Assembly: GCF_000223985.1 (NCBI RefSeq)
Contig: NZ_AFWV01000009.1
Span: forward strand, 124,001 to 188,000
Length of the DNA: 64,000 bases
Reading direction: 5' to 3'
DNA from: Thiocapsa marina 5811
GTDB lineage: Bacteria; Pseudomonadota; Gammaproteobacteria; Chromatiales; Chromatiaceae
The number at the start of each line of letters is the position of its first letter. Within the stretch, counting starts at the first letter, position 1. The notes below the pieces were generated by a model. That model had not been told where the DNA came from, made no database searches, and saw only the letters and a list, made by a program, of their open reading frames with translations. Positions 1 through 64,000 of the stretch are shown here, in pieces. A program made the position numbers and the translations under genes.

Positions 1-2036
1 GTCACGGGCCAGATCACCGGCGGTCCGTAGAGCAGCTTGTGCACCCGCACCCGCGCCTCGGGGAACTCGCCGGCCTCGATATGGGATTGGAGCTGGGCGA
101 TGAGCGCGTCGCGCTCGGCCGCGCCTTCGGCGACCACGATGAGCTTGGCAAAGGCCGGATTCGGAAACTCGGGATTCAGCGCGAGGAAAAAGCGCGGGGC
201 CCCCGCGCCGAGATAGGCCGCACTCGAACGCACGCCGGGGGCCTCCGCCAGGATCGCCTCGACCCGCTCGACCACGGCCGCCGTTGCACGGATCGCGCTG
301 CCCTCGGGGAGCCGGATGTCGATCAGGACCTCCGGGCGATCCGAGGACGGAAAGAACTGCTTCTGCACGCTCCCGGCCAACCCGACGATCGAGAGGACCA
401 ACAGACCGAAGGTCGCGGCGACGACCCAGATCTTGTAGCGGACACAGCCTCGGATCAGCCCGCGCAGCCTTCCGTAGAGCGGCGTCGCGTAGGCGCTCTC
501 GGAGCCGTGGGTTCCCTCGGTCGGCGGCGCCTTCAGGATCACCGTGCCCAGATAGGGCGTGAAGGTCACCGCCACCACCCAGGACGCGAGCAACGCGAAG
601 GCCAGCACCCAGAAGATGTTGCCCGCATACTCCCCGACACCCGAGCGCGCGAAACCGATGGGCACGAAGCCGATGACGGTCACCAGTGTGCCGCTCAGCA
701 TGGGTGCCGCGGTCACCGTCCAAGCATGCGCCGCGGCACGCAGCCGATCCCAACCCGCCTCCATCTTCACCAGCATCATCTCGATGGCGATGATGGCGTC
801 GTCGACCAACAGGCCCAGAGAGATGATGAGCGCGCCCAAGCTCACCCGATCCAGGTTGATCCCGCGGATCAGCATCAACAGAAAGGTCAGCCCGAGCGTC
901 AACGGGATAGCGATGCCGACGACCAGCCCGGCACGCCAGCCGATCGCGACGAAGCTGACCAACATGACCACCGCGACCGCAACCAGGAACTTGATCTGGA
1001 AGAGGTCAACCGCGTGCGTGATGGCATCGGCCTGGTTGGTGAGCTGTGTAAAGCCGACACCCAACGGCAGACTGACCTCCAGCTCGTCCTGCAGCGCACT
1101 CAAGCGCTCGCCGAGCGACAACCCGTTCTCGCCGCGCTGCATCACCACCCCGAGCAGCACCGCATCCTCCCCGCCGGCGCGGATCAGAAACTCGGGCGGG
1201 TCCTCGTAGCCTCGACTGACCTCGGCGATCTCGCCCAAGGTAAGAAGGTGCCCGCCGATGCGCAGCGGCACATGCCGGATGTCCTCGAGCTCGCGCAGCT
1301 CGGCGTCCGGACGCAGATAGAGCCGCGGGCCGTCGGTCTCGACCAGGCCCGCCGGTGCAAGCCGATTCTGCGCGTCCAGCGCCTCGCGCACGTCCGCGGG
1401 CGACACCCCGAGCGTCGCCAAACGGGCCTGATCGAGCTCGACGAAGAAGCGCTGCGGGCGTTCCCCGAGGATACGCGCCTTCTGCACACCCTCGACCCGG
1501 GCGAGCCGATCGCGGATCCGCTCGGCCTCGCGCACCAGCAGACGGTTCGGCAGATCCGGCGCCGTGAGTGCATAGAGCGCGAAATAGACGTCCGAGAAGT
1601 CGTCGTTCACGAAGGGTCCGAGCACCCCGGCCGGGAGACTCCCGGCCGCGTCCGACATGCGCTTGCGCACCTGATAGAAGAGATCCGGGATCTGCTCCGA
1701 GGGCGCGTAGTCCTGAAACTCGACCAGCATGTCCACCCGTCCGGGACGCGCCGTGGTCTCGAGCCTGTAGAAGAGCTCGACCTCGCCGATACGCTTCTCG
1801 AGCGGGTCGGCAACCAGATCCTGCATCTGCTGCGCGCTCGCCCCCGGCCAGAGCGCCGAGACGACCATCACCCGCACGGTGAAGGCCGGGTCTTCCGCAC
1901 GCCCGAGCTGCAGGAAGGCGACCAGACCGGCGACCGCGGTGACCAGGATCAGAAAAAGCGTGACCGAGCGCTCGCGCACGGCGAGCGCGGAGAGGTTCAG
2001 CGGTGCTCCCGGCGGCCCGGCGTCGGAGCGGCTCAT
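1..2036 (-). CDS. RND efflux pump inner-membrane transporter (HAE1/AcrB-like), 3' part missing
   Basis: Minus-strand reading frame entering from 2036 and running off the left edge, so only the N-terminal roughly 680 residues are present. It begins MSRSDAGPPGAPLNLSALAV, then a first membrane helix (VTLFLILVTAVAGLVAFLQL), then the periplasmic porter region with the family-typical RAEDPAF and LWPGASAQQM. Pumps of this family use proton flux to export small molecules as a trimer. The ATG overlaps the TGA of the upstream membrane fusion protein (ATGA at 2033-2036), so the two are translationally coupled. The outer-membrane partner is not in the window. Substrate unknown. Confidence 0.9.
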   Translation of the reverse strand, partial: MSRSDAGPPGAPLNLSALAVRERSVTLFLILVTAVAGLVAFLQLGRAEDPAFTVRVMVVSALWPGASAQQMQDLVADPLEKRIGEVELFYRLETTARPGRVDMLVEFQDYAPSEQIPDLFYQVRKRMSDAAGSLPAGVLGPFVNDDFSDVYFALYALTAPDLPNRLLVREAERIRDRLARVEGVQKARILGERPQRFFVELDQARLATLGVSPADVREALDAQNRLAPAGLVETDGPRLYLRPDAELRELEDIRHVPLRIGGHLLTLGEIAEVSRGYEDPPEFLIRAGGEDAVLLGVVMQRGENGLSLGERLSALQDELEVSLPLGVGFTQLTNQADAITHAVDLFQIKFLVAVAVVMLVSFVAIGWRAGLVVGIAIPLTLGLTFLLMLIRGINLDRVSLGALIISLGLLVDDAIIAIEMMLVKMEAGWDRLRAAAHAWTVTAAPMLSGTLVTVIGFVPIGFARSGVGEYAGNIFWVLAFALLASWVVAVTFTPYLGTVILKAPPTEGTHGSESAYATPLYGRLRGLIRGCVRYKIWVVAATFGLLVLSIVGLAGSVQKQFFPSSDRPEVLIDIRLPEGSAIRATAAVVERVEAILAEAPGVRSSAAYLGAGAPRFFLALNPEFPNPAFAKLIVVAEGAAERDALIAQLQSHIEAGEFPEARVRVHKLLYGPPVIWPV

Positions 2037-3160
2037 CGCTCGAGCACCTGCACGGCCTGACCGGGCATCAGCAGATGCGCCCCGAGTGCGACGACCGCAG
2101 TCCCCGGCGCCAGACCGGTGCGGATCTCGGCCTGCTCGCCGACGATGCCGATCAGCTCGATCGGCTCGGGCTCGACGCGTCCATCCTCGATCCGCCAGAT
2201 CTGCGGCCCTTCGCCGCGTTCCAGGACGGCGCCGAGCGGCACCCGAGCGATCGGTCCGGACGCCTCGCGTGCCGTCTCGAAGGTCAGGGTCACGGTCGTG
2301 CCGAGCCCGGGCTCGCCGGGCAGGTCAGGCAGACGATAGCGCGCACGCCAGGTCCGGCTGAGCGGATCGGCGCTGCCGGCGATCTCGCGCAGGGTGACCT
2401 GCACGGGCGCCGATCCGCCCGACGCTGCGCCCGCCGATCGGTCGACAGCGACGTTCCCGAGCCGGGCCGTCGCCTCGGGCGGCAGACCGACACGCCGCGA
2501 TTCGGGCACCTGCACCTCGATCTCGCGCGGCCCGTCCTCGGCCAGGCGCGCAACCGCCTGACTCGGCGAGACGACCTGTCCGACCTGTCCCTCCACATCC
2601 AGAATCACGCCCGTCGCGGGTGCAAGCAGATCGGCATAGCGCATGGCGTTGCGGGCCTGCTCCAGGCTCGCCTCGGCCGCCAACAAGCGTTGCTCGGCGG
2701 CGCGCGCCGCGGTCACGGCCCGGTCATGGTCCTGCTCGCTCGCGAGACGCTTGGTCAGAAGATCGTCGAGACGCTCGCGCTCGCGCTCGGCGTTCTCGGA
2801 CTCGGCCCGGGCACTCGCGACCGTCGCCTCGGCTGCCAGACGTTGCTGTTTCACGTCGCGCGGATCGAGCCGGAACAGGACGTCCCCGGCCTCGACATGA
2901 GCCCCGGCATCGACGAAGCGCTCCTGGATCTCCCCGCCGATCCGGAAGGACAAAGGGATTTCATGACGGGCACGCACCGTCCCCGTGAGCGTCCAGACGC
3001 TGTTCGGCGCGGACTCCACCCGGGCGGACAACACCCAAGGTACCGATTCGGGATCGGGCAGCGCCTCGAGCGCGCTCGACGCGTCCTGACTCGGCTCGCA
3101 TCCCGAGCCCAAGAGCGCTGCAACGCAGATCGCTCCGATCCTGCTCATCCTGGTCGACAA
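2033..3160 (-). CDS. RND efflux periplasmic adaptor (membrane fusion protein), lipoprotein
   Basis: 375-residue HlyD/AcrA-type adaptor. The N-terminus has a short hydrophobic stretch ending in a lipobox-like LLGSGC, so it is probably lipid-anchored in the periplasm. A lipoyl-like half (HVEAGDVLFRLDPRD) is followed by a charged coiled-coil hairpin (about residues 95-160) and the second lipoyl half (LLAPATGVILDVEGQVGQVV). The chosen start is TTG at 3160, because GGAG sits six bases upstream; an ATG at 3148 is the alternative. It bridges the pump encoded next to it (4-base overlap) to an outer-membrane channel not seen here. The operon diverges from the TetR gene at 3392, which is the likely repressor. 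Confidence 0.92.
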   Translation of the reverse strand: MSTRMSRIGAICVAALLGSGCEPSQDASSALEALPDPESVPWVLSARVESAPNSVWTLTGTVRARHEIPLSFRIGGEIQERFVDAGAHVEAGDVLFRLDPRDVKQQRLAAEATVASARAESENAERERERLDDLLTKRLASEQDHDRAVTAARAAEQRLLAAEASLEQARNAMRYADLLAPATGVILDVEGQVGQVVSPSQAVARLAEDGPREIEVQVPESRRVGLPPEATARLGNVAVDRSAGAASGGSAPVQVTLREIAGSADPLSRTWRARYRLPDLPGEPGLGTTVTLTFETAREASGPIARVPLGAVLERGEGPQIWRIEDGRVEPEPIELIGIVGEQAEIRTGLAPGTAVVALGAHLLMPGQAVQVLER

Positions 3161-3337
3161 GGGTCACTCCTGCACCGCAAGTGCCGGCGTTGATTGAGAG
3201 ACCGAACGGATGTGGGCTTTTCGCCTCACCTTACGCCTCGCGCACGCCGAGCCGGCGTTGCGTCGTCTCCAGACGCGCGGGACACGCACTGGTTTTCGAA
3301 AACCCACGTACGCTCGGTATGGTTCATCGGACCATTA

Positions 3338-3361
3338 TTACTGTACGATTGCGTTTAGTAA
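3338..3361. promoter_or_regulatory. candidate operator between efflux operon and tetR
   Basis: An interrupted inverted repeat TTACT (3338-3342) / AGTAA (3357-3361) lies in an AT-rich patch of the 231-bp divergent intergenic region, about 30 bases before the TetR start codon. TetR repressors of RND pumps commonly bind such palindromes in the shared promoter. The arms are short, so this is a weak proposal from position and symmetry only. Confidence 0.3.
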
Positions 3362-3391
3362 ATACTCGAAAACAGGAGAGAGGATCCAGTC

Positions 3392-4087
3392 ATGCCGACA
3401 CCCGACGCCGGCGCGTCCGACAGACCGGCGGCGCCCCGATCCGCCGGACGCGGTCGACCGCCGGACCCCGCCAAGCATGCGGCGATCCTCGCGGCCGCTC
3501 GAAGGCTCTTCTTCTCGGGCTCGATCCAGGCGCTCAATATCGAGGCCGTCGCCCGCGCCTCCGGTGTTTCGAAGGTCACGGTCTACAGCCATTTCGGCGA
3601 CTTACAGGGTCTGATCCGCGCAGTCGTGCTGCTGCAGCGCAGCGAGATGACGGCGGCACTCGACGATCTGCCCTCGGGCCAGCGCGGACTGAGACAGGCG
3701 CTGATCGAGCTCGGATGCGCACTGATGGGCTTCCTGAGCAGCGACGACTATGTCGCCCTACAACGGATGCTGGCGAGCCTGGCCGGGCAGGAGAACTGGC
3801 TCGGCACACTTGTCTACCGGGACGGCGCGGAGGCGACACGCGATCGCCTCGCCGCCCGCCTGGCCGAGGCGTCGGCGCGCGGCGACCTACGCGCGCACGA
3901 CAGCCGCCTGGCCGCCGAGCAGCTGCTCGGCATGTGGCAGGGGATTCAGACCACGGGGCTCTTGAGCGGCGGCTGTCCGCGACCGAACGCCGAGGAGCTG
4001 CGCCGTCGGGTCGAGTGCGGGGTCGAGGTGCTGTTGCGGGCCTATGCGCCCGAGGGCATGGATCGCAAAATCGACCGGTCGGTTTGA
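3392..4087 (+). CDS. TetR/AcrR family transcriptional regulator
   Basis: 231 residues. The N-terminal helix-turn-helix is clear after a Pro/Arg-rich leader: HAAILAAARRLFFSGSIQAL then ARASGVSKVTVYSHFGD (about residues 28-75), the standard TetR fold. The C-terminal ligand-binding half resembles AcrR-type regulators (LIRAVVLLQRSEMTAAL). The start is the ATG after an AGGAGAGAGGA ribosome site. It is divergent from the RND adaptor/pump operon, so by the usual arrangement it is a local repressor relieved by a pump substrate. The effector is not predictable. Confidence 0.92.
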   Translation: MPTPDAGASDRPAAPRSAGRGRPPDPAKHAAILAAARRLFFSGSIQALNIEAVARASGVSKVTVYSHFGDLQGLIRAVVLLQRSEMTAALDDLPSGQRGLRQALIELGCALMGFLSSDDYVALQRMLASLAGQENWLGTLVYRDGAEATRDRLAARLAEASARGDLRAHDSRLAAEQLLGMWQGIQTTGLLSGGCPRPNAEELRRRVECGVEVLLRAYAPEGMDRKIDRSV

Positions 4088-4095
4088 GACGCGAC

Positions 4096-4941
4096 TCAGC
4101 CGCGAAGACGCTCTTGGTAATTAGGGATCAGATGGGCATGGATACCTTTGCGCACGAGCGTCCAGAGCTCATCCGTAAGGCTCGCCGTGAGCATACCCTC
4201 CACCGCCGTGCGCCCGAGCTCCCCGAGCGCATGGGTGAATGCCCTCTGCGTCGGATCTTGAAGCCTGATCTCGTTCAGACAATGGGCATAGGCGTTGGCC
4301 ACCAGACTGACCGTCGGCAGGAGCGGGACCGGGTCTTCGATGTCGACATAGCGAAAGATCCGGTCGGGAAACGCCTGCTCGAAGGCTTTGGCCGCGACGG
4401 CGTTGCCGATCATCGGCGCGCCGAAGGTAACGACCTCGTGCACCCCGATGAAGGCGCGCTGAAAACGCCAGGCCGCAAGCAAGGCAAGTGCCCCGCCGAG
4501 GCTGTGCCCCGTCACCCAGAGCGGTCGCGCCGATGCGTCCATCGCCTCCTGGACGGCCTGTACGAGCGGCGCCCAGATCTCGTCCAAGGCCTCCATGAAG
4601 CCGCGATGGAATCGGGCCCCCACGCCCGCGGCGGCGAAATCGGTGCCGATGCGTCCCTCGGGGACGACCAACAGGTTATTTGCGTTGGTCAGCAGCCAGT
4701 CCTTGACCCCGTCGAGGCTCGTCGGTGATTGCGAGCCGCGAAAGGCGACGACTAGCGCACCGGGGTCGCTCGCCACATAGACCTGCGTGTTGTCGACGCC
4801 GATGAGGCGCGCATCCAGACCGAGTTCGGCCCGAAAGCCGGCCGCACCTTCGGGCTTGTCCAAATAGGCCAGCTCGCACGCCTTGGCCAGAAATCGGACG
4901 TTGGGCAGATGATGCCCCGGAATCGACGCGTCGAGTGTCAT
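4096..4941 (-). CDS. class 3 lipase-like alpha/beta hydrolase
   Basis: 281 residues, Lipase_3 family. The nucleophile elbow GHSLGGALALLAAW (about residues 145-158) carries the catalytic Ser. The candidate Asp is in VDIEDPVPLLP and the His in AYAHCLNE, both at the spacing expected of a Ser-Asp-His triad. An upstream VVAFRGSQS strand is typical of the family. No signal peptide is visible, so the enzyme is probably cytoplasmic or membrane-associated. It stands alone, tail-to-tail with the TetR gene (8-bp gap). Substrate unknown; triacylglycerol or a lipid ester is the family default. Confidence 0.88.
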   Translation of the reverse strand: MTLDASIPGHHLPNVRFLAKACELAYLDKPEGAAGFRAELGLDARLIGVDNTQVYVASDPGALVVAFRGSQSPTSLDGVKDWLLTNANNLLVVPEGRIGTDFAAAGVGARFHRGFMEALDEIWAPLVQAVQEAMDASARPLWVTGHSLGGALALLAAWRFQRAFIGVHEVVTFGAPMIGNAVAAKAFEQAFPDRIFRYVDIEDPVPLLPTVSLVANAYAHCLNEIRLQDPTQRAFTHALGELGRTAVEGMLTASLTDELWTLVRKGIHAHLIPNYQERLRG

Positions 4942-4979
4942 GGTCTCTTAACCTCGCAGAACGAAACGAAAGCGTGGCC

Positions 4980-5639
4980 TCAGCGCAAGCCCCGGCGCCC
5001 GGGCTTGGCCTTGCGCCATTCGGAGAGGGTCTCGGCCGAGACGGATGTACCGCGCAGATCCAGCTCGAGCAATCTTGGATGAGGCATCAGGAACGCGCGA
5101 AAGGCGGCGTCCGTGATGCCCGTGTTGGCAAGACGCAGCCGCTCCAAACGCGTCGATGCCGCAAGGCGCGCGAGCCCCGCGTCCGTCACGCCGCTATCGT
5201 TCAGATCCAGCTCGCGAAGCCGATCCATCCCGGCGAGCAGCGCCAAGGTCTCGTCCGTCACATCCGGGTTGGCCATCTGCAGCACGACCACATCCGTCGC
5301 GCCTTCCAGCACCCGATAGTCGTGCCGGTCCCAGCCGGTCAGGGTGATATGGCGCTCGCCGTCGACCAGCACATCCCGCGGGCCAAGATCGACAGGCAAC
5401 AGACGGTTGACGACCGGCGGACCGGCGGCGAGCAGCAATCCAGCCAATCCCAGGACAAGCGGACCGCGCGCGGCGTGAAAACGGCCGACCGCGAAGAGCA
5501 GCCCGGCCGGCGGAAAGAGCGCGACCGCGACACCCCAAGGACGGCTGCGCCGCCAAGCGACCACGGCAAACCAGATCCAACTGACCGCCAGCAGGCCGAA
5601 GCCTGTCAAGGTCGCCATGAAGAGGTAACTTTCGTTCAT
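4980..5639 (-). CDS. membrane-anchored leucine-rich-repeat protein
   Basis: 219 residues. The N-terminal third has three hydrophobic segments (about residues 5-28, 36-52, 60-80). The C-terminal part carries three or four LRR units of the ribonuclease-inhibitor-like type: DVTDETLALLAGMDRLRELD, SGVTDAGLARLAASTRLERL, TGITDAAFRAFLMPHPRLLE. Such repeats usually make a protein-binding arc, here predicted to be tethered at the inner membrane. No enzymatic motif is seen. It lies 38 bp downstream of the lipase start on the same strand but shows no clear functional link. Confidence 0.7.
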   Translation of the reverse strand: MNESYLFMATLTGFGLLAVSWIWFAVVAWRRSRPWGVAVALFPPAGLLFAVGRFHAARGPLVLGLAGLLLAAGPPVVNRLLPVDLGPRDVLVDGERHITLTGWDRHDYRVLEGATDVVVLQMANPDVTDETLALLAGMDRLRELDLNDSGVTDAGLARLAASTRLERLRLANTGITDAAFRAFLMPHPRLLELDLRGTSVSAETLSEWRKAKPGRRGLR

Positions 5640-5723
5640 TTCGGGTCACCCTGCCGTGCCGAGGTACCAATATCCGCCCGATGGACGCGCGACGAAAGCC
5701 AGGTGATTCGCCTCTCCATGCGG

Positions 5724-5960
5724 TCACTCCATCCACTGCTCCGCACCCAAGGGCAGATTATTGAACTCGGCGCGGGCTTCCCGCCACGTCGGGTAATGCT
5801 CACCGAGGATGGCGATGAAGCGATCATTGTGCGTAGGCTCCAGAAGCTGTGCCATTTCGTGCACCAGGACGTATTCAAGTAGATCCTTCGGCTTCTTCAC
5901 CAGATCGGTATTGAGACGGATGTGTCACGCCTCGTAATTGCAGCTTCCCCACGTGGTGAT
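5724..5960 (-). pseudogene. YgjP/WLM-type zinc metallopeptidase remnant, interrupted by a stop
   Basis: Reading 5951 down to 5724 gives TWGSCNYEA, then a TGA at 5925-5927, then HIRLNTDLVKKPKDLLEYV and VHEMAQLLEPTHNDRF up to a normal end at QWME. The HExxx...H zinc motif (VHEM, THNDRF) and the WGSCN signature are those of the YgjP family, in which an Arg normally follows the EA-like position. A CGA-to-TGA change would explain the stop. The N-terminal two thirds are missing and the fragment is fused to an HsdR tail. Genes of this family often follow hsdR in type I restriction loci. Confidence 0.75.
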
Positions 5961-6181
5961 GATCCCTTCGGCGACGGCGTTCCTGGAGAGTTTGCCCTTC
6001 GCCTTGAGCTTTCGGGCGATGGCGTCGGGTAGGAGGTGAGACTCTCATCAACCGAGTTGACACTTACGCCTGCGTCCAGTCGCTCAATCGTTCGACTGAG
6101 CGACTGAATTTTCCACTCCTCCGGAATCACCCCCACCTCGCTCTGACTGTACTCCGGCCGGATCGCTGCTGTGCCGCTCAT
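5952..6181 (-). pseudogene. hsdS 5' end joined to hsdR 3' tail (type I RM deletion scar)
   Basis: The ATG at 6181 opens an HsdS-like N-terminus (SEVGVIPEEWKIQSL, then LDAGVSVNSVDES) that stays in frame to about 6041. From about 6035 another frame encodes LLPDAIARKLKAKGKLSRNA and VAEGIIT, which resembles the extreme C-terminus of HsdR. Thus most of hsdS and hsdR has been lost in one junction near 6035-6041. The HsdS start codon overlaps the toxin stop (ATGA at 6178-6181), preserving the original operon joint. Assignment is by remembered family similarity. Confidence 0.7.
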
Positions 6182-6531
6182 GCCGAAAGTCCCTGCTGCA
6201 TGATCAGCCGGATAATCCCGCCGAGCGTCTCCTGATCGCTCTGCATCAGAGCGCCCAGTCGTCGTCGGATCAGGGATTGCTCCACTGTGAAAATGAGCGG
6301 CTTGAACAAGGATGGCTTCAGTAATCCAGCCGCTTTCCAGTCATCGATCAGCGCCTCGCCATAGCTCAGCGGGGCACGAATCTGACTGGTGATCGCCAGC
6401 AAGATGCAATCGGGACGCGCCTGCTGATAGGCCGCCGGACTGACGATCACGGCGGGGCGTTGCTTGCTCTCCGTCAGGTTGCTGAACGGAAACGGCACGA
6501 GCACGATGTCGCCAAATCTATAACTGGTCAT
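6178..6531 (-). CDS. PemK/MazF-type toxin
   Basis: 117 residues from ATG at 6531 (an in-frame ATG at 6540 is the alternative). YRFGDIVLVPFPFSNLTESK is the classic PemK/MazF N-terminal strand and loop, followed by RPAVIVSPAAYQ and a central ILLAITSQI strand. MazF toxins are ribonucleases that cleave mRNA and are held by a cognate antitoxin. The start overlaps the end of the upstream antitoxin gene, as in most such pairs. The frame is intact although the neighbouring restriction genes on both sides are broken. Confidence 0.88.
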   Translation of the reverse strand: MTSYRFGDIVLVPFPFSNLTESKQRPAVIVSPAAYQQARPDCILLAITSQIRAPLSYGEALIDDWKAAGLLKPSLFKPLIFTVEQSLIRRRLGALMQSDQETLGGIIRLIMQQGLSA

Positions 6532-6724
6532 AGGCGGCATCGTCTGCGTTGTTCCAGATCTTCTCTAGTGCCGGCTCCGAAAGACGCGAGATGGTGCTGG
6601 TTTCACTCTCATCGGGCAATAGCAGCAATAAACGCGCGGTCTTACCGTAGAACTGGCGGTAGTGTTCCGGGACATGCACGTTGCCCACGTTGTCAATGGT
6701 CGTTTCTATTTCGATTGCAAACAT
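6518..6724 (-). CDS. antitoxin partner of the PemK/MazF toxin
   Basis: 68 residues starting at the ATG at 6724, preceded by GAGAGGTAGGAACC. The N-terminal half (MFAIEIETTIDNVGNVHVPE) looks like a small beta-strand DNA-binding or dimerisation unit. The acidic C-terminal half (SEPALEKIWNNADDAAYDQL) is the type of tail that wraps a MazF dimer. It overlaps the toxin start by 14 bases. No close named family is recognised, so the role rests on size, composition and position. Confidence 0.75.
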   Translation of the reverse strand: MFAIEIETTIDNVGNVHVPEHYRQFYGKTARLLLLLPDESETSTISRLSEPALEKIWNNADDAAYDQL

Positions 6725-6748
6725 GGTTCCTACCTCTCGATTCATAGT

Positions 6749-6972
6749 GTTGAACGGCGTCAGGCCGGTGCTCCAGGTCTTGTCGGAGAACGGCGGATTG
6801 GCGACCAGGTCACCGTGTCCTTGAAATCGGGGAAATCGCTGCGGGCCAGCCGCGCGTTGGCCTCGATGAGCGGCTGGATGATCCGGGTGTTGATCCGGTC
6901 GCCGATGTCGCTGCTGCCCTTCAGGGCGAGCATGACCTTGAAGCTTGCGCCCTCGGGGATGATGACCCGCAT
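6749..6972 (-). pseudogene. hsdM (type I DNA methyltransferase) remnant in two frames
   Basis: One frame (about 6972-6817) encodes RVIIPEGASFKVMLALKGSS, then DIGDRINTRIIQPL and ANARLARSDFPDFKD, matching the region before the SAM-binding domain of many HsdM proteins. A second frame (about 6811-6749) encodes DLVANPPFSDKTWSTGLTPF, the NPPF catalytic motif and what follows it. The roughly 150 or more residues normally between them, including the FxGxG SAM motif, are absent. It is therefore a deletion plus frameshift. It sits directly upstream of the antitoxin. Confidence 0.7.
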
Positions 6973-7083
6973 GAGGGGTTGCGTTGCTTCCCCCGAAGCA
7001 ACGCTTGTCGGTGGGGGAATGCGACTTGGCGGCTTTGGTCCTCCCCATGCAGAGCCGATCGACACGCGCCCGGTTATCCTGCC

Positions 7084-10000
7084 CTACAACCCCAATTCCC
7101 GCCAACGCGCCTCGATACGCTTGACCGACACCGGACCGAATGTGCCGAGGGTCTGCGCAAAGAGCGAGACGCGCAGCTCTTCGAGCAGCCAGCGGATCTC
7201 ATCCAGTCGCGCGTCCTCCCGGCCGGCCTTGCGGGCGGCGACCGTGCGTTCGCGCCAGCGTGTCAGCAGCTCGGCCATGACAGCTATCTGCTCGCGGTCG
7301 CGTCCGGGGGCGTGGGCGAGCTTGTCGAGACGCTGCTCGGCGGCCTTGAGATAGCGCGGGTACTGCTTGAGCCTGTCGAATGGGATCTGCTGGAAGAAGC
7401 CCCGGAAGACCAGTGCATCGAGCTGCTCGCGTAGATCCTGCGCCGTCGGCTGCCAGTTGACCTGGGTGATGGCGGCGAGACGTTGGCGCAGCGACTGATA
7501 GGCGGCGAGGATCTCGGCGGCGAGCCGGGTGACCTCGGTGGCGGTCGGCTGGAGCCGGCTGCGCGATTCGGCGAGACGGGCCTCGAAGTCGGACTGCTGT
7601 CGGATGGCCGGACGGTCGTCGAGGAAGGTTCGATCGAGGATCAGGGCCAGCAGCTCGTCGGCGAGGTCCGGTGGGCGAGCCTCGGTTCCGCTCGGCGGGC
7701 GCGACGCTTTTCCGCCGGAGCTCAAGGCATCCGGGCGTTGCGTCTCCGAAGTGGCCGCCTCCGGGATGGCCGTCACGGGCGCCTTGGCATAGAGCAGACG
7801 CAGCCGATCCAGATCCTTCAGCGATTGGCGGATCGGACGCAGGTTCGCACCGAGTGTCAGGATCAGAAGCCGGCGCAGGCCCGCACGGTGTGCGCGCGCG
7901 GCGGCCTCGGGTGAATCCAGCACCCGCACCGCCACGGTCTGGCCTTCGTCGACCAGGGCCGGGAAGCCGCGCATCCGGATCCCGCCGCGGGTGATGTCGA
8001 CCTGCTCGGGGAGGTCGCCGAAGTCCCAGCGGGTGATGCCCTCGCGTTCCAGCTCGGCATCCGGGATGCGGGCAAACCGCGCCTGACCCGCTTGGCCGAA
8101 ACGCTGTTTGAGCCGTTGCGGATCCTCGTCGAGCGCAAGCGCCCTGCCCGCCTCGTCGACGAGTCGAACCTTCATGCGCAGATGCGCCGGGATGGCGTCG
8201 CGGTCCCAGGCGTCCTCGGGGATGCGCAGACCAAGCTCGGCCGCGATCCGCTCGGCGAGGACCTGTGTGAGCGGCCGATCAACCGGTGCCTTGCCCTCGG
8301 CGAGTGCGGCCTTCAGCCCGCCGGCCAAGCGCGCAGCGGTGTCCGGCACCGGGACCAGCGCCGTGCGCAGGCCTTTCGGCAGACCGCGTAACAGGGCCGT
8401 GATGCGCGCCTCCAAGAGACCCGGCACCAGCCAATCCAGCCGCTCGGCGGTCACCTGATTGATGAGCGGCAAGGGCACGATCAGGGTCAGACCATCGGCC
8501 GACTCGCCGGGCTCGAAGCGGTATTCCAGCGGCAGCGCGGTTGCGCCGACCTGGAGCCGATCGGGGAACTGCTCCGGCGTGATCCCCTCGGCCTCATGCT
8601 GCATGAGGTCGGCCGGGCGCAGATGCAGGCGCTTGGGATCCGTGCGGGTCGCCTTGCGCAGCCACTGCTCAAGCTGAGGCGTGGAATAGATCCCGGCGGG
8701 GATGCGCTGATCGTAGAAGGCGTAGAGCGCCTCCTCGTCGACCAGAATATCGCGGCGGCGCGACTTGGCTTCCAGATGATGGATCGAAGCGATCAGCTCC
8801 TGGTTGTGACGCCAGAAGGGTGCGCGGGTGCTGAAGTCGCCTTCCACCAGGGCGAAGCGGATGAAGATCTCGCGCGACTCGGCCGGGTTGATGGGTCCGT
8901 AGTTGACGCGCCGCTTGGGGACCAGGGTGACGCCGAACAGGGTCACCTTCTCGTAGGCCGCGACCTGCCCCGTCTTCGCCTGCCAGTGCGGCTCGAAATA
9001 GCTGCGTTGCAGCAGATGCTGCCCGGCGGCTTCGATCCAGGCGGGTTGAACACGGGCGACGATTCGCCCGTACGCTCGGGTGGTTTCTACACGCTCGCCC
9101 GCCAGGATCCATTTGGGCGACGTCTTGAAGAGTGCCGAGCTCGGATGGATGCGGTAGCGACTGTTGCGCGCGCCCTGGTACTCGTGGTTGGTGTCGAGTG
9201 CGCCGATGTGGTTCAGCAGTCCGGTCAAGAGCGCGCGGTGGATCTGCTCCTCGGTGCCGGCGGTCTGGTTCTCCTTGAAGCCCATCTCCAGGATCTGCTC
9301 GCGCAGTTGGGTCTCGATGTCGCGCCACTCCTGGACCCGGTTGTAGGAGAGGAAGTGACGCTGACAGAGCAGACGAAACTGGTTGCGCGAAAGCGCCTTG
9401 CGCTCCTTCTCCAGGAAGCGCCAAAGGTTGAGGAAGCTCAGGAAGTCCGAGTCCGGATGGGCGAAGGTGGCATGGATCTGATCGGCAGCGGCGCGCTGCT
9501 CGTGCGGACGCTCGCGCGGATCCTGAACACTCAGCGCGGCGGCGATTACCAGCACCTCGGCCAGACACTGTTGCTCGGCGGCGGCGAGCAGGATGCGTCC
9601 GATCCGCGGGTCGACCGGCAGACGCGCGAGCCGACGACCCAGCTCGGTCAGCTCTCCGCGGGCATCGAGCGCGGCCAGCTCCTCGAGGGTGCGCTCGCCG
9701 TCGGCGACCAGACGCGGGTCGGGCGGGTCGAGGAAGGGAAAGTCGGCCACGTCGCCGAAGCCGAGCAGCTTCATCCGCAGGATCACGGCGGCCAGATTGG
9801 TGCGCTGGATCTCGGGCTCGGTGAAAGGCGCGCGGGCGGCGAGGTTGTCCTCGCTGTAGAGCCGAATGCAGATGCCGGAGGCGACCCGCCCGCAGCGTCC
9901 CTTGCGCTGATCGGCCGAGGCGCGCGAGATGCGCTCGACAGGCAGGCGTTGGAGCTGGCGCCGGTGGCTGTAGCGGCTGATCCGCGCAAAGCCGGGGTCG

Positions 10001-11103
10001 ATGACGTAATGGATGCCGGGAACGGTCAGCGAGGTCTCGGCGACATTGGTCGCCAGCACCACGCGCCGGGTGCCGTGCGACTGGAAGATCCGCGCCTGCT
10101 CCTGCGGCCCCTGGCGGGCGTAGAGCGGCAGGATCTCGGTCGCAGGCGGGTGATGCTTGCGCAGGGTCTCGGCGGTCTCGCGGATCTCGCGCTCGCCGGA
10201 GAGAAAGACCAGGACATCGCCGCGTCCAACGCGCGCCAGCTCCCCGACCGCATCCGAGATCGCCTGCTGCATGGTCTCGTCGCGCTCGCCGACCGACTCG
10301 TCCTCGGGCGGGCGATAGCGCACCTCGACCGGATAGGTCCTACCCGAGATCTCCAGGATCGGCGCCGGACGGCCCTGCGCATCGGCGAAGTGCGCGGCGA
10401 AGCGCTGCGGATCGATGGTCGCGGAGGTGACGATGAGCTTCAGATCCGGTCGACGCGGCAGCAGACCCTTCAGATAACCGAGCAGGACGTCGATATTGAG
10501 GCTGCGCTCGTGGGCCTCGTCGATGATCAGGGTGTCGTACTCGTTGAGCAGCCGATCCTGCTGGATCTCGGCGAGCAGGATGCCGTCGGTCATTAGCTTG
10601 ATCGCGGTCTCGGGACGCACCCGGTCGTGAAAACGCACCTTGTCGCCGACCAGCCCGCCGGCGGTCCCGCCGAGCTCCTGCGCGATCCGATTCGCCAGGG
10701 TACGCGCCGCGATGCGCCTCGGCTGGGTGTGGCCGATCCGCCCGGCGAGCCCGCGCCCGAGCTCCAGACAGAGCTTCGGCAACTGGGTCGACTTGCCCGA
10801 GCCGGTCTCGCCGCAGAGGACGATGACCTGGTGGGCCGAGATCGCTTTCGCGATCTCCGCGCGGCGCTCGCTGACCGGCAACTCGGGCGGATAGGCGATG
10901 ACCGACGGCACGCCGGCCTGGCGGCGTTCAAGAACGGCTCGGGATTCGCGTAGCGTCTGCCAAACCGCGAGCAGACCGCGCTCGAACGGCTCACCCGCCC
11001 GTGCACGGCGTCGCAGGCCGCGCACACGTTGGCGCAGGCGGTGACGGTCCTGGATCAGACAGGTGCCGAGGTCGGCGTCGGTGGGAAACTCAAGGTCGGT
11101 CAA
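7084..11103 (-). CDS. hrpA: ATP-dependent RNA helicase HrpA (DEAH box)
   Basis: 1339 residues, close to the 1300 of E. coli HrpA. Helicase motifs in order: Walker A GETGSGKST (about residue 95), DEAH in IIDEAHERSLNIDVLL, SAT in VTSATIDPQRFAAHF, and motif VI region QRKGRCGRVASG. The long C-terminal HrpA-specific extension is present and ends at 7084. HrpA resolves stalled or colliding ribosomes on mRNA. The start is TTG at 11103, which overlaps the TGA of the upstream nucleotidyltransferase gene (TTGA); no in-frame ATG is suitably close. Confidence 0.96.
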   Translation of the reverse strand: MTDLEFPTDADLGTCLIQDRHRLRQRVRGLRRRARAGEPFERGLLAVWQTLRESRAVLERRQAGVPSVIAYPPELPVSERRAEIAKAISAHQVIVLCGETGSGKSTQLPKLCLELGRGLAGRIGHTQPRRIAARTLANRIAQELGGTAGGLVGDKVRFHDRVRPETAIKLMTDGILLAEIQQDRLLNEYDTLIIDEAHERSLNIDVLLGYLKGLLPRRPDLKLIVTSATIDPQRFAAHFADAQGRPAPILEISGRTYPVEVRYRPPEDESVGERDETMQQAISDAVGELARVGRGDVLVFLSGEREIRETAETLRKHHPPATEILPLYARQGPQEQARIFQSHGTRRVVLATNVAETSLTVPGIHYVIDPGFARISRYSHRRQLQRLPVERISRASADQRKGRCGRVASGICIRLYSEDNLAARAPFTEPEIQRTNLAAVILRMKLLGFGDVADFPFLDPPDPRLVADGERTLEELAALDARGELTELGRRLARLPVDPRIGRILLAAAEQQCLAEVLVIAAALSVQDPRERPHEQRAAADQIHATFAHPDSDFLSFLNLWRFLEKERKALSRNQFRLLCQRHFLSYNRVQEWRDIETQLREQILEMGFKENQTAGTEEQIHRALLTGLLNHIGALDTNHEYQGARNSRYRIHPSSALFKTSPKWILAGERVETTRAYGRIVARVQPAWIEAAGQHLLQRSYFEPHWQAKTGQVAAYEKVTLFGVTLVPKRRVNYGPINPAESREIFIRFALVEGDFSTRAPFWRHNQELIASIHHLEAKSRRRDILVDEEALYAFYDQRIPAGIYSTPQLEQWLRKATRTDPKRLHLRPADLMQHEAEGITPEQFPDRLQVGATALPLEYRFEPGESADGLTLIVPLPLINQVTAERLDWLVPGLLEARITALLRGLPKGLRTALVPVPDTAARLAGGLKAALAEGKAPVDRPLTQVLAERIAAELGLRIPEDAWDRDAIPAHLRMKVRLVDEAGRALALDEDPQRLKQRFGQAGQARFARIPDAELEREGITRWDFGDLPEQVDITRGGIRMRGFPALVDEGQTVAVRVLDSPEAAARAHRAGLRRLLILTLGANLRPIRQSLKDLDRLRLLYAKAPVTAIPEAATSETQRPDALSSGGKASRPPSGTEARPPDLADELLALILDRTFLDDRPAIRQQSDFEARLAESRSRLQPTATEVTRLAAEILAAYQSLRQRLAAITQVNWQPTAQDLREQLDALVFRGFFQQIPFDRLKQYPRYLKAAEQRLDKLAHAPGRDREQIAVMAELLTRWRERTVAARKAGREDARLDEIRWLLEELRVSLFAQTLGTFGPVSVKRIEARWRELGL

Positions 11104-11354
11104 GGATGTTTAAACTGCGCCCGCGCTTGGGAGATGACATCGACCGGTAGCCCCAGCCTTTCCTCCAGCTCGAGCTTGAGACGCGCACGTTCGAGGAGCG
11201 TCAGGCCCTGCGGGTTCTCGACCAGAAGGTCGACGTCACCACCTCTGGCCCGTTCGTCGAGCCGCGAGCCGAAAAGATAGACCACAGCCGTCTCCCCCGA
11301 GAGACGTGATGCCGTGCCGAGGATGGTGAGTACCTGATCGGATGTCAGTCGCAT
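11100..11354 (-). CDS. small MNT-type nucleotidyltransferase domain protein
   Basis: 84 residues. It has the polymerase-beta-like nucleotidyltransferase signature: VVYLFGSRLDERARGGDVDL, with the GS motif and the DxD metal ligands in GGDVDLLVE. Proteins this small are usually the MntA half of HEPN-MNT toxin-antitoxin pairs, where they AMPylate the HEPN toxin. No HEPN gene is present next to it, so it is an orphan here. Its stop codon overlaps the TTG start of hrpA by four bases. Confidence 0.8.
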   Translation of the reverse strand: MRLTSDQVLTILGTASRLSGETAVVYLFGSRLDERARGGDVDLLVENPQGLTLLERARLKLELEERLGLPVDVISQARAQFKHP

Positions 11355-11658
11355 GGATGAAGTCGCTCGCTCGGCACGAATCCGGAGCGTGGGATCCTCG
11401 TCCGGCTAGCGACAGACTAACGCCGATCGGAGTCCCACGCTACGGCATCCCTGCCTTCGCAACTTCGCTTCCAGGCGGTAAGCCGGGGCTCGCCGCGCTC
11501 GCCCCGGCCTCCTCATCGCAGCGTCGCACATGACTGGACGCCGGCATTGCGTCACGAGGACGCTGGCTTTGTCCCCGGGCTTCCCGATCCGGAGCGACGT
11601 GCCGGGCCAGGATCGCGCCAGGCATCGAGTCGTTCCAAAGACTGCCGACGGATCCAGG
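11355..11658. other. intergenic region with a long-loop inverted repeat
   Basis: No convincing gene. An 8-bp perfect inverted repeat GCGTGGGA (11387-11394) / TCCCACGC (11433-11440) encloses a 38-base loop. It could be a transcript-end structure for the diheme gene, which ends at 11659, or a degraded small repeat. No T-run follows either arm. Confidence 0.4.
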
Positions 11659-13347
11659 TCAGAGACCGGAAACCGCCTCTTGCACACCGGTTGCCTTGCC
11701 GCCCTCGACGACTTCGTGGACGTTGCCGACCGGCGCAACGGTTGCGTCGCGCCCGAAGACAAAGCCCTGTTCCTGCACGATCACGCGGTAGGCCTTGTTG
11801 AGGGCCAAGGCGCGCTCGGGAGAGGCATACAGCAGCTCGGCGATGTCCTGCCGCAGCGCGTCGAGACGCTCGGGGATCACGTCCCCTTCCGCGGTGAAGA
11901 AGCGCGCGCGCACCTCTTCATTCTCGCGCAGCTCGTCCCCTGCCCGGTTGGTTTCCAAATAAAAGGCGTACTCGGGTCGGCCGTCGCGGCGCACAGGTTC
12001 ATGAAGGCCACGCAGACCACGCTGACTCCAATGATACCAGCCCCTTCGATAACCGTCCGCGTCGAGCTTGCGCGGAAAGGCGAAGCTCGAATCCGTGGTG
12101 GCGCCGATCCCGCTGTGGCAACCGACACAGAACACGAGCTCTTCATAGCTTTGCGGTCGCAGCGCTCCGTCGGCATCCTCGATCATCGCGGCGTAGACCC
12201 AACCTTGGTCATTGCTGACACCGGCTTCGAGATTACCGCGAACAGTTCGGATGCGATCCGGAAAGTCATGCTTCTCTTTGAGCTCGCCGGCCATCCGGCT
12301 CTCGAGCCTGGCATAGCTCATCCAGTAGCGCTTGCGGGCGTAACGGACCTCCTTCATCCGCGCCGAGAGGCGATTATCGCCGATCTTGACCGATTCCCCG
12401 TATCCAACAGGCCCCTCGGTCTCGATATAACGCACGGTGTGGAGAAACTCGGTGCCCTCCGGATAGAGGCGCGCGGCGAGATGAGCCCGGCCGGCGCGCT
12501 GCTCCGCCAATGCCTGCCCGACATACCACATCGATCTGCCTTCGAGCGGGGCCCAGTCATAGACGACCTTCCGCGCGACGCCAAGCGAGCCGTCCTTGTC
12601 GAGATCGACGCCACCGAGGCCGATCTCGTCGACCGGATCGATGACAACGTCGGCCTCTCGGACCAGGGCTTCGACGATCGCGAGATTGGTCTTGTAGACG
12701 CTCAGATCCATTTCTCCATCGGTGTTGCGTCGGAACGGCTCGGGCAAACGGATCATGACATCGTCGGTCGAGCCGTTGGTCGGCCAGAAACTACCGAGGA
12801 ACGGGTAGTAGGCAAAGGCACGCCAGCCGGTCAAGGTGCCGTCGGGTGCGCGATCGAATCCCTCGGCGTCGAATTTGAGATAGGCGTCCGGAACGAAGCC
12901 CTCCCATTGGCCGTTGTCATCGTAGTCCCAATCCGGCGGCACCGAGGCGAGGGTCACCGCGGGGATGATGTTGCCGTCGTCGTCGAGATAGTTGCTGCGC
13001 CGAATGTAGTCCAGGATCTCATCGTCGCTGAGCGCCTGGACGGCTTCCCTGCGATCCTCGAAGAGATTTCGCCAGGGATTGCGCTCGGCAGGCAGCGGAA
13101 AATCGTAGGCGAGCTGAAGATCCCCGTCATTGAGGTAGTTCGGGGCATCGGATGGTGTGTGGCATGCATAGCAAGGGTTGTGCACGTCTCCGCGTACATC
13201 TTCGGTCTTGGTGTAGCACTGAGCGGGGATATGGGCTGTCTCGTTTGACAGGATCCGCGCCTTTAATGGCAGGGGCTCCGATTCACCGCCCGCGATGGTG
13301 TTGCTGGCCACTGCAGCACAAAGCAGCATGCAGTATCGGGTCGTCAT
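11659..13347 (-). CDS. periplasmic diheme c-type cytochrome-like protein
   Basis: 562 residues with a short N-terminal signal-like stretch (CMLLCAAVASNTIAG). Two CxxCH haem-attachment motifs are visible: NPCYACHTP (Cys59/Cys62) and ELVFCVGCHSG about residue 415. Between them is a large domain of unrecognised fold rich in Asp (GGVDLDKDGSLG could bind Ca). It reads like a multidomain periplasmic electron-transfer or oxidase protein. It lies 70 bp downstream of the PhoX-like gene on the same strand, suggesting co-transcription. No named family is recognised beyond the haem motifs. Confidence 0.75.
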   Translation of the reverse strand: MTTRYCMLLCAAVASNTIAGGESEPLPLKARILSNETAHIPAQCYTKTEDVRGDVHNPCYACHTPSDAPNYLNDGDLQLAYDFPLPAERNPWRNLFEDRREAVQALSDDEILDYIRRSNYLDDDGNIIPAVTLASVPPDWDYDDNGQWEGFVPDAYLKFDAEGFDRAPDGTLTGWRAFAYYPFLGSFWPTNGSTDDVMIRLPEPFRRNTDGEMDLSVYKTNLAIVEALVREADVVIDPVDEIGLGGVDLDKDGSLGVARKVVYDWAPLEGRSMWYVGQALAEQRAGRAHLAARLYPEGTEFLHTVRYIETEGPVGYGESVKIGDNRLSARMKEVRYARKRYWMSYARLESRMAGELKEKHDFPDRIRTVRGNLEAGVSNDQGWVYAAMIEDADGALRPQSYEELVFCVGCHSGIGATTDSSFAFPRKLDADGYRRGWYHWSQRGLRGLHEPVRRDGRPEYAFYLETNRAGDELRENEEVRARFFTAEGDVIPERLDALRQDIAELLYASPERALALNKAYRVIVQEQGFVFGRDATVAPVGNVHEVVEGGKATGVQEAVSGL

Positions 13348-13417
13348 CGTCTGGCTCCGAAGGGTGCTGATCGGCCTCGACGGGCGCTCGCTCGGAGCGC
13401 CTATCGAGACCCGTTCG

Positions 13418-15232
13418 TTATAGCGGGAAGACGAAGTAACCCGTGTATCCGCGAGCGTCCGCCGGATCTTCGAGCTTGTCGCCGTCCGACTCTCCGTAGG
13501 GATGCTGGATAACCGACATCAAATAGGCGAACCCGTTGATGTTGGAGAGGTACGGCGAGGTGGTCTCCGAACCGTATGGCGTGGTTTGGATCCGGGTCAG
13601 CTCCCGAGACGTCAGGTTATAGGCCCAAACCATGTCGTTCTGGTGTCCGCTACCCGTGTCCTCACCGATGATCAGGGTGTCGTAGTTTGCCACATAGGTG
13701 ATGTTGTCGGGATTGGCGATACCTTCGACGTCGCACTTGTTGATACCGTCATAGTCGGGCGAGTCGACAGACGCACCGTAGTCCGCCGTCATCGGCGTGC
13801 CTTGCACAAGACCCCAAATATTCCAGGCCGTGTAGTTGCTGTCCAGGTCGAGTGCGTAGACAGCACCGCAGACGTTGCCGGACGGGAGCGCGATGTGATT
13901 GGGACCGCCGATGTCGTACTTGTCGTATACGCCGTCGCGACCGACTCGACCGAAATCGAGCATGCCTCGATCGACCTCGGACATCGCCAGGTAGAGTCGA
14001 TTGTGGTCGGCATCGAACGTGATCCCTTCCATCTTCCGGAACTCTGTCGTCATGCCCTGCATCGCGCCCCAGCGACGAGTCTCGAGACGCGATGCGATCA
14101 GCTCGTCGTCCCAGCCGATCACGCCGTCTTGATTGACGTCTCTGAGCTTAAGGCACTGATGATCGCCGTCTTCGTGCCCGGCGTTGATGGAGGTGAATCC
14201 ATCCGGGCAGGAGCCGCTGCCCTCGTCCGGCTCGACTTCATCGAAGATATCTTCGAAGCGATAGCTGGCGATCCATTCCTTGACCTGCTCGGCGGTCGCA
14301 TAGCCGAGGTTGATCCAGTTCAGCTTCGCACTACCCATGCCCTGTTGAGGTCCGACGGCCTTCCACTGCGCACCCCAGAGCGTGCCTGCGCCGAGGTTGC
14401 CCGGAGTCGATGCCACGAACCGGTAAAGGGCCACGTTCGTTCCGTCGTCCGAGAGATAGACGGTCTTTCTGTCGGGCATCACGTAGCCGAGCTCCAGCGC
14501 GACACGACCCATCGCGTATTGCTTGCGCACCGTCGCGTTCTCGAAGCTGTCCACCTCCACCTCGACCACGTAGCCGTAGTCGTAGGGATTCATGACAGTC
14601 GCGGCATCGCTCGGCGAGGCGTTGAAGTAGCTGGCCATCGCGGCGTTATATTCACTGATGGTGCCGTCGCGCCACTGCTTCGCATCGGGCTCGTACTCTT
14701 CCGAGCCCAGATGGGTTCCCCAGGGCGTCACGCTGCCGGCGCAGTGCACCCAGCCGCCGTTGGCGTCGGAGAGATCAAGCGGACGGGTGCGTTCGGCTGT
14801 CAGGATGCCGTTCAGCGGATTCTGACGCATCTCGGTCAAGTAAAGCCCGCCGGGGCGAGACTCGAAGTGCGACACCATGTAGACGATGTCCTGCTCGCCC
14901 GGAAGCAACGAGGAGAAATCGTTGTCGCTCGAGATGAAGGAGGAGCCGTCTTCGGCCAACAGCGGGTTGCCGTTGATGTCGATGAGCTGTCCGAAGACTC
15001 CCCCCGCCGGGTCGTTCGTCCCGCTATCGCCGGAACGGAGGATCGTCCGGTACGGCATGGGGATCCGGACCCCGTCGAGGACCGCATACTCCGAAGTCAG
15101 GATCGCCCGCTTCTCGGCGTCGGTCCGCGGCACGGGCGCCTCTAAAAACTCCACTGTCCCTGCCGAGGCAAGGGACGCCGCCGTGGTGCCGAGCAACACG
15201 CTCACGGCAAGACTCATCTTGGTTGGACGCAT
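13418..15232 (-). CDS. PhoX-family (DUF839) phosphatase-like protein
   Basis: 604 residues from ATG at 15232 (GGAGGAAGAC ribosome site; a GTG one codon earlier is less likely). A cleavable signal ends at SLASAG. CAGSVTPWGTHLGSEEYEPD is the PhoX-type active-site region, in which Cys and Glu residues bind iron and calcium. QHPYGES and other C-terminal acidic loops fit the beta-propeller. An EF-hand-like loop DVNQDGVIGWDD suggests calcium binding. PhoX enzymes release phosphate from esters in the periplasm, but many DUF839 proteins are uncharacterised. It is followed 70 bp later by the diheme protein. No Pho box was identified. Confidence 0.85.
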   Translation of the reverse strand: MRPTKMSLAVSVLLGTTAASLASAGTVEFLEAPVPRTDAEKRAILTSEYAVLDGVRIPMPYRTILRSGDSGTNDPAGGVFGQLIDINGNPLLAEDGSSFISSDNDFSSLLPGEQDIVYMVSHFESRPGGLYLTEMRQNPLNGILTAERTRPLDLSDANGGWVHCAGSVTPWGTHLGSEEYEPDAKQWRDGTISEYNAAMASYFNASPSDAATVMNPYDYGYVVEVEVDSFENATVRKQYAMGRVALELGYVMPDRKTVYLSDDGTNVALYRFVASTPGNLGAGTLWGAQWKAVGPQQGMGSAKLNWINLGYATAEQVKEWIASYRFEDIFDEVEPDEGSGSCPDGFTSINAGHEDGDHQCLKLRDVNQDGVIGWDDELIASRLETRRWGAMQGMTTEFRKMEGITFDADHNRLYLAMSEVDRGMLDFGRVGRDGVYDKYDIGGPNHIALPSGNVCGAVYALDLDSNYTAWNIWGLVQGTPMTADYGASVDSPDYDGINKCDVEGIANPDNITYVANYDTLIIGEDTGSGHQNDMVWAYNLTSRELTRIQTTPYGSETTSPYLSNINGFAYLMSVIQHPYGESDGDKLEDPADARGYTGYFVFPL

Positions 15233-15528
15233 CACGTCTTCCTCCGTCGGATAGATGTCGATTGGTTGAACTCTCGACGGAACAGACTATCGGACGGTTG
15301 TGTCAGGTCGGTGACCGTTCGTTTGCCGCGCGGTTGCGGCATGATGGGACGGCGCTACGGAAACCCTGGCCTCGGCCCGAGATCAGATGAAGGCAAGAGC
15401 CAGAGATGTCATCGACCCCAACCGGCTTGCAGCCGACGACAGCTCCTCCTTCATTTCGAGCGGCAACGATTTCGACCGTCGATGAACCGACGAGCGGCTC
15501 GAAGCCAATCAAGGGTCTCAAGCTACGA
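15233..15528. other. intergenic region upstream of the PhoX-like gene
   Basis: About 296 bp between the GGDEF/EAL gene end and the PhoX-like start, presumably holding the PhoX promoter. Only shadow frames are seen, with no clear palindrome and no repeat-family copy. Confidence 0.4.
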
Positions 15529-17547
15529 TCAGTTCGTATCCACCCCGCTGAAATCGTAATCCATGACAGCACTCGGGGGCTGGACGAAGGGCCCTTGGAG
15601 GAGATCGACACCGGCGCGGCACAGACGCGCGATGATCTCCGGGCTATCGACTCCGCCGGCGATCACGGCACGACGGCGTTCACGCAGGCGCTGAACCAGG
15701 TCGGCGAGCGGCTCGGCATCGAGCGACTGCGCCATGGTGCGCGCGACGCGTGCGAAGGCGGCCGGGACACGCGCGAGCACCCGCTCCGAGGCCTCGCCGT
15801 CATCGACGCCGTTCAGACACACCGGGATGCCGAGCCGTGCCAATCGAGCGACGCGGTCGGCTGCGAGCCCCGTGTCGTCAGCCGCTTCTTCGACCTGAAA
15901 CTGGATCACGGGCCGCAAGCGAAAGAGGTCGCGCCGGTTGATCTCTTCGCGAATCCGGTCGACCCAATCGTCACGCCCCGCGCCGATGAGCGATTGGTAA
16001 AGAAAAAGCTGTGCCGGCTGGCCGGCGTCTCGACAGGCCGTGAGGGCGTCCAGAGCGCTGCTCATGAGCCAGGCATCCAGTTGCTCGGCCAGTCCGCGGC
16101 GCTTTGCGAGCGGCATGAAGTCGACCGGAGAGAGCAGCTCGCCGTCCGGGGTAGCCAAGCGAGGCGAGACCTCGTAGCGCGCGCTCGGTGCCGGGGTCAG
16201 GGAGACAATGGGCTCGAAGAGTAATTGCAGCCGTTCGGTCAGGATAGCTGTCGACACGGCGTCCTGGTCCGATGTACAGGCAGGCACGGGGTCGCAACCG
16301 TAGCCCAGCGGCAGACCATCCCCGGCTTTACGGGCCGAGCGCGCTGCCTTGGCCGCCCGGGACATCAAGGTGACGGCGTCCCCGCCGCTGTTCGCCAAGG
16401 TGCACCACCCGATTCCGACGGCGGGGCCTGGCAGCAAGGCGAAGCCGGCCCGAGACAGCTCCTCCGCGAGCTGCCCGACGGCGCGCTCGAGGCTTGCCGC
16501 GTCGTCGCGTCTTATCAGAGCGGCCAGACTGCACTCGCCGACACGCGCGGCCAGATCCGCGGCACTGCACGACTCGGCGACCGCGCCCGCAAGACGCATC
16601 AGCGCGGGCTCGTCACCGGCAAGATCCAGCACGACCAGCGCGCGACGATCCACGTCGGACCCGCCCCGGCCGATCAACTGACCGAGGCGCCCCAGGAGGC
16701 GTCCGAGACTCGCAAGACCGGTAAGCGCATCGACGGCATCCGGACCGCTTCGGCGTCGCGCGCGTTCGCGTGCCCGCGCCAGTCGCTGCTTGACGCAGGT
16801 GACGAGATGCTCCGGGGCGACCGGCTTGGCGAGGAAGTCATCGCCCCCGACACGCAACGCCGCCATCTGTTGCTCGGCGTCGAGTTCGGCGGAGAGAAAG
16901 ACGATCGGCAGATCGGCGAAACGGTCTTGCTCGCGGATGATCCGGGTCAGCTCGATGCCGGACGCGCCGGGCATGTGCAGATCCATGAGCACCAGATCCG
17001 GAACAAAGGCATCGAGTGCATCGAGCACCGCGAGGGGGTCGCCGACGCGCTCGGTCAAGATGCCGGCCGACTCGAGCACGCGGGCGGCGAAGAGCGCGGC
17101 GACGGGCTGATCGTCGACCACGAGCACACGATCGGGGGACACCGCCTGCGTGCCGGCCAGATCCAGGAGCCGATCGGTGAGCTCCTCGACCTCCATGGGC
17201 ATCTTCAGATAGTCCGTGGCGCCCGCGCGCATCGCGACGAGTCGGGAGCGGATGTCGCTCCCGGGGGCCAGACAGACCAGCGGGATCGGTTGCTTGCCGT
17301 GCTGTTGCAGTTGCGCGACGAGTCCGCCGAGCGTGTCCGCATCGGGGAGCGCATCGAGGTCGACGAGCAAGAGGGCACGCGAGCTTGGGTTTGCGCCGAT
17401 CAACCTCTCGGGCGTTTCGAAGGTTTCGAGCATGAACCCCTGCGCGAGCAAGAGCGCCCGAAGCGGTAACGTTAAATCGGCGTTGCCGCTCAGAAGATGG
17501 ATCGCGGGCGCGGATCCGGCATCGGCGATCGTCTGATTCATGGTCAT
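15529..17547 (-). CDS. two-receiver response regulator with degenerate GGDEF and EAL domains
   Basis: 672 residues from the ATG at 17547 (an earlier ATG at 17640 is possible). Two REC domains: the first (about 10-125) has LLLVDLDALP in place of the usual site; the second (about 138-255) is complete, with VLVVDDQPV, VLMDLHMPGASG and the lysine in FLAKPVAPEH. Then a GGDEF-like domain (about 265-425) with RVGECSLAALI at the active site instead of GGDEF, and an EAL-like domain (about 435-665) with YEVSPRL instead of EAL. Both output domains look catalytically inactive, so the protein is more likely a phospho-controlled c-di-GMP effector or scaffold than an enzyme. Confidence 0.88.
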   Translation of the reverse strand: MTMNQTIADAGSAPAIHLLSGNADLTLPLRALLLAQGFMLETFETPERLIGANPSSRALLLVDLDALPDADTLGGLVAQLQQHGKQPIPLVCLAPGSDIRSRLVAMRAGATDYLKMPMEVEELTDRLLDLAGTQAVSPDRVLVVDDQPVAALFAARVLESAGILTERVGDPLAVLDALDAFVPDLVLMDLHMPGASGIELTRIIREQDRFADLPIVFLSAELDAEQQMAALRVGGDDFLAKPVAPEHLVTCVKQRLARARERARRRSGPDAVDALTGLASLGRLLGRLGQLIGRGGSDVDRRALVVLDLAGDEPALMRLAGAVAESCSAADLAARVGECSLAALIRRDDAASLERAVGQLAEELSRAGFALLPGPAVGIGWCTLANSGGDAVTLMSRAAKAARSARKAGDGLPLGYGCDPVPACTSDQDAVSTAILTERLQLLFEPIVSLTPAPSARYEVSPRLATPDGELLSPVDFMPLAKRRGLAEQLDAWLMSSALDALTACRDAGQPAQLFLYQSLIGAGRDDWVDRIREEINRRDLFRLRPVIQFQVEEAADDTGLAADRVARLARLGIPVCLNGVDDGEASERVLARVPAAFARVARTMAQSLDAEPLADLVQRLRERRRAVIAGGVDSPEIIARLCRAGVDLLQGPFVQPPSAVMDYDFSGVDTN

Positions 17548-17679
17548 CGGTCTCGTCCAGGGTGGGCCGAGACCTCGAACGCTCGCGCCGACGGGGCGCG
17601 CTCGGCCCGAGGTCATCGGTGCCGAGGATAAACCGAGCACGTTACGTGAACAACTCCCGAGCCCGCGTGACCGACGGCA

Positions 17680-18684
17680 TCAATAGCTGATGCGCGGTGC
17701 TGCCCCGCCGAGCGCCTCGACCAGCCCGGCCGCAAAGCTCGCGCCGATCCGTCGCGAGAAGCTCTCGAAGAGATCGCGTTTCTTGGTGTAATCAACCAGG
17801 GTTTCCGCGCCGATCACGTCGCGTGCGACCGAGCTGGAGCTGCCGAGATCGTCGACCAAGCCCAGCGCGACCGCCTCCTGGCCGCTCCAGAAGAGCCCGC
17901 TGAAGATCTCCTCGCCGCCATTCAGGCGGTCGCCGCGGCCGGCCTTGACCTCGGCGATGAACTGGTCATGCAGGTTGTCGAGAACCGTCTGGATAAAGGC
18001 CCGTTGATCCTCCGGCAGTGGCGAGAAGGGGTCGAGGATCCCCTTGTTCTCCCCGGCGGTCAGCAGGCGCCGCTCGATCCCGAGCTCCTGGATCGCCTCG
18101 TTCAGACCAAAGCTGCCGATGCGCACGCCGATGGAGCCGACGAGACTGGCCTTGTCGGCGTAGATCGAATCCGCGGCAACGGCAATGTAATAGCCGCCCG
18201 AGGCGCAGATGTCCGTCGCCACGGCATAAACGGGCATCTCCTTGTCGTTGTCGTCCTTGTACTTGGCCTTCAGCCGCTTGATCTCGTCGTTGATGTAGCC
18301 GGCCTGGACCGGGCTGCCGCCGGGGCTGTTGATGCGCAGGATGATGCCCTTGACCTTATCGGCCTCGAAGGCGTCACGAAGGGCCGTGATCACGCGGTCA
18401 GCGCTCGCGTCGGCCTCGGGTGCAATGACGCCCTTGATGTCGATCACGGCCGTGTGCTCCTCGCTCGGGGAAATGCGCTCGAGCAGATCCTGCGAGTAGG
18501 CGGCGATGACGAGCGCGATCAGATAGACCAGGATCAGGGTCTTGAAGAAGATGCCCCAGCGGCGGCCGCGTCTCTGGTCGCGCAGATGTTCAAGCGCAAG
18601 CTTGTTGATTAGGGCGCGCTCCCAATCGGGCGCGTCGGTCGACGGCATCTCGTCGCGGCGCTTGGTCCAAAACGTCCAATTCAT
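17680..18684 (-). CDS. sppA: signal peptide peptidase SppA (S49 family)
   Basis: 334 residues, the short SppA form. One N-terminal membrane helix (IFFKTLILVYLIALVIAAY, about residues 45-65) anchors a periplasmic S49 domain. GIILRINSPGGSP, then the nucleophile Ser in DICASGGYYIAVAAD, then SLVGSIGVRIG, and the probable catalytic Lys in TAGENKGILDPF. SppA cleaves residual signal peptides in the membrane. A repeat pair (18700-18892) lies directly upstream of the start. A second S49 protein, SohB-like, is at 36371. Confidence 0.93.
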   Translation of the reverse strand: MNWTFWTKRRDEMPSTDAPDWERALINKLALEHLRDQRRGRRWGIFFKTLILVYLIALVIAAYSQDLLERISPSEEHTAVIDIKGVIAPEADASADRVITALRDAFEADKVKGIILRINSPGGSPVQAGYINDEIKRLKAKYKDDNDKEMPVYAVATDICASGGYYIAVAADSIYADKASLVGSIGVRIGSFGLNEAIQELGIERRLLTAGENKGILDPFSPLPEDQRAFIQTVLDNLHDQFIAEVKAGRGDRLNGGEEIFSGLFWSGQEAVALGLVDDLGSSSSVARDVIGAETLVDYTKKRDLFESFSRRIGASFAAGLVEALGGAAPRISY

Positions 18685-18699
18685 GGGTCACTCCCCGGG

Positions 18700-18786
18700 T
18701 TAAACCGCGCCGGGCGCGGTATGCGATGTTTTTGGATGGGATCGGCATCGGCAGACTTGACGACCGCTGGAGTCTGCGCGGTTTAA
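18700..18786 (-). repeat. twin repeat family, GCC-type element (copy A)
   Basis: 87 bp with ends TTAAACCGCGCC (left) and GCGCGGTTTAA (right). Read on the minus strand, its core (GTCTGCCGATGCCGATCCCA and neighbouring TCCAAAAACATCGCATACCG) matches the copies at 43114, 44767 and 45178. It is 15 bp upstream of sppA and 21 bp from its partner at 18808. Confidence 0.85.
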
Positions 18787-18807
18787 GAGATGAAGAAATA
18801 GATCGTT

Positions 18808-18892
18808 TTAAACCGCGTCCCCGCAAAGGGGCCTGGATGCTCCAAGGGTCAAGCTCACTCGAAAACGAGCCTCTCGATCCGGACGCGGTGTA
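18808..18892 (-). repeat. twin repeat family, GTC-type element (copy A partner)
   Basis: 85 bp with ends TTAAACCGCGTCC and GGACGCGGTGTA. The core does not match the other GTC-type copies by eye, but the length, ends and 21-bp spacing to copy A match the other pairs. It lies between sppA and the HAD phosphatase gene. Confidence 0.75.
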
Positions 18893-18948
18893 GGCGTTCG
18901 GTCTCGGCGACATCCGGGCCGCGCAGCGCGAAGTACCGCGATCTCGGC

Positions 18949-19608
18949 TCAGCCTATGCCGTAACCGGCCAACCAGGCGGGCAGCGCCGAGATGTCGTGA
19001 AGGCAGTCCAACGGGGCGTGCGTCATCAGTCGCTCGACCGGATGGACACCGTAGGACACGGCAAGTGCCTTGGTGCGTGCATTCACGGCCATCTGCATGT
19101 CGTACTCGGTATCGCCGATCATCAGCGTGGCGGAGGCATCGGCGCCGAGCTCGTCCATCAGCTCGAGCAGCATCTGCGGGTTGGGCTTGGAGAAGGTCTC
19201 GTCGGCGCAACGGGTCGCATGAAAGAGCCCACCCAAGCCGGTATCGGCGAGGGCCCTGTCGAGTCCGACACGACCTTTACCGGTGGCGACGGCCAAGCGG
19301 TAGCCCTCGTTTGCCAGCTCGCTCAAGGTCTCGCGAGCGCCGGCGAAGAGCACGGAGGGCGTCGAGTCGATCTCGAGAAAGTAACGGCGATAGCCGGTGA
19401 CCAAGTCTCGGACGGTCTGCGGATCCGCCCCGGGATGCAGCCGCAGGAGCGCCTCGTCCAGGCCCAGTCCGATCACGTCCCGCGCGGCCTCGCGCCCGGG
19501 CGGCTTCAAGCCGAGATCGCCGAACGCCGCTTGAAGACAGTTCACGATGCGCGCCTCGGAATCCATCAGGGTTCCGTCCCAGTCGAACACGATCAAGTCA
19601 AAGGTCAC
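18949..19608 (-). CDS. HAD-superfamily hydrolase (phosphoglycolate phosphatase-like)
   Basis: 219 residues. HAD motif I FDWDGTLMDS (Asp9/Asp11), motif II in VATGKG, the Lys of motif III in FSKPNPQML and motif IV MIGDTEYDMQMA are all present, with a helical cap between motifs I and II. This is the Gph/PGP-like subfamily that dephosphorylates small phosphosugars. Its ATG overlaps the rluC stop by four bases (19605-19608), so the two are co-translated. In a Calvin-cycle phototroph phosphoglycolate removal would be useful, but the substrate cannot be read from sequence. Confidence 0.9.
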   Translation of the reverse strand: MTFDLIVFDWDGTLMDSEARIVNCLQAAFGDLGLKPPGREAARDVIGLGLDEALLRLHPGADPQTVRDLVTGYRRYFLEIDSTPSVLFAGARETLSELANEGYRLAVATGKGRVGLDRALADTGLGGLFHATRCADETFSKPNPQMLLELMDELGADASATLMIGDTEYDMQMAVNARTKALAVSYGVHPVERLMTHAPLDCLHDISALPAWLAGYGIG

Positions 19609-20867
19609 GCGGCAGGCTCCAGTGCAGAAAGGAAGCGCTCGAGGTCATCGGGCAGGGGCGCCTCGACCCGGTTTGGCCGGTCGGCGCTCGGGAGCTGAAA
19701 ACTCAAGGCGGAAGCATGTAAAAACAAGCGCGACAATCCTTGAGTCTTGAGTGCGCGATTCGCGCCCTCGTCGCCGTATTTGGGATCGCCTGCCAAGGGG
19801 GTTCCCAGATGGGCGGCATGGACGCGGATCTGATGCGTCCGTCCGGTGATCAGCTCGGCCTCGACCAGGGTGAGCACGCCCGACTCGGCGCGGAACCGAC
19901 CCAGACGTCGAAACACCGTGCGTGCCGGCTTCCCGTCGTCCTGATCGACCTGGACCATCCGCTCCCCGCCTTGCAGCAGGTTCTTCTTCAGCGGCGCATC
20001 CACGTTCACCTTCGCGCGTTCGAGCTCCCCGACGATCAACGCCAGATAGCGCTTGTCCATACCGCCCTCGCGGATCAGCTCGTGAAGCTCGCGCAGCGCA
20101 CTGCGCCGCTTGCTGATGACCAGACAGCCGGAGGTGTCGCGATCCAGGCGGTGCACCAGCTCCAGCTCGCGACCGGGCCGCAGCTCACGCAGCGACTCGA
20201 TCAGGCCGTAGCTCAGGCCGCTGCCGCCATGCACGGCAAGCCCGGCGGGCTTGTCGATGACCAGCAGGCGTTCGTCCTCGTAGAGGACGGCCTCCGCGAG
20301 CGGGGCGAGACGCGAAGCCGGCACCCTGACAGGCGTCTCCGCAAGGGCCGTGCGCACCGGCGGGATGCGCACCAGATCGCCCGTGCGCAGGCGATGACTG
20401 GCCTTGACCCGGCCCTTGTTGACGCGGACCTCGCCGCGGCGCATGACCCGATAGAGGTGGCTGCGCGGCACACCCTTGAGGTGGCGCAGGAGAAAGTTGT
20501 CGATGCGCTGTCCGTCGGACTCGGCATCGACGCAGAGCACGCGTACGGCCGAATCGTCGCGGAGCTCGGGCTCGGGCCGCGGACGCTCGGCAACCGCGGG
20601 CTTCGTGCCTGAACGTTTGAGCTGCGCGCGTCCGGATCCGGCGATCTTCGGACGAGTCGTTTCAGGGCCGGCCCGTCGGGCAACGGCGCTTCTCGAGTCA
20701 GCACCGGCAGGGGCGCGACTCTTGGCGCCGGGGCTCCCGGGCGCAGCGCCCCGGGGGACGGCGCGCTCGGAACCCGGGCGCACTCCGGGCCCGTCTCGAC
20801 GCCCGCTCGCACGGACGTCGGCATGCTTGCTCGGACGGCGATCGGCACGACGATGGGGTCGATTCAC
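19605..20867 (-). CDS. rluC: 23S rRNA pseudouridine synthase RluC-like
   Basis: 420 residues; E. coli RluC has 319, and the excess is an Arg/Ala/Pro-rich N-terminal stretch of about 100 residues that may be untranslated or disordered. An S4 RNA-binding domain (RIDNFLLRHLKGVPRSHLYR, about 118-165) precedes the catalytic domain with HRLDRDTSGCLV, whose Asp is the catalytic residue, and GRTHQIRVHAAH. The enzyme makes pseudouridines in 23S rRNA. The start shown is GTG at 20867 and is uncertain; no good internal ATG exists before the S4 domain. It diverges from rne, the same arrangement as in E. coli. Confidence 0.9.
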   Translation of the reverse strand: MNRPHRRADRRPSKHADVRASGRRDGPGVRPGSERAVPRGAAPGSPGAKSRAPAGADSRSAVARRAGPETTRPKIAGSGRAQLKRSGTKPAVAERPRPEPELRDDSAVRVLCVDAESDGQRIDNFLLRHLKGVPRSHLYRVMRRGEVRVNKGRVKASHRLRTGDLVRIPPVRTALAETPVRVPASRLAPLAEAVLYEDERLLVIDKPAGLAVHGGSGLSYGLIESLRELRPGRELELVHRLDRDTSGCLVISKRRSALRELHELIREGGMDKRYLALIVGELERAKVNVDAPLKKNLLQGGERMVQVDQDDGKPARTVFRRLGRFRAESGVLTLVEAELITGRTHQIRVHAAHLGTPLAGDPKYGDEGANRALKTQGLSRLFLHASALSFQLPSADRPNRVEAPLPDDLERFLSALEPAA

Positions 20868-21455
20868 GAATGATGGCGCCTGCCTGGTGGCTCAATTGAT
20901 GCTAAATAAGGTTTACTGATACACTTGGACGCTTGCGCTGGCCAGCGGAAACGCGATTTTTTCCCGGAGCGGCGAGCGCAGCCAAGGGTCGGTCACGATA
21001 CCGGAGCGAGCGGAGCTAGATCCGCTCGGAAGGCCCCGACCCTTATGCCGGCATCCGATGTCCGAGCAGGCCGATGTGCGGGATCTCGAGTGGTGTCGCG
21101 GACTCGTTTCGTCGAGTGACCGCGCATTCTACACCCTGTGAGCGCCGCGCGCCCTGCACGACGGCAAACCAGCGCAGCCGGCGCCGACCTCGCCGCTCCC
21201 GCGATCGGCCCCTCCAACCGGGCGGGCGGATCAGGTGCGAGTGCCCGAATGGGCGCTCGTCGACGACACAACACTACTGACTACGCGCGTGCCCGTTCGG
21301 ACCGGCCGAAGTGCCTGCCTGAACGGACGCTGCCGATGCCGTCGGGCCGATTCGTCGGCACGGCGGCGACACGCCGAGCCGTCCGCGGGTTTGCCGGGGC
21401 GCACGGCGAGCAGTCCCCGAAACGGGAGACGCGTCGTGGCGCGGAAAACAACCCT
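20868..21455 (+). promoter_or_regulatory. long leader region of rne
   Basis: 588 bp between rluC and the rne start codon without a supported gene. In E. coli a 361-nt rne leader folds into hairpins through which RNase E represses its own synthesis. This region has comparable length, and CTCGAGTGG...CGTCGAG around 21090 could pair, but no specific element was proven. The promoters of both divergent genes should lie here. Confidence 0.5.
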
Positions 21456-24400
21456 ATGAAACGCATGCTGATCAACGCAACTCAGCCCGAAGAGTTGCGT
21501 GTCGCGACCGTCGACGGTCAACAGCTCTACAACCTCGACATCGAGTCCCCCGGCCGAGAGCAGAAAAAGGCCAACATCTACAAAGGCATCATCACCCGCG
21601 TCGAGCCCAGCCTCGAGGCCGCCTTCGTCGACTACGGTGCCGATCGGCACGGTTTCCTTCCGCTCAAAGAGATCGCGCGGGCCTACTTCGAGCCCGACAG
21701 CGTCAAACCCGGCTCGCGTGTCAGCATCAAGGAGTCGGTGCGCGAGGGTCGCGAGGTGGTCGTTCAGATCGACAAGGAAGAGCGCGGCAACAAGGGCGCG
21801 GCACTCACCACCTTCATCTCGCTGGCCGGCCGCTATCTGGTCTTGATGCCCAACAACCCGCGCGCCGGTGGCGTGTCGCGACGCATCGAGGGCCAGGATC
21901 GCAGCGAGCTGCGCGACGCCATGAGTCAGCTCGAGATCCCCGAGGACATGGGCCTGATCGTGCGCACCGCGGGCGTGGGCAAGAACGTCGAGGAGCTCCA
22001 GTGGGACCTGGACTACCTGCTTCAGCTCTGGAAGGCGATCGAGACCTCGGCCCAGGACCGCAAGGCCCCCTTCCTGATCTATCAAGAGAGCGACGTCATC
22101 ATCCGCTCGATCCGCGACTATCTGCGCGTGGACATCGGCGAGATCCTGATCGACAACAAGGCCGTCTTCGAGCGGGCCGAGAGCTTCATCCGGCAGGTGA
22201 TGCCGAGCAATCTGAAGAAGCTCAAGCTCTACCAGGACGAGGTCCCGCTCTTCACCCGCTATCAAATCGAGAGCCAGATCGAATCGGCCTTCCAGCGCGA
22301 GGTGCGCCTGCCCTCGGGCGGCTCGATCGTGATCGACCACACCGAGGCGCTGACCTCGGTCGACATCAACTCGGCGCGCGCCACCAAGGGCGCGGACATC
22401 GAGGAGACCGCGCTCAACACCAACCTCGAAGCGGCCGACGAGATCGCCCGCCAGCTGCGTCTGCGCGACCTCGGCGGGCTCTTCGTCATCGACTTCATCG
22501 ACATGACGCCGCCGAAGAACCAGCGCGAGGTCGAGAATCGTCTGCGCGATGCGCTCAAACACGACCGTGCGCGCGTGCAGGTTGCGCGCATCTCGCGCTT
22601 CGGTCTGCTGGAGATGTCGCGCCAGCGCCTGCGCCCCTCGCTCGGGGAGTCGAGCCAGCAGGTCTGCCCGCGCTGCAAGGGCCAGGGGACCATTCGCGGA
22701 GTGGAGTCACTCGCGCTGTCGATCCTGCGCATTGTCGAAGAAGAGGCGATGAAGGAGAACACCCACCGCATCGTCGCCCAGCTGCCGGTCAGCGTCGCGA
22801 CCTTCCTGCTCAACGAGAAGCGCCGCGGCATTCTGGAGATCGAGCAGCGCCAAGGCGTCGAGGTCCTCTTGCTGCCCAACGAGGCACTCGAAACGCCGGA
22901 GTATCAGATCGAGCGCGTCCGCGCCCAGGACGCGGGCAAGCTCGTTCCGGATCAGTCGAGCTACGAGCTGACCGCATTGCCGGAGACGAAGGCTGCGCCC
23001 TTTTACGCCAAGCTCGGTCAACCCGTGCAGGCGGAGGAGCCGGCGGTCAAGCAGGTCTCGCCCGCAACACCGGCCCCGCAACGCTGGACACCCACACCGC
23101 AACCCGAGGCGCCGGTACAGCACGAGCCGGAGCGCGGCGAGCCCGAAAGCCTGCTCAAACGGATCTGGACCGGGCTGTTCGCGCCGCGCCAGCCCGAAGC
23201 GACTCCCCCTGTAAGCCGCAGTCCCGCTACGGCGGAGTCTACCCCGCACGAAGCCGCGCCGCGCACGCAGCAATCACGGCACACCGCCCGTTCCGGCGAG
23301 CGTCGCGGCCAGGACAGACCATCCCAGGGTCGCCGCGACGAGTCATCGGGCGAACGCAACCGCCAGGATCAGGGTCGACCCGCCCGGGCGGCACAGGATC
23401 AGCAGACGCGCTCGGAGCCGAGTCGCGGCCGGACGGAAGCCGCTCAAGGCAGCGAGGATGCCTCTACAGCAGGCGAGAGCCGGTCCGAAACCGATGAGCA
23501 GGCGCAGAGCCGTCGCAGCGGCGAGACACGCTCGCGCCGCAGCGGTTCTCGCGGACGCGGTCGGCGCGGCTCCGGCTCGAGCGATGACGCCCGCATGAGC
23601 GGCGACGCATCGCGCGAGCAGGACTCCCGCTCCGACGAGGGAGCCGGAGAGCGCGGCGAAGGTCGAGAACAGACCAAACGCCGCGGTGAGGAGGCAGCGC
23701 CGCGAGCCGACGATCGAGCATCCACGCCCAAAAGGGGCACCCGGCCGGAGGATCATCCGTTGATGGTCGCGCCCGGCGGAGACAACTCCGGACCCGGAAC
23801 GGCGGCTCGACCGGCGACGGAAGAGCCCGCTGCCGAGACGAGAGCAGCAGAAGCAACCCCGACCGAATCGACCGAACGCCGTCGTCCGGCCGAACGTGCC
23901 GAGGAGACGCGTACCCCGGAGCGCGCAGAAGGGGTGGAAACCACATCGAATGAAACCCCGGATGCCGGGGCCGACCAGGGCCACGAGGGTAACGCACCGC
24001 CGGCCGGCGAGCGTCCGCGCTCCTCGCGTCGACGTCGCGGCGGCCGCAATCGTCGACGCGCTTCGGCTGGCGCGGAGGCCAAGGACGCGACGGCCGGAGA
24101 GTCGGGCAGCACCGACGCCGTTTCGGATCCCCACTCCGCGCAGCCCGACAGCGCGTCGCCGGCTGACCGGTCCGCGCACGAGGTGTCGAGCGAGACGCTC
24201 TCCCAAGCCCGCGAGCACCGATCCGAGAGAGCGGCCCGCGGCCGGGCAGTTGACTCGCAGGGTGATGCTCCGAGCGCCGAGCCACAATCGGCGGGATCGG
24301 GCGCCGATGAGCCGACACGCAGCGAGCAGAGCGCGCCGGTGAGGCAGGAGAAGGAGAACCCGGCGGCCGAGCCAACCGCATCGAGCAAGCAAGATGCCGC

Positions 24401-24794
24401 AGGGAGTCAGCCAACCGTATCGAGCAGTCCGGATACCCCGGCGAGTGAGCCGACGACAGCGGACCCCCATCGTGCCCCGGCACGGGAGCCGATTGCGCCA
24501 ATCGAGGAGGCACCCCGCAGGACCCTGCCTCCCGCCATGATGCCTCGCCCGGAGCCCGTCGCGGAGCCCCCTCTGTCTTCGGTGCCGAGCGATCGCACGT
24601 CCGACGCCGATGCCCGTCATCACGCGCTCGACAGACCCCGGCCGGAAGGCAACGGCAGCCGGGCGGACACCGATGATCGGGCAACGCCACGACCCGAGCC
24701 TCTCGCTCCGGGACCGGTCGCCGCGCCGCCGACACCCCCTGTTCCGGCGCCCTCCCCGACCGCCGACCCGAGCGAACCTAAAGGCGGCGCCTAA
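21456..24794 (+). CDS. rne: ribonuclease E
   Basis: 1112 residues from the ATG at 21456 ([20 protein letters not shown]), the conserved RNase E start. The N-terminal catalytic half has the S1 domain ([20 protein letters not shown]), the 5'-sensor/RNase H region, the DNase I-like active site ([13 protein letters not shown] and [14 protein letters not shown], with the two metal-binding Asp) and the zinc link CPRCKGQG. The remaining roughly 500 residues are a low-complexity Arg/Glu/Pro/Ser-rich tail with arginine-rich RNA-binding blocks ([31 protein letters not shown]), as expected for the degradosome scaffold. The tail composition is extreme but the frame is intact. Confidence 0.97.
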
Positions 24795-24806
24795 GCGCGC
24801 GACGGC

Positions 24807-24841
24807 GGTCGATTTGTGTCGACGTTCGACGCAAATCGACC
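24807..24841 (+). terminator. candidate stem-loop terminator after rne
   Basis: A 15-bp stem GGTCGATTTGTGTCG (24807-24821) / CGACGCAAATCGACC (24827-24841), with a single G-T pair and a 5-base loop, begins 13 bases after the rne stop. No T-run follows, so it may be a stabilising 3' hairpin rather than an intrinsic terminator. Confidence 0.55.
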
Positions 24842-24889
24842 GGCCGAAATCGAAACGCAAACCCCGGGAGTCGGCTCATCGGTGTCGCC

Positions 24890-26170
24890 ATGCTCACTCT
24901 GTTTTTCGAGAGCCTGACCAACCTACTCGTCCTGACCTATCGGACCTTCATACCGCGTCCGGGCCATCCCCGCCCGAGCGCCGGACGCATGCTGGTGATG
25001 AGTGGATTCATCCCGCTCTTCGCCTTGGTCCAAGGGATCCACTGGATCGGCTTTCTGCTCGACGAAATCCTCTACCGCGGCTATCGCCGTGTCGTGATTC
25101 GCGAGCCGTTGTTCGTGCTCGGGGTCCCGCGCAGCGGGACCACCTACCTCCATCGTCTCATCGCACGCGACACCGCCCTCACGACCTTCTCGACCTGGGA
25201 ATGTCTCTTCGCACCCTCGATCACCCAAAGGAAGTTCTGGCTCGGCCTCGGACGGATCGATGCGCGTATCGGGCGCCCGCTCGGGCGGATGCTCGACTGG
25301 ATCGAACGCCACGCCTTCAAGGGCCTCGATACGGTCCACGCCATGCGCCTGAGCGACCCGGAGGAAGACTACTTCGCGCTCATGCCGGTGCTGGCGTGCT
25401 TCATCCTCATTCTGCCCTTTCCGCACTCGGATCTGTTGTGGCGAATGGGCCTCTTCGACCGGGACATGCCGCAGGCCCGGCGTGCGCGGATGATGGACTT
25501 CTATCATCGGTGCCTGCAGCGCCACCTCTTTGTTCACGGGCCCGAGAAGCGGCTCCTGTCGAAGAATGCCGCCTTCGCCCCGCTGGCCGGCAGCCTCGTC
25601 GCGAGCTTCCCCGACGCGCGCTTCATCGTCTGTCTGCGCGAGCCGCACGCCACGCTTCCGTCTCAACTGAGCTCGCTCGAGGCCGGCATCGACTTCTTCG
25701 ATGTCCTGTCGGCGACCCCCGATTTTCGCGAGCGCTTGACCGATCAACTCGGCTTCTATTACAAGAATCTGGAAACGGCACTCGGAGAACGACCCGAAGA
25801 GCGCTGCGCATGGGTTACCATGCGCGCTTTGCAGTCGGATCCCGCGCGTCTGATGCAGGCCGTCTACGCGCAGCTCGGGCTACCGCCGAACGAGGAGCTC
25901 CGCGGCGCACTCGCACGAGACGCGAGCGAGCCGGGAACCTACAGAAGCTCCCACGCCTATAGTCTGGAGCAGTTCGGACTCTCTCGGGGGGACATCGATC
26001 GCGATCTGGGACCCGTCTTCGCCCGCCTTGCCGCCCGCTCGGCACGAACCGCGGCGAATGCATCGCCGATGCAGACGGGCACAACGCCCGGCGACGATCC
26101 CATGGGCTCATCCTCAACCAGGACACCCGTGCGCCATGCTGAACCGATCCACTGCGGAGACTCGTGTTAG
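24890..26170 (+). CDS. PAPS-dependent sulfotransferase family protein
   Basis: 426 residues. FVLGVPRSGTTYLHRLIA (about residues 76-93) is the 5'-phosphosulfate-binding P-loop of the sulfotransferase superfamily, and FPDARFIVCLREPHATLPSQ about residue 243 matches the 3'-phosphate-binding segment. The N-terminal region is hydrophobic (MSGFIPLFALVQGIHWIGFL), so it is likely membrane-associated. It would move sulfate from PAPS to a hydroxyl on a lipid or glycan. It is followed 7 bp later by a glycosyltransferase and then a deacetylase-like gene, suggesting a common glycan or glycolipid product. Confidence 0.85.
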   Translation: MLTLFFESLTNLLVLTYRTFIPRPGHPRPSAGRMLVMSGFIPLFALVQGIHWIGFLLDEILYRGYRRVVIREPLFVLGVPRSGTTYLHRLIARDTALTTFSTWECLFAPSITQRKFWLGLGRIDARIGRPLGRMLDWIERHAFKGLDTVHAMRLSDPEEDYFALMPVLACFILILPFPHSDLLWRMGLFDRDMPQARRARMMDFYHRCLQRHLFVHGPEKRLLSKNAAFAPLAGSLVASFPDARFIVCLREPHATLPSQLSSLEAGIDFFDVLSATPDFRERLTDQLGFYYKNLETALGERPEERCAWVTMRALQSDPARLMQAVYAQLGLPPNEELRGALARDASEPGTYRSSHAYSLEQFGLSRGDIDRDLGPVFARLAARSARTAANASPMQTGTTPGDDPMGSSSTRTPVRHAEPIHCGDSC

Positions 26171-26177
26171 GACGCTC

Positions 26178-27299
26178 ATGCCTCCGTGCGCCGCGGGGCT
26201 GCGAGTTGCCATCGTGTCCGACGCCGCACCCGAGCGAAACGGTGTGGGCGCTTACTATCGCGACCTTGCCGATCATCTCAGGGCCGCCGGCGCACGGGTC
26301 GATTTGGTCGCCCCGCGGTGCCGCGCCGGGACTTGGTACGGGGGCCTGACGCTCCCGCTCCCCGGCGACCCGACCCAGAAAATCGTCTTGCCCTCCCCTT
26401 GGCTCGTGAGCCGCCGCATCGATCGCCTCCGACCCAATGTCGTCATCGTCCCGACTCCCGGCCCGTTCGGCATGCTCGGGATGCATCTGGCCGAGCGCAG
26501 CGGTGCTGCGCTGGTGGTTGGATTCCACACCCACTTCGAGGCCCTGACGACGCTGTTCCAGAACTGGGGTATCGGCGCCCGCATCGCCAACGGTTACCTC
26601 GGCGCCTGTCATCGGCTGCTCTTCGGCAAGAGCGACCTGGTCTTGGCGAACTCGCAGGAGATGATGGCGATTGCGCGATCGATCGGTGCTCGCCGCGTCA
26701 GCCTTATGGCGACACCGATCCCGCAGCGGTTTCTCGATTTTCAGCCCGTACCGGCGCGCCGGGATCTTGCTCGCGTTCTCTTTGCCGGACGTTTGGCGCC
26801 CGAGAAGAACTTGGAGGCCATCGTCGCCGCGGCGCGCCGACTCCCCGACATCGAGTTCCTGATCGTCGGCGACGGCCCCATGCGAACCTGGGTCGAGGAG
26901 CAATGCCGAGGGTTACCCAACCTAAGCCATTCGGGCTGGGTCCGCCGCAGTCGGATCATGGCCTTGATCGACGAGATGGACGCCTTGATCCTGCCCTCCA
27001 CGGTAGAGTCCTTCGGGACCATTGCGCTCGAGGCGATGGCGCGGGCACGCCCGGTGTTGGTCTCCTCGGCCTGCGGCATCCTGAGCTGGGATGTGCTGAG
27101 CCGAGGCATCTTCCGGATCCACGAGGGCGAGCACCTCGCCGACGCCTTGGCACGGCTGCGCGACCTGGACCCTGCAATCCGCGAACGCAAGGCGCACCTG
27201 GGACGCGAAGGCGCTCGTGACATCAACCACCGCAACCTGCAACATTGGCTCGCGGTCTTGTCCGGTGACTATACGGATTCGGTCGATGTCGGACGTTGA
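26178..27299 (+). CDS. glycosyltransferase family 4 protein
   Basis: 373 residues from ATG at 26178, chosen because AGGA lies 5 bases upstream and it follows the previous stop by 7 bp; an in-frame ATG at 26136 would overlap. GT4 features: VAIVSDAAPERNGVGAYYRD N-terminal Gly-rich loop, ARVLFAGRLAPEKNLEAIVA opening the second Rossmann domain, FLIVGDGPM, and the acidic nucleotide-binding segment LPSTVESFGTIALEAMA. It resembles MgtA-like mannosyl/glucosyl transferases acting on lipids. It overlaps the next gene by 14 bases, indicating an operon. Confidence 0.9.
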   Translation: MPPCAAGLRVAIVSDAAPERNGVGAYYRDLADHLRAAGARVDLVAPRCRAGTWYGGLTLPLPGDPTQKIVLPSPWLVSRRIDRLRPNVVIVPTPGPFGMLGMHLAERSGAALVVGFHTHFEALTTLFQNWGIGARIANGYLGACHRLLFGKSDLVLANSQEMMAIARSIGARRVSLMATPIPQRFLDFQPVPARRDLARVLFAGRLAPEKNLEAIVAAARRLPDIEFLIVGDGPMRTWVEEQCRGLPNLSHSGWVRRSRIMALIDEMDALILPSTVESFGTIALEAMARARPVLVSSACGILSWDVLSRGIFRIHEGEHLADALARLRDLDPAIRERKAHLGREGARDINHRNLQHWLAVLSGDYTDSVDVGR

Positions 27300-28023
27300 A
27301 ACAGCAGCCGGCTCGAATGCCGGACCTATCCGCGCGCTGGTTTCGGTGCACGACGTCATGCCCGAAACCTTGCCGCAGGTCGAGCGCATCCTGTCTCTAC
27401 TCGACGCCGAAGGGATTACGCCCGTGACCTTGCTGGTGGTTCCCGGCGTCGGCTGGAGCACAGAGGGTATCGAGCGTCTCCAACGGTTCAGGGCGATGGG
27501 TTGCGAGCTTGCCGGTCACGGCTGGATCCATCGCGTCGAGCGCATCACGGGTTTGGCGCATTACGTGCACTCGCGTCTCATCTCGCGCAACGTCGCCGAG
27601 CACCTCGCGCTGGATCGGCACGGCATTCATCGACTGATCGCACGCTGTCACGCCTGGTTTGTCGACCAAGGCCTCGGCGCCCCGGCACTCTATTGTCCGC
27701 CGGCCTGGGCGATGGGGCCCGTCCCGCGGTCGATGCTCGCAAGCCTGCCGTTCACGCGCTATGAATTCTTCAGCGGGGTGCTGTCGGCCCAAACCGGACG
27801 GATGCACCCGGTCCCGCTCACCGGCTACGAGGCCGATACCGCCTTGCGCAAGGTCGTGATTCGTGCCTGGAACCGGCTCAATCGTCGGCGCGCCGCCCGG
27901 CGGGGCTGGATCCGCATCGGTATCCATCCCGACGACCTCGACCTTCGCCTCGCGGAGGATCTACGTCGGGACCTTCGTCGCTATTCCTCTCATGCCGGCT
28001 ACTCGGAGATCGCCGCGGACTAG
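27286..28023 (+). CDS. polysaccharide deacetylase-like protein (DUF2334 type)
   Basis: 245 residues from the ATG at 27286. The NodB-like barrel is suggested by ALVSVHDVMPETLPQVERIL (metal-binding HD), CELAGHGWIHRVERITGL (the HGxxH-type motif), ALYCPPAWAMGPV and the late IGIHPDDLDL. DUF2334 proteins are poorly characterised relatives of chitin/peptidoglycan deacetylases. The start lies inside the end of the glycosyltransferase gene, so the three-gene set at 24890-28023 is probably one transcript making a modified sugar-containing product. Confidence 0.82.
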   Translation: MSDVETAAGSNAGPIRALVSVHDVMPETLPQVERILSLLDAEGITPVTLLVVPGVGWSTEGIERLQRFRAMGCELAGHGWIHRVERITGLAHYVHSRLISRNVAEHLALDRHGIHRLIARCHAWFVDQGLGAPALYCPPAWAMGPVPRSMLASLPFTRYEFFSGVLSAQTGRMHPVPLTGYEADTALRKVVIRAWNRLNRRRAARRGWIRIGIHPDDLDLRLAEDLRRDLRRYSSHAGYSEIAAD

Positions 28024-28045
28024 ACCGCCTCGCATCCAACGCATC

Positions 28046-28576
28046 TCATCTGCTCGGCATCGCGGATGCCGACCGAAGATGCCGCTTGAGTAGGTCTTCC
28101 AAGAGCCCTCGGGAGGCCGCCTCGACCAGATCGAAGACCTGATCGAAACCGCGCGCACCCCCATAATAGGGATCGGGCACGTCGCGCACCCCGAGATCGG
28201 GCGCAAATTCCATGAAGAGCCGCAGCTTGGACTCCATCCCCGCCGGACAAAGGCTCGACAGAATGCGGTAGTTGTCTCGATCCATCGCCAAGACGTAGTC
28301 GAAGGACTCGAAATCGGCGCGCTCGGCCAGACGGGCACGCAGATCGCCGATATCGATCCCGCGCTCGAGCGCCGTTGCACGTGCACGCGGATCCGGCGGC
28401 TCGCCGACGTGATAGGCATGCGTGCCGGCGGAATCGATCTCGACGCGATGCGACAAGTCTCGCTCCACGACCAGCTGTCGAAAGACGCCGTGTGCCGTGG
28501 GAGAGCGGCAGATGTTGCCCATACACACGAAAAGCACCCTGACCTTTTGCGATTCAGACTGTTTCGATTCATTCAT
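28046..28576 (-). CDS. low-molecular-weight protein-tyrosine phosphatase
   Basis: 176 residues from ATG at 28576. The signature C-x5-R-S loop is VCMGNICRSPTAHGVF, with the nucleophile Cys and the phosphate-binding Arg. The general acid Asp is in VPDPYYGGARGFDQV. LMW phosphatases in bacteria often control polysaccharide export by dephosphorylating tyrosine kinases, or reverse protein arginine phosphorylation. No kinase gene is adjacent. It is convergent with the deacetylase-like gene. Confidence 0.93.
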   Translation of the reverse strand: MNESKQSESQKVRVLFVCMGNICRSPTAHGVFRQLVVERDLSHRVEIDSAGTHAYHVGEPPDPRARATALERGIDIGDLRARLAERADFESFDYVLAMDRDNYRILSSLCPAGMESKLRLFMEFAPDLGVRDVPDPYYGGARGFDQVFDLVEAASRGLLEDLLKRHLRSASAMPSR

Positions 28577-28750
28577 GATGGTCTCGGCCCGACGAAGTCG
28601 ATCATGGCTGGTATGATATACCGACCCAACACGAATATTTCGGTGCATCGACGATCCTGCGCGAAGCGCCCGCGCGTCCAGGCCACGGCGGCGGGATGTC
28701 GAGGCGGCAGGTCGAATCGAGCATCGGTTTAACTGAAGGACGCGGCTCCC

Positions 28751-29941
28751 ATGGAGAACACGCCAGACACGGCCGCTTTGGCCGATCAGATCGGCTCTCT
28801 ATCCGACGCGTTGGCGCGCCATCGACTTGAGTTTCAAGCGGCCGAGAGCTCGCTTGTGACGCGAATCGCGGATGTCGACGATGACCGAAGGCTGACGACC
28901 AATCGTCTACAGCGCGCCTGGCAGACCCATCGTGAAGAGGTCGAGGCCAGGCTCAAACATCAGGCATCGGTCTTCGCCGGAGCACTCCTGCTCGTCGCCG
29001 CCCTGCTCGGCGGTGCCTTGTTCTTCGCCTACGGCCAGCTGGATTCGGCACGGCGCGCGCTGTTCGAAGATGTGGCCCGGCTGCGGGTCGACTACGAGCA
29101 GCTCGCCGCCGTCGCGAGCCAAGATGCAGCCCTGCGGGAAGGTCTGGCCGAACTGCGAGACTCCGTTGCGGCCATCTCGGAGTCCTTGCCCCCGCGTGTC
29201 GAGGCCACCGAACCGCAGGTGCCGACCGCAGCGTCGGCATCGATCGATCAAGGGCAGGCAGGGCTTGCTTCGGCGTCGAGCGAGTCGCCCCCGGACAACA
29301 TCGCGAGCACAGCCGCCGAGATGCCGGGCACGCCGCTCGAAGACGCATCGGCGACGATCGCGCAAGCGCTACCCGAGACCGAGGCGTCCCCGCCTGTGAC
29401 CGCAAACCGGAACGAGACCGCTCAGACGCCGACACAGACACCGAAAGAGCCCGCCGGCCAGGACGTCGAGCCGACGCCCGAGCCCGTCCCCGAGGCATCC
29501 TCCGAACCCGGCCCTGCATCCGACCTCGAGCCGACCGGCGACCCCTCTCCCCGCGATGACGACGCCTCGCCACAGAGCATCGAGCCGACCGCACTGACCC
29601 TCGACGCCGACGCACAAACGCCGCAGTCGGTCTCGACCAGCATCTCCGAGGCGTCGGTGACGGTCGGGAATACGCCATTCGCACTGCAACTGATCGGATT
29701 TTATTCGCTCGACGAGCTGCTTGATTTCGCTCGCAGCGAAGAGCTCCCGTCCCGCGTCTACTTCCGCGAAGAGAGCTATCAGGGCCGGCCTTGGTTTGTC
29801 CTGATTCACAGTCTTTACGCGCAGTATTCCGAGGCGTCCGCTGCCATCGACAGACTGCCGACGCAATTGGCGATACTCGACACCTGGATCCGCGACTTTC
29901 CGCCCGAGACCAGGCTCGGGATTCTCGACATCCAGCGGTAG
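28751..29941 (+). CDS. membrane protein with coiled coil, low-complexity linker and SPOR-like C-terminus
   Basis: 396 residues. Residues 1-70 are charged and helical (possible coiled coil), then one membrane helix (SVFAGALLLVAALLGGALFF, about 72-92), then a second helix-rich stretch. A Pro/Glu/Ala/Thr-rich linker occupies about 150-300. The C-terminal 90 residues (FALQLIGFYSLDELLDFARS, then RVYFREESYQGRPWFVLIHS) have the pattern of a SPOR domain, which binds denuded septal peptidoglycan. This layout fits a periplasm-facing envelope protein. It lies 37 bp before the sucrose-phosphate synthase gene but is functionally unrelated on its face. Confidence 0.7.
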   Translation: MENTPDTAALADQIGSLSDALARHRLEFQAAESSLVTRIADVDDDRRLTTNRLQRAWQTHREEVEARLKHQASVFAGALLLVAALLGGALFFAYGQLDSARRALFEDVARLRVDYEQLAAVASQDAALREGLAELRDSVAAISESLPPRVEATEPQVPTAASASIDQGQAGLASASSESPPDNIASTAAEMPGTPLEDASATIAQALPETEASPPVTANRNETAQTPTQTPKEPAGQDVEPTPEPVPEASSEPGPASDLEPTGDPSPRDDDASPQSIEPTALTLDADAQTPQSVSTSISEASVTVGNTPFALQLIGFYSLDELLDFARSEELPSRVYFREESYQGRPWFVLIHSLYAQYSEASAAIDRLPTQLAILDTWIRDFPPETRLGILDIQR

Positions 29942-29978
29942 CCGCTTTCGGCCGGACCGCTTCCAACGGGTGGTACGC

Positions 29979-32135
29979 ATGTACGTTTTGTTGCTCAGTA
30001 TTCATGGCCTGATTCGCGGACACGACCTCGAGCTGGGTCGCGACGCGGACACCGGAGGCCAGACGAAATACGTCGTCGATCTTGCCCGCGCACTGGCCGA
30101 GCGAGACGATATCTCCCGCGTCGACCTGGTCACTCGCCGCGTGGTCGATCCGGCCGTCAGCCCGGATTACGCCGAGCCCCTCGAGGCCCTGAGCGAGAAG
30201 GCGCGCATCGTCAGGATCGATGCCGGACCGGAGGGCTACATCCCGAAAGAGCAACTCTGGGATCACCTCGACGGCTTCGTCGACAATCTCACCGCCTTCC
30301 TGCACGACGAGGCCCGGTGGCCGGGGGTCATCCACAGCCATTACGCGGACGCCGGTTATGTCGGCGTTCGCCTTTCCAATCTGGCCGGCATCCCCTTGGT
30401 TCACACGGGGCATTCATTGGGGCGCGACAAACGCCAGCGCCTGCTCGCCGCCGGGCTCGACGGCGAGCAGATCGATGCACGCTACAACATGGTGCGTCGC
30501 ATCGATGCCGAGGAGAGCGTCCTGGGCACGGCGGATCTGGTCATCACCAGCACCCACAACGAGATCGAAGAGCAATACGCCCTCTACGATTACTACCAAC
30601 CCGACCGCATGGTCGTGATCCCGCCGGGTACCGACCTGGTCCAATTTCATCCACCGACGCAGGACGATCCCCCGATCGGTTTCGCCGCGGAGGTGGACCG
30701 CTTCCTGGACGAGCCCGAAAAACCGCTCATCTTGGCGCTTTCGCGCGCCGATCACCGCAAGAACATCGTCGCGCTGCTCGAGGCTTACGGTGAATCGCCC
30801 GAGCTTCAAGCGCTCGCCAACCTGCTGATCATCGCGGGCAACCGGGACGACATTCGCGACCTCGACGAGGGCGCGCGGACCGTCCTCACCGACGTCTTGC
30901 TGACCATCGACGCCTACGATCTCTACGGCAAGGTCGCAGCCCCCAAACATCATCGCTCCGAGGAAGTGCCCGAGATCTATCGGCTGGTCGCCCGTTCCGG
31001 CGGCGTCTTCATCAACCCGGCCCTAACCGAACCTTTCGGACTCACCCTCTTGGAGGCCGCCGCGAGCGGACTGCCGCTGGTCGCCACCGAGAACGGCGGT
31101 CCGGTCGACATCATCGGCAACTGCAAGAACGGTCTTTTGGTCGACCCCTTGGATCGCCGGGCCATGGCCGACGCCCTGATTCGCATCCTGGGCGACGAGG
31201 ACTTCCGCCGGGCGCTCATCCGAAACGGTCTGACGGCCGTACGCGACCGCTACTCCTGGCAGGCCCACGCCGAGACCTATCGCGAACGGATCGCCCCGCT
31301 CACCAAAAGGGCCGAGCCGATTCCCGCCACGCCGCCCCTGCGGCGCCGTCTTATCTACCGCGATCGCGCGCTCTTCACCGATCTGGATCAGAGCCTCCTC
31401 GGCAATAGCGAGGGGGTGCGGCTGTTCATCGAGATGATGCGGGCCAACAAGCGCTGCGCGAATTTCGGGATCGCGACCGGACGCCGACTCGACACCCTGC
31501 TCGTCGAGCTCAAGCGGCACGGTATCCCTGTTCCCGACGTCATGATCACCAGCCTGGGAACCGAGATCCACTACAGCGCCGCCCTGGTGGTCGATGACTT
31601 CTGGAGCGACCATGTGGACCATCTGTGGAATCCCCGGGTGGTCCGCCGCGCCTTGCAGGATGTGCCGGGGCTCGTACCCCAACGCAGGACCGAGCAGAGC
31701 CGCTTCAAGATCTCCTACCACTACGACCCGAACGTGGCCCCGCCGGTCGAGGAGATCACCACCCTGCTGCGCACCCGCGAGCTGACGGTGAACGTCATCC
31801 ACGCCTTCGGTCAATTCCTCGACGTCGTGCCGATTCGCGCCAGCAAAGGGCAGGCGCTGCGGTATGTGGCCCATCGCTTCGGGATCCCGCTCGAGCACAT
31901 CCTCGTCGCCGGGGGCTCGGGCGCGGACGAAGACATGATGCGCGGCAACACGCTCGCGGTCGTGGTCGCGAACCGTCACCACGAGGAGCTCTCGCGGCTC
32001 GTGGAGATGGACAACATCTATTTTGCCCGAGAGGCCCACGCGCTCGGCATCCTGGAAGCCATTGAGCACTACGATTTCTTCGCGAGCTGTCGTGTGCCCG
32101 AGACGGCTCCGAACACCGGCGGCGTCGTATCATGA
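29979..32135 (+). CDS. sps: sucrose-phosphate synthase
   Basis: 718 residues from ATG at 29979; a GTG at 29970 is the alternative. The GT4 synthase part has HGLIRGHDLELGRDADTGGQ (UDP-glucose/F6P site), the HSHYADAG and HTGHSLGRDK segments and GVFINPALTEPFGLTLLEAA. From about residue 460 a second domain follows (LFTDLDQSLLGN), related to the sucrose-phosphatase HAD fold, as in two-domain bacterial SPS. The enzyme makes sucrose-6-phosphate from a nucleotide-glucose and fructose-6-phosphate. The stop overlaps the next ATG (ATGA). Confidence 0.95.
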   Translation: MYVLLLSIHGLIRGHDLELGRDADTGGQTKYVVDLARALAERDDISRVDLVTRRVVDPAVSPDYAEPLEALSEKARIVRIDAGPEGYIPKEQLWDHLDGFVDNLTAFLHDEARWPGVIHSHYADAGYVGVRLSNLAGIPLVHTGHSLGRDKRQRLLAAGLDGEQIDARYNMVRRIDAEESVLGTADLVITSTHNEIEEQYALYDYYQPDRMVVIPPGTDLVQFHPPTQDDPPIGFAAEVDRFLDEPEKPLILALSRADHRKNIVALLEAYGESPELQALANLLIIAGNRDDIRDLDEGARTVLTDVLLTIDAYDLYGKVAAPKHHRSEEVPEIYRLVARSGGVFINPALTEPFGLTLLEAAASGLPLVATENGGPVDIIGNCKNGLLVDPLDRRAMADALIRILGDEDFRRALIRNGLTAVRDRYSWQAHAETYRERIAPLTKRAEPIPATPPLRRRLIYRDRALFTDLDQSLLGNSEGVRLFIEMMRANKRCANFGIATGRRLDTLLVELKRHGIPVPDVMITSLGTEIHYSAALVVDDFWSDHVDHLWNPRVVRRALQDVPGLVPQRRTEQSRFKISYHYDPNVAPPVEEITTLLRTRELTVNVIHAFGQFLDVVPIRASKGQALRYVAHRFGIPLEHILVAGGSGADEDMMRGNTLAVVVANRHHEELSRLVEMDNIYFAREAHALGILEAIEHYDFFASCRVPETAPNTGGVVS

Positions 32136-32971
32136 AGCCGCTGTTGCTCTGTACGGATCTCGACCGCACCCTCATTCCCAACGGCGCGGAACCGGAGTCG
32201 CCCGACGCACGCCCGCGCTTCCGGGACTTCGTGTCGCAACCCGAGGTGACCCTCGCATACGTCACCGGCCGCCATCAGGGACTGGTGCGCGAGGCGATCG
32301 CGGAATACGACCTGCCCGTTCCCGATGTGGTCATCGGCGATGTGGGGACCAGTATCTTCGAGGTCACGACGCGCGAGTGGACGCCGCTCGCGGACTGGCA
32401 GAAGGAGATCGGTCGCGACTGGGGCGGGATCGGCCGCGAACGACTCGCCGAACGCTTTGCCGATCTCGAGATCCTGCGGCTTCAGGAACCGGAGAAACAG
32501 GCGCCCTTCAAGCTCAGCTACTATGCCCCCGTCGACGCCGACAGCGGTGCGCTCAAGTCCGAGCTGGAAGCCCGCCTATCCCAGCTCGGGGTGAACGCCA
32601 GTCTGATCTGGAGCATCGACGAAGCGGCGGACATGGGATTGCTGGACGTACTGCCCGCAGGCGCAACCAAATATCACGCCGTGGATTTTCTGATGCACCG
32701 ACTCGGTCGCGACGAGACGACGACACTCTTCGCCGGCGACAGCGGCAACGACCTCGAGGTCTTGATCAGCCCGATTCCTTCGGTTCTGGTCGCCAACGGT
32801 CATCCCGAGGTACGCACTCAAGCCCTACGCCTTGCCGCAGCCAATGGACAGGCCGACCGACTCTACTGCGCACGCGGCGGCTGGTCGGGGATGAACGGGA
32901 ACTACAGCGCGGGTATCCTCGAGGGTATCGCCCATTTTCGACCGGATCTCGCGGTCGAACCGACGAGATAG
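32132..32971 (+). CDS. spp: sucrose-phosphate phosphatase (HAD superfamily)
   Basis: 279 residues. HAD motif I LLCTDLDRTLIPNG at the N-terminus, VTLAYVTGRHQGLVR for motif II, ATKYHAVDFLMHR with the motif III Lys and TTLFAGDSGNDLEVL for motif IV match the S6PP family. It removes phosphate from sucrose-6-phosphate, making the pathway irreversible. It starts inside the last codon of sps (ATGA at 32132-32135), so the pair is translationally coupled. Confidence 0.94.
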   Translation: MKPLLLCTDLDRTLIPNGAEPESPDARPRFRDFVSQPEVTLAYVTGRHQGLVREAIAEYDLPVPDVVIGDVGTSIFEVTTREWTPLADWQKEIGRDWGGIGRERLAERFADLEILRLQEPEKQAPFKLSYYAPVDADSGALKSELEARLSQLGVNASLIWSIDEAADMGLLDVLPAGATKYHAVDFLMHRLGRDETTTLFAGDSGNDLEVLISPIPSVLVANGHPEVRTQALRLAAANGQADRLYCARGGWSGMNGNYSAGILEGIAHFRPDLAVEPTR

Positions 32972-32981
32972 GAGCCCGCCC

Positions 32982-33902
32982 ATGTCCGATTCCTCAACCG
33001 CGCAACCCATCGTCGACATCTTCGGCGAGGTCCTCTTCGACTGCTTCCCCGGCGGTCGACGCGTCCTCGGCGGAGCGCCTTTCAATGTCGCCTGGCATCT
33101 GCGTGCCTTCGGGGCCGCGCCGCGACTCATCAGTGCGGTCGGCGACGATACGGAGGGCAAACAGGTGCGCCGCGCAATGCAGGACTGGGGGATGGACACG
33201 AGCGCCCTGCAAACCGATCCGGAACATGCCACGGGCGAGGTCCGGGTCACGCTCGATGACGGCGAGCCGACCTACGAGATCATCCCCGATCGCGCCTTCG
33301 ACCATATCCGCGCCGTCGACCTTCAGCCGGCCGGGGAGCTGCTCTATCACGGCACGCTGGCGCTGCGCGGCCCGGTCTCGGCTACAACGCTGAAGGCGCT
33401 CAAGGCCCACGGACACGGCATACGCTTCCTCGACGTGAATCTTCGCGATCCCTGGTGGTCTGCCGACGAGACCCGCGGACTGCTGCAGGATGCCGACTGG
33501 GTCAAGCTCAACCGCAGCGAGCTGACCCTCCTGGCGGAGGGCCCCGGCTCGAACACCGACGACATCGAGGATGCGCAGCTCACGGCGCTGGCGTCGGCGT
33601 TCCTTGCCCGACACGACCTGACCGGGCTCGTCGTCACACTCGGCGGCGACGGTGCCTTCGCGCTCGGGCGCGAGACCTCGCCGGTGCGCGTCGCACCGGC
33701 GCCCGCGCTCGCGGTCAAGGACACGGTCGGCGCGGGCGACGCCTTCGCCTCCGTGCTCATCCTCGGCATTGTCCGATGCTGGCCGCTCGCCATAACCCTG
33801 GAGCGTGCCCAGTCCTTCGCCTCTCGCATCGTCGAGCAGCATGGCGCAACGGCTGCCGACCCCGCACTCTATCGGCCTTACCTCGATCAATGGGGTATTT
33901 GA
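32982..33902 (+). CDS. fruK: fructokinase (PfkB family)
   Basis: 306 residues of the ribokinase/PfkB family: VDIFGEVLFDCFPGGRRVLG and GGAPFNVAWHLRAFG at the N-terminus, and KDTVGAGDAFASVLILGI (anion hole and catalytic Asp) near the C-terminus. Fructokinase phosphorylates fructose released by amylosucrase. The gene is 10 bp after spp. Its TGA stop (33900-33902) lies inside the left end of a repeat element that begins at 33899. Confidence 0.92.
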   Translation: MSDSSTAQPIVDIFGEVLFDCFPGGRRVLGGAPFNVAWHLRAFGAAPRLISAVGDDTEGKQVRRAMQDWGMDTSALQTDPEHATGEVRVTLDDGEPTYEIIPDRAFDHIRAVDLQPAGELLYHGTLALRGPVSATTLKALKAHGHGIRFLDVNLRDPWWSADETRGLLQDADWVKLNRSELTLLAEGPGSNTDDIEDAQLTALASAFLARHDLTGLVVTLGGDGAFALGRETSPVRVAPAPALAVKDTVGAGDAFASVLILGIVRCWPLAITLERAQSFASRIVEQHGATAADPALYRPYLDQWGI

Positions 33903-33984
33903 ACCGCGCTCGGCGGTTCATGCGAAGATCGGCGCCCCTGGAGACCGGTCGGACCCTTGCGAGGGTCGGTACCGCGCGGTTCAA
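33899..33984 (-). repeat. twin repeat family, GCG-ended element (copy F1)
   Basis: 86 bp with ends TTGAACCGCGC and GCGCGGTTCAA. The core differs from the GCC-type copies at 18700, 43114, 44767 and 45178, so membership rests on ends, size and pairing. It contains the fructokinase stop codon and is followed 22 bp later by a second element. Confidence 0.7.
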
Positions 33985-34006
33985 AGATTTAAAGTCACAC
34001 ATGATC

Positions 34007-34094
34007 TTGAACTGCGTCTCAGCCGAGACGACGGATGGCCTTCAGGCCCATACAACACGATATACAGCACTCACACACTCCGGACGCAGTTCAA
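34007..34094 (-). repeat. twin repeat family, GTC-type element (copy F2)
   Basis: 88 bp with ends TTGAACTGCGTC and GGACGCAGTTCAA. Its last base is immediately before the ATG at 34095 proposed for amylosucrase. The core shares no obvious similarity with other copies. Confidence 0.7.
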
Positions 34095-36098
34095 ATGTAC
34101 GAACAGGTTTCCCATGCCCTTCTCAACGACATCCTCGATGAGCTCGATCGCGAGGTCTGTCGCGAGGACCTACGGCACTTCTTCACACGCCTCGGCGCCA
34201 ACTTCTACGCCATCCATTCGCTGTTTTTCCATCTCTACGGACATCGCGAAGACTTCAAGAACCAGATGGTGCACCTCACCGAGCGTCTGGCCCGGGCCTA
34301 TATCGACCGACCGGCGGCGCTCAAGCAGGTCGACATGGCGCGCGAGGAGGACCACAACTGGTTTCTGAGCCAACAATGGGTCGGCATGGCGCTGTATTCG
34401 GACGGATTCGCGGGCAATCTACAGGGACTCAACGAGCACCTGCCCTACCTGCAGGAGCTCGGCGTGAACATCGTCCATGTCATGCCGATCCTCAAATGCC
34501 CGCAAGGCGCGAGCGACGGCGGCTATGCGGTCAGCGACTTCCGCGACATCGACCCGCGCGCGGGCACCGTCGAGGATGTCCGCGCACTCGCCGACTCCAT
34601 GCGTCGGCGCGGCATGTTGCTCACGCTCGATGTCGTGGTCAACCACACCTCCAACGAACATGAATGGGCGCAGCGCGCCCGCGAAGGCGATCCGGATTAC
34701 CAAAACCTCTACTACTGCTTCCCCAACCGCGACGTCCCGGACATGTTCGAGGCGACCATGCCCGAGATCTTCCCGGAGACCGCCCCCGGCAACTTCACCT
34801 GGGACGAGGAGATGGGCAAGTGGGTGATGACGGTCTTCAACAACTATCAATGGGACCTGAATTACTCCAACCCCGCCGTCTTCATCGAGATGCTCGACAT
34901 CATCCTCTTCTGGGCCAACCAGGGGGCGGACATCGTACGGCTCGACGCCGTCGCCTTCCTGTGGAAGAAGATCGGTACGACCTCGCAGAACGAGCGTGAG
35001 GCGCACCTGATCCTGCAGCTCATGAAGGACTGCTGTCAGGTGACGGCCCCGGGTGTGCTCTTCATCGCCGAGGCGATCGTGGCCCCGTCGGAGATCATCA
35101 AATACTTCGGCGAGGACGCGGTCATCGCCAAGGAATGCGAGATCGCCTACAACGCCACCTTCATGGCCTTGCTTTGGGACGCCGTCGCGACCAAGAACGC
35201 CAAACTGCTCAATCAGGGCATCAAGAGCCTACCGAACAAGCTCGACCGTGCGACCTGGTTAAACTATCTCAGGTGTCACGACGACATCGGCTTGGGTTTC
35301 GACGACGCCGACATCCGCGCCTGCGACTACGACCCTTACTCTCACCGTCGTTTTCTGGTGGACTGGTATACGGGTGCCTTCGAGGGCTCCCCGGCGCGCG
35401 GGCGCCCCTTCGGCGTCAATCTCAAGACCGGCGATGCCCGCATTGCAGGCGCGCTCGCATCGCTCGCGGGACTGGAATCGGCGCTCGAGGCCGAGGATCA
35501 GCATGCGATCGATCAGATTGCGGATCTCATCCTGATGCTGCACGCCATGATCCTCTCCTTCGGCGGCATCCCGCTGCTCTGGTACGGAGACGAGATCGGC
35601 ACGCTCAACGACAACTCCTTTCTCAACGACACGCACAAGGCGAGTGACGCTCGCTGGATCCATCGCCCGCGCATCGACTGGGCGCGCGCCGAGCGACGCC
35701 ATGTCAGCGGCACGGTCGAGCGCAGGCTGTTCGATGGCCTGAAACGCCTCATCGCCGTGCGCAAGGACACGCCGGCATTCGCCGACTTCAACAACCGCGA
35801 GCTGATCGACGTGGAGAACCCGCATCTCTTCGTCTTTCTGCGAACCCATCCGAGTCTCGCCGCGAGCTCGGTCCTGGTCGCCGCCAACTTCGACGCCAAA
35901 CCTCAGTATCTGGATCTCGACACCTTGAATCGACGCGGACTCTTTCGCTACGGACAGATCATCGATCTGGCCTCGGGCGATTCACCCGCCGTGTTCAACA
36001 ACCGGGTCGTGGTTCCGCCCTACCATTTTTACTGGCTGGCGAACCAACGCCCGGGCGCCCTGCTCGATGACCCCTTCGGTGTCAGCCGGCACCCTTGA
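34095..36098 (+). CDS. ams: amylosucrase (GH13)
   Basis: 667 residues from ATG at 34095. GH13 regions are complete: LDVVVNHTSNEHEWAQR (region I), DIVRLDAVAFLWKK (nucleophile Asp), GVLFIAEAIVAPSEII (acid/base Glu) and NYLRCHDDIGLGFDD (transition-state Asp). Amylosucrase splits sucrose, adding glucose to a glucan and releasing fructose, which the neighbouring fructokinase can use. An in-frame ATG at 34035 would add 20 residues, but these lie wholly inside the repeat element, so the later start is preferred although no strong Shine-Dalgarno is visible. Order sps-spp-fruK-ams is the known sucrose cluster of halotolerant methanotrophs. Confidence 0.93.
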   Translation: MYEQVSHALLNDILDELDREVCREDLRHFFTRLGANFYAIHSLFFHLYGHREDFKNQMVHLTERLARAYIDRPAALKQVDMAREEDHNWFLSQQWVGMALYSDGFAGNLQGLNEHLPYLQELGVNIVHVMPILKCPQGASDGGYAVSDFRDIDPRAGTVEDVRALADSMRRRGMLLTLDVVVNHTSNEHEWAQRAREGDPDYQNLYYCFPNRDVPDMFEATMPEIFPETAPGNFTWDEEMGKWVMTVFNNYQWDLNYSNPAVFIEMLDIILFWANQGADIVRLDAVAFLWKKIGTTSQNEREAHLILQLMKDCCQVTAPGVLFIAEAIVAPSEIIKYFGEDAVIAKECEIAYNATFMALLWDAVATKNAKLLNQGIKSLPNKLDRATWLNYLRCHDDIGLGFDDADIRACDYDPYSHRRFLVDWYTGAFEGSPARGRPFGVNLKTGDARIAGALASLAGLESALEAEDQHAIDQIADLILMLHAMILSFGGIPLLWYGDEIGTLNDNSFLNDTHKASDARWIHRPRIDWARAERRHVSGTVERRLFDGLKRLIAVRKDTPAFADFNNRELIDVENPHLFVFLRTHPSLAASSVLVAANFDAKPQYLDLDTLNRRGLFRYGQIIDLASGDSPAVFNNRVVVPPYHFYWLANQRPGALLDDPFGVSRHP

Positions 36099-36101
36099 GA
36101 T

Positions 36102-36390
36102 GGCGATATGAAGGGCGTCCTCCTCGCTGTTCCTCGGCACAGCGCCAAGCGCGCTCAAGTCCTTGGACACGAGGTTCGCTTGATCTGCGATATCCAACGC
36201 GGGGATCTCATCAACAAGAGCTAGCCGCGTCTGGGCTGCTTTCGGGCCTCCCTTGGAGATCTCGTCTTCGACACGCGTCGAGATGAACGGGGCGTACTGA
36301 CTGCGACGTGCGTCCCACCACTCGGCGGTCATTGCTTGCCGCGCGGCGAGAACCAAATCGCGACTTGGCCTCAGCTCGCGCGGCGCCAGT
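36102..36390 (-). pseudogene. PIN-domain protein remnant
   Basis: Minus-strand frame encoding RPSRDLVLAARQ, then AEWWDARRSQYAPFISTRVE, LALVDEIPALDIADQANLV and SEEDALHIAIS, which matches the middle of PIN-domain toxins of the VapC-like group. The N-terminus with the first catalytic Asp would fall inside the sohB coding end, and the C-terminal third is replaced by amylosucrase 3' sequence. It fills exactly the gap between those two genes and cannot encode a complete PIN fold. Confidence 0.7.
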
Positions 36391-37387
36391 TGGCAACGGC
36401 GCCGTCCAAGCGCGCTCGGATGCTCGACAGAAGCCGCTCGATGGGTTTCTTGCGGACGCTGTACTTGAGCTTGAGGAGATCCATGTCCTCGGTTGCGGCC
36501 AGGAGGAAATCGTCGCTGGTCTGGATGTCGTCAACCAGACCCAGCTCGACGGCGCGTTGGCCGTGCCAATACTCGCCGGTGGCGACGCGATCGAGATCGA
36601 GCGCGGGGCGATAGGCCGCAACGAACGACTTGAAGAGTGCGTGTGTCTCTTCCAACTGCTCGCGCAGCTTTTGGCGACCCTCGTCGGTGTTCTCGCCGAA
36701 GATGGTCAGGGTGCGCTTGTACTCGCCGGCGGTATGCAGCTCGAAGTCGACCCCGTAGCGTTCCAGCAGTCGATGAAAATTGGGCAGCTCGGCCAGCACG
36801 CCGATCGAGCCGATGACGGCAAAGGGCGCGGCGATGATGCGCTCGGCCACACAGGCCATGAGATAGCCACCGCTCGCGGCGACCTTGTCGACCGCGACCG
36901 TCAGCGGGATCCCTTTGTCGCGGATACGCGCCAATTGCGACGCGGCCAACCCGTGATCGCTGACCAGACCGCCCGAATTGTCCAGACGCACCAGGACCTG
37001 ATCGCCCTCGCGGGCCTCCATCAGGAGCGTCGTGACCAGCACCCGCAAGGCGCCGACCTCGCTGGCCCTGATGTCGCCGTTGAACTCGATCACGAAGAGC
37101 CGCTTACGATCGGCATGCCCCGCCTTCTCGCGGGCCTTCTCCTCCTTGTGCTCAGCCTTGCGATACGCCTTGAATGCCTTCTTCGACATCGAGAACGCCT
37201 TCAGCTCCGAGCTCAGCTCGCGATAGCGCTGGTTGAGATCCGTGATCTCCAACTGCTCGGAATCGGCGTGACCACCCTGTCTCAGCCGCAATGCCAGAAT
37301 CAGCAGCACGCCGATTCCGAGCAGGATCGTGATCGTCTTGGCCAAAAAAAGTCCGTACGCGAGCAAGACTTGAATGAGTGATTCCAT
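36371..37387 (-). CDS. sohB: SohB-like inner-membrane protease (S49)
   Basis: 338 residues from ATG at 37387 (ribosome site GAGGAG upstream); E. coli SohB has 349. One N-terminal membrane segment (FLAKTITILLGIGVLLILAL), a charged linker, then the S49 domain: FVIEFNGDIRASEV, VRLDNSGGLVSDHG, nucleophile Ser in VDKVAASGGYLMACVAE, APFAVIGSIGV and a Lys in TAGEYKRTLTIFG. SohB is a periplasm-facing peptidase whose natural substrates are poorly known. Upstream is a repeat-rich gap towards thyA. Confidence 0.92.
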   Translation of the reverse strand: MESLIQVLLAYGLFLAKTITILLGIGVLLILALRLRQGGHADSEQLEITDLNQRYRELSSELKAFSMSKKAFKAYRKAEHKEEKAREKAGHADRKRLFVIEFNGDIRASEVGALRVLVTTLLMEAREGDQVLVRLDNSGGLVSDHGLAASQLARIRDKGIPLTVAVDKVAASGGYLMACVAERIIAAPFAVIGSIGVLAELPNFHRLLERYGVDFELHTAGEYKRTLTIFGENTDEGRQKLREQLEETHALFKSFVAAYRPALDLDRVATGEYWHGQRAVELGLVDDIQTSDDFLLAATEDMDLLKLKYSVRKKPIERLLSSIRARLDGAVANWRRAS

Positions 37388-37778
37388 CAGCGGCAACTCC
37401 TCGCCCGAAACGTTCGTGAATGTTGCGCAAGCCCGCACAACATGGAAGACAGCACATCGAAAACGACAAAACCCGCCGGCCTCATTCATGAGGGCGGCTG
37501 GCGGGGGGCGAGCGAGAGCGATCGCCGCTGGTGGACTGCGCTGCGCTTGTCCACCCTACAGTGCTTGTCCCCTACAGTGCTTGTTCAGCCTACGGCGCTT
37601 GTTCAGCCTTCGGCGCTTGGCCGCCTTATCGCTCAACCCCGAAGCCCGATCAGTCACCCACATCCAACCGCCCGACCCGGATTCAAAAATCCTGAATCGC
37701 GCAGCTTAGCCCCCGCAAGATCGCGCGAACATCACCCCCCGCTCGAACCGAGCAAATCGCTCCGAGCGCGATTCAGCC
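37388..37778. other. intergenic region between thyA and sohB
   Basis: 391 bp without a supported gene. It contains the tandem repeat block at 37547-37620. The rest shows no palindrome or open frame with protein-like composition. It should hold the sohB promoter. Confidence 0.4.
37547..37620 (+). repeat. short tandem repeat, four degenerate 16-18-bp units
   Basis: Successive units start GCGCTTGTCCACCCTACA, GTGCTTGTCCCCTACA, GTGCTTGTTCAGCCTACG and GCGCTTGTTCAGCCTTCG. They lie in the gap between thyA and sohB and are not coding. The unit resembles a short intergenic motif common in several gammaproteobacterial genomes. Confidence 0.7.
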
Positions 37779-38618
37779 TCAGACCGCGATGGGCGCACGA
37801 ATCGCGGGATCCGGCTCATACCCGACGATCTCGATATCCTCGAAACGGTAGTCGAACAGGCTCGGCGGACGGCGCAGCAGACGTAACTGCGGCAGCGCCC
37901 GAGGCTCGCGCCCGAGCTGCTCGAAGACGATCTCGTCGGTCAGATGATTGCGGTAGAGATGCAGGTCGCCGAAGGTGTGGATGAATTCACCAACGGCGAG
38001 ATCACACTGGTGGGCGATCAGATGGGTCAGCAAGGCATAGCTGGCGATGTTGAAGGGCACGCCGAGAAAGAGATCGGCGCTGCGCTGATAGAGCTGGCAG
38101 GAGAGCCGCCCCTCGGCGACGTAGAACTGGAAGAGACAATGACAGGGGGCGAGCGACATGCGCCCGGCATCTACGTTCTCGCGCGGACTGAGGGTCTCGT
38201 CGGGCAGATCCGCCGGATTCCAGGCGGAAACCACCAAGCGACGCGAATCGGGGCGGGTCCGGATGGTCTCGACCAGCTCGGCGAGCTGGTCGACGACGCG
38301 GCCATCCGGACAGGCCCAACTGCGCCACTGGGCGCCGTAGATGGGACCGAGACGGCCGTCCTCGGCCGCCCACTCGTCCCAAATGGTCACGCCGCGATCG
38401 CGCAGCCAACGGTTGTCCGTCGAGCCGGCCAGAAACCACAGAAGCTCATGGATCAAGCTCTTGGTATGGATCCGCTTGGTGGTCAGCAGCGGGAATCCCT
38501 CGCTCAGATCAAAGCGCACCTGACGCCCGAACACCGAGCGCGTCCCCGTGCCGGTGCGGTCGGCCTTGTCGATGCCGTTGTCGATCACATCGCGCAGCAG
38601 ATCGAGATAGACGCGCAT
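37779..38618 (-). CDS. thyA: thymidylate synthase
   Basis: 279 residues, slightly longer than the E. coli enzyme (264). [12 protein letters not shown] and the folate/dUMP site Arg are at the N-terminus. The catalytic Cys is in [14 protein letters not shown], followed by [20 protein letters not shown] and the late HLYRNHLTD. It methylates dUMP to dTMP using methylene-tetrahydrofolate. The start is 3 bp after the gpmI stop, so the two are probably one transcript. Confidence 0.97.
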
Positions 38619-38621
38619 CCG

Positions 38622-40169
38622 TCAGACCGTCGCCGGTCCGAGCAGAAGCGAGTGCCCGTCCATCTGCTCCGGGATGGGGATGCCCATTAGATGCAGGATC
38701 GTGGGGGCGATATCCTTGATGCCGCCGCCGACCGACAGCCGCCAGGGCACCTCGTCGATGACGAGACAGGGGACCGGATAGGTGGTGTGCTGGGTGTGGG
38801 GATCACCCGTGACCGGATCGACCATCTCGTCGCAGTTGCCGTGATCGGCGCTCAGGATGACCGAGTAGCCGCACTCCACGGCCGCATCGAGCACCCGGCC
38901 GACCTCGCGATCGAGTGTCTCCACGGCGGCGATCACCGCCTCGCGCACGGCCGTATGACCCACCATGTCGCCGTTGGCGAAATTCACCACGATAAAGGGA
39001 AAATCACCGCCGCGCAGCGCCTCGATCACGGCATCCGCGACCCCCGGAGCGCTCATCTCGGGTTTCAGGTCGTAGGTGGCGACCTTCGGCGAGGGGATCA
39101 GCGCGCGCTCTTCGCCGGGGAAGGGATCGCCCCGCCCGCCGTTGAAGAAGAAGGTTACATGCGCGTATTTCTCGGTCTCGGCACAATGAAACTGCGCGAT
39201 GCCGTCGTCGCTGAGGATCTGCCCGAGCGTGGTCTTCGGCGTGTCGGTGTCGAAGGCAAAGGGCAGCCCGAACCAGGGATCGTACTCCATCATGCCGGTG
39301 ACCTGGACGCGGGTCACCCCGCGGCGGTCGAACTTGTCGAAATCGCTCTGGTGCAGAGCCGAGACCAGCTGACGCGGACGGTCCTTGCGGAAGTTGATGT
39401 GGATGACCTGGTCGCCGTCGCGGATCGGCTCGGCGCCTGCGACGATCGTGGGTCGGATGAATTCGTCGTCCTCGCCGGCGGCATAGGCCGCCTCGATCGC
39501 CTCGCGCGCGCTCTCGGCGTGCCGGCCTTCGCCGTCGACCATGGCACGCCAGGCCATCTCGGTGCGATCCCAGCGATTGTCCCGGTCCATCGCGTAATAG
39601 CGTCCGCTGACGGTGGCGATCCGCCCCCCCGAGGTCTCCAGCGCCTCGTCGAGACACTTGAGATAGCTCAGCGCCGAGCGCGGCGGGGTGTCGCGGCCGT
39701 CCGTGAAGACGTGGACCATCGGGCGCGCACCCTGACGCTTGCACAGCTTGATCAGCGCTGCCAGATGACGGACATGACTATGGACACCGCCGTCGGAGAC
39801 CAGGCCCATGAGATGGATCGGCCGCCCTTGCTCCGCCGCCGCTCGCGCCGCATTCACCAGGGCATGATTGTCGAAAAAGCTGCGGTCGTCGATCGCGCGA
39901 TCGATCAGCACCAGATCCTGCAGGACGACACAGCCCGAGCCGATGCACATATGCCCGACCTCGGAGTTGCCCATCTGCCCGTCGGGAAGCCCGACCGCCA
40001 GCCCGGACGCCTGCAGCGCAGTATGCGGATAGCTGGAGAAATAGCGATCGAGGTTCGGCGTGTCGGCAAGCGCCACTGCATTGTTGGCCTTGGCCGGATT
40101 CAAGCCGAAACCGTCCAGGATGATCAGGATGACCGGGCGGCCCGGAACCTTCTGCCTCGGTTGATTCAT
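38622..40169 (-). CDS. gpmI: 2,3-bisphosphoglycerate-independent phosphoglycerate mutase
   Basis: 515 residues, the usual length. VILIILDGFGLNP carries the first metal Asp, and GQMGNSEVGHMCIGSG contains the phosphoserine nucleophile. FVNFAN-type VVNFANGDMVGHT and ILSADHGNCDEMVD provide the remaining metal ligands. It interconverts 3- and 2-phosphoglycerate in central metabolism. It is divergent from glgC, with a 203-bp intergenic region between them. Confidence 0.97.
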   Translation of the reverse strand: MNQPRQKVPGRPVILIILDGFGLNPAKANNAVALADTPNLDRYFSSYPHTALQASGLAVGLPDGQMGNSEVGHMCIGSGCVVLQDLVLIDRAIDDRSFFDNHALVNAARAAAEQGRPIHLMGLVSDGGVHSHVRHLAALIKLCKRQGARPMVHVFTDGRDTPPRSALSYLKCLDEALETSGGRIATVSGRYYAMDRDNRWDRTEMAWRAMVDGEGRHAESAREAIEAAYAAGEDDEFIRPTIVAGAEPIRDGDQVIHINFRKDRPRQLVSALHQSDFDKFDRRGVTRVQVTGMMEYDPWFGLPFAFDTDTPKTTLGQILSDDGIAQFHCAETEKYAHVTFFFNGGRGDPFPGEERALIPSPKVATYDLKPEMSAPGVADAVIEALRGGDFPFIVVNFANGDMVGHTAVREAVIAAVETLDREVGRVLDAAVECGYSVILSADHGNCDEMVDPVTGDPHTQHTTYPVPCLVIDEVPWRLSVGGGIKDIAPTILHLMGIPIPEQMDGHSLLLGPATV

Positions 40170-40372
40170 CTCTCGCTTACTCCTCTAGCGTCGGGGTTGG
40201 ATATTGTATACCGAGCACACTCGGGTGTTTCGGCGGTGTCCGAAATCCGCCAAGAGGGCGTCCGATAATCGGGAAAGCTCCGGTCGAGGGGTTTATCATT
40301 CCGGCATGGGTCCAATGATCGGATCCAGCCACCACAACACAAGCTCCTTAAGGCGGGGCAAGCGGAGGAACC

Positions 40373-41632
40373 ATGCAGACCGATCGAATCATCGCTTTCG
40401 TCATGGCCGGCGGCCAAGGCTCGCGACTCCAGCCGCTCACCACGGCACGCTCCAAGCCTTCGGTGCCATTCGGTGCCCGCTACCGCATCGTCGACTTCGT
40501 GCTCAGCAATCTGGTCAACTCCCAGATCCAGACCATCTATCTCCTGGTGCAGTACAAGTCGCAATCGCTCATCGAACATGTTCGCAAGGCCTGGACCATC
40601 TCGCCGCTGCTGCAGAGCCAGTTCGTCACCGTCGTACCGCCGCAGATGATGTCGGGGACGCATTGGTTCCAGGGCACGGCCGACGCGGTCAATCAGAACA
40701 TCGCGCTCATCGAGGAACATCGTCCCGACCTCGTGGCGGTCTTCGGGGCAGACCACATCTACCGCATGGACATCCGCCAGATGGTCGATTTCCACAAGGC
40801 ACGCAACGCCGACGTGACGATCGCCGCCCTGCCGGTTCCGCTCGCCGAGGCGTCGAGCTTCGGGGTGATCGCCGCGGACGAAGAGGGGCGGATCAACGCC
40901 TTCGAGGAGAAGCCTGCGAATCCCTCGCCGCTGCCGGGTGATCCGAACATGGCCTTCGCCTCGATGGGCAATTACATCTTCGACGCCAAGGTCCTGATGC
41001 AGGCGCTCAAGGAGAGCGAGGCCGCCGGCGAATCGGACTTCGGCCAGCATGTGCTGCCGCGGTTGCTCAACACCCATCGACTCTTCGCCTACGATTTCGC
41101 GACGAATGTCATACCGGGCGTGCACCCTTACGAGACCTCGGTCTACTGGCGCGACGTCGGCACCATCGATGCCTACTTCGACGCCCACAAGGACGTCTTG
41201 GGCGCCGAGCCCGTCTTCGATATGTTCAACCCCGAGTGGCCCATCTACTCGAGCGGCTACCAAGGCCCGGTTGCTCGGGTGCTCGGCGGCGAGCTGCGCA
41301 ATACCCTCCTGGGCGCGGCGACCATGATCCACGAGGGCGCTCGACTGACCAACTCGATCATCCGGCGCGAGACCGTGATCGAAGAGGACGTTGTCCTCGA
41401 GGACTGCATCATCATGGACTATGTCCGCATCTGCCGCGGCGCCCGCCTGCGCAACGTCATCGTCGATCGGCACAATGTCATCGAGGCCGGCGACCGGATC
41501 GGTTTCGATCCGGTGAAGGATCAGCAACGCTTCCATGTCACTGCAGGGGGCGTGACCGTGGTTCCGATGGGGCGCGTCAGCTATTTCGCACGCGACGTGC
41601 GCGGCACCGGACGCGGCGGTTACTCGGAGTAA
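40373..41632 (+). CDS. glgC: glucose-1-phosphate adenylyltransferase
   Basis: 419 residues with a GGAGGAACC ribosome site. FVMAGGQGSRLQPLTTARSK is the nucleotide-binding loop; KPSVPFGARYRIVDFVLSN, the GTADAVNQN and FGADHIYRMD segments and the FEEKP motif are all typical, and the C-terminal left-handed beta-helix follows. It makes ADP-glucose for glycogen. With amylosucrase nearby, the locus covers two routes to glucan. Confidence 0.97.
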   Translation: MQTDRIIAFVMAGGQGSRLQPLTTARSKPSVPFGARYRIVDFVLSNLVNSQIQTIYLLVQYKSQSLIEHVRKAWTISPLLQSQFVTVVPPQMMSGTHWFQGTADAVNQNIALIEEHRPDLVAVFGADHIYRMDIRQMVDFHKARNADVTIAALPVPLAEASSFGVIAADEEGRINAFEEKPANPSPLPGDPNMAFASMGNYIFDAKVLMQALKESEAAGESDFGQHVLPRLLNTHRLFAYDFATNVIPGVHPYETSVYWRDVGTIDAYFDAHKDVLGAEPVFDMFNPEWPIYSSGYQGPVARVLGGELRNTLLGAATMIHEGARLTNSIIRRETVIEEDVVLEDCIIMDYVRICRGARLRNVIVDRHNVIEAGDRIGFDPVKDQQRFHVTAGGVTVVPMGRVSYFARDVRGTGRGGYSE

Positions 41633-41655
41633 GGATCCATCATCGGGTGCCGCCA

Positions 41656-42534
41656 ATGACCGCCGCGAATCGCAAGACGGTCCTCGTCACGGGGGCCAAC
41701 TCCGGCTTGGGTAAGGCGCTCGTGCTGGCCTTCGCCCGCGACGGAAGCCGCGTCGGCATGCTGGTCCGCAACGAAGAACGCGGTCGAGCCGCCCGAGACG
41801 AGGTCGCAGCGGCGACCGAGAACCCGGACATCCATCTCTTCGTCGCGGACCTCGGCAGTCAGCAGGAGGTTCGCCGAGCGGCAGCTGAGATCCTCGAACG
41901 CTTCGAGCGCATCGATGTCCTGATCAACAACGCCGGAACGGCCTATCCGAGCCGCCGGACCAGCCCCGAGGGCATCGAGCGGTCGCTGGCGGTCAACCAT
42001 CTCGGCCCTTTCCTGCTCACGGTCCAGCTGTTGGAGCGCATCGAGGCCAGCGCGCCAGCCCGCATCGTCAATGTCGGAACCCGCATCGACACCGCGATGG
42101 ATTTCGACGACCTGGACTGGACACGGCGGCGCTATCGGATGATGCAGGCCTACGGCCAGTCCAAGCTCGGCAATCTTCACTTCACCTTCGAGCTTGCGAG
42201 ACGGCTCGCAGGCACCGGGGTGACCGTCAACTGCGTCTTCCCCGGCATCTTTCGGTCCAACCTCGGCGGATCGGACGGGGCACAAGGTGTCTTTTGGAAA
42301 ACGGTCGACCTGCTGCTCGGCTGGGCCCTGCCGAGCCCGACGCGAGCCGCCGAGCGCGTGCTCTACGCCGCCCTGTCACCCGAGCTGGACGGGGTTACGG
42401 GCCAATATCTCGGCAATCGCCGGCCCATCAAGGCGCCGTCTCAGGCGCTCGACCCCCGCGCCAATCAGCGACTCTGGGGCATCAGCGAGAGACTTGTCGG
42501 TTCCTCGCACGACACGCTGCCGTCCGAAGCTTGA
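41656..42534 (+). CDS. short-chain dehydrogenase/reductase
   Basis: 292 residues. TVLVTGANSGLGKALVLAFA is the Rossmann NAD(P) loop, with NNAG in DVLINNAGTAY. The catalytic Tyr-x3-Lys is in YGQSKLGN, and the usual Ser position is occupied by NVGTRID, where Thr may substitute. It resembles retinol-dehydrogenase-like SDRs of unknown substrate. It starts 23 bp after glgC on the same strand and is likely co-transcribed. Confidence 0.88.
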   Translation: MTAANRKTVLVTGANSGLGKALVLAFARDGSRVGMLVRNEERGRAARDEVAAATENPDIHLFVADLGSQQEVRRAAAEILERFERIDVLINNAGTAYPSRRTSPEGIERSLAVNHLGPFLLTVQLLERIEASAPARIVNVGTRIDTAMDFDDLDWTRRRYRMMQAYGQSKLGNLHFTFELARRLAGTGVTVNCVFPGIFRSNLGGSDGAQGVFWKTVDLLLGWALPSPTRAAERVLYAALSPELDGVTGQYLGNRRPIKAPSQALDPRANQRLWGISERLVGSSHDTLPSEA

Positions 42535-42543
42535 GACGCCATC

Positions 42544-42753
42544 TCAGGCGGGCAGCAGACCACCCGGAGGACCGTCTGCACGCTGTTGCCGGATCTGCTC
42601 CCAAACCTTTTCGTGGAAGAAGTAGACCACCGTATTGATCGCAGGCTCGACCAGGGCGATCGCCCCGCCGACCAGGAGGTTGCCGCTCAACAGGTAGGCC
42701 ACGCTGAAGGCGACCGTCATGTGCAGGATCGCGAACGTGATTGTCTTGGCCAT
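42544..42753 (-). CDS. small DUF2061-family membrane protein
   Basis: 69 residues from the ATG at 42753, with ribosome site AGAGGAGCACTCAC. Two hydrophobic helices: ITFAILHMTVAFSVAYLL and VGGAIALVEPAINTVVYFFH, followed by HEKVWEQI, the DUF2061 pattern. Function unknown for the family; it is an inner-membrane protein by prediction. Convergent with the SDR gene. Confidence 0.85.
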   Translation of the reverse strand: MAKTITFAILHMTVAFSVAYLLSGNLLVGGAIALVEPAINTVVYFFHEKVWEQIRQQRADGPPGGLLPA

Positions 42754-42981
42754 GTGAGTGCTCCTCTTCAAGTGTTGGGTAGGAGCATAGCGCTGACGGA
42801 GCAATCTTCAAAATCGATTATTATTAACCTATCGATTGCCAAAGACGATCAAGGCAGGCGTAAAAGCGACGAAGTCGCTTGTCGTCTGCCGCCGGTCAAC
42901 ACCTCGACGCTCTCGACTCTCGGACGACGCCCTCGTCGATCCGACGCCACGGAGGATCCCGGTGATCGATTCAGCCATAGC

Positions 42982-43027
42982 GCCCCGTGGCGTTGAACCT
43001 ACATCCGGCAGTTGAACGCCACGGGGC
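42982..43027. repeat. perfect 13-bp inverted repeat
   Basis: GCCCCGTGGCGTT (42982-42994) and AACGCCACGGGGC (43015-43027) are exact reverse complements with a 20-base loop. The right arm overlaps the degenerate left end of repeat element B1. It lies downstream of dsrS and may act as a transcript-end structure, but no T-run follows. Confidence 0.75.
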
Positions 43028-43092
43028 ATGCGTCATTTTCACGTTGTGTCGGGATTAGGGATTTTTCCGAACTTCGTGGAGACGCGGTTTAG
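43012..43092 (+). repeat. twin repeat family, GTC-type element (copy B1)
   Basis: 81 bp. Its core (GCATGCGTCATTTTCAC, GTGTCGGGATTAG, GATTTTTCCGA) closely matches the element at 44660. The right end GACGCGGTTTAG is intact and the left end is degenerate. A 21-bp spacer containing TTTTTT separates it from B2. Confidence 0.88.
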
Positions 43093-43113
43093 AATCTTAG
43101 ATTTTTTAGAACC

Positions 43114-43199
43114 GTAAACCGCGCCGGCTCCGACAATCGTCGAGTCTGCCGAGGCCGATCCCATCCAAAAACATCACATACCGCGCTGGGCGCGGTTCA
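43114..43199 (+). repeat. twin repeat family, GCC-type element (copy B2)
   Basis: 86 bp with ends GTAAACCGCGCC and GGGCGCGGTTCA. The core AATCGTCGAGTCTGCCGAGG and GCCGATCCCATCC is almost identical to the element at 44767. The last codons and stop of dsrS are inside it. Confidence 0.9.
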
Positions 43200-44301
43200 G
43201 AAGGCTCAGCCGATCCTGGAGCGGGTCGATGACGGGGGTTAGCTTCCGGCGCATGAGGCTGCCGAGAACGCTCGGGTCGAGCGCGACGGCGCGGATGAGG
43301 CCATAGCCGACACCCGAAAGAAACCGCATGGCGGCAACCTCCGAGGTCATCTCGGGGCACGCGCTCAGCAGCCGTCCCGTGTCGGCATGCGGGCTCGTCG
43401 GCGTGGCGAAGCGCTCGGCGTCCGCGATCAGATCCGAGAGCGGAAGGTCGGGGTCGCCCTGCGCGCGCAACGCACCGAAGTACTCTCTGAGCACGTCGAA
43501 GGTGGCTGTCACGACATCCTGGCTGGGCGGCTTCGACAACACGGTTGCGACCGTCGCGATGAAGGTCTGTCCGGGCGAGGAAAAGACCCGGCCGAGCAGC
43601 CCGGCACAGGCGTTGCCCGCCGCGGCCAGCGCCTCGACTGGCTCGGGAAGTGCGCGCGCCACCGAGCCTTCCGCGCCCGGCAGGTCGTCCGGAACGGCCT
43701 GCAGGAACCCCACGAGATAGACCTGCTTGCGTGCCGCTTTCTTCCAGAGATCCTCACGTCGCTCGGCGTCGAGCAGTCCGGTTTGCAGGATCAGCCTGAT
43801 CGACTCTGTGATCTTGTCGCTCTCGGTTTCGAACGGGAGATAGTCGACGAGATAGTCCACCAGGATACGGCCCATGCTCCCCGCGACGATGGACGAATTG
43901 CTCAGCATGCGGCGGGCATTCTCCGCGTCCTCCATGGCCCACCAGGCGCGGCGGGCGAGCTCGTCGGTCAGTCCGGGGGAGCAGACGGCCGCCACCACGG
44001 CCTCCGGCTCGCCGAGCAGGAGCAATTGCTCGAGACTCTCGTCGCGCATCTGGCCCATGCGGGTCCAGCGGCGCAGATAGATGGGATAACCGCCGGGCGA
44101 GCCCAGGACGTGACCGGAAATGAGTTCCTTGACACGTCGCAGATATTGATCGGGACGTGCGTTCGGGTTGAGACGCACGGTTGCCTCGCCCTGCGGACCC
44201 AGACCGTAGACGATCAGCTTGGATTCGTCGATACGGATCGCCTGCGGGCGATTCGCGAGCAGGACATTTAGCCTGAAGCTGTCCTCGTTGCTGAGATCCA
44301 T
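43174..44301 (-). CDS. dsrS: DsrS, cytoplasmic dsr-operon protein of unknown function
   Basis: 375 residues, last gene of the dsr operon. No cofactor or membrane motif is visible; the sequence is mainly helical (LEQLLLLGEPEAVVAAVCSP, RILVDYLVDYLPFETESDKI). In A. vinosum DsrS is a soluble protein whose loss lowers sulfur oxidation, but its reaction is unknown. The C-terminal LLNRAQRGM and the TGA at 43174 are encoded by repeat element B2, so the native tail may have been replaced. It starts 21 bp after dsrR. Confidence 0.88.
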   Translation of the reverse strand: MDLSNEDSFRLNVLLANRPQAIRIDESKLIVYGLGPQGEATVRLNPNARPDQYLRRVKELISGHVLGSPGGYPIYLRRWTRMGQMRDESLEQLLLLGEPEAVVAAVCSPGLTDELARRAWWAMEDAENARRMLSNSSIVAGSMGRILVDYLVDYLPFETESDKITESIRLILQTGLLDAERREDLWKKAARKQVYLVGFLQAVPDDLPGAEGSVARALPEPVEALAAAGNACAGLLGRVFSSPGQTFIATVATVLSKPPSQDVVTATFDVLREYFGALRAQGDPDLPLSDLIADAERFATPTSPHADTGRLLSACPEMTSEVAAMRFLSGVGYGLIRAVALDPSVLGSLMRRKLTPVIDPLQDRLSLLNRAQRGM

Positions 44302-44322
44302 GACGACTCGGCGAGTACCCGG

Positions 44323-44637
44323 TCAGACCTCGGTCGGAGGTTTGTAGTGCGGATCCTTCGGGTTGAGAAAAATGAAGCGGAACTGTCCGGGCTCCATCTC
44401 CACATAGTCCATCGTCGTCTGGTCGAGCAGCGGCACCTGCTCGGGCGTCATGACGATATCCACGCCCGCGCAGGACATACGGATATCGTCCTCCGTCGGC
44501 TCGTCGAAGCCAATCCGGTAGTCGATCGCGCCATCCTGCATTTGAAACGCGGCCAACCTCAATGACATGCCTTCGGTACCGCCTTGCTGGGCGGCCTTGA
44601 GCACCTGATCCGCCGCTGCTGTCGTGAGTGTGAACAT
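44323..44637 (-). CDS. dsrR: DsrR, A-type Fe-S scaffold homologue without the cysteines
   Basis: 104 residues with the HesB/IscA fold (MFTLTTAAADQVLKAAQ, RIGFDEPTEDD, FRFIFLNPKDP). The three conserved Cys that ligate the cluster in IscA are missing; the only Cys is residue 56. This is the known feature of DsrR in A. vinosum, where it affects DsrS and DsrL levels after transcription. The start is the ATG at 44637, 23 bases beyond repeat element C1, which lies immediately upstream. Confidence 0.92.
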   Translation of the reverse strand: MFTLTTAAADQVLKAAQQGGTEGMSLRLAAFQMQDGAIDYRIGFDEPTEDDIRMSCAGVDIVMTPEQVPLLDQTTMDYVEMEPGQFRFIFLNPKDPHYKPPTEV

Positions 44638-44659
44638 CTGAGACCTATTATCCTGTTGA

Positions 44660-44745
44660 TTAAACCGCGTCCAGAGCGACATGCGTCATTTTCACTTGGT
44701 GTCGGGATTAGTGATTTTTCCGATCCTCGTGGAGACGCGGCTTAG
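44660..44745 (+). repeat. twin repeat family, GTC-type element (copy C1)
   Basis: 86 bp with ends TTAAACCGCGTCC and GGAGACGCGGCTTAG, and a core near-identical to B1 (ATGCGTCATTTTCAC, TGTCGGGATTAG, GATTTTTCCGAT). It is 22 bases upstream of the dsrR start codon. A 21-bp spacer with TTTTTT follows. Confidence 0.9.
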
Positions 44746-44766
44746 AATTTCAGATTTTTTAGAACT

Positions 44767-44853
44767 TTAAACCGCGCCGGCTCCGACAATCGTCGAGTCT
44801 GCCGAGGCCGATCCCATCCCTAAACATCACATACCGCGCCGGGCGCGGTTTAG
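44767..44853 (+). repeat. twin repeat family, GCC-type element (copy C2)
   Basis: 87 bp with ends TTAAACCGCGCCGG and CCGGGCGCGGTTTAG. The core is almost the same as B2, and together with C1 it forms a 194-bp composite. This is the best-preserved copy and a suitable reference. Confidence 0.9.
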
Positions 44854-45177
44854 TCGCTTGAGATGCGTCCGATCGGCCCGCCTCCAAACCCCTGGCAGAG
44901 CGATCCGCATCGCTTCACCCTCGAATCGGGCCGGCCGCAGGCTCGACGCCTTTGCGAGCGGAGCGGGTTGGAGACTCGATTCCGGCACACCGTGGGGCAG
45001 CTCCGCGGCACGGGAAGCGCAACCTCGGGCTGCCGTGTCCGAGCAAAACGGCCAGTCGAATCGTCCGCGCTCCAACGAACGCCTCAAAAGATGAGTAAAA
45101 CAATCCGACGATAGACTACCTGTTCCGCGATTGTCGTTGTCGTCATCGGCTACGACAATGATTTATTTTTTAATATC

Positions 45178-45263
45178 TTAAACCGCGCCAGCTCCAGCGG
45201 TCGTCAAATCTTCCGGGGCCGATCCCCTCCAAAACATCACATACCGCGTCGGGCGCGGTTTAA
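45178..45263 (+). repeat. twin repeat family, GCC-type element (copy D, single)
   Basis: 86 bp with ends TTAAACCGCGCC and GGGCGCGGTTTAA. The core (GGTCGTCAAATCTTCC, GGCCGATCCCCTCCAAAAC) is closer to copy A than to B2/C2. An AT-rich spacer-like stretch precedes it, but no GTC-type partner is recognisable. The dsrN TAA stop lies in its right end. Confidence 0.85.
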
Positions 45264-46642
45264 GCCCCGAGACAGCGCCGGATGTGATCGACGAACCGGC
45301 GTGTCCAGCCGACACCGCCCACGTCCCTGAGGTGACTGTAACAGGCCAGTAATTGGCCTTGGACAACCCCGTCGTGGGCCCCGTCGATTCCGACACCCCG
45401 CAACACATCATAGCCGTAGCGCCAAGCGGGGTCAGGCGCAACGACCGAGGAATGGTGAAACTCATGCGCGGGTATCTCGCCGGCACTCCCGCCCGCCTCG
45501 CCCTGCCAAGGAAAATCGGGGGTTTCGCGCAGTCGCACATAGCCGCGCCCTTGGGGTCGAGCATGTAATCGGACCTCGGCCTTGAGCGCGCCGACCATTT
45601 CGCGCCGTTCGCCCTTCCAACCGATCGCCTCGCACAGATACATCAGCCCCCCGCATTCGGCGTAGACTGGCCCGCCGCCGGCGATGAAGTCCGCGATCTG
45701 CTCGCGCATCCCTCGATTTGCCTCCAGCTCCGCCATGCGACACTCGGGGAACCCTCCGCCGATATAGAGTGCATCGACGCAGGGAAGCTCCCGATCGGCA
45801 AGCGGGCTGAGCTCGACCAGCTCGGCACCCGCAGCGGCGAGCGCACGCAGATCATCCGGATAGTAAAAGCCGAAGGCAGCGTCGCGCGCGATACCGATAC
45901 GCACCGTATCCCCTGCGGGTGCCTGGATCAACGGCGACGACGACACGGGTGGCGGGCGCGATGCACCCTCGGCAATCGCGAGCATCCGGCTCAGGTCGAC
46001 CTGTTCGGCCACCCGTCCCCGGATACGATCGATCCATGCCTCGGCGGCCTCCGCCTCGTTGCTCGGCATCAGGCCCAGGTGGCGCTCGGCGATCTCGATG
46101 TCGTCGTCGCGATGCATGGCGCCCAACACCGGAAGATCGGTGTAGTGCTCGAGCGCGGCGATCAGATTGCGGGCATGGCGAGTACCGCCGACCTTGTTTA
46201 GGATCACGCCGGCAAGATTCAGGTCGCGGTCGAAGGCCTGGTAGCCAAGCAAGAGAGGAACGATGCCGCGGCCCATGCCATGACAGTTGATCACCAACAC
46301 GACCGGTGCGCCCAAGAGCTTGGCGAGCTCGGCGTTGCTGTTGGAGCCCGCGGGATCGATGCTGTCGAAAAGGCCGACGTTGCCCTCGATCAGTCCGAGA
46401 TCTGCCGTATGGAGCTCACCCGCGAAGGCGTCGAGGATCTCGGCGCGCCCCATGGTATGGAAGTCCAGATTGTAGCAGGGGCGTGAGCAGGCTTCGGTCA
46501 GCCAGAGCGGATCGATGTAGTCGGGGCCCTTTTTGAAGGGCTGGACGCGCACGCCCGCGTCACGCCAAGCACGACACAGGCCGATGGCGACGGTGGTTTT
46601 TCCCGACGATTTCTGAGCCGCCGAGATGTAGAGATGCGACAT
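45260..46642 (-). CDS. dsrN: DsrN, sirohaem amidase (CobB/CbiA-like)
   Basis: 460 residues from ATG at 46642. The N-terminal dethiobiotin-synthetase-like ATPase (HLYISAAQKSSGKTTVAIG, then KKGPDYIDP) is followed by a class I glutamine amidotransferase domain with the nucleophile Cys in GPVYAECGGLMYLCEAI and a late His in EFHHSSV. Homologous to cobyrinic acid a,c-diamide synthase; DsrN amidates sirohaem to siroamide for DsrAB. The TAA stop at 45260-45262 lies in the right end of repeat element D. Confidence 0.95.
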   Translation of the reverse strand: MSHLYISAAQKSSGKTTVAIGLCRAWRDAGVRVQPFKKGPDYIDPLWLTEACSRPCYNLDFHTMGRAEILDAFAGELHTADLGLIEGNVGLFDSIDPAGSNSNAELAKLLGAPVVLVINCHGMGRGIVPLLLGYQAFDRDLNLAGVILNKVGGTRHARNLIAALEHYTDLPVLGAMHRDDDIEIAERHLGLMPSNEAEAAEAWIDRIRGRVAEQVDLSRMLAIAEGASRPPPVSSSPLIQAPAGDTVRIGIARDAAFGFYYPDDLRALAAAGAELVELSPLADRELPCVDALYIGGGFPECRMAELEANRGMREQIADFIAGGGPVYAECGGLMYLCEAIGWKGERREMVGALKAEVRLHARPQGRGYVRLRETPDFPWQGEAGGSAGEIPAHEFHHSSVVAPDPAWRYGYDVLRGVGIDGAHDGVVQGQLLACYSHLRDVGGVGWTRRFVDHIRRCLGA

Positions 46643-46780
46643 CGAACCGTCACCCGACCTTCGACTGATTAGGAATTGCGATTGCCGCAAGCATTCGAGA
46701 GGACGATCGGGCCGGGCGTCCCGGCCTGCAAAAAGCCATGCCGGCGCCGCCCTCGAGGGCCGAGGCCGACGCGGCGGCGA

Positions 46781-48034
46781 TCAGGCTTTGGCGCCTGCCG
46801 GACCTTGCTCCACGATCTTCTCCTCGTCGACCGGGAGGACATCATCCGCAAGCGACTCCGGAAGGAACTGCAGAACCCGCACACCGACCGACGTGATCAA
46901 GAGGGCAACGGCCACGCCGCCGAGTCCGAGCAGAATCTCGGGAATCGCCGGGCTATATCGTGAGGCCTCGCCCTGCACACCGTCGAAGAAACCGGACGCC
47001 AGGACCGTCTGCCCGGGGAACATCTGCATCGGATACGCCTGGCTGCCGATAATGATGACGTACATGCTGGCCAAGCCGCCCACGATCACCAAGCCGCAGG
47101 CAGCCGCGATCCAGTTCTTGTCCTTGCTCAGCACCGGGTGATAGATGATCCCGAGCGGCACGAGGCCGCCGACCAAGACCCAACCGACCCAAAACATGAA
47201 GGTATAGATCCCGCCGTCGAGGAGGAGCCAACCGACCAGATCGTGGTTCTTCGCCCCGTAGAGCTTGGTGAGATGGTAGACCAGCGTGAAATAGAAGACG
47301 CCGAGAATGAAGATGCCGAGCAGATTCTTGAGACGACAGAGGATGCGCTCGCCGATCGGGCGACCTTCCTCCGTGAAGGCGAACATCAACACCAGCATGA
47401 AGATGGCGAGACCGTACGCGAAGGACATGACGACGAACATCGGGGCGAGGATGGCGGCGTCGTACGCCTGACGCGCGACCAGGAAACCGAAGATCGAGCC
47501 GGTACCCGTCGTCAACGCGAGCCGCCAGAAGGTCGCGACGATCCCTATGGGGCGGTTGTAGGGCTCGCCGTGACGATCCGCCATACTCCAGAGATAGGCG
47601 ATCACGATCGCCATGAAGCCCGAGTAGAGAAAGATGTTCCACGCGAAGATCGACCGGAAATTATAGGTGGTCATTGCCACCACCAGGCGCTCGGGGCGGC
47701 CGAGATCGAGCACCAGGACCAAGAGGCCGCCCATCAGGAGCGCCGCGGCGAGAAGCCCGGAGAGACGCCCGAGCGGCTTGTAGAGCGGCTTACGGAAGAC
47801 GGTGCCGATGGAGGCGATGTTCAGCGCCCCGGAGGCCGAAATGATGAGGAATACGGCAAACACATGGGGCGTACCCCAGACCACCGAGTTGCTCATCCCG
47901 CTGACCCAATGGCCCTCGTGCTCCATGTAGGCGAACGCGAGTGCGCCGATCCCGACAACCGAGGCGAGAATGCCGAGGAGGCCCCAATACCGAGCGGGCG
48001 GAATGCGCCACTCGCGATAGATAATTCGCTTCAT
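46781..48034 (-). CDS. dsrP: DsrP, NrfD-type membrane quinone oxidoreductase subunit
   Basis: 417 residues with about ten membrane helices (WGLLGILASVVGIGALAFAY, LSGLLAAALLMGGLLVLVLD, IYTFMFWVGWVLVGGLVPLG, and others). It belongs to the NrfD/HybB family. In the DsrMKJOP complex it exchanges electrons with the quinone pool on the periplasmic side together with DsrO. It starts 21 bp after dsrO and ends 138 bp before dsrN. Confidence 0.95.
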   Translation of the reverse strand: MKRIIYREWRIPPARYWGLLGILASVVGIGALAFAYMEHEGHWVSGMSNSVVWGTPHVFAVFLIISASGALNIASIGTVFRKPLYKPLGRLSGLLAAALLMGGLLVLVLDLGRPERLVVAMTTYNFRSIFAWNIFLYSGFMAIVIAYLWSMADRHGEPYNRPIGIVATFWRLALTTGTGSIFGFLVARQAYDAAILAPMFVVMSFAYGLAIFMLVLMFAFTEEGRPIGERILCRLKNLLGIFILGVFYFTLVYHLTKLYGAKNHDLVGWLLLDGGIYTFMFWVGWVLVGGLVPLGIIYHPVLSKDKNWIAAACGLVIVGGLASMYVIIIGSQAYPMQMFPGQTVLASGFFDGVQGEASRYSPAIPEILLGLGGVAVALLITSVGVRVLQFLPESLADDVLPVDEEKIVEQGPAGAKA

Positions 48035-48055
48035 GTCCTGCTCACCTCGCCCAGA

Positions 48056-48856
48056 TCAGATTCCGGAATACCGAACGCCTGTGTTCAAGCTCAGATCTTC
48101 GCGGATCTGACGGCTCGCCGTCTCGGCGAGCTGCTTTCGGATGGCGCTTTCGGGATCTTTGAGGTCACCGAAGACGATCGCCTCGTGCCCAGCCTCGCGA
48201 CAGGCATCGACGCAGGCGGTGGACTCCTCGCCGAAGTCGCGCCGGTGGACACAGAGATTGCAGCTCTCCACACATCCCTTGCCGCGGGGCACGCGGGTGA
48301 GCTGGTCCTCCATCACCTTATGGATGAAGCTCCTGGCCTTGTAGGGGCAGGCCATCATGCAGTAGCGACAGCCGATGCAGGTGTGGCGGTCGACCATGAC
48401 GATGCCGTCGGCGCGCTTGAACGAGGCCCCGGTCGGACAGACGTCCACGCACGGGGGGTTCTCGCAGTGCTGGCACATCATCGGGAGATTGGTCACACGC
48501 CCGGTCTGATTGTCCTGGAGCTTGACCTTGCGGATCCAGACCGCCTTTTGGTCGTCCCAGTGCTCCTGCGACGCGCCTTCAGGCTTGTTTTGAAGATTCA
48601 ACCCGTTCTCGCGATCGCATGCCTCGACGCAGGCCGAGCATCCGTCCGCGCACTTCGCGGTGTCGATCAGCAGGCCCCAGCGCACGTCGCCGGTGACCGC
48701 CTCCGAGCGCGGGGCGGCCGCGACTGAATGCAGAACAACCCCCGGCGCAACGACGGCCCCCGCAACACCGGCGGCGACTCCCATGAAGGCCCGGCGCCCC
48801 GAATCGGCAGGACCGGCATCGGCCGGACGATCGGTTGGTTCGTGGTGATCTTTCAT
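48056..48856 (-). CDS. dsrO: DsrO, periplasmic iron-sulfur ferredoxin subunit
   Basis: 266 residues from ATG at 48856. A twin-arginine signal (DSGRRAFMGVAAGVAGAVVA) directs export of the folded protein. Four ferredoxin-type clusters are indicated by CADGCSACVEACDREN, CQHCENPPCVDVCPTGA, CIGCRYCMMACPYKA and CVESCNLCVHRR. DsrO connects DsrJ and DsrP in the membrane complex. It begins one base after the dsrJ stop. Confidence 0.95.
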   Translation of the reverse strand: MKDHHEPTDRPADAGPADSGRRAFMGVAAGVAGAVVAPGVVLHSVAAAPRSEAVTGDVRWGLLIDTAKCADGCSACVEACDRENGLNLQNKPEGASQEHWDDQKAVWIRKVKLQDNQTGRVTNLPMMCQHCENPPCVDVCPTGASFKRADGIVMVDRHTCIGCRYCMMACPYKARSFIHKVMEDQLTRVPRGKGCVESCNLCVHRRDFGEESTACVDACREAGHEAIVFGDLKDPESAIRKQLAETASRQIREDLSLNTGVRYSGI

Positions 48857-48857
48857 C

Positions 48858-49331
48858 TCAGTGGTCTTCCCCGTCAGGTCGAGCCTGAATCGATCGATCC
48901 ACACCGGCGGCTTGGAAGGCTGCATGCGACGCCAGCTCGGCTCCCGGCCCTTTGGGCACGGACGCATGGCAATCGAAGCAGTTCAGGTTGACGGCCGCGA
49001 AGGCATGGCAGGCACCGCAGAACTCGTCCTTCTGATGAATCGGTGTCGGCACCTGGTCCGCGTCGGTGCGGATGTGACACTCGACGCAACCGGCAAGACT
49101 GTGTTTGCTGGAGCGGATTCCGCCATGCACGGTCGCGTCGCGCTGGTGCTTGATGAGCTCCATATGCTTGCGACGCATCACGTCGGTCGGCTCGACACAG
49201 GACTCCAAGGCCGCCGCCTTGGATCCCTCGAGCACGTAGGTCTTCGCGTCGGCCGCCAGGACGACTTGGGTGACCAGCACCCAAGCCAATCCAACGGCGA
49301 CGAGGCCAGCTCTCACTGCGGCTTTTGCCAT
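48858..49331 (-). CDS. dsrJ: DsrJ, periplasmic triheme cytochrome c
   Basis: 157 residues from ATG at 49331. An uncleaved signal-anchor helix (AGLVAVGLAWVLVTQVVLAA) precedes three CxxCH motifs: GCVECHIR, FCGACHAF and NCFDCHAS. Known DsrJ proteins have one haem with His/Met, one bis-His and one unusual His/Cys ligation; SCVEPTDVM may supply that Cys. It is part of DsrMKJOP. Confidence 0.95.
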   Translation of the reverse strand: MAKAAVRAGLVAVGLAWVLVTQVVLAADAKTYVLEGSKAAALESCVEPTDVMRRKHMELIKHQRDATVHGGIRSSKHSLAGCVECHIRTDADQVPTPIHQKDEFCGACHAFAAVNLNCFDCHASVPKGPGAELASHAAFQAAGVDRSIQARPDGEDH

Positions 49332-49348
49332 CGACGCCTCCACTGTGT

Positions 49349-51313
49349 TTACTCGCCGAGACCCATCTTGATGTAGCCGGTCGGGCAGACATCGGCGCAG
49401 ATATGACAGCCGATACACTTGGCATAGTCGGTATCGACATAACGTCCGGTGGTTCGGCTGTCCTTGTCGACCCGGAAGACAGCGTCTTGCGGACAGAAGA
49501 TCACGCAGTTGTCGCACTCGAAGCACATGCCGCAGCTCATGCAGCGCTTGGCCTCGTCGATCGCCTCAGCCTCGGCCAGTCCGATGACGCGCTCCTTGAA
49601 GTGGCCGAGCACGTCATCGGAGCTCGGCACCTCTTCCTTGCGCAGATTGCGGGCGTGGAAGTTGAAGTGGCCGAGGAACAGCTCCTCGTGCGGGATGACC
49701 TCGGCACCCGAGCGATCCTCGTAGTTGTGGATCGCGTAGTTGGCGCTCGAGGTTCCGCGCATATCGCCGCGCTCGTCGGGAACGAACGACTCGGGCGCGA
49801 GATTGGCCTCGGTCATTTTCTCGAGCAGATTGAAGTGGTGCACATCGACCTTCGGGCGACGCTTGTGCTCGACCTGACGGACGTACTCGTCGATGGAGTC
49901 GACTGCGATCGACGCCTGTCCGATAGCCGTGGTCAACAGATGCGGGCGGATGATGTCGCCGGCGACGAAGTGGCCGGGCTTGTTCGGCACCTGATAGAAC
50001 TTGTCGGCGTTCATCAGACCGCGCCCGTTGTCGAGCTCCTCGAGGCCGGACAGATCACCGCCCTGACCGATGGCGGCGACGATCAGATCGGCCGCAAGAA
50101 TGCGCTCGGTCCCTTCGACGGGGGTCGGACGGCCGTCGACCATCTGGCAGTCGGCGACCCGCAGACCGGTCGCGCGTCCGTTCTCGCCGAGCATGACCTC
50201 GAGCGGCATGACGCCGTCGAGGATCGTGACGCCCTCGTGGGTCGCGTCGTGCACCTCGTGCTCGGACGCCGTCATCTTGTCGCGCGTGAACAGCGAGGTC
50301 AGCGTCACCTCGGCGCCCTCGGCAGCGGCAGTCATGGCCGCATCATGCGCGACATAACCGTCGTGGATCACGGTTTCGGGCAGGTCCTTCGGACCGGTCT
50401 TGCCGATATGACCGAGCCGACGGGCGACCGAAACGACGTCGATCGAGGTGTCGCCGCCGCCGACGCAGACGACCTTATCGGCGGTGATCTTCATGCGGCC
50501 TTCATTGAAGGCCTTCAGGAAGGCGACACCGGAGACGCAGTTGGGCGTGCCCTGCCAACCCGGGACGGGCAATCCGCGACCGCTTTGGCAGCCGATCGCC
50601 CAGAGCACCGCGTCGAAGTCCTTCTCGAGTTGCTCGACTGTGACATCGGTGCCGACCTTGGTCTTTAGGCGAACCTCGATCTGACCCATGTCGAGGATGC
50701 GCTGGATCTCGGCGTTGAGCTTGTCGCGCGGCACGCGGTAGCCGGGGATGCCGTAGAAGAACATCCCGCCAAGTCCGTCGTTCGCCTCGAAGATGGTCGC
50801 GGCGTGTCCTTTGCGGCGCAGCTGGTAGGCGGCTGCGAGCCCCGCCGGGCCGCCGCCGATGATGGCCACGCGCTTGCCGGTATCGACCGGCGCGGCCTCG
50901 AACCCGTAACCCTTCTCGATCGCGGTGTCGCCGATAAACTGCTCGACCGCGTTGATCCCGACGAAGTCTTCCAGTGCGTTGCGATTGCAGCCGTCCTGAC
51001 AGGGCGCAGGACAGACGCGACCCATCATCGACGGGAAGGGGTTCGCGTCGGTGGAGCGGCGGAAGGCATACTCATGCCAGTCCATTCCAACCGGCGGCTT
51101 CTCCATTCCGCGGACGATCTGCAGCCAGCCGCGAATATCCTCGCCCGACGGACAGCTGCCCTGGCACGGCGGTGTCTTGTGGACGTAGGTCGGGCACTTG
51201 TGCGAAGTGTCCTGAACAAAGATCTTGTCCGTCAACTTCTCCCACTCGTGCTGACCGTCCTCGAAACGGCGCCAGGAAGGTTTGCTCTTCATTTCGTCGG
51301 TTGAAGTCGCCAT
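49349..51313 (-). CDS. dsrL: DsrL, iron-sulfur flavoprotein NAD(P)H oxidoreductase
   Basis: 654 residues from ATG at 51313. It resembles the small subunit of glutamate synthase. An N-terminal Cys-rich segment (CQGSCPSGEDIRGW, CPAPCQDGCNRNA) is followed by the FAD site RVAIIGGGPAGLAAAYQL, the NAD(P)H site KVVCVGGGDTSIDVV, and two C-terminal ferredoxin clusters (CMSCGMCFECDNCVIFCP, CIGCHICADVCP). DsrL is essential for sulfur oxidation in A. vinosum, accepting electrons from DsrAB to reduce NAD. Confidence 0.96.
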   Translation of the reverse strand: MATSTDEMKSKPSWRRFEDGQHEWEKLTDKIFVQDTSHKCPTYVHKTPPCQGSCPSGEDIRGWLQIVRGMEKPPVGMDWHEYAFRRSTDANPFPSMMGRVCPAPCQDGCNRNALEDFVGINAVEQFIGDTAIEKGYGFEAAPVDTGKRVAIIGGGPAGLAAAYQLRRKGHAATIFEANDGLGGMFFYGIPGYRVPRDKLNAEIQRILDMGQIEVRLKTKVGTDVTVEQLEKDFDAVLWAIGCQSGRGLPVPGWQGTPNCVSGVAFLKAFNEGRMKITADKVVCVGGGDTSIDVVSVARRLGHIGKTGPKDLPETVIHDGYVAHDAAMTAAAEGAEVTLTSLFTRDKMTASEHEVHDATHEGVTILDGVMPLEVMLGENGRATGLRVADCQMVDGRPTPVEGTERILAADLIVAAIGQGGDLSGLEELDNGRGLMNADKFYQVPNKPGHFVAGDIIRPHLLTTAIGQASIAVDSIDEYVRQVEHKRRPKVDVHHFNLLEKMTEANLAPESFVPDERGDMRGTSSANYAIHNYEDRSGAEVIPHEELFLGHFNFHARNLRKEEVPSSDDVLGHFKERVIGLAEAEAIDEAKRCMSCGMCFECDNCVIFCPQDAVFRVDKDSRTTGRYVDTDYAKCIGCHICADVCPTGYIKMGLGE

Positions 51314-51425
51314 GTCGATCACTCTCCGTACCGGTTGAACCCTGATGCATCGTCAGGGGGTTCGTATCAGCGTGCAGCTCGCAACCCGCGAAGACTGCGC
51401 TATTCGGCGCAAGACCGCCGGGGGG

Positions 51426-52958
51426 TCACGCGGCCTCGTCCGCCTCGTCTTCGTCGTCCTCGACATCCTGTCCGGTCAGCACGATGGCGTTCGACACCAG
51501 CTGGTGCAGACTCACGATCTGGTCCATCTCCATGCCGTAATAAGGAAGCACCTTCGTGAACTGGCTCTTGCAGATGGCGCAGATCGCGGCCATGTGCGTG
51601 ACGCCCTTCTCCAGCATCACGTTGTTGAGTGCCTCGACACGGGGTTTGGCGCCCTTGACGCGCAGCTCCATCAGGTCGTCGGTCAACAATCCGCCGCCGC
51701 CTCCGCAACAGAAGGTGCGGTCGCGGATGGTGTCCTCGTCCATGTCGTAGAAGTGGTTGCAGGTCTCGCGGATGATGGCGCGCGGGATCTCGAACTGTCC
51801 GCCGGGCGTGTTGCCCATGCGAGAGGCACGGGCGACGTTGCAGCTGTCGTGATAGGTGAGAACCTTGTCGTCGTTCTCGCTCTTATCGAACGTGAGCTTG
51901 CCCTCTTGAATCAGGTTGTAGGTGAACTCGCAGATGTGCTGCGGGACCGGATAACGCGGATCCAGGAAATCCCAGGGTCCGGCCAAGGTGTTCAGGAAGC
52001 TGTAGGCGACGCGCCAGGCGTGGCCGCATTCTCCGAAGACGATGCGTTTGACCTTGAGCTCGATCGCGGCTTCGCGGATGCGCTGGGCGACCCTGCGCAT
52101 GTTGTCGTACGACCCGATGAACATGCCGAAGTTGGCTGCTTCGGACGCATGCGAGCTGAGCGTCCAGGTCACGCCGGCCTCGTGAAAAACCTTGCCGTAG
52201 CCGATCAATCCGTCGACATGCGGCTCCGCAAAGAAGTCGGCCGAGGGCGTCACCAACAGGATCTCGGCACCGACTTCATCGATCGGGTAGCGCACGGCCA
52301 CGCCGGTTTCGTCGAAAACGTCTTCTTCCAAGCCCTCGAGCGTGTCCTTCAACGCAGGCCCGGGAAGGCCTAGGTTGTTGCCGATGGTGTAGACCTTACC
52401 GATGATTTCGTTGCAATATTTTTGCCCCACCCCGATGCTGTCCATGATCTCGCGCGCGGCCATGGAAATCTCGGCCGTATCGATCCCGTAGGGGCAGAAG
52501 ACCGAGCAACGCCGACACTGCGAGCACTGGTGGTAGTAGCTATACCAATCGTCGAGGACGTCCTTGGTGAAGTCCTCGGCCCCGACCAGTTTCGGAAACA
52601 GCTTACCGGCCAGGGTGAAATAGCGCCGGTAGACCTTGCGCATCAGATCCTGCCGTCCGACCGGCATGTTCTTTGGATCTTTGGTGCCCAGGTAATAGTG
52701 GCACTTGTCGGTACAGGAGCCGCATTTGACGCAGGAGTCGAGATAGACCCGCAAGGAGCGATACTTTCCGAGGAGCTCGCCCATCTTGTCGAGGGCCTTC
52801 TCCTGCCAGTCGTCCATGAGCTCGCCGGGAAAGCCGAGCGGCGCCTGAAACTCGGGCTTGGCCACGAACGGCTTGCTGTGAGCCATGGTCTCCGGCGTCA
52901 CGGGCGGGACGTCGAGGTACTGACTCAGCTCGGGAACTTCAAACGTTGCCTTAGCCAT
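51426..52958 (-). CDS. dsrK: DsrK, HdrD-like iron-sulfur subunit
   Basis: 510 residues. Two ferredoxin-type sites, CVKCGSCTDKCHYYLG and CSQCRRCSVFCPYG (about residues 76-175), are followed by the heterodisulfide-reductase-like catalytic domain with the FCCGGGGGLLTDDL motif and HDSCNVARASRMG for the special 4Fe-4S cluster. On the cytoplasmic side it is thought to act on the DsrC trisulfide or disulfide. It lies 38 bp after dsrM. Confidence 0.95.
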   Translation of the reverse strand: MAKATFEVPELSQYLDVPPVTPETMAHSKPFVAKPEFQAPLGFPGELMDDWQEKALDKMGELLGKYRSLRVYLDSCVKCGSCTDKCHYYLGTKDPKNMPVGRQDLMRKVYRRYFTLAGKLFPKLVGAEDFTKDVLDDWYSYYHQCSQCRRCSVFCPYGIDTAEISMAAREIMDSIGVGQKYCNEIIGKVYTIGNNLGLPGPALKDTLEGLEEDVFDETGVAVRYPIDEVGAEILLVTPSADFFAEPHVDGLIGYGKVFHEAGVTWTLSSHASEAANFGMFIGSYDNMRRVAQRIREAAIELKVKRIVFGECGHAWRVAYSFLNTLAGPWDFLDPRYPVPQHICEFTYNLIQEGKLTFDKSENDDKVLTYHDSCNVARASRMGNTPGGQFEIPRAIIRETCNHFYDMDEDTIRDRTFCCGGGGGLLTDDLMELRVKGAKPRVEALNNVMLEKGVTHMAAICAICKSQFTKVLPYYGMEMDQIVSLHQLVSNAIVLTGQDVEDDEDEADEAA

Positions 52959-52996
52959 GGATCAACCTTTGCTGCGGACAGAGTGGCGCGAAAAAG

Positions 52997-53728
52997 CTAT
53001 TCCTGCTCGAGTCGTTTCGCCCAAGGCACGATATGTCGGCGCTCGCGCGGGTTGTCGACCTGATTGCGGCTGGGGCTGAAGAAAAGACCCGGTGCATGGA
53101 GTAGCTTGCTGTAGGGGAAGATGATCATCAATGCAGCCACCAGAAAGAGGTGCAGCAACAGGAGCGGATCCCCGGGCAGCGGCTGCGGGTCGAAGCTGTA
53201 GAGCCCGATGAAGAAGGACTTCACCGCGACGACATCGGTGTGGAAGACGAACTTCATCAGCAAACCGGTGCAACCGATGGCGATCAGCAGCGCCAGGATC
53301 AGGTGATCCGAGGGCGAAGAGATATAGCGGACGCGGTCGACAAAGAAACGTCGCGCCCACAAGCCCGCAAGCCCGACGACCATCGCGATACCGCCGTAGA
53401 TTCCGAAGGGCTGAACCAGCTCGATCGGGAGCCACACGGGTTCCATGAAATAGCGCAAATGGCGAAGGGTGACCAGGAAAAGGCCGAAGTGAAAGATCCA
53501 ACCGAAGATCCAGGTCCACTTGTTGCCCCGAAACAGGCTCTCGAAGAGCACGATCTCGCGCGTCATTCTGAACACGACGCCTGAACGAGTGGTCGGTGCC
53601 GGTGTCGTCGGAATCTTCAGCGGAGCTGGGGTGCGCGCGTACTGGACGACCTTGAAGGTCACGCCGGCCAACAACACCAGGGCTGCGAAGTAAAACAAAT
53701 AGGCGTAGACCATGGTCAGGAACGACAT
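52997..53728 (-). CDS. dsrM: DsrM, membrane haem b subunit (NarI-like)
   Basis: 243 residues with about five membrane helices (MVYAYLFYFAALVLLAGVTF, WIFHFGLFLVTLRHLRYF, DHLILALLIAIGCTGLLMKF, and others). Pairs of His in these helices (FHFGLFLVTLRHL, DHL, LLHLFL) can bind two b haems. It anchors DsrK and links it to the quinone pool. Confidence 0.94.
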   Translation of the reverse strand: MSFLTMVYAYLFYFAALVLLAGVTFKVVQYARTPAPLKIPTTPAPTTRSGVVFRMTREIVLFESLFRGNKWTWIFGWIFHFGLFLVTLRHLRYFMEPVWLPIELVQPFGIYGGIAMVVGLAGLWARRFFVDRVRYISSPSDHLILALLIAIGCTGLLMKFVFHTDVVAVKSFFIGLYSFDPQPLPGDPLLLLHLFLVAALMIIFPYSKLLHAPGLFFSPSRNQVDNPRERRHIVPWAKRLEQE

Positions 53729-53807
53729 GTGCCTGGTACCTCAGTGGATCGGAGAGTCGCCGGGGGTCGAGTCCGCAATGCACCCGCCCCCGGTCACGGC
53801 CGCCGTG

Positions 53808-54146
53808 TCAGACGCAGCCGGTCGGCTTCGGCAGTCCGGCGAAACGGCACGCCTGCTTGGCCGGACCATAGGGGAACAAGCTGTAGAGGTACTTGCTGTT
53901 GCCCTTGTCCTTGCCGAGCTTCTTGCCGACAGCCTTGGTGAGAACCCGGACCGCAGGTGCGATCTGGTACTCCTCGTAGTACTCGCGCAAAAAGTTGATG
54001 ATGTCCCAGTGCTCGTCGGTCAACTCGATGTTGTCCTGCGCCGCCATGACGGTGGCCACACCCGGCACCCAGTCGTTCAGGTTGGCGAGGTAACCTTCCT
54101 CGTCCACGCCGTATTCCTTACCCTCGACTTCGATCGTGTCTGACAT
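53808..54146 (-). CDS. dsrC: DsrC sulfur-carrier protein
   Basis: 112 residues from ATG at 54146. The C-terminal arm KQACRFAGLPKPTGCV has both redox cysteines at 100 and 111, exactly as in A. vinosum DsrC. It receives sulfur from DsrEFH, carries it as a persulfide or trisulfide to DsrAB, and is a substrate of DsrK. DsrC also has a helix-turn-helix-like fold and was reported to bind DNA upstream of dsrA in A. vinosum. A second member without cysteines is at 61299. Confidence 0.98.
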   Translation of the reverse strand: MSDTIEVEGKEYGVDEEGYLANLNDWVPGVATVMAAQDNIELTDEHWDIINFLREYYEEYQIAPAVRVLTKAVGKKLGKDKGNSKYLYSLFPYGPAKQACRFAGLPKPTGCV

Positions 54147-54174
54147 CTCGATGCTCCTATCGGTTTCTGAAAAA

Positions 54175-54483
54175 CTACAACCAGGCCTGAACTTTCCCGT
54201 TTTCCGCGGCAAGATCCACGAATCCGGCATAGTCCACGACACTGATACCCTCGATGATACGCTCCGCGGAAAAGCCGCGCGCCTGTAGGTCCGGACCCAG
54301 GACGTAGACCTTCAAGCGACCGAGCGCATCGCTCACATGGGGCTCGACGGCGGTGCCTTTAAGGGCCGCATAGACGCCGTCTTCGAACAACAACACGGCC
54401 GACCCGTCGGTGGCAAACTTCAGACAGGAGTCAAGCGCGTTGCGCTCGAACGGCGACTTGTTGACGGTGTGCAGAATACTCAT
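54175..54483 (-). CDS. dsrH: DsrH sulfurtransferase subunit
   Basis: 102 residues. Conserved Cys20 in ERNALDSCLKFAT. DsrE, DsrF and DsrH form an alpha2-beta2-gamma2 hexamer that hands sulfur to DsrC; homologous to TusB. It lies 9 bp after dsrF. Confidence 0.97.
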   Translation of the reverse strand: MSILHTVNKSPFERNALDSCLKFATDGSAVLLFEDGVYAALKGTAVEPHVSDALGRLKVYVLGPDLQARGFSAERIIEGISVVDYAGFVDLAAENGKVQAWL

Positions 54484-54492
54484 GACGTCCCT

Positions 54493-54903
54493 CTAGAAGC
54501 TGAAGATCGCATCGGATTCGTTCATCAGCTCGCCGACGCGGGCCGAGTCGATCACCTCGACGATGTTCTCGATCTCTTCTTCGGTCTCGAAGTCCTCCCA
54601 GGCGATCTCGACCAGATCCTCTTGAGTCAGACCGCGGGCCTCCAGCGAGGCACGGTCGACATAGATCTTCTTGACCTCGTAGTCGCCCAAGGTACGGAAC
54701 GTCGGCGAGAAGTTCTTCATGCCGATCGCCTTGGTATCTTGCCCCTTGGTGAGCTGATAGACCCCATCGTCGAGGAACATGACGCTGACGTCCTGATCGA
54801 AGGCGGCTCCGATGAGCACCACCTCCAGCGCTTCCCAGGCATAGATGGTCCCGTAGGGCGCCTTGCGGTTGAGGTACATGAATTTCTTCACGACTTCCGA
54901 CAT
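54493..54903 (-). CDS. dsrF: DsrF sulfurtransferase subunit
   Basis: 136 residues, TusC homologue (YLNRKAPYGTIYAWEALEVV, VSVMFLDDGVYQLTKGQDT). It has no cysteine in its sequence, consistent with a structural role in the DsrEFH hexamer. It lies between dsrE and dsrH with short spacers. Confidence 0.96.
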   Translation of the reverse strand: MSEVVKKFMYLNRKAPYGTIYAWEALEVVLIGAAFDQDVSVMFLDDGVYQLTKGQDTKAIGMKNFSPTFRTLGDYEVKKIYVDRASLEARGLTQEDLVEIAWEDFETEEEIENIVEVIDSARVGELMNESDAIFSF

Positions 54904-54915
54904 CTCAAGTCTCCT

Positions 54916-55308
54916 TTAGTCGCCGAAGACGACGAGACGGTCGGCTTGGATGGCCGCCTCGACCAGCTGCCCGAGTCCGGAGATGCGGAACTTCGGATGA
55001 ATGTTGGTGGCGTCCTTGCCGTTGCGGCTCGCTTCGCCCTCGTCCACGATGCCGCGGCGCTGAGCCGCGGCCACGCAGACCACCAGATCGAGGTTGTGCT
55101 GCTCGGCCAACTCCGCCCAGCGATTGACGATATGGCGGTCGTCCTGGGGCGGTGTGGTCAGACGCGTCGAGTTGTTGACCCCGTCATGATAGAAGAAGAC
55201 CCGAAAGATCTCGTGCCCCTTCTCCAGCGCCGCCTTGGCAAATTGATACGCCGAGTCGGATGACTGGTGCTGATAGGGTCCCTCGTTGATCTGAAGTGCG
55301 AACTTCAT
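54916..55308 (-). CDS. dsrE: DsrE sulfurtransferase subunit
   Basis: 130 residues from ATG at 55308. The active-site Cys78 is in LDLVVCVAAAQRRG, at the same number as in A. vinosum DsrE, where it carries a persulfide. TusD homologue. It is 53 bp after dsrB. Confidence 0.97.
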   Translation of the reverse strand: MKFALQINEGPYQHQSSDSAYQFAKAALEKGHEIFRVFFYHDGVNNSTRLTTPPQDDRHIVNRWAELAEQHNLDLVVCVAAAQRRGIVDEGEASRNGKDATNIHPKFRISGLGQLVEAAIQADRLVVFGD

Positions 55309-55361
55309 GCCGACCTCTCGACTGATTGCGATAGCTCTTGAACCGATCCCTCTGACCGCCT

Positions 55362-56432
55362 TTAGAAGCGGATGTACGAGGAGCTGTTGAAGCTGGCCCG
55401 TGCGCCGCGCCAGGTATCGATATGATACTTGGTGAAGGGCAGCTCGACTTCCTCGAAGAACCGCGGCCAGCCGATACGCTCGATCCACTCGTTGACCCGC
55501 TCCCAATCCCGCGCGCCCTCTTTATACGCCTTGAGGATGCGCTTGACGATGGCGGTTGCCTCGGGCCAGCGCGGCGGGTTGTTCGGGATCCCGGCGGCGA
55601 CGAGCTTCTGGAAGGTCGGCTTGCCGCGGGCGTTGGAGTGGTTTCCACCGACCCAGATCGCCAGCTTGGAATGCTCGGCATCGTTGATCTGCATGGGCGG
55701 ACAGGGCGGATAGCAGGCACCGCAGCAGATGCACTTACGCTCGTCGACTTCCAGCGACGGCTTGCCGTTCACCATGGCCGGGCGAATCGCCGCGACCGGG
55801 CAGCGCGCGACAACCGAGGGGCGCTCGCAGACGTTGGCGACCAGGTCGTGATTGATCTTCGGCGGCTTGGTGTGCTGCACGTTGATGGCGATATCGCCCT
55901 GTCCGCCGCAATTGATCTGGCAGCAGGACGTAGTGATATGCACCCGATTCGGCATGTTGGCGTTGCGGAACTCGTCGATGAGCTCGTCCATCATGGACTT
56001 CACCACGCCCGAGGCGTCGGTGCCGGGGATGTCGCAGTGCAGCCAGCCCTGGGTGTGCGAGATCATCGCCACCGAGTTCTGAGTACCGCCGACGATGAAG
56101 CCAGCGCCTTCGAGCGCATCAATGAGGGGCTGGACCTTCGCCTCGTCCGTCACCATGTATTCGATGTTGGAGCGCAAGGTGAAGTGCACATAGCCCTCGG
56201 CGAATTCATCACCGATATCACACAGCTTGCGCAGGGTGAAGACATCGAGGATCCGCTGGGTGCCGGCCTTGATGGTCCAGATCTTATCGCCGCTGTAGGC
56301 GACGTGCAGTAGAACTCCCGGCCGGGGATGGTCGTGATACTTCCACTGGCCAAAGTTTTTACGCATCATCGGATGCATGTATTGCCAGGGATCAGGGCAT
56401 CCGGATTCGATCGGCTCACGCATGTCTGCCAT
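55362..56432 (-). CDS. dsrB: DsrB, reverse dissimilatory sulfite reductase beta subunit
   Basis: 356 residues. The sirohaem/4Fe-4S ligand region is VHITTSCCQINCGGQGDIA, and the inserted ferredoxin domain carries CICCGACYPPCPP. The start is ATG at 56432 with GGAGTAAAGGCG upstream. With DsrA it forms the cytoplasmic alpha2-beta2 enzyme that oxidises DsrC-bound sulfur to sulfite. It is separated from dsrA by about 106 bp. Confidence 0.97.
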   Translation of the reverse strand: MADMREPIESGCPDPWQYMHPMMRKNFGQWKYHDHPRPGVLLHVAYSGDKIWTIKAGTQRILDVFTLRKLCDIGDEFAEGYVHFTLRSNIEYMVTDEAKVQPLIDALEGAGFIVGGTQNSVAMISHTQGWLHCDIPGTDASGVVKSMMDELIDEFRNANMPNRVHITTSCCQINCGGQGDIAINVQHTKPPKINHDLVANVCERPSVVARCPVAAIRPAMVNGKPSLEVDERKCICCGACYPPCPPMQINDAEHSKLAIWVGGNHSNARGKPTFQKLVAAGIPNNPPRWPEATAIVKRILKAYKEGARDWERVNEWIERIGWPRFFEEVELPFTKYHIDTWRGARASFNSSSYIRF

Positions 56433-56538
56433 CGCCTTTACTCCAATATTTCAGTCTGATGGTAAGTCAGTCGGCGGCACCCTCGGGTGCCGGCACCTCG
56501 GGATCTCGAGTGCGGCACCTACGGGTGTCGGTGCGGAA

Positions 56539-57792
56539 TTACTTGCCGGCTTCGGCTTGACGCTCGAACCACGCCTCGGCCGCCTCGTCCCAGCCGTCCA
56601 GTCGGACGTAGGAGCTTTGACGCGGGTGGCTCAGCATGTTCGGATCCGGCTCGATCCCGATGCCGTCAAGGAAATTAGCCAGGCCGATACGCTCGATCAT
56701 CTCGCCGCAGCGCTCGTGCTCCAGACCGTTCTCCGCCCAGAAGTCGATGATGGTCTCGGCAAGCTCGACCATGGACTCGTAGTCCTCTTCGGTTTCGAGC
56801 TTCTTGAAGGGCACTACAACCGTGCCCATCAGATCGCCGATCTTGAGGGTACGCTTCCCGCCGATGAGGATGGTGACACCCTTGTCGTCGCCCGGATGCA
56901 GTGCCTTCGGCATCACGTTGAGACAGTGCATGCAGCGCACGCAATCGCGGTTGTTGACCACCAGGGTGTTGTCGTCGGTCAGGCTGAGCGCCTGCGTCGG
57001 ACAGCGCGTGATGACGTTGTCGATATAGTACTGACGACCCTTGTCGGCGATGTAGTTCTTGACCTCGGCTTGGTCGACCTTCATGTCGTCGCGCCACGTG
57101 CCCAGCACCGCGAAGTCCGAGCGCTCGATGGCGTTCTGGCAGTCGTTCGCACAACCGGACACCTTGAACTTGAACTTGTAGGGGAGAGCCGGGCGATGAA
57201 CGTCGTCGACGAAGTTGTTGACCAGAGCGCGATGCGCCTTGAGCTCATTCGTGCAGGACATCTCGCAACGTGCCGCACCGACACAGGACATCGCCGTGCG
57301 TACGCAAGGACCGGCACCCCCGAGATCCCATCCGTATTCGTTGATCTCGTCGAAGAAGTGCTGGGTATTCTGACTGTCGGTGCCGATGAACATGATGTTG
57401 CCGGTCTGACCGTGGAAGGTCACGAGGCCCGACCCCCATTTCTCCCAGCTGTCGGCCAATTGGCGCAACATACCGGTCGAATAGTGATTACCGGCCGGCG
57501 GCTGGACGCGCAGCGTATGAAACTCTTTGGACTTCGGAAAGGCCTTACCTACCTCGGAGAAGCGCGGGATGATCCCGCCGCCATACCCGAACACCGAAAC
57601 GGTACCGCCCTTCCAATATCCCTTACGGGTCTCGTACGAGTGCTCGAGCTGACCCAGAAGGTCATTGGTCATCTCGTTGATGCGTGGCTCGGGATGCTCG
57701 TCGCGGAGGCGCTTGATGCCCGAAATGAAACTCGGCCAGGGGCCTGTTTCGAGCTGATCAAGCATCGGGGTACTGTGCTTCTCGATAGCCAT
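56539..57792 (-). CDS. dsrA: DsrA, reverse dissimilatory sulfite reductase alpha subunit
   Basis: 417 residues from ATG at 57792 (MAIEKHSTPMLDQLETGPWP). The sirohaem-4Fe-4S Cys ligands are in TAMSCVGAARCEMSC and KVSGCANDCQNA, and the ferredoxin insert has CVRCMHCLNVMP. First gene of the operon; the shared regulatory region lies at 57793-58203. The oxidative-type assignment comes from the dsrEFH, dsrL and DsrMKJOP context rather than from a tree. Confidence 0.98.
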   Translation of the reverse strand: MAIEKHSTPMLDQLETGPWPSFISGIKRLRDEHPEPRINEMTNDLLGQLEHSYETRKGYWKGGTVSVFGYGGGIIPRFSEVGKAFPKSKEFHTLRVQPPAGNHYSTGMLRQLADSWEKWGSGLVTFHGQTGNIMFIGTDSQNTQHFFDEINEYGWDLGGAGPCVRTAMSCVGAARCEMSCTNELKAHRALVNNFVDDVHRPALPYKFKFKVSGCANDCQNAIERSDFAVLGTWRDDMKVDQAEVKNYIADKGRQYYIDNVITRCPTQALSLTDDNTLVVNNRDCVRCMHCLNVMPKALHPGDDKGVTILIGGKRTLKIGDLMGTVVVPFKKLETEEDYESMVELAETIIDFWAENGLEHERCGEMIERIGLANFLDGIGIEPDPNMLSHPRQSSYVRLDGWDEAAEAWFERQAEAGK

Positions 57793-58203
57793 GGCGCTGT
57801 CTCTCCGAATCAGAATGAAGCAGGAAGGGATCGGGGTTTCAATAAAACCGGGTCGGACATGTGTTCGGCACGCAACCGATTGACCGAGTGTCTCGCCATG
57901 GCGCGGGCCGGCTGACATACCTGAATGGCCGGCGCACATCGAAACCTAGTTTCACCGAGACCCCATCGTCATTCGCTAAATTACCGGCTCCGGGGGCCGA
58001 CGCCCATTCCACGATTGGGAGGGCCATCAGCCGACGGACTATCCCATTCGGGATAGAGGCATGACGAGCGCCGCAGCGGGTGTCCTCCCGATTGTTTTGG
58101 CGGCGAACATGCTTGAGCAAATTGACAGGAGATGCTACATCCGGATGAAGTCTAAGTCAACATTCTCTAATATTCAGGTTTACTCATTTAAGGGGTACAG
58201 GCC
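57793..58203. promoter_or_regulatory. divergent regulatory region upstream of dsrA
   Basis: 411 bp between dsrA and the TauD-like gene, presumably with both promoters. A perfect 7-bp palindrome at 58041-58058 stands out, and TTGACA at about 58115 could be a -35 element for the plus-strand gene. In A. vinosum dsr expression is induced by sulfide, and DsrC binds the equivalent upstream region. Confidence 0.7.
58041..58058. promoter_or_regulatory. palindromic candidate operator in the dsrA upstream region
   Basis: CTATCCC (58041-58047) and GGGATAG (58052-58058) are perfect inverted arms with a 4-base centre. The site lies 249 bp before the dsrA start and 146 bp before the dioxygenase start. Symmetry and position suggest a dimeric regulator; no known consensus was matched. 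Confidence 0.5.
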
Positions 58204-59130
58204 GTGGACGACCCTTTCGCTCTCTCGCAAATCAGCGCCTATTCGGACTGGAGGGCCCGCAAGCTTCGGGCTTATCCAGCCGATATCGCCGACCTGCGTG
58301 TCCCCGTCGGGCGGCTCGACCAACCTACGGAGGCCGAGCGGGCCGCTTTGAAGGAACGAATCGATACCTTCAACATGGCCTTGGTCGAGGTCGATCCCGG
58401 TGGAATCCGCACCGATGCACTGCTGTCCTTCACACGGGCTTTAGGGCTTCAAAGGACGGATGCCAACCTCTTCGCCGATGCCTCGGCCGTGAGCCGCATC
58501 ACCGCGACGCGACGCGACCCCGGCGAGGAGCGACGAGCGGACGCGGGTCCCCGGACCCACGGCGGCGCCACTCTCGGCGACTTCGCCCCCTACACCGACA
58601 AACCGCTGAGCTGGCACACCGATGGGTACTACAACGCCCCGGACGGGCAGGTCGGGGCCTGGTGCCTGTTCTGCGTCCGTGCCGCACGTGACGGCGGGGA
58701 GAACAGCCTCATCGATCACGAGATGGCCTATCTGCGACTTCGCGATGAATCGCCGCGCCACATCGAGGCCCTCTCTCATCCGCAGGCCCTGAGCATACCG
58801 GCGCACATCCAGGCCGGGCGCACACTCCGCGCGCAGAGTGTCGGGCCTGTGTTCTCGGTGCGCAAGGGACACCTGCACATGCGATATTCGGCACGCGCAC
58901 GCCACGTCCTCTGGCGCGACACGCCCGACACGCGCGCGGCGCGGGACGCACTGGATCGGTTGTTTTCCCGCCCGGATGTCTTCACGTTCAGGTACAGGTT
59001 GAGACCGGGAGAAGGGCTGGTGTCGAACAACGTCCTTCACTGTCGCTCCGGATTCAGCGACGACGAAGACCCTGCCAAGGCGCGGCTGCTTTACCGCATC
59101 CGCTTCCTGGATCGAATCGGACTCGACTGA
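58204..59130 (+). CDS. TauD/TfdA-family Fe(II)/2-oxoglutarate dioxygenase-like protein
   Basis: 308 residues from GTG at 58204, preceded by AAGGGGTACAGGCC. The iron-binding HxD is in LSWHTDGYYNAP, the distal His in NNVLHCRSGFSDD, and the 2-oxoglutarate Arg probably in RLLYRIRFLDR. These enzymes hydroxylate small molecules, TauD releasing sulfite from taurine. Being divergent from dsrA suggests a sulfur-linked role, but the substrate is unknown. Confidence 0.82.
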   Translation: MDDPFALSQISAYSDWRARKLRAYPADIADLRVPVGRLDQPTEAERAALKERIDTFNMALVEVDPGGIRTDALLSFTRALGLQRTDANLFADASAVSRITATRRDPGEERRADAGPRTHGGATLGDFAPYTDKPLSWHTDGYYNAPDGQVGAWCLFCVRAARDGGENSLIDHEMAYLRLRDESPRHIEALSHPQALSIPAHIQAGRTLRAQSVGPVFSVRKGHLHMRYSARARHVLWRDTPDTRAARDALDRLFSRPDVFTFRYRLRPGEGLVSNNVLHCRSGFSDDEDPAKARLLYRIRFLDRIGLD

Positions 59131-59294
59131 GGTTCGACCGAAGCGGTCGAGGCGCGCCACCGACCGGCGGATCGGCCTGGACCCGTCGCCGTGTACCGAC
59201 AAAATAACGAGACACCGACCCGCAAGCGCGAAGATGCCGACCGGGCGAAGGTCTCAACATCAACCCAACGACAAAGGAGCAGTAGCGGCGACCC

Positions 59295-59486
59295 ATGCTC
59301 AAGCTCAGCGAGATACTGGTTTCCAATCAAGACATCGAATCCTTCGACGAGCTCGTCCCCGTCATCCAGGCGGTCGCGCGTTCGGGCGAACGCTTCTTCA
59401 GGATGGACGTCAAGCCCCCCTACCCCGACACCCCGGACAATTGGGAGGACCGTCTCGAGGCGGCCTTCAGCGGGCTCGTCCGATGA
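59295..59486 (+). CDS. small protein of unknown function
   Basis: 63 residues (MLKLSEILVSNQDIESFDEL, then GERFFRMDVKPPYPDTPDNW). No recognised family or motif. AAAGGAGCAGTAGCG lies upstream of the ATG, a good ribosome site. It is followed 49 bp later by another unknown gene and then by the Cas6-like gene on the same strand, so all three may form an operon. Confidence 0.7.
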   Translation: MLKLSEILVSNQDIESFDELVPVIQAVARSGERFFRMDVKPPYPDTPDNWEDRLEAAFSGLVR

Positions 59487-59535
59487 TCTCCGAGTCCAGA
59501 TCCGAGCATCGCCCGGAGCGCATGAGGGCGCCATC

Positions 59536-60255
59536 ATGAAACAGTTCGACGTCCTGGCAACGCAGATTGCCGATACCGCGGCCGATTCGATCATTAATCG
59601 CAGTGCCGAGAACGCATCGCTCGAGTCGCACTTGAAGATGCAGCAGGATCGGCTGAAGAATCTCCTTCAGATCCATGCCCCCGGGCACGCGATCGCGGAC
59701 GCCCGGCTGCAGGTCGCACGCACGCTGGTGAGTCTGGAGCGAGGCGAAGAGGCTTGGCCCATCGGCCGTGCGGCCTTCGACCATTTCATCGCACACGACT
59801 CCTTCGAGCTCGCCGCCGACGCCTGCGATGTTTTGTTTCAGGCCGGCCAAGAGGAGTCGCTCGTTGCGCTCGGCCAAGGGATCTGGCTCGCCGTGACATG
59901 CCCAATCGATCCGGAGCTGACGATCGAGCTGCTCGGTCACGTGATCGACGAGACGCCCGACGACGCCGACGGTGCCGCGGTCGCCGCAACCACGGCACTC
60001 TTTATCGCCGACGTCCGCGCCCGAGACCGTCAACGCGACGATCTCATGTTCTTTGCGACCCAAATGCTCGGCACGGTTGCACGACGACACAGCGGCGTCG
60101 ACTCACCCGAGCAGCTCGAGAACTGGATGGAGCGCCTCGAGCTCAAGGAGCCGGAGAAGTTTCTGGTCCGCTTGCGCAACGTGGTCGATGTCCTTGTTCA
60201 GGACGCATGGTGGTTCGACCGGCGAGCGCTGCAGGAACGTCTCCCGTTCGCCTGA
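59536..60255 (+). CDS. helical protein of unknown function
   Basis: 239 residues, mostly helical with TPR-like alternation (ARLQVARTLVSLERGEEAWP, LAADACDVLFQAGQEESLVA). No catalytic motif is visible. It ends 58 bp before the Cas6-like gene. Cytoplasmic by absence of signal or membrane segments. A scaffold or regulatory role is possible but unproven. Confidence 0.75.
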   Translation: MKQFDVLATQIADTAADSIINRSAENASLESHLKMQQDRLKNLLQIHAPGHAIADARLQVARTLVSLERGEEAWPIGRAAFDHFIAHDSFELAADACDVLFQAGQEESLVALGQGIWLAVTCPIDPELTIELLGHVIDETPDDADGAAVAATTALFIADVRARDRQRDDLMFFATQMLGTVARRHSGVDSPEQLENWMERLELKEPEKFLVRLRNVVDVLVQDAWWFDRRALQERLPFA

Positions 60256-60313
60256 GGGCATCCCGCTGCTTCAGACCCCGGAACATACTCGAGAGCACTC
60301 ACGGACACACACG

Positions 60314-61015
60314 ATGTTTTGGAATGACGACGACAACGCCGACCGGATTCGCGTGCCGGACGACATCGTCGATCTCCTTTTCGGGATCGACTGTAAGTGC
60401 ATCCCGGTCGACCACGCCTATCTGCTCGCCGACGCGTTGAGACAGGCGCTGCCCTGGATCGCCGAGGAGCCGGGCGTGGCCGTGCACTCGGTGCACGTCG
60501 CCGGGTCGCAAAACGGCTGGGAACGGCCCGAGCACGGGCCGGACTCCTATCTCGCCGTCTCCCGGCGGACCAAGCTCACCCTGCGGGTTCCCCGGCACCG
60601 AGTCGCCGAGGTGTTGCGCGACCTCCCCGGGACCAGGCTCCATCTCGGGGGCGAAGCGCTCGTCGTGCGCGCGGGCAAGACCAAGCCGCTCAGCACCGAG
60701 ACCACGCTGTTTTCTCGGTATGTTGCTCTCGACCTCGCCGAGGGGGCGGACGACGACGAGGGTGTTTTCCTCGAGACCGCGGCGCGTGCCCTCGCCGAGA
60801 TCGACGTTCGCGTACGCAAGGCCGTGTGCGGCAGGACCAACCGGCTCGCCACACCCGAGGGCCCGATCACGACACGCAGCCTGATGCTCGCCGGACTCAC
60901 GCCGGATGAATCCATCCGGTTGCAGCAACGGGGAATCGGTCGCCATCCCCTCCTCGGTTGCGGCATCTTCATCCCCCACAAAGGCGTCGACTCGGTCAAG
61001 CCCAGCCAGGGCTAA
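60314..61015 (+). CDS. orphan Cas6/Cmx6-like RAMP protein
   Basis: 233 residues. The layout matches type I-MYXAN Cas6 (Cmx6) proteins: an opening IPVDHAYLLADALRQALPWI, a VAVHSVHVAGSQNGW segment, LAVSRRTKLTLRVPRHRVAE, TKPLSTETTLFSRYVAL, a Ser/Thr-rich RSLMLAGLTPDESIRLQQRG and the C-terminal Gly-rich GRHPLLGCGIFIPHKG, which is the RAMP signature. Cas6 enzymes cut CRISPR repeat RNA. No CRISPR array or other cas gene is seen within the window. An N-terminal addition (MFWNDDDNADRIRVPDDIVD) is present. Family assignment is from memory of sequence pattern. Confidence 0.72.
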   Translation: MFWNDDDNADRIRVPDDIVDLLFGIDCKCIPVDHAYLLADALRQALPWIAEEPGVAVHSVHVAGSQNGWERPEHGPDSYLAVSRRTKLTLRVPRHRVAEVLRDLPGTRLHLGGEALVVRAGKTKPLSTETTLFSRYVALDLAEGADDDEGVFLETAARALAEIDVRVRKAVCGRTNRLATPEGPITTRSLMLAGLTPDESIRLQQRGIGRHPLLGCGIFIPHKGVDSVKPSQG

Positions 61016-61298
61016 GCACGGCTCGGCGCGGGCTCAGTGCGAGGAGCGCGCGCCCGCGTCCGAACAGGCACGGGGGCATCGCACCCCGGCCGCGGGACAA
61101 CCCTCCCCCGGTGTTTCATCTCCCCGCACGCTTCAAATGCGAGCCGCTCCGGACGCGGTTTAGTCAGTCGGATCACAAAAAAATGTGACGTCTGCATCAC
61201 AAAATCATAAAATTAGAAAGTTTAAATCAAACCCCAAAAGACGGGTAGATCGTCGCGTAACGACTCTTCCCCGCCGAGCAAAGACGAGAGGAGCAACC
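61016..61298. other. intergenic region with a repeat-end fragment
   Basis: 283 bp before the DsrC paralogue. It has a lone right-end-like motif GGACGCGGTTTAG (61151-61163) of the twin repeat family without a matching left end, then an AT-rich stretch (61178-61235) suited to a promoter. Confidence 0.5.
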
Positions 61299-61637
61299 AT
61301 GGCCATCGAAGTCAACGGCAAGACCATCGAAACGACCCCAAGCGGCTACCTTCAGGAGCTCGCAGACTGGAGCGAAGATGTCGCGATGAAGCTCGCGGAG
61401 ATCGAGGGCATCACCTTGACCGACAAACACTGGGACGTCATCAACTATCTGAGGAGCGAGTACCACGACAACGCCCAGAACCAACCCATGGAGCGCGTGG
61501 TTCTGAAAGAAATGGCCAAGAAGTGGGGCACCAAACCCACGAGCAAGGATCTCTACACCCTCTTCCCGCTCGCACCGACCAAACAAGGCACCAAGATCGC
61601 GGGTTTGCCCGAGGTGCTGCGCAAGGGCGGTTACTGA
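61299..61637 (+). CDS. DsrC/TusE-family protein lacking cysteines (RspA-like)
   Basis: 112 residues from ATG at 61299 with GAGAGGAGCAACC upstream. It aligns with DsrC throughout (LTDKHWDVINYLRSEY, KDLYTLFPLAP, KIAGLP), but the C-terminal arm reads TKQGTKIAGLPEVLRKGGY. Both redox Cys are gone, and there is no Cys in the whole protein. DsrC-family members of this sort have been called RspA and proposed to be regulatory. It cannot carry sulfur by the usual chemistry, so DNA or protein binding is more likely. Confidence 0.88.
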   Translation: MAIEVNGKTIETTPSGYLQELADWSEDVAMKLAEIEGITLTDKHWDVINYLRSEYHDNAQNQPMERVVLKEMAKKWGTKPTSKDLYTLFPLAPTKQGTKIAGLPEVLRKGGY

Positions 61638-62185
61638 AGCGACCGGCCGCGCTCGTCGCACGATCCACGGACGGATCAAAACAACCCGCCTCGACCGGAA
61701 CGCGCTCGGAGCATGCCGTTGAACCCGGATCCGGCATTTTGAACCGCAAAGGCGCAAAGGACACAAAGGAAAACAAGAAATTACAGGTTGGTTTTCCCCG
61801 CACCCGCCCCCGCCTCGCCGGCCGCCTCCGTATCCCGCGGTAAGCACGTCCCGTCCCGACCTTCCCGAAACACCCGCACTCGAGCGTGCCGCGCGAGCAG
61901 CACGCCGGCTGCCGACGCTCGACCGATCGATCGGACGCCCTCTATACCGCGTCACGACGAAGGTCGGAAGAATCCTTGAGCCCGACACAACATGAGAACG
62001 CCGCATTTCACTCTTGACGCAGTTTGGTCGCCAGCTGTCGCTCTCACTTGATCCAGATCAGTCTCGCCCGCTTCGCCGGGAGAACCCGGCGGCACGGTAA
62101 GCAATCCGCCTTTACTCCTTCGTGGATGCCGTATATAAATGCGAACGGTTGTCATTTGCTTTCGCATCGAGATGGAGCATCCGCT
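61638..62185. other. intergenic region upstream of the porin gene
   Basis: 548 bp with no supported gene. It contains the fragment AACCGCAAAGGCGCAAAGGA (61742-61761), part of a widespread short intergenic motif, and an AT-rich segment before 62186 with the porin promoter. Confidence 0.4.
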
Positions 62186-63394
62186 ATGTATCGCATCAAA
62201 CACCCCGCCGACCCTAGCCTCGTTCTTGCCGCGCTGACCTCCGGTCTACTTGTCGCATCGGCAGCCCCGAGCTGGGCCTACGACGTCACCGACAACTTCT
62301 CGATCGGCGCGGTGTTGGGCGCGGCGGGTCAGTGCCAGGAGGGGCTCGGCGGATTGGTCGACGAGGCCGGGCAGTCGCTGGAGGGAGACACCTGCCGCGG
62401 CGGCATGCCGTTTCAGCTCGAGATGAGCTTTCGCCCGAGCGAGCGCGACGAGCTCTACGCCCTGCTCGGCTTCGCCGTGGACAACGGCCTGAACGCCGTC
62501 TCGCCCTTCGTGCTCGCGCCCTGGGCGGTCGATCTCGAGGACGATCTGCAGGACATCAACGGGCGCGGCCGCGACTATCTGCTGCAGGCTTGGTACAAGC
62601 ACACCTTCACGCTGGGCGAGGACGCCACCCTCGGCGCCACCTTCGGCATCATCGACTCCACCGGCTATCTCGACGAGAACGCCTACGCCAACGACGAGTT
62701 CACCCAGTTCATGAACGAGGCGTTCGTGAACTCCGGCGGCTTCAATCTGCCCTCCTACGACGCCGGCGCGGCGCTCGAGCTAGCACTGGGGGACTGGGAG
62801 ATCACCGCCGCGGCATTGAACATCGGCGAGAACGACGACGGCAACAACTACAATTTCTGGGGCGCACAGCTCGGCTATCGTCTCGATACCGCACTCGGCG
62901 AAGGCAACTATCGCGCCGTGATCACCGGCACCTCCTCGGCCTTCTTCAAGCCGGGCGCGCCCCTCGGCGAGGAGCCGGAAGGGACCGAGGACGGGTCGCC
63001 GCTCGCCGCCGAGGACACCCCGGAGAAGACCGATCTGATGGGCTACGGGCTGTCCTTCGACCAGGCCCTCGGCGATCGTCTCGGTGCCTTCCTGCGCATG
63101 AGCTGGACCGATCATGAGGACATTCTCGACTACCGCGGGCTTTACACCGGCGGCCTGAACATCGGCGGCGGTCTCTGGGGCCGCGAAGCCGACAACGTCG
63201 GCATCGCCTACGGCTACCTCGACGGCGCCAACACCGGGATCGCCAACACCAACGTGGCCGAAATCTACTACCGTTTCGCCGCCAACGACTTCCTCGCTCT
63301 CACCGCCGACGTTCAGTATATGGCCGACGCCTACGACAGCGGCGAGGACATCGAGGGCTGGATCTTCGGACTGCGCCTGGTGGCGGGGCTTTGA
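62186..63394 (+). CDS. outer-membrane porin (OprB-like carbohydrate porin)
   Basis: 402 residues from ATG at 62186. A signal peptide ends at SAAPSWA. The mature protein has alternating beta-strand composition with Gly/Asp/Asn-rich turns (LGDWEITAAALNIGENDDGN), YYRFAANDFLALTADVQYMA near the end and a C-terminal strand IFGLRLVAGL. It resembles OprB-type porins that let sugars or other solutes cross the outer membrane. A Cys pair (QCQEG, DTCRGG) may form a disulfide. Substrate unknown. Confidence 0.82.
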   Translation: MYRIKHPADPSLVLAALTSGLLVASAAPSWAYDVTDNFSIGAVLGAAGQCQEGLGGLVDEAGQSLEGDTCRGGMPFQLEMSFRPSERDELYALLGFAVDNGLNAVSPFVLAPWAVDLEDDLQDINGRGRDYLLQAWYKHTFTLGEDATLGATFGIIDSTGYLDENAYANDEFTQFMNEAFVNSGGFNLPSYDAGAALELALGDWEITAAALNIGENDDGNNYNFWGAQLGYRLDTALGEGNYRAVITGTSSAFFKPGAPLGEEPEGTEDGSPLAAEDTPEKTDLMGYGLSFDQALGDRLGAFLRMSWTDHEDILDYRGLYTGGLNIGGGLWGREADNVGIAYGYLDGANTGIANTNVAEIYYRFAANDFLALTADVQYMADAYDSGEDIEGWIFGLRLVAGL

Positions 63395-63405
63395 TGAAAC
63401 CGTGA

Positions 63406-63492
63406 TGAAACCGCGTCCGGTGACGTCATGTCCTCTTGCCGGGTTATTCCACCTTGCGGACATCAACGAGCGCCGGAGTCGACGCGGTTTCA
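63406..63492. repeat. twin repeat family, GTC-type element (copy E1)
   Basis: 87 bp with exact ends TGAAACCGCGTC and GACGCGGTTTCA, 11 bp after the porin stop. Core unlike B1/C1. A second element follows 98 bp later, so the spacing rule of the other pairs does not hold here. Confidence 0.7.
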
Positions 63493-63590
63493 TGAGTCTA
63501 AGGGCAATTGACGATTCAGCGCCCTGCTGGGGTTCGCAAGCTCACCCCAGCCGACATGTTGCGGTTGCTCTTAAATCGGCCCCTATCTCC

Positions 63591-63673
63591 TGAACCGCGT
63601 CGCGCCAAGGTCGTTCCTGCGCTCCGAGGCCCGGAGCACCTCGGAGCACGCGTCTCACGGGGAACGCGGTTCA
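63591..63673. repeat. twin repeat family, GTC-ended element (copy E2)
   Basis: 83 bp with ends TGAACCGCGT and ACGCGGTTCA and an inner GAGGCCCGGAGCACCTC hairpin. It lies about 35 bp before the first possible start of selO (63709). Confidence 0.65.
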
Positions 63674-63750
63674 GTAGCGGTTCAGTTGCGAATCGCCTGG
63701 ATGGCCGCATGCCTACGGTATCGACCCACAGCCGACAGCAGACCACTCGC

Positions 63751-64000
63751 ATGCCCCAGCAGTCTATTCGCTTCGCGTTCGACAACAGCTACCGACGTCT
63801 TCCCGATCATTTTCACGCCCGCATCCATCCAACGCCCGTCACGACACCCGGCTTGATCAAGCTGAACGCAGCATTGTTTGAAGAGCTCGGCCTGGATCCG
63901 GCGGCTGCGGATCCGGACGTGGCGACCCCGCTCTTCGCCGGTAATCTCCTGCCGAACGGCGGTGATCCGATCGCGATGGCCTATGCCGGCCATCAGTTCG
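63751..64000 (+). CDS. selO: SelO/YdiU pseudokinase AMPylase, N-terminal part
   Basis: First 83 residues, cut by the right edge. RFAFDNSYRRLPDHFHARIH, then LIKLNAALFEELGLD and IAMAYAGHQF match the SelO N-terminus, in which the GHQF segment is strongly conserved. SelO transfers AMP to Ser, Thr or Tyr of target proteins in redox control. The ATG at 63751 fits the family N-terminus; an in-frame ATG at 63709 is possible. Confidence 0.93.
   Translation, partial: MPQQSIRFAFDNSYRRLPDHFHARIHPTPVTTPGLIKLNAALFEELGLDPAAADPDVATPLFAGNLLPNGGDPIAMAYAGHQF

Follow-up and report, generated by a model that had tools for sequence, protein, structure and literature searches.

What does a Cas6-family protein, a member of the textbook family of RNA-cutting CRISPR enzymes, do beside the dsr operon of Thiocapsa marina 5811? 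The present work addresses this question by examining the locus itself, its counterparts in other genomes and the candidate RNAs around it. The window, i.e. the whole stretch of DNA which was analyzed, comprises 64,000 nucleotides (124001-188000 of contig C54) of a genome of 5.6 Mb in 62 contigs, and the genes relevant to the question are listed below.

56539..57792, minus strand: dsrA, the first gene of the dsr operon (TIGR02064, 662 bits)
58204..59130, plus strand: dioxygenase of the TauD/TfdA family, divergent from dsrA (PF02668, E 1e-17)
59295..59486, plus strand: protein of 63 aa with the consensus ..FFRmDVKPPyPDTP..WEDRLEaaF (alignment of 107 loci)
59536..60255, plus strand: ORF of 239 aa, predicted to be all-helical (structure model, locus survey)
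60314..61015, plus strand: dsr-linked Cas6-family protein of 233 aa (PF09559, TIGR02807, Cas6 fold, His34 in 67/67 dsr-type sequences)
61299..61637, plus strand: DsrC/TusE-family paralogue without cysteine, ending in RKGGY (PF04358, E 7e-34)

Identity of the Cas6-family protein

The plus strand thus reads, in order, TauD, the 63-aa ORF, the 239-aa ORF, cas6 and the DsrC/TusE paralogue, the last of which stands behind a promoter-like stretch of its own. On the minus strand, dsrA is followed by genes which we take, by their order, to be dsrB, dsrEFH, dsrC, dsrM, dsrK and dsrL. The initial annotation of this DNA had described the same layout, with a three-gene set at 59295-61015, a DsrC paralogue at 61299-61637 and a divergent dsrA, and all of these are present; what it called the divergent neighbor of dsrA is the TauD-family dioxygenase (PF02668).

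The protein encoded at 60314-61015 matches the Cas6 family PF09559 over residues 19-223 with 209.5 bits (Pfam, E 6e-62), above the curated cut-off of 26.7 bits, and scores 116 bits with TIGR02807 (cas6_cmx6), for which the equivalog cut-off is 98.85. PADLOC likewise labels it Cas6. Among solved structures, sequence searches give a single relative with a meaningful E-value, PDB 8fcj, the Cas6 of a type I-B CAST (E 7e-10 with the single sequence, 5e-24 with a profile). An AlphaFold model, for which 40 sequences were used, has a pLDDT of 88.3 and a pTM of 0.84, and the top 34 Foldseek matches to this model are all either Cas6 structures or chains taken from CRISPR Cascade complexes, with best TM values of 0.72-0.74 (8fcu 0.72, 8fcj 0.74, then 5yi6 and 3pkm). 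The protein had been described initially as a Cas6-like RAMP protein with an intact Gly-rich C-terminal loop, its fold being left to structure prediction; the predicted fold is that of Cas6, and the loop, with G209, G215 and G217, is intact. The alignments of homologues begin at the ATG at 60314 (MFW...), and the GTG at 59972 in the same frame is therefore an unlikely start.

The protein has its Pfam family, its fold and the Gly-rich C-terminal loop in common with both the type I-B "MYXAN" Cas6/Cmx6 proteins and the CAST protein 8fcj, and the His of the PxDH motif is common to the dsr-linked and the MYXAN proteins, whereas 8fcj has Asn there. MYXAN Cas6 adjoins cas3, both in a Thiocapsa operon described below (locus L068) and in six cyanobacterial plasmid loci, while the dsr-linked Cas6 adjoins dsr instead; most dsr-type members also carry an NGW..RP insertion and an N-terminal W motif, and they fall on a separate side of the tree. 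The more distant Pyrococcus furiosus Cas6, Cas6e (Cse3) and similar RAMP nucleases share the Cas6 fold (Foldseek matches 3pkm, 5yi6 and 2y9h), yet identity in the Foldseek alignments is about 12-15%, and their CRISPR context is absent around the dsr-linked protein. The full name of TIGR02807 is "type I-MYXAN CRISPR-associated protein Cas6/Cmx6", such that automatic annotation would label the dsr-linked protein a CRISPR gene; databases therefore probably hide the dsr-linked Cas6.

Relation to CRISPR systems

No CRISPR array was detected in the 64-kb window by a crude finder, which registers exact 18-mers in at least three copies spaced 45-95 bases apart, and neither Pfam, a TIGRFAM-type model nor PADLOC revealed cas genes among the scanned neighbors of the window cas6. 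The original impression that the locus has no array and no cas gene thus stands for the finder and for the neighbors scanned. Across the dsr-type loci L032-L067 and L084-L163, the same finder flagged only L094, in which the three 18-mer copies lie inside an ORF.

The protein could, in principle, be a CRISPR Cas6 acting in trans on arrays located elsewhere in the genome. Its membership in the Cas6 family and the occurrence of Cas1 in 29 of 56 relatives are consistent with such a role, but we find it scarcely credible in light of the following. The genome of T. marina contains one PF09559 gene, no PF10040 Cas6 and one Cas1, and the Cas1 locus is a type I-G operon which encodes a Cas5-Cas6 fusion of its own and carries an array with 23 or more repeats. 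The initial annotation had pointed to a CRISPR locus lacking cas6 as the arrangement to look for; among Cas1-bearing loci, which the check covers, the sole one (I-G) thus brings its own fusion. In the relatives set, Cas1 is absent from 11 of 37 carriers. Nine of 14 single-contig carriers are without Cas1, and none of these nine has Cas3 above the cut-off, in a scan which consisted of Cas1 and Cas3; weaker helicase matches, below the cut-off, are present throughout the 19 genomes scanned for Cas3 and equally in 14/14 control genomes. Three genomes of 1.0-1.1 Mb (G073, G175 and G288), which retain cas6 beside dsr, have neither Cas1 nor Cas3 above the cut-off. Moreover, a genome of the same genus as the source (G002) carries, in addition to its dsr-linked cas6, a second, separate Cas6 with 31% identity (L068, C41), situated in a type I-B/MYXAN operon of the order WYL-Cas6-Cas3-Cas8b-Cas7-Cas5-Cas4/1 with an array of 26 repeats. 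Finally, the presence of cas6 tracks dsrA rather than Cas1, as detailed below. The dsr-linked Cas6 depends on neither Cas1 nor Cas3, and the I-G fusion, the carriers free of both genes and the tracking of dsrA together largely refute an action in trans on CRISPR arrays.

Two further candidates were tried and rejected. The repeat of the L068 I-B array has short matches only in the window, the best being 12 bases long (E 0.08). No dsr-type copy carried by a virus or plasmid was found: viral contigs and phages gave none, and the three plasmid matches are cyanobacterial Cas6 proteins annotated as CRISPR. As a separate observation, the Cas3 of the I-G locus of T. marina (L075:16792-19989, minus strand, C51), a protein of 1066 aa, matches the candidate defence model PDC-S04 with its residues 878-1055.

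Co-occurrence of cas6 and dsrA

A class-wide sample of 274 gammaproteobacterial genomes was searched for PF09559 and for dsrA (TIGR02064, E up to 1e-30). The former was present in 91 genomes and the latter in 94; both occurred in 87, Cas6 alone in four, dsrA alone in seven and neither in 176 (Fisher p 2e-57, a value which ignores relatedness). In 4/4 of the genomes with Cas6 alone, the gene set is cut by the end of a contig on the dsrA side, and in six of the seven with dsrA alone, dsrA, or the tauD-63aa end, lies no more than about 0.7 kb from the edge of a contig. Ten of the 11 discordant genomes thus have these genes at contig edges, and G244 is a real exception as regards its dsrA copy: in this genome (L268, C8) some 14 kb upstream of dsrA are intact and contain no TauD, 63-aa ORF or Cas6.

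Linkage follows the same pattern. When cas6 and dsrA share a contig, they are divergent and lie within 6 kb of each other in 65/66 cases, the lone exception being G143, a single contig of 1.45 Mb in which cas6 is located 43 kb away among housekeeping-like genes. The two genes are on different contigs in 21 genomes, and enough flanking sequence was read in G131 and G213 to show that cas6 is kept there though unlinked from dsr. A second copy of dsrA in G013 (L083) is without the TauD-63aa-Cas6 set.

The association is confined to one class in the genomes sampled. PF09559 has five carriers in a sample of 398 genomes from across the phylum; all belong to the same class and are dsrA-positive, and PF09559 is absent from 48 sampled dsrA-positive genomes of other classes, from which it follows that Dsr chemistry as such does not need Cas6. 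A nearby dsrC is present in five (L242-L246) of the 17 other-class dsr loci that were examined and missing in the remaining twelve, many or most of which may represent another kind of Dsr. Four of the five (L242, L244, L245 and L246) keep TauD and the 63-aa ORF beside dsrA with no Cas6 after them, which suggests that the TauD-63aa pair is a wider dsr association and that Cas6 is a class-specific addition. By eye, an ORF resembling siroheme synthase follows the pair in three of these four. In L259, L260, L261 and L271 of the phylum-wide sample, cas6 adjoins dsrA and the DsrC paralogue, and the 63-aa ORF was not found by search.

By its co-occurrence and linkage with dsrA, cas6 is a new member of the dsr neighborhood, and the association of a non-CRISPR Cas6 with dsr and dsrA is, in our judgment, very likely. 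It resembles the accessory genes of the reverse-type Dsr pathway (dsrN, dsrR and dsrS) and the DsrC/TusE paralogues in its location and in its co-occurrence with dsrA, but differs in being divergently transcribed and in its absence from the sampled dsrA-positive genomes of other classes. Among open PubMed Central papers, no report joining Cas6 to dsr was found by title or by the start of the abstract, and cas6 is not among the dsr genes named in the accessible sections of PMC4287430.

Conservation of the gene set and its partner proteins

Protein searches identified cas6 homologues in 37 of 56 relatives, the source genome included. dsrA is found on 31 of the 36 dsr-type loci (L032-L067). In three of the other five (L042, L043 and L059) cas6 is close to the start of the contig, in L053 (genome G035, C229) dsrA is absent from the 3.2 kb between cas6 and the upstream contig end, and 9 kb of L052 (genome G043) show the tauD-63aa-cas6 set without a linked dsrA. 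A survey of named genomes considered the best 80 of at least 571 confirmed relatives, a selection which is biased to close relatives and drawn partly from the same genomes as L032-L067. One gene order recurs across these 80 loci, with dsrA in 67/80, the 63-aa ORF in 76/80, TauD in 41/80 and the DsrC paralogue, downstream and in the orientation of cas6, in 65/80. A neighborhood survey had been proposed in the initial annotation for the set at 59295-61015, and the set indeed proves to be conserved beside dsr. Among the matches listed, the record titles name Thiocapsa, Allochromatium, Thiocystis, Chromatium, Marichromatium, Thiosymbion and Parabeggiatoa as carriers, Thiocapsa being the nearest named relatives, with near-identical records possibly omitted. 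G035 possibly has two copies of the 63-aa gene: the ORF occurs next to cas6 and a TauD fragment in L053 and again next to dsrA and TauD in L081 (C21), on another contig.

The 63-aa protein has no Pfam match, and its C-terminal half is strikingly conserved in the alignment of 107 loci. An ORF of approximately the size of the helical 239-aa neighbor lies between the 63-aa ORF and cas6 in 68/77 loci; of the nine loci without it, eight have 14-42 bp between the end of the 63-aa ORF and cas6. The structure model of the helical protein is well defined (pLDDT 91.8), and it belongs to no known family, its best fold matches, none of them with an E below 0.02, being designed helical proteins or TPR-like ones. 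Its identification as Cas11/Cse2 was considered and is not supported: PADLOC Cas11e gives E 6e-4, the Pfam Cse2 model matches 2/41 sequences with a best E of 0.0025, and Cse2 is absent from the 50 listed fold matches.

Cysteine-less DsrC-type proteins may be regulators. The DsrC paralogue next to cas6 scores with a TusE/DsrC model, and Cys is absent in 92/95 homologues at that place, a few of which are cut short, whereas the dsrC of the operon has the usual Cys-containing tail in 83/84. For a Solemya symbiont, dsrC homologues outside the operon which lack the two conserved cysteines are likewise described (PMC4287430). An inverted repeat, TGTGACGyCTGmATCACA (61184-61201), is located upstream of the Cys-less paralogue and is conserved in loci of the Thiocapsa clade, where it lies at a promoter-like site.

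Conserved residues and selection

A comparison of 67 proteins from dsr genomes with seven CRISPR-linked PF09559 Cas6 proteins (L068 and the six cyanobacterial plasmids) shows that His34 is kept in 67/67 and 7/7, respectively. We take it to be the putative catalytic His at the first helix, an assignment made by position and from the biochemistry of other Cas6 enzymes. Since the CAST protein 8fcj carries Asn where the dsr-linked Cas6 has His34, this residue is no proof of catalysis. The loop residues G207, G209, G215 and G217 are kept in 65 to 67 of the 67 dsr-type proteins, G215 and G217 in 67/67 as well as in 7/7 of the CRISPR-linked ones; of the basic residues, R85 is found in 67/67 dsr-type proteins and R91 in 67/67 and 7/7. 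Other positions are typical of the dsr type, namely W3 (63/67), K169 (62/67), G173 (67/67) and K223 (66/67), and so is the NGW..RP insertion, whose W69 is present in 64/67 and which is a gap in 7/7 CRISPR proteins. The dsr-type proteins of L259 and L260 are without this insertion. In a quick maximum-likelihood tree, midpoint-rooted, with no bootstrap and only seven CRISPR proteins included, all 67 dsr-type proteins fall on one side of a branch (SH-aLRT 96). The dN/dS values for the 10 pairs among five cas6 genes of the Thiocapsa clade are 0.10-0.17; dsr-type cas6 is under purifying selection.

The same conservation and linkage would also be expected of a regulator which binds RNA and does not cut it, whereby the fold would hold a hairpin and control the stability or translation of dsr mRNA, and His34 would be structural. 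The conservation of W3, the NGW..RP insertion, K169 and K223 beside the family core, together with the Asn of the CRISPR protein 8fcj, speaks for such a regulator, but the retention of His34 in 67/67 exceeds expectation for a freely varying residue, and we consider this reading rather unlikely, if a serious one. In another view, contact with RNA may have been lost and the fold may now serve protein binding or assembly, possible partners being DsrAB, the 63-aa protein and the DsrC paralogue. The recurrence of the 63-aa protein and the DsrC paralogue in the best 80 of at least 571 relatives and the dsr-specific insertion are in line with this view, which we nevertheless judge unlikely, since R85, R91 and the Gly-rich loop are all kept.

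Candidate RNA substrates in the dsr operon

Two intergenic stretches of the dsr operon would form hairpins of interest:

53729..53807, minus strand: dsrC-dsrM intergenic hairpin, candidate RNA substrate (folding beyond that of dinucleotide shuffles)
56433..56538, minus strand: dsrA-dsrB intergenic hairpin, weaker candidate (weak in several Allochromatium-type loci)

Folding was assessed with 20 dinucleotide shuffles per sequence, each stretch being represented by its first distinct sequences up to a maximum of 70. The median z was -3.1 for dsrC-dsrM and -3.3 for dsrA-dsrB (70 sequences each). Conserved RNA structure was weak or absent in the dsrB-dsrE and dsrH-dsrC stretches, the dsrA leader, tauD-63aa, the interval between the helical ORF and cas6, and the region downstream of cas6; dsrB-dsrE is the least flat of these (median z -0.9, a third below -2). 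The dsrC-dsrM hairpin is predicted in most loci, its structure being kept while its sequence changes, and it may govern how much DsrC is produced. Six loci of the Allochromatium/Thiocystis type (L086, L089, L092-L095) have a weak dsrA-dsrB hairpin.

The distribution of the dsrC-dsrM hairpin does not simply follow that of Cas6. In further Cas6-positive loci, the dsrC-dsrM hairpin has a z of -2 or lower in 14/18 and above -2 in 4/18, and it is not significant in the Cas6-positive L194 (z 0.5) and L198 (z 0.7); it is significant (z < -3) in 2/5 Cas6-free operons of other classes. No sequence is common to all post-dsrC hairpins, which sets them apart from the usual substrate of Cas6, and a motif common to the dsrA-dsrB and dsrC-dsrM hairpins of one genome was sought by eye and not found. 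A special link between Cas6 and the hairpin is made less likely by the lack of a common motif, by the Cas6-free operons with the hairpin and by the Cas6-positive ones without it. CCGG stands at the 3' base of the dsrC-dsrM stem in 12/62 sequences, compared with a density of 0.04 elsewhere in stems, the relatives not being independent; this enrichment is suggestive only.

The RNA which is processed might instead originate outside the dsr locus, for instance a small RNA or a tRNA with a part in sulfur transfer. DsrEFH and DsrC have homologues in the Tus proteins, which function in tRNA thiolation, and the score of the neighboring DsrC paralogue with the TusE/DsrC model is compatible with such a target, as is the persistence of Cas6 where it is far from dsr. 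On the other hand, no candidate RNA was found, and Rfam gave nothing credible over 56000-62300 (one non-credible match), and we regard an outside target as quite improbable.

The palindrome upstream of dsrA

The initial annotation had speculated on a link between Cas6 and the inverted repeats of the locus. The repeat in the intergenic region of dsrA and tauD is the following:

58039..58056, no strand assigned: palindrome CTATCCC-N4-GGGATAG upstream of dsrA, a likely DNA operator (regional comparison)

Its exact copy is unique in the genome. At least 10 of its 14 positions are matched in 73/76 distinct divergent regions, compared with 9/76 shuffled ones, with the consensus [AC]TATCYC-N4-GRGATAG at 164-396 nt upstream of dsrA. 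The arms do not covary, as pairing is no better than with randomly dealt partners for any stem or flanking pair, and the one variable pair (C.A in seven regions, U.G in nine) varies in the manner of DNA half-sites. The distance from the palindrome to a -10-like box is 54-58 nt in 44/73 regions (1 shuffled), and a TTGAC-N-TA...T promoter occurs 58-129 nt upstream of it in 43/73 (1 shuffled). A longer dsr transcript from this upstream promoter would include the palindrome, which may thus also be transcribed. In G043, where dsrA and cas6 are unlinked, the palindrome remains with dsrA. In view of the lack of covariation and the fixed spacing to the -10 box, the palindrome was rejected as an RNA hairpin for Cas6, and the speculated link does not hold for it; together with the two promoters, it likely constitutes the operator and double promoter of the dsr operon.

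A proposed role in sulfur oxidation

It is very likely that the protein is a domesticated, non-CRISPR Cas6 which is functionally tied to Dsr sulfur oxidation. It probably performs a job different from that in CRISPR, one in sulfur metabolism, and it likely acts on RNA. We propose that the dsr neighborhood acquired a Cas6 of CRISPR origin as a permanent member, probably at an early stage in the Gammaproteobacteria that possess the reverse Dsr pathway. In this role Cas6 would bind RNA with specificity for hairpins, probably with endoribonuclease activity that requires no metal. Its target would be a hairpin in some RNA on which Dsr-dependent sulfur oxidation relies, and it would bind this hairpin and, most likely, cleave it at the 3' base. 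Cas6 stays bound to its own product, and the expression of dsr is said to be controlled after transcription (DsrR). The simplest target would be the dsr transcript, in which, at a guess, a cut after dsrC and continued binding could tune the ratio of DsrC to DsrMKL. Cas6, the 63-aa protein and the Cys-less DsrC paralogue may jointly act as a regulatory module.

The full proposal, in which a recruited Cas6 cuts a predicted hairpin of the dsr transcript, is put forward tentatively, as the leading guess among the readings considered. That Cas6 was domesticated around the radiation of gammaproteobacterial sulfur oxidizers and now has RNA processing for the reverse Dsr pathway as its dedicated task, being kept even by genomes of 1 Mb, falls just short of being probable. 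If true, a CRISPR nuclease would have been turned into a metabolic regulator, domesticated for core energy metabolism, and an unrecognized factor would be added to the well-studied Dsr pathway. The clade of Cas6 proteins involved accompanies a metabolic operon at a ratio of about 1:1 across a bacterial class, and persists both without the CRISPR genes searched for and in reduced genomes. The dsr-linked cas6 is present in cultured purple sulfur bacteria such as Allochromatium palmeri and Thiocapsa imhoffii, and its role is thus directly testable.
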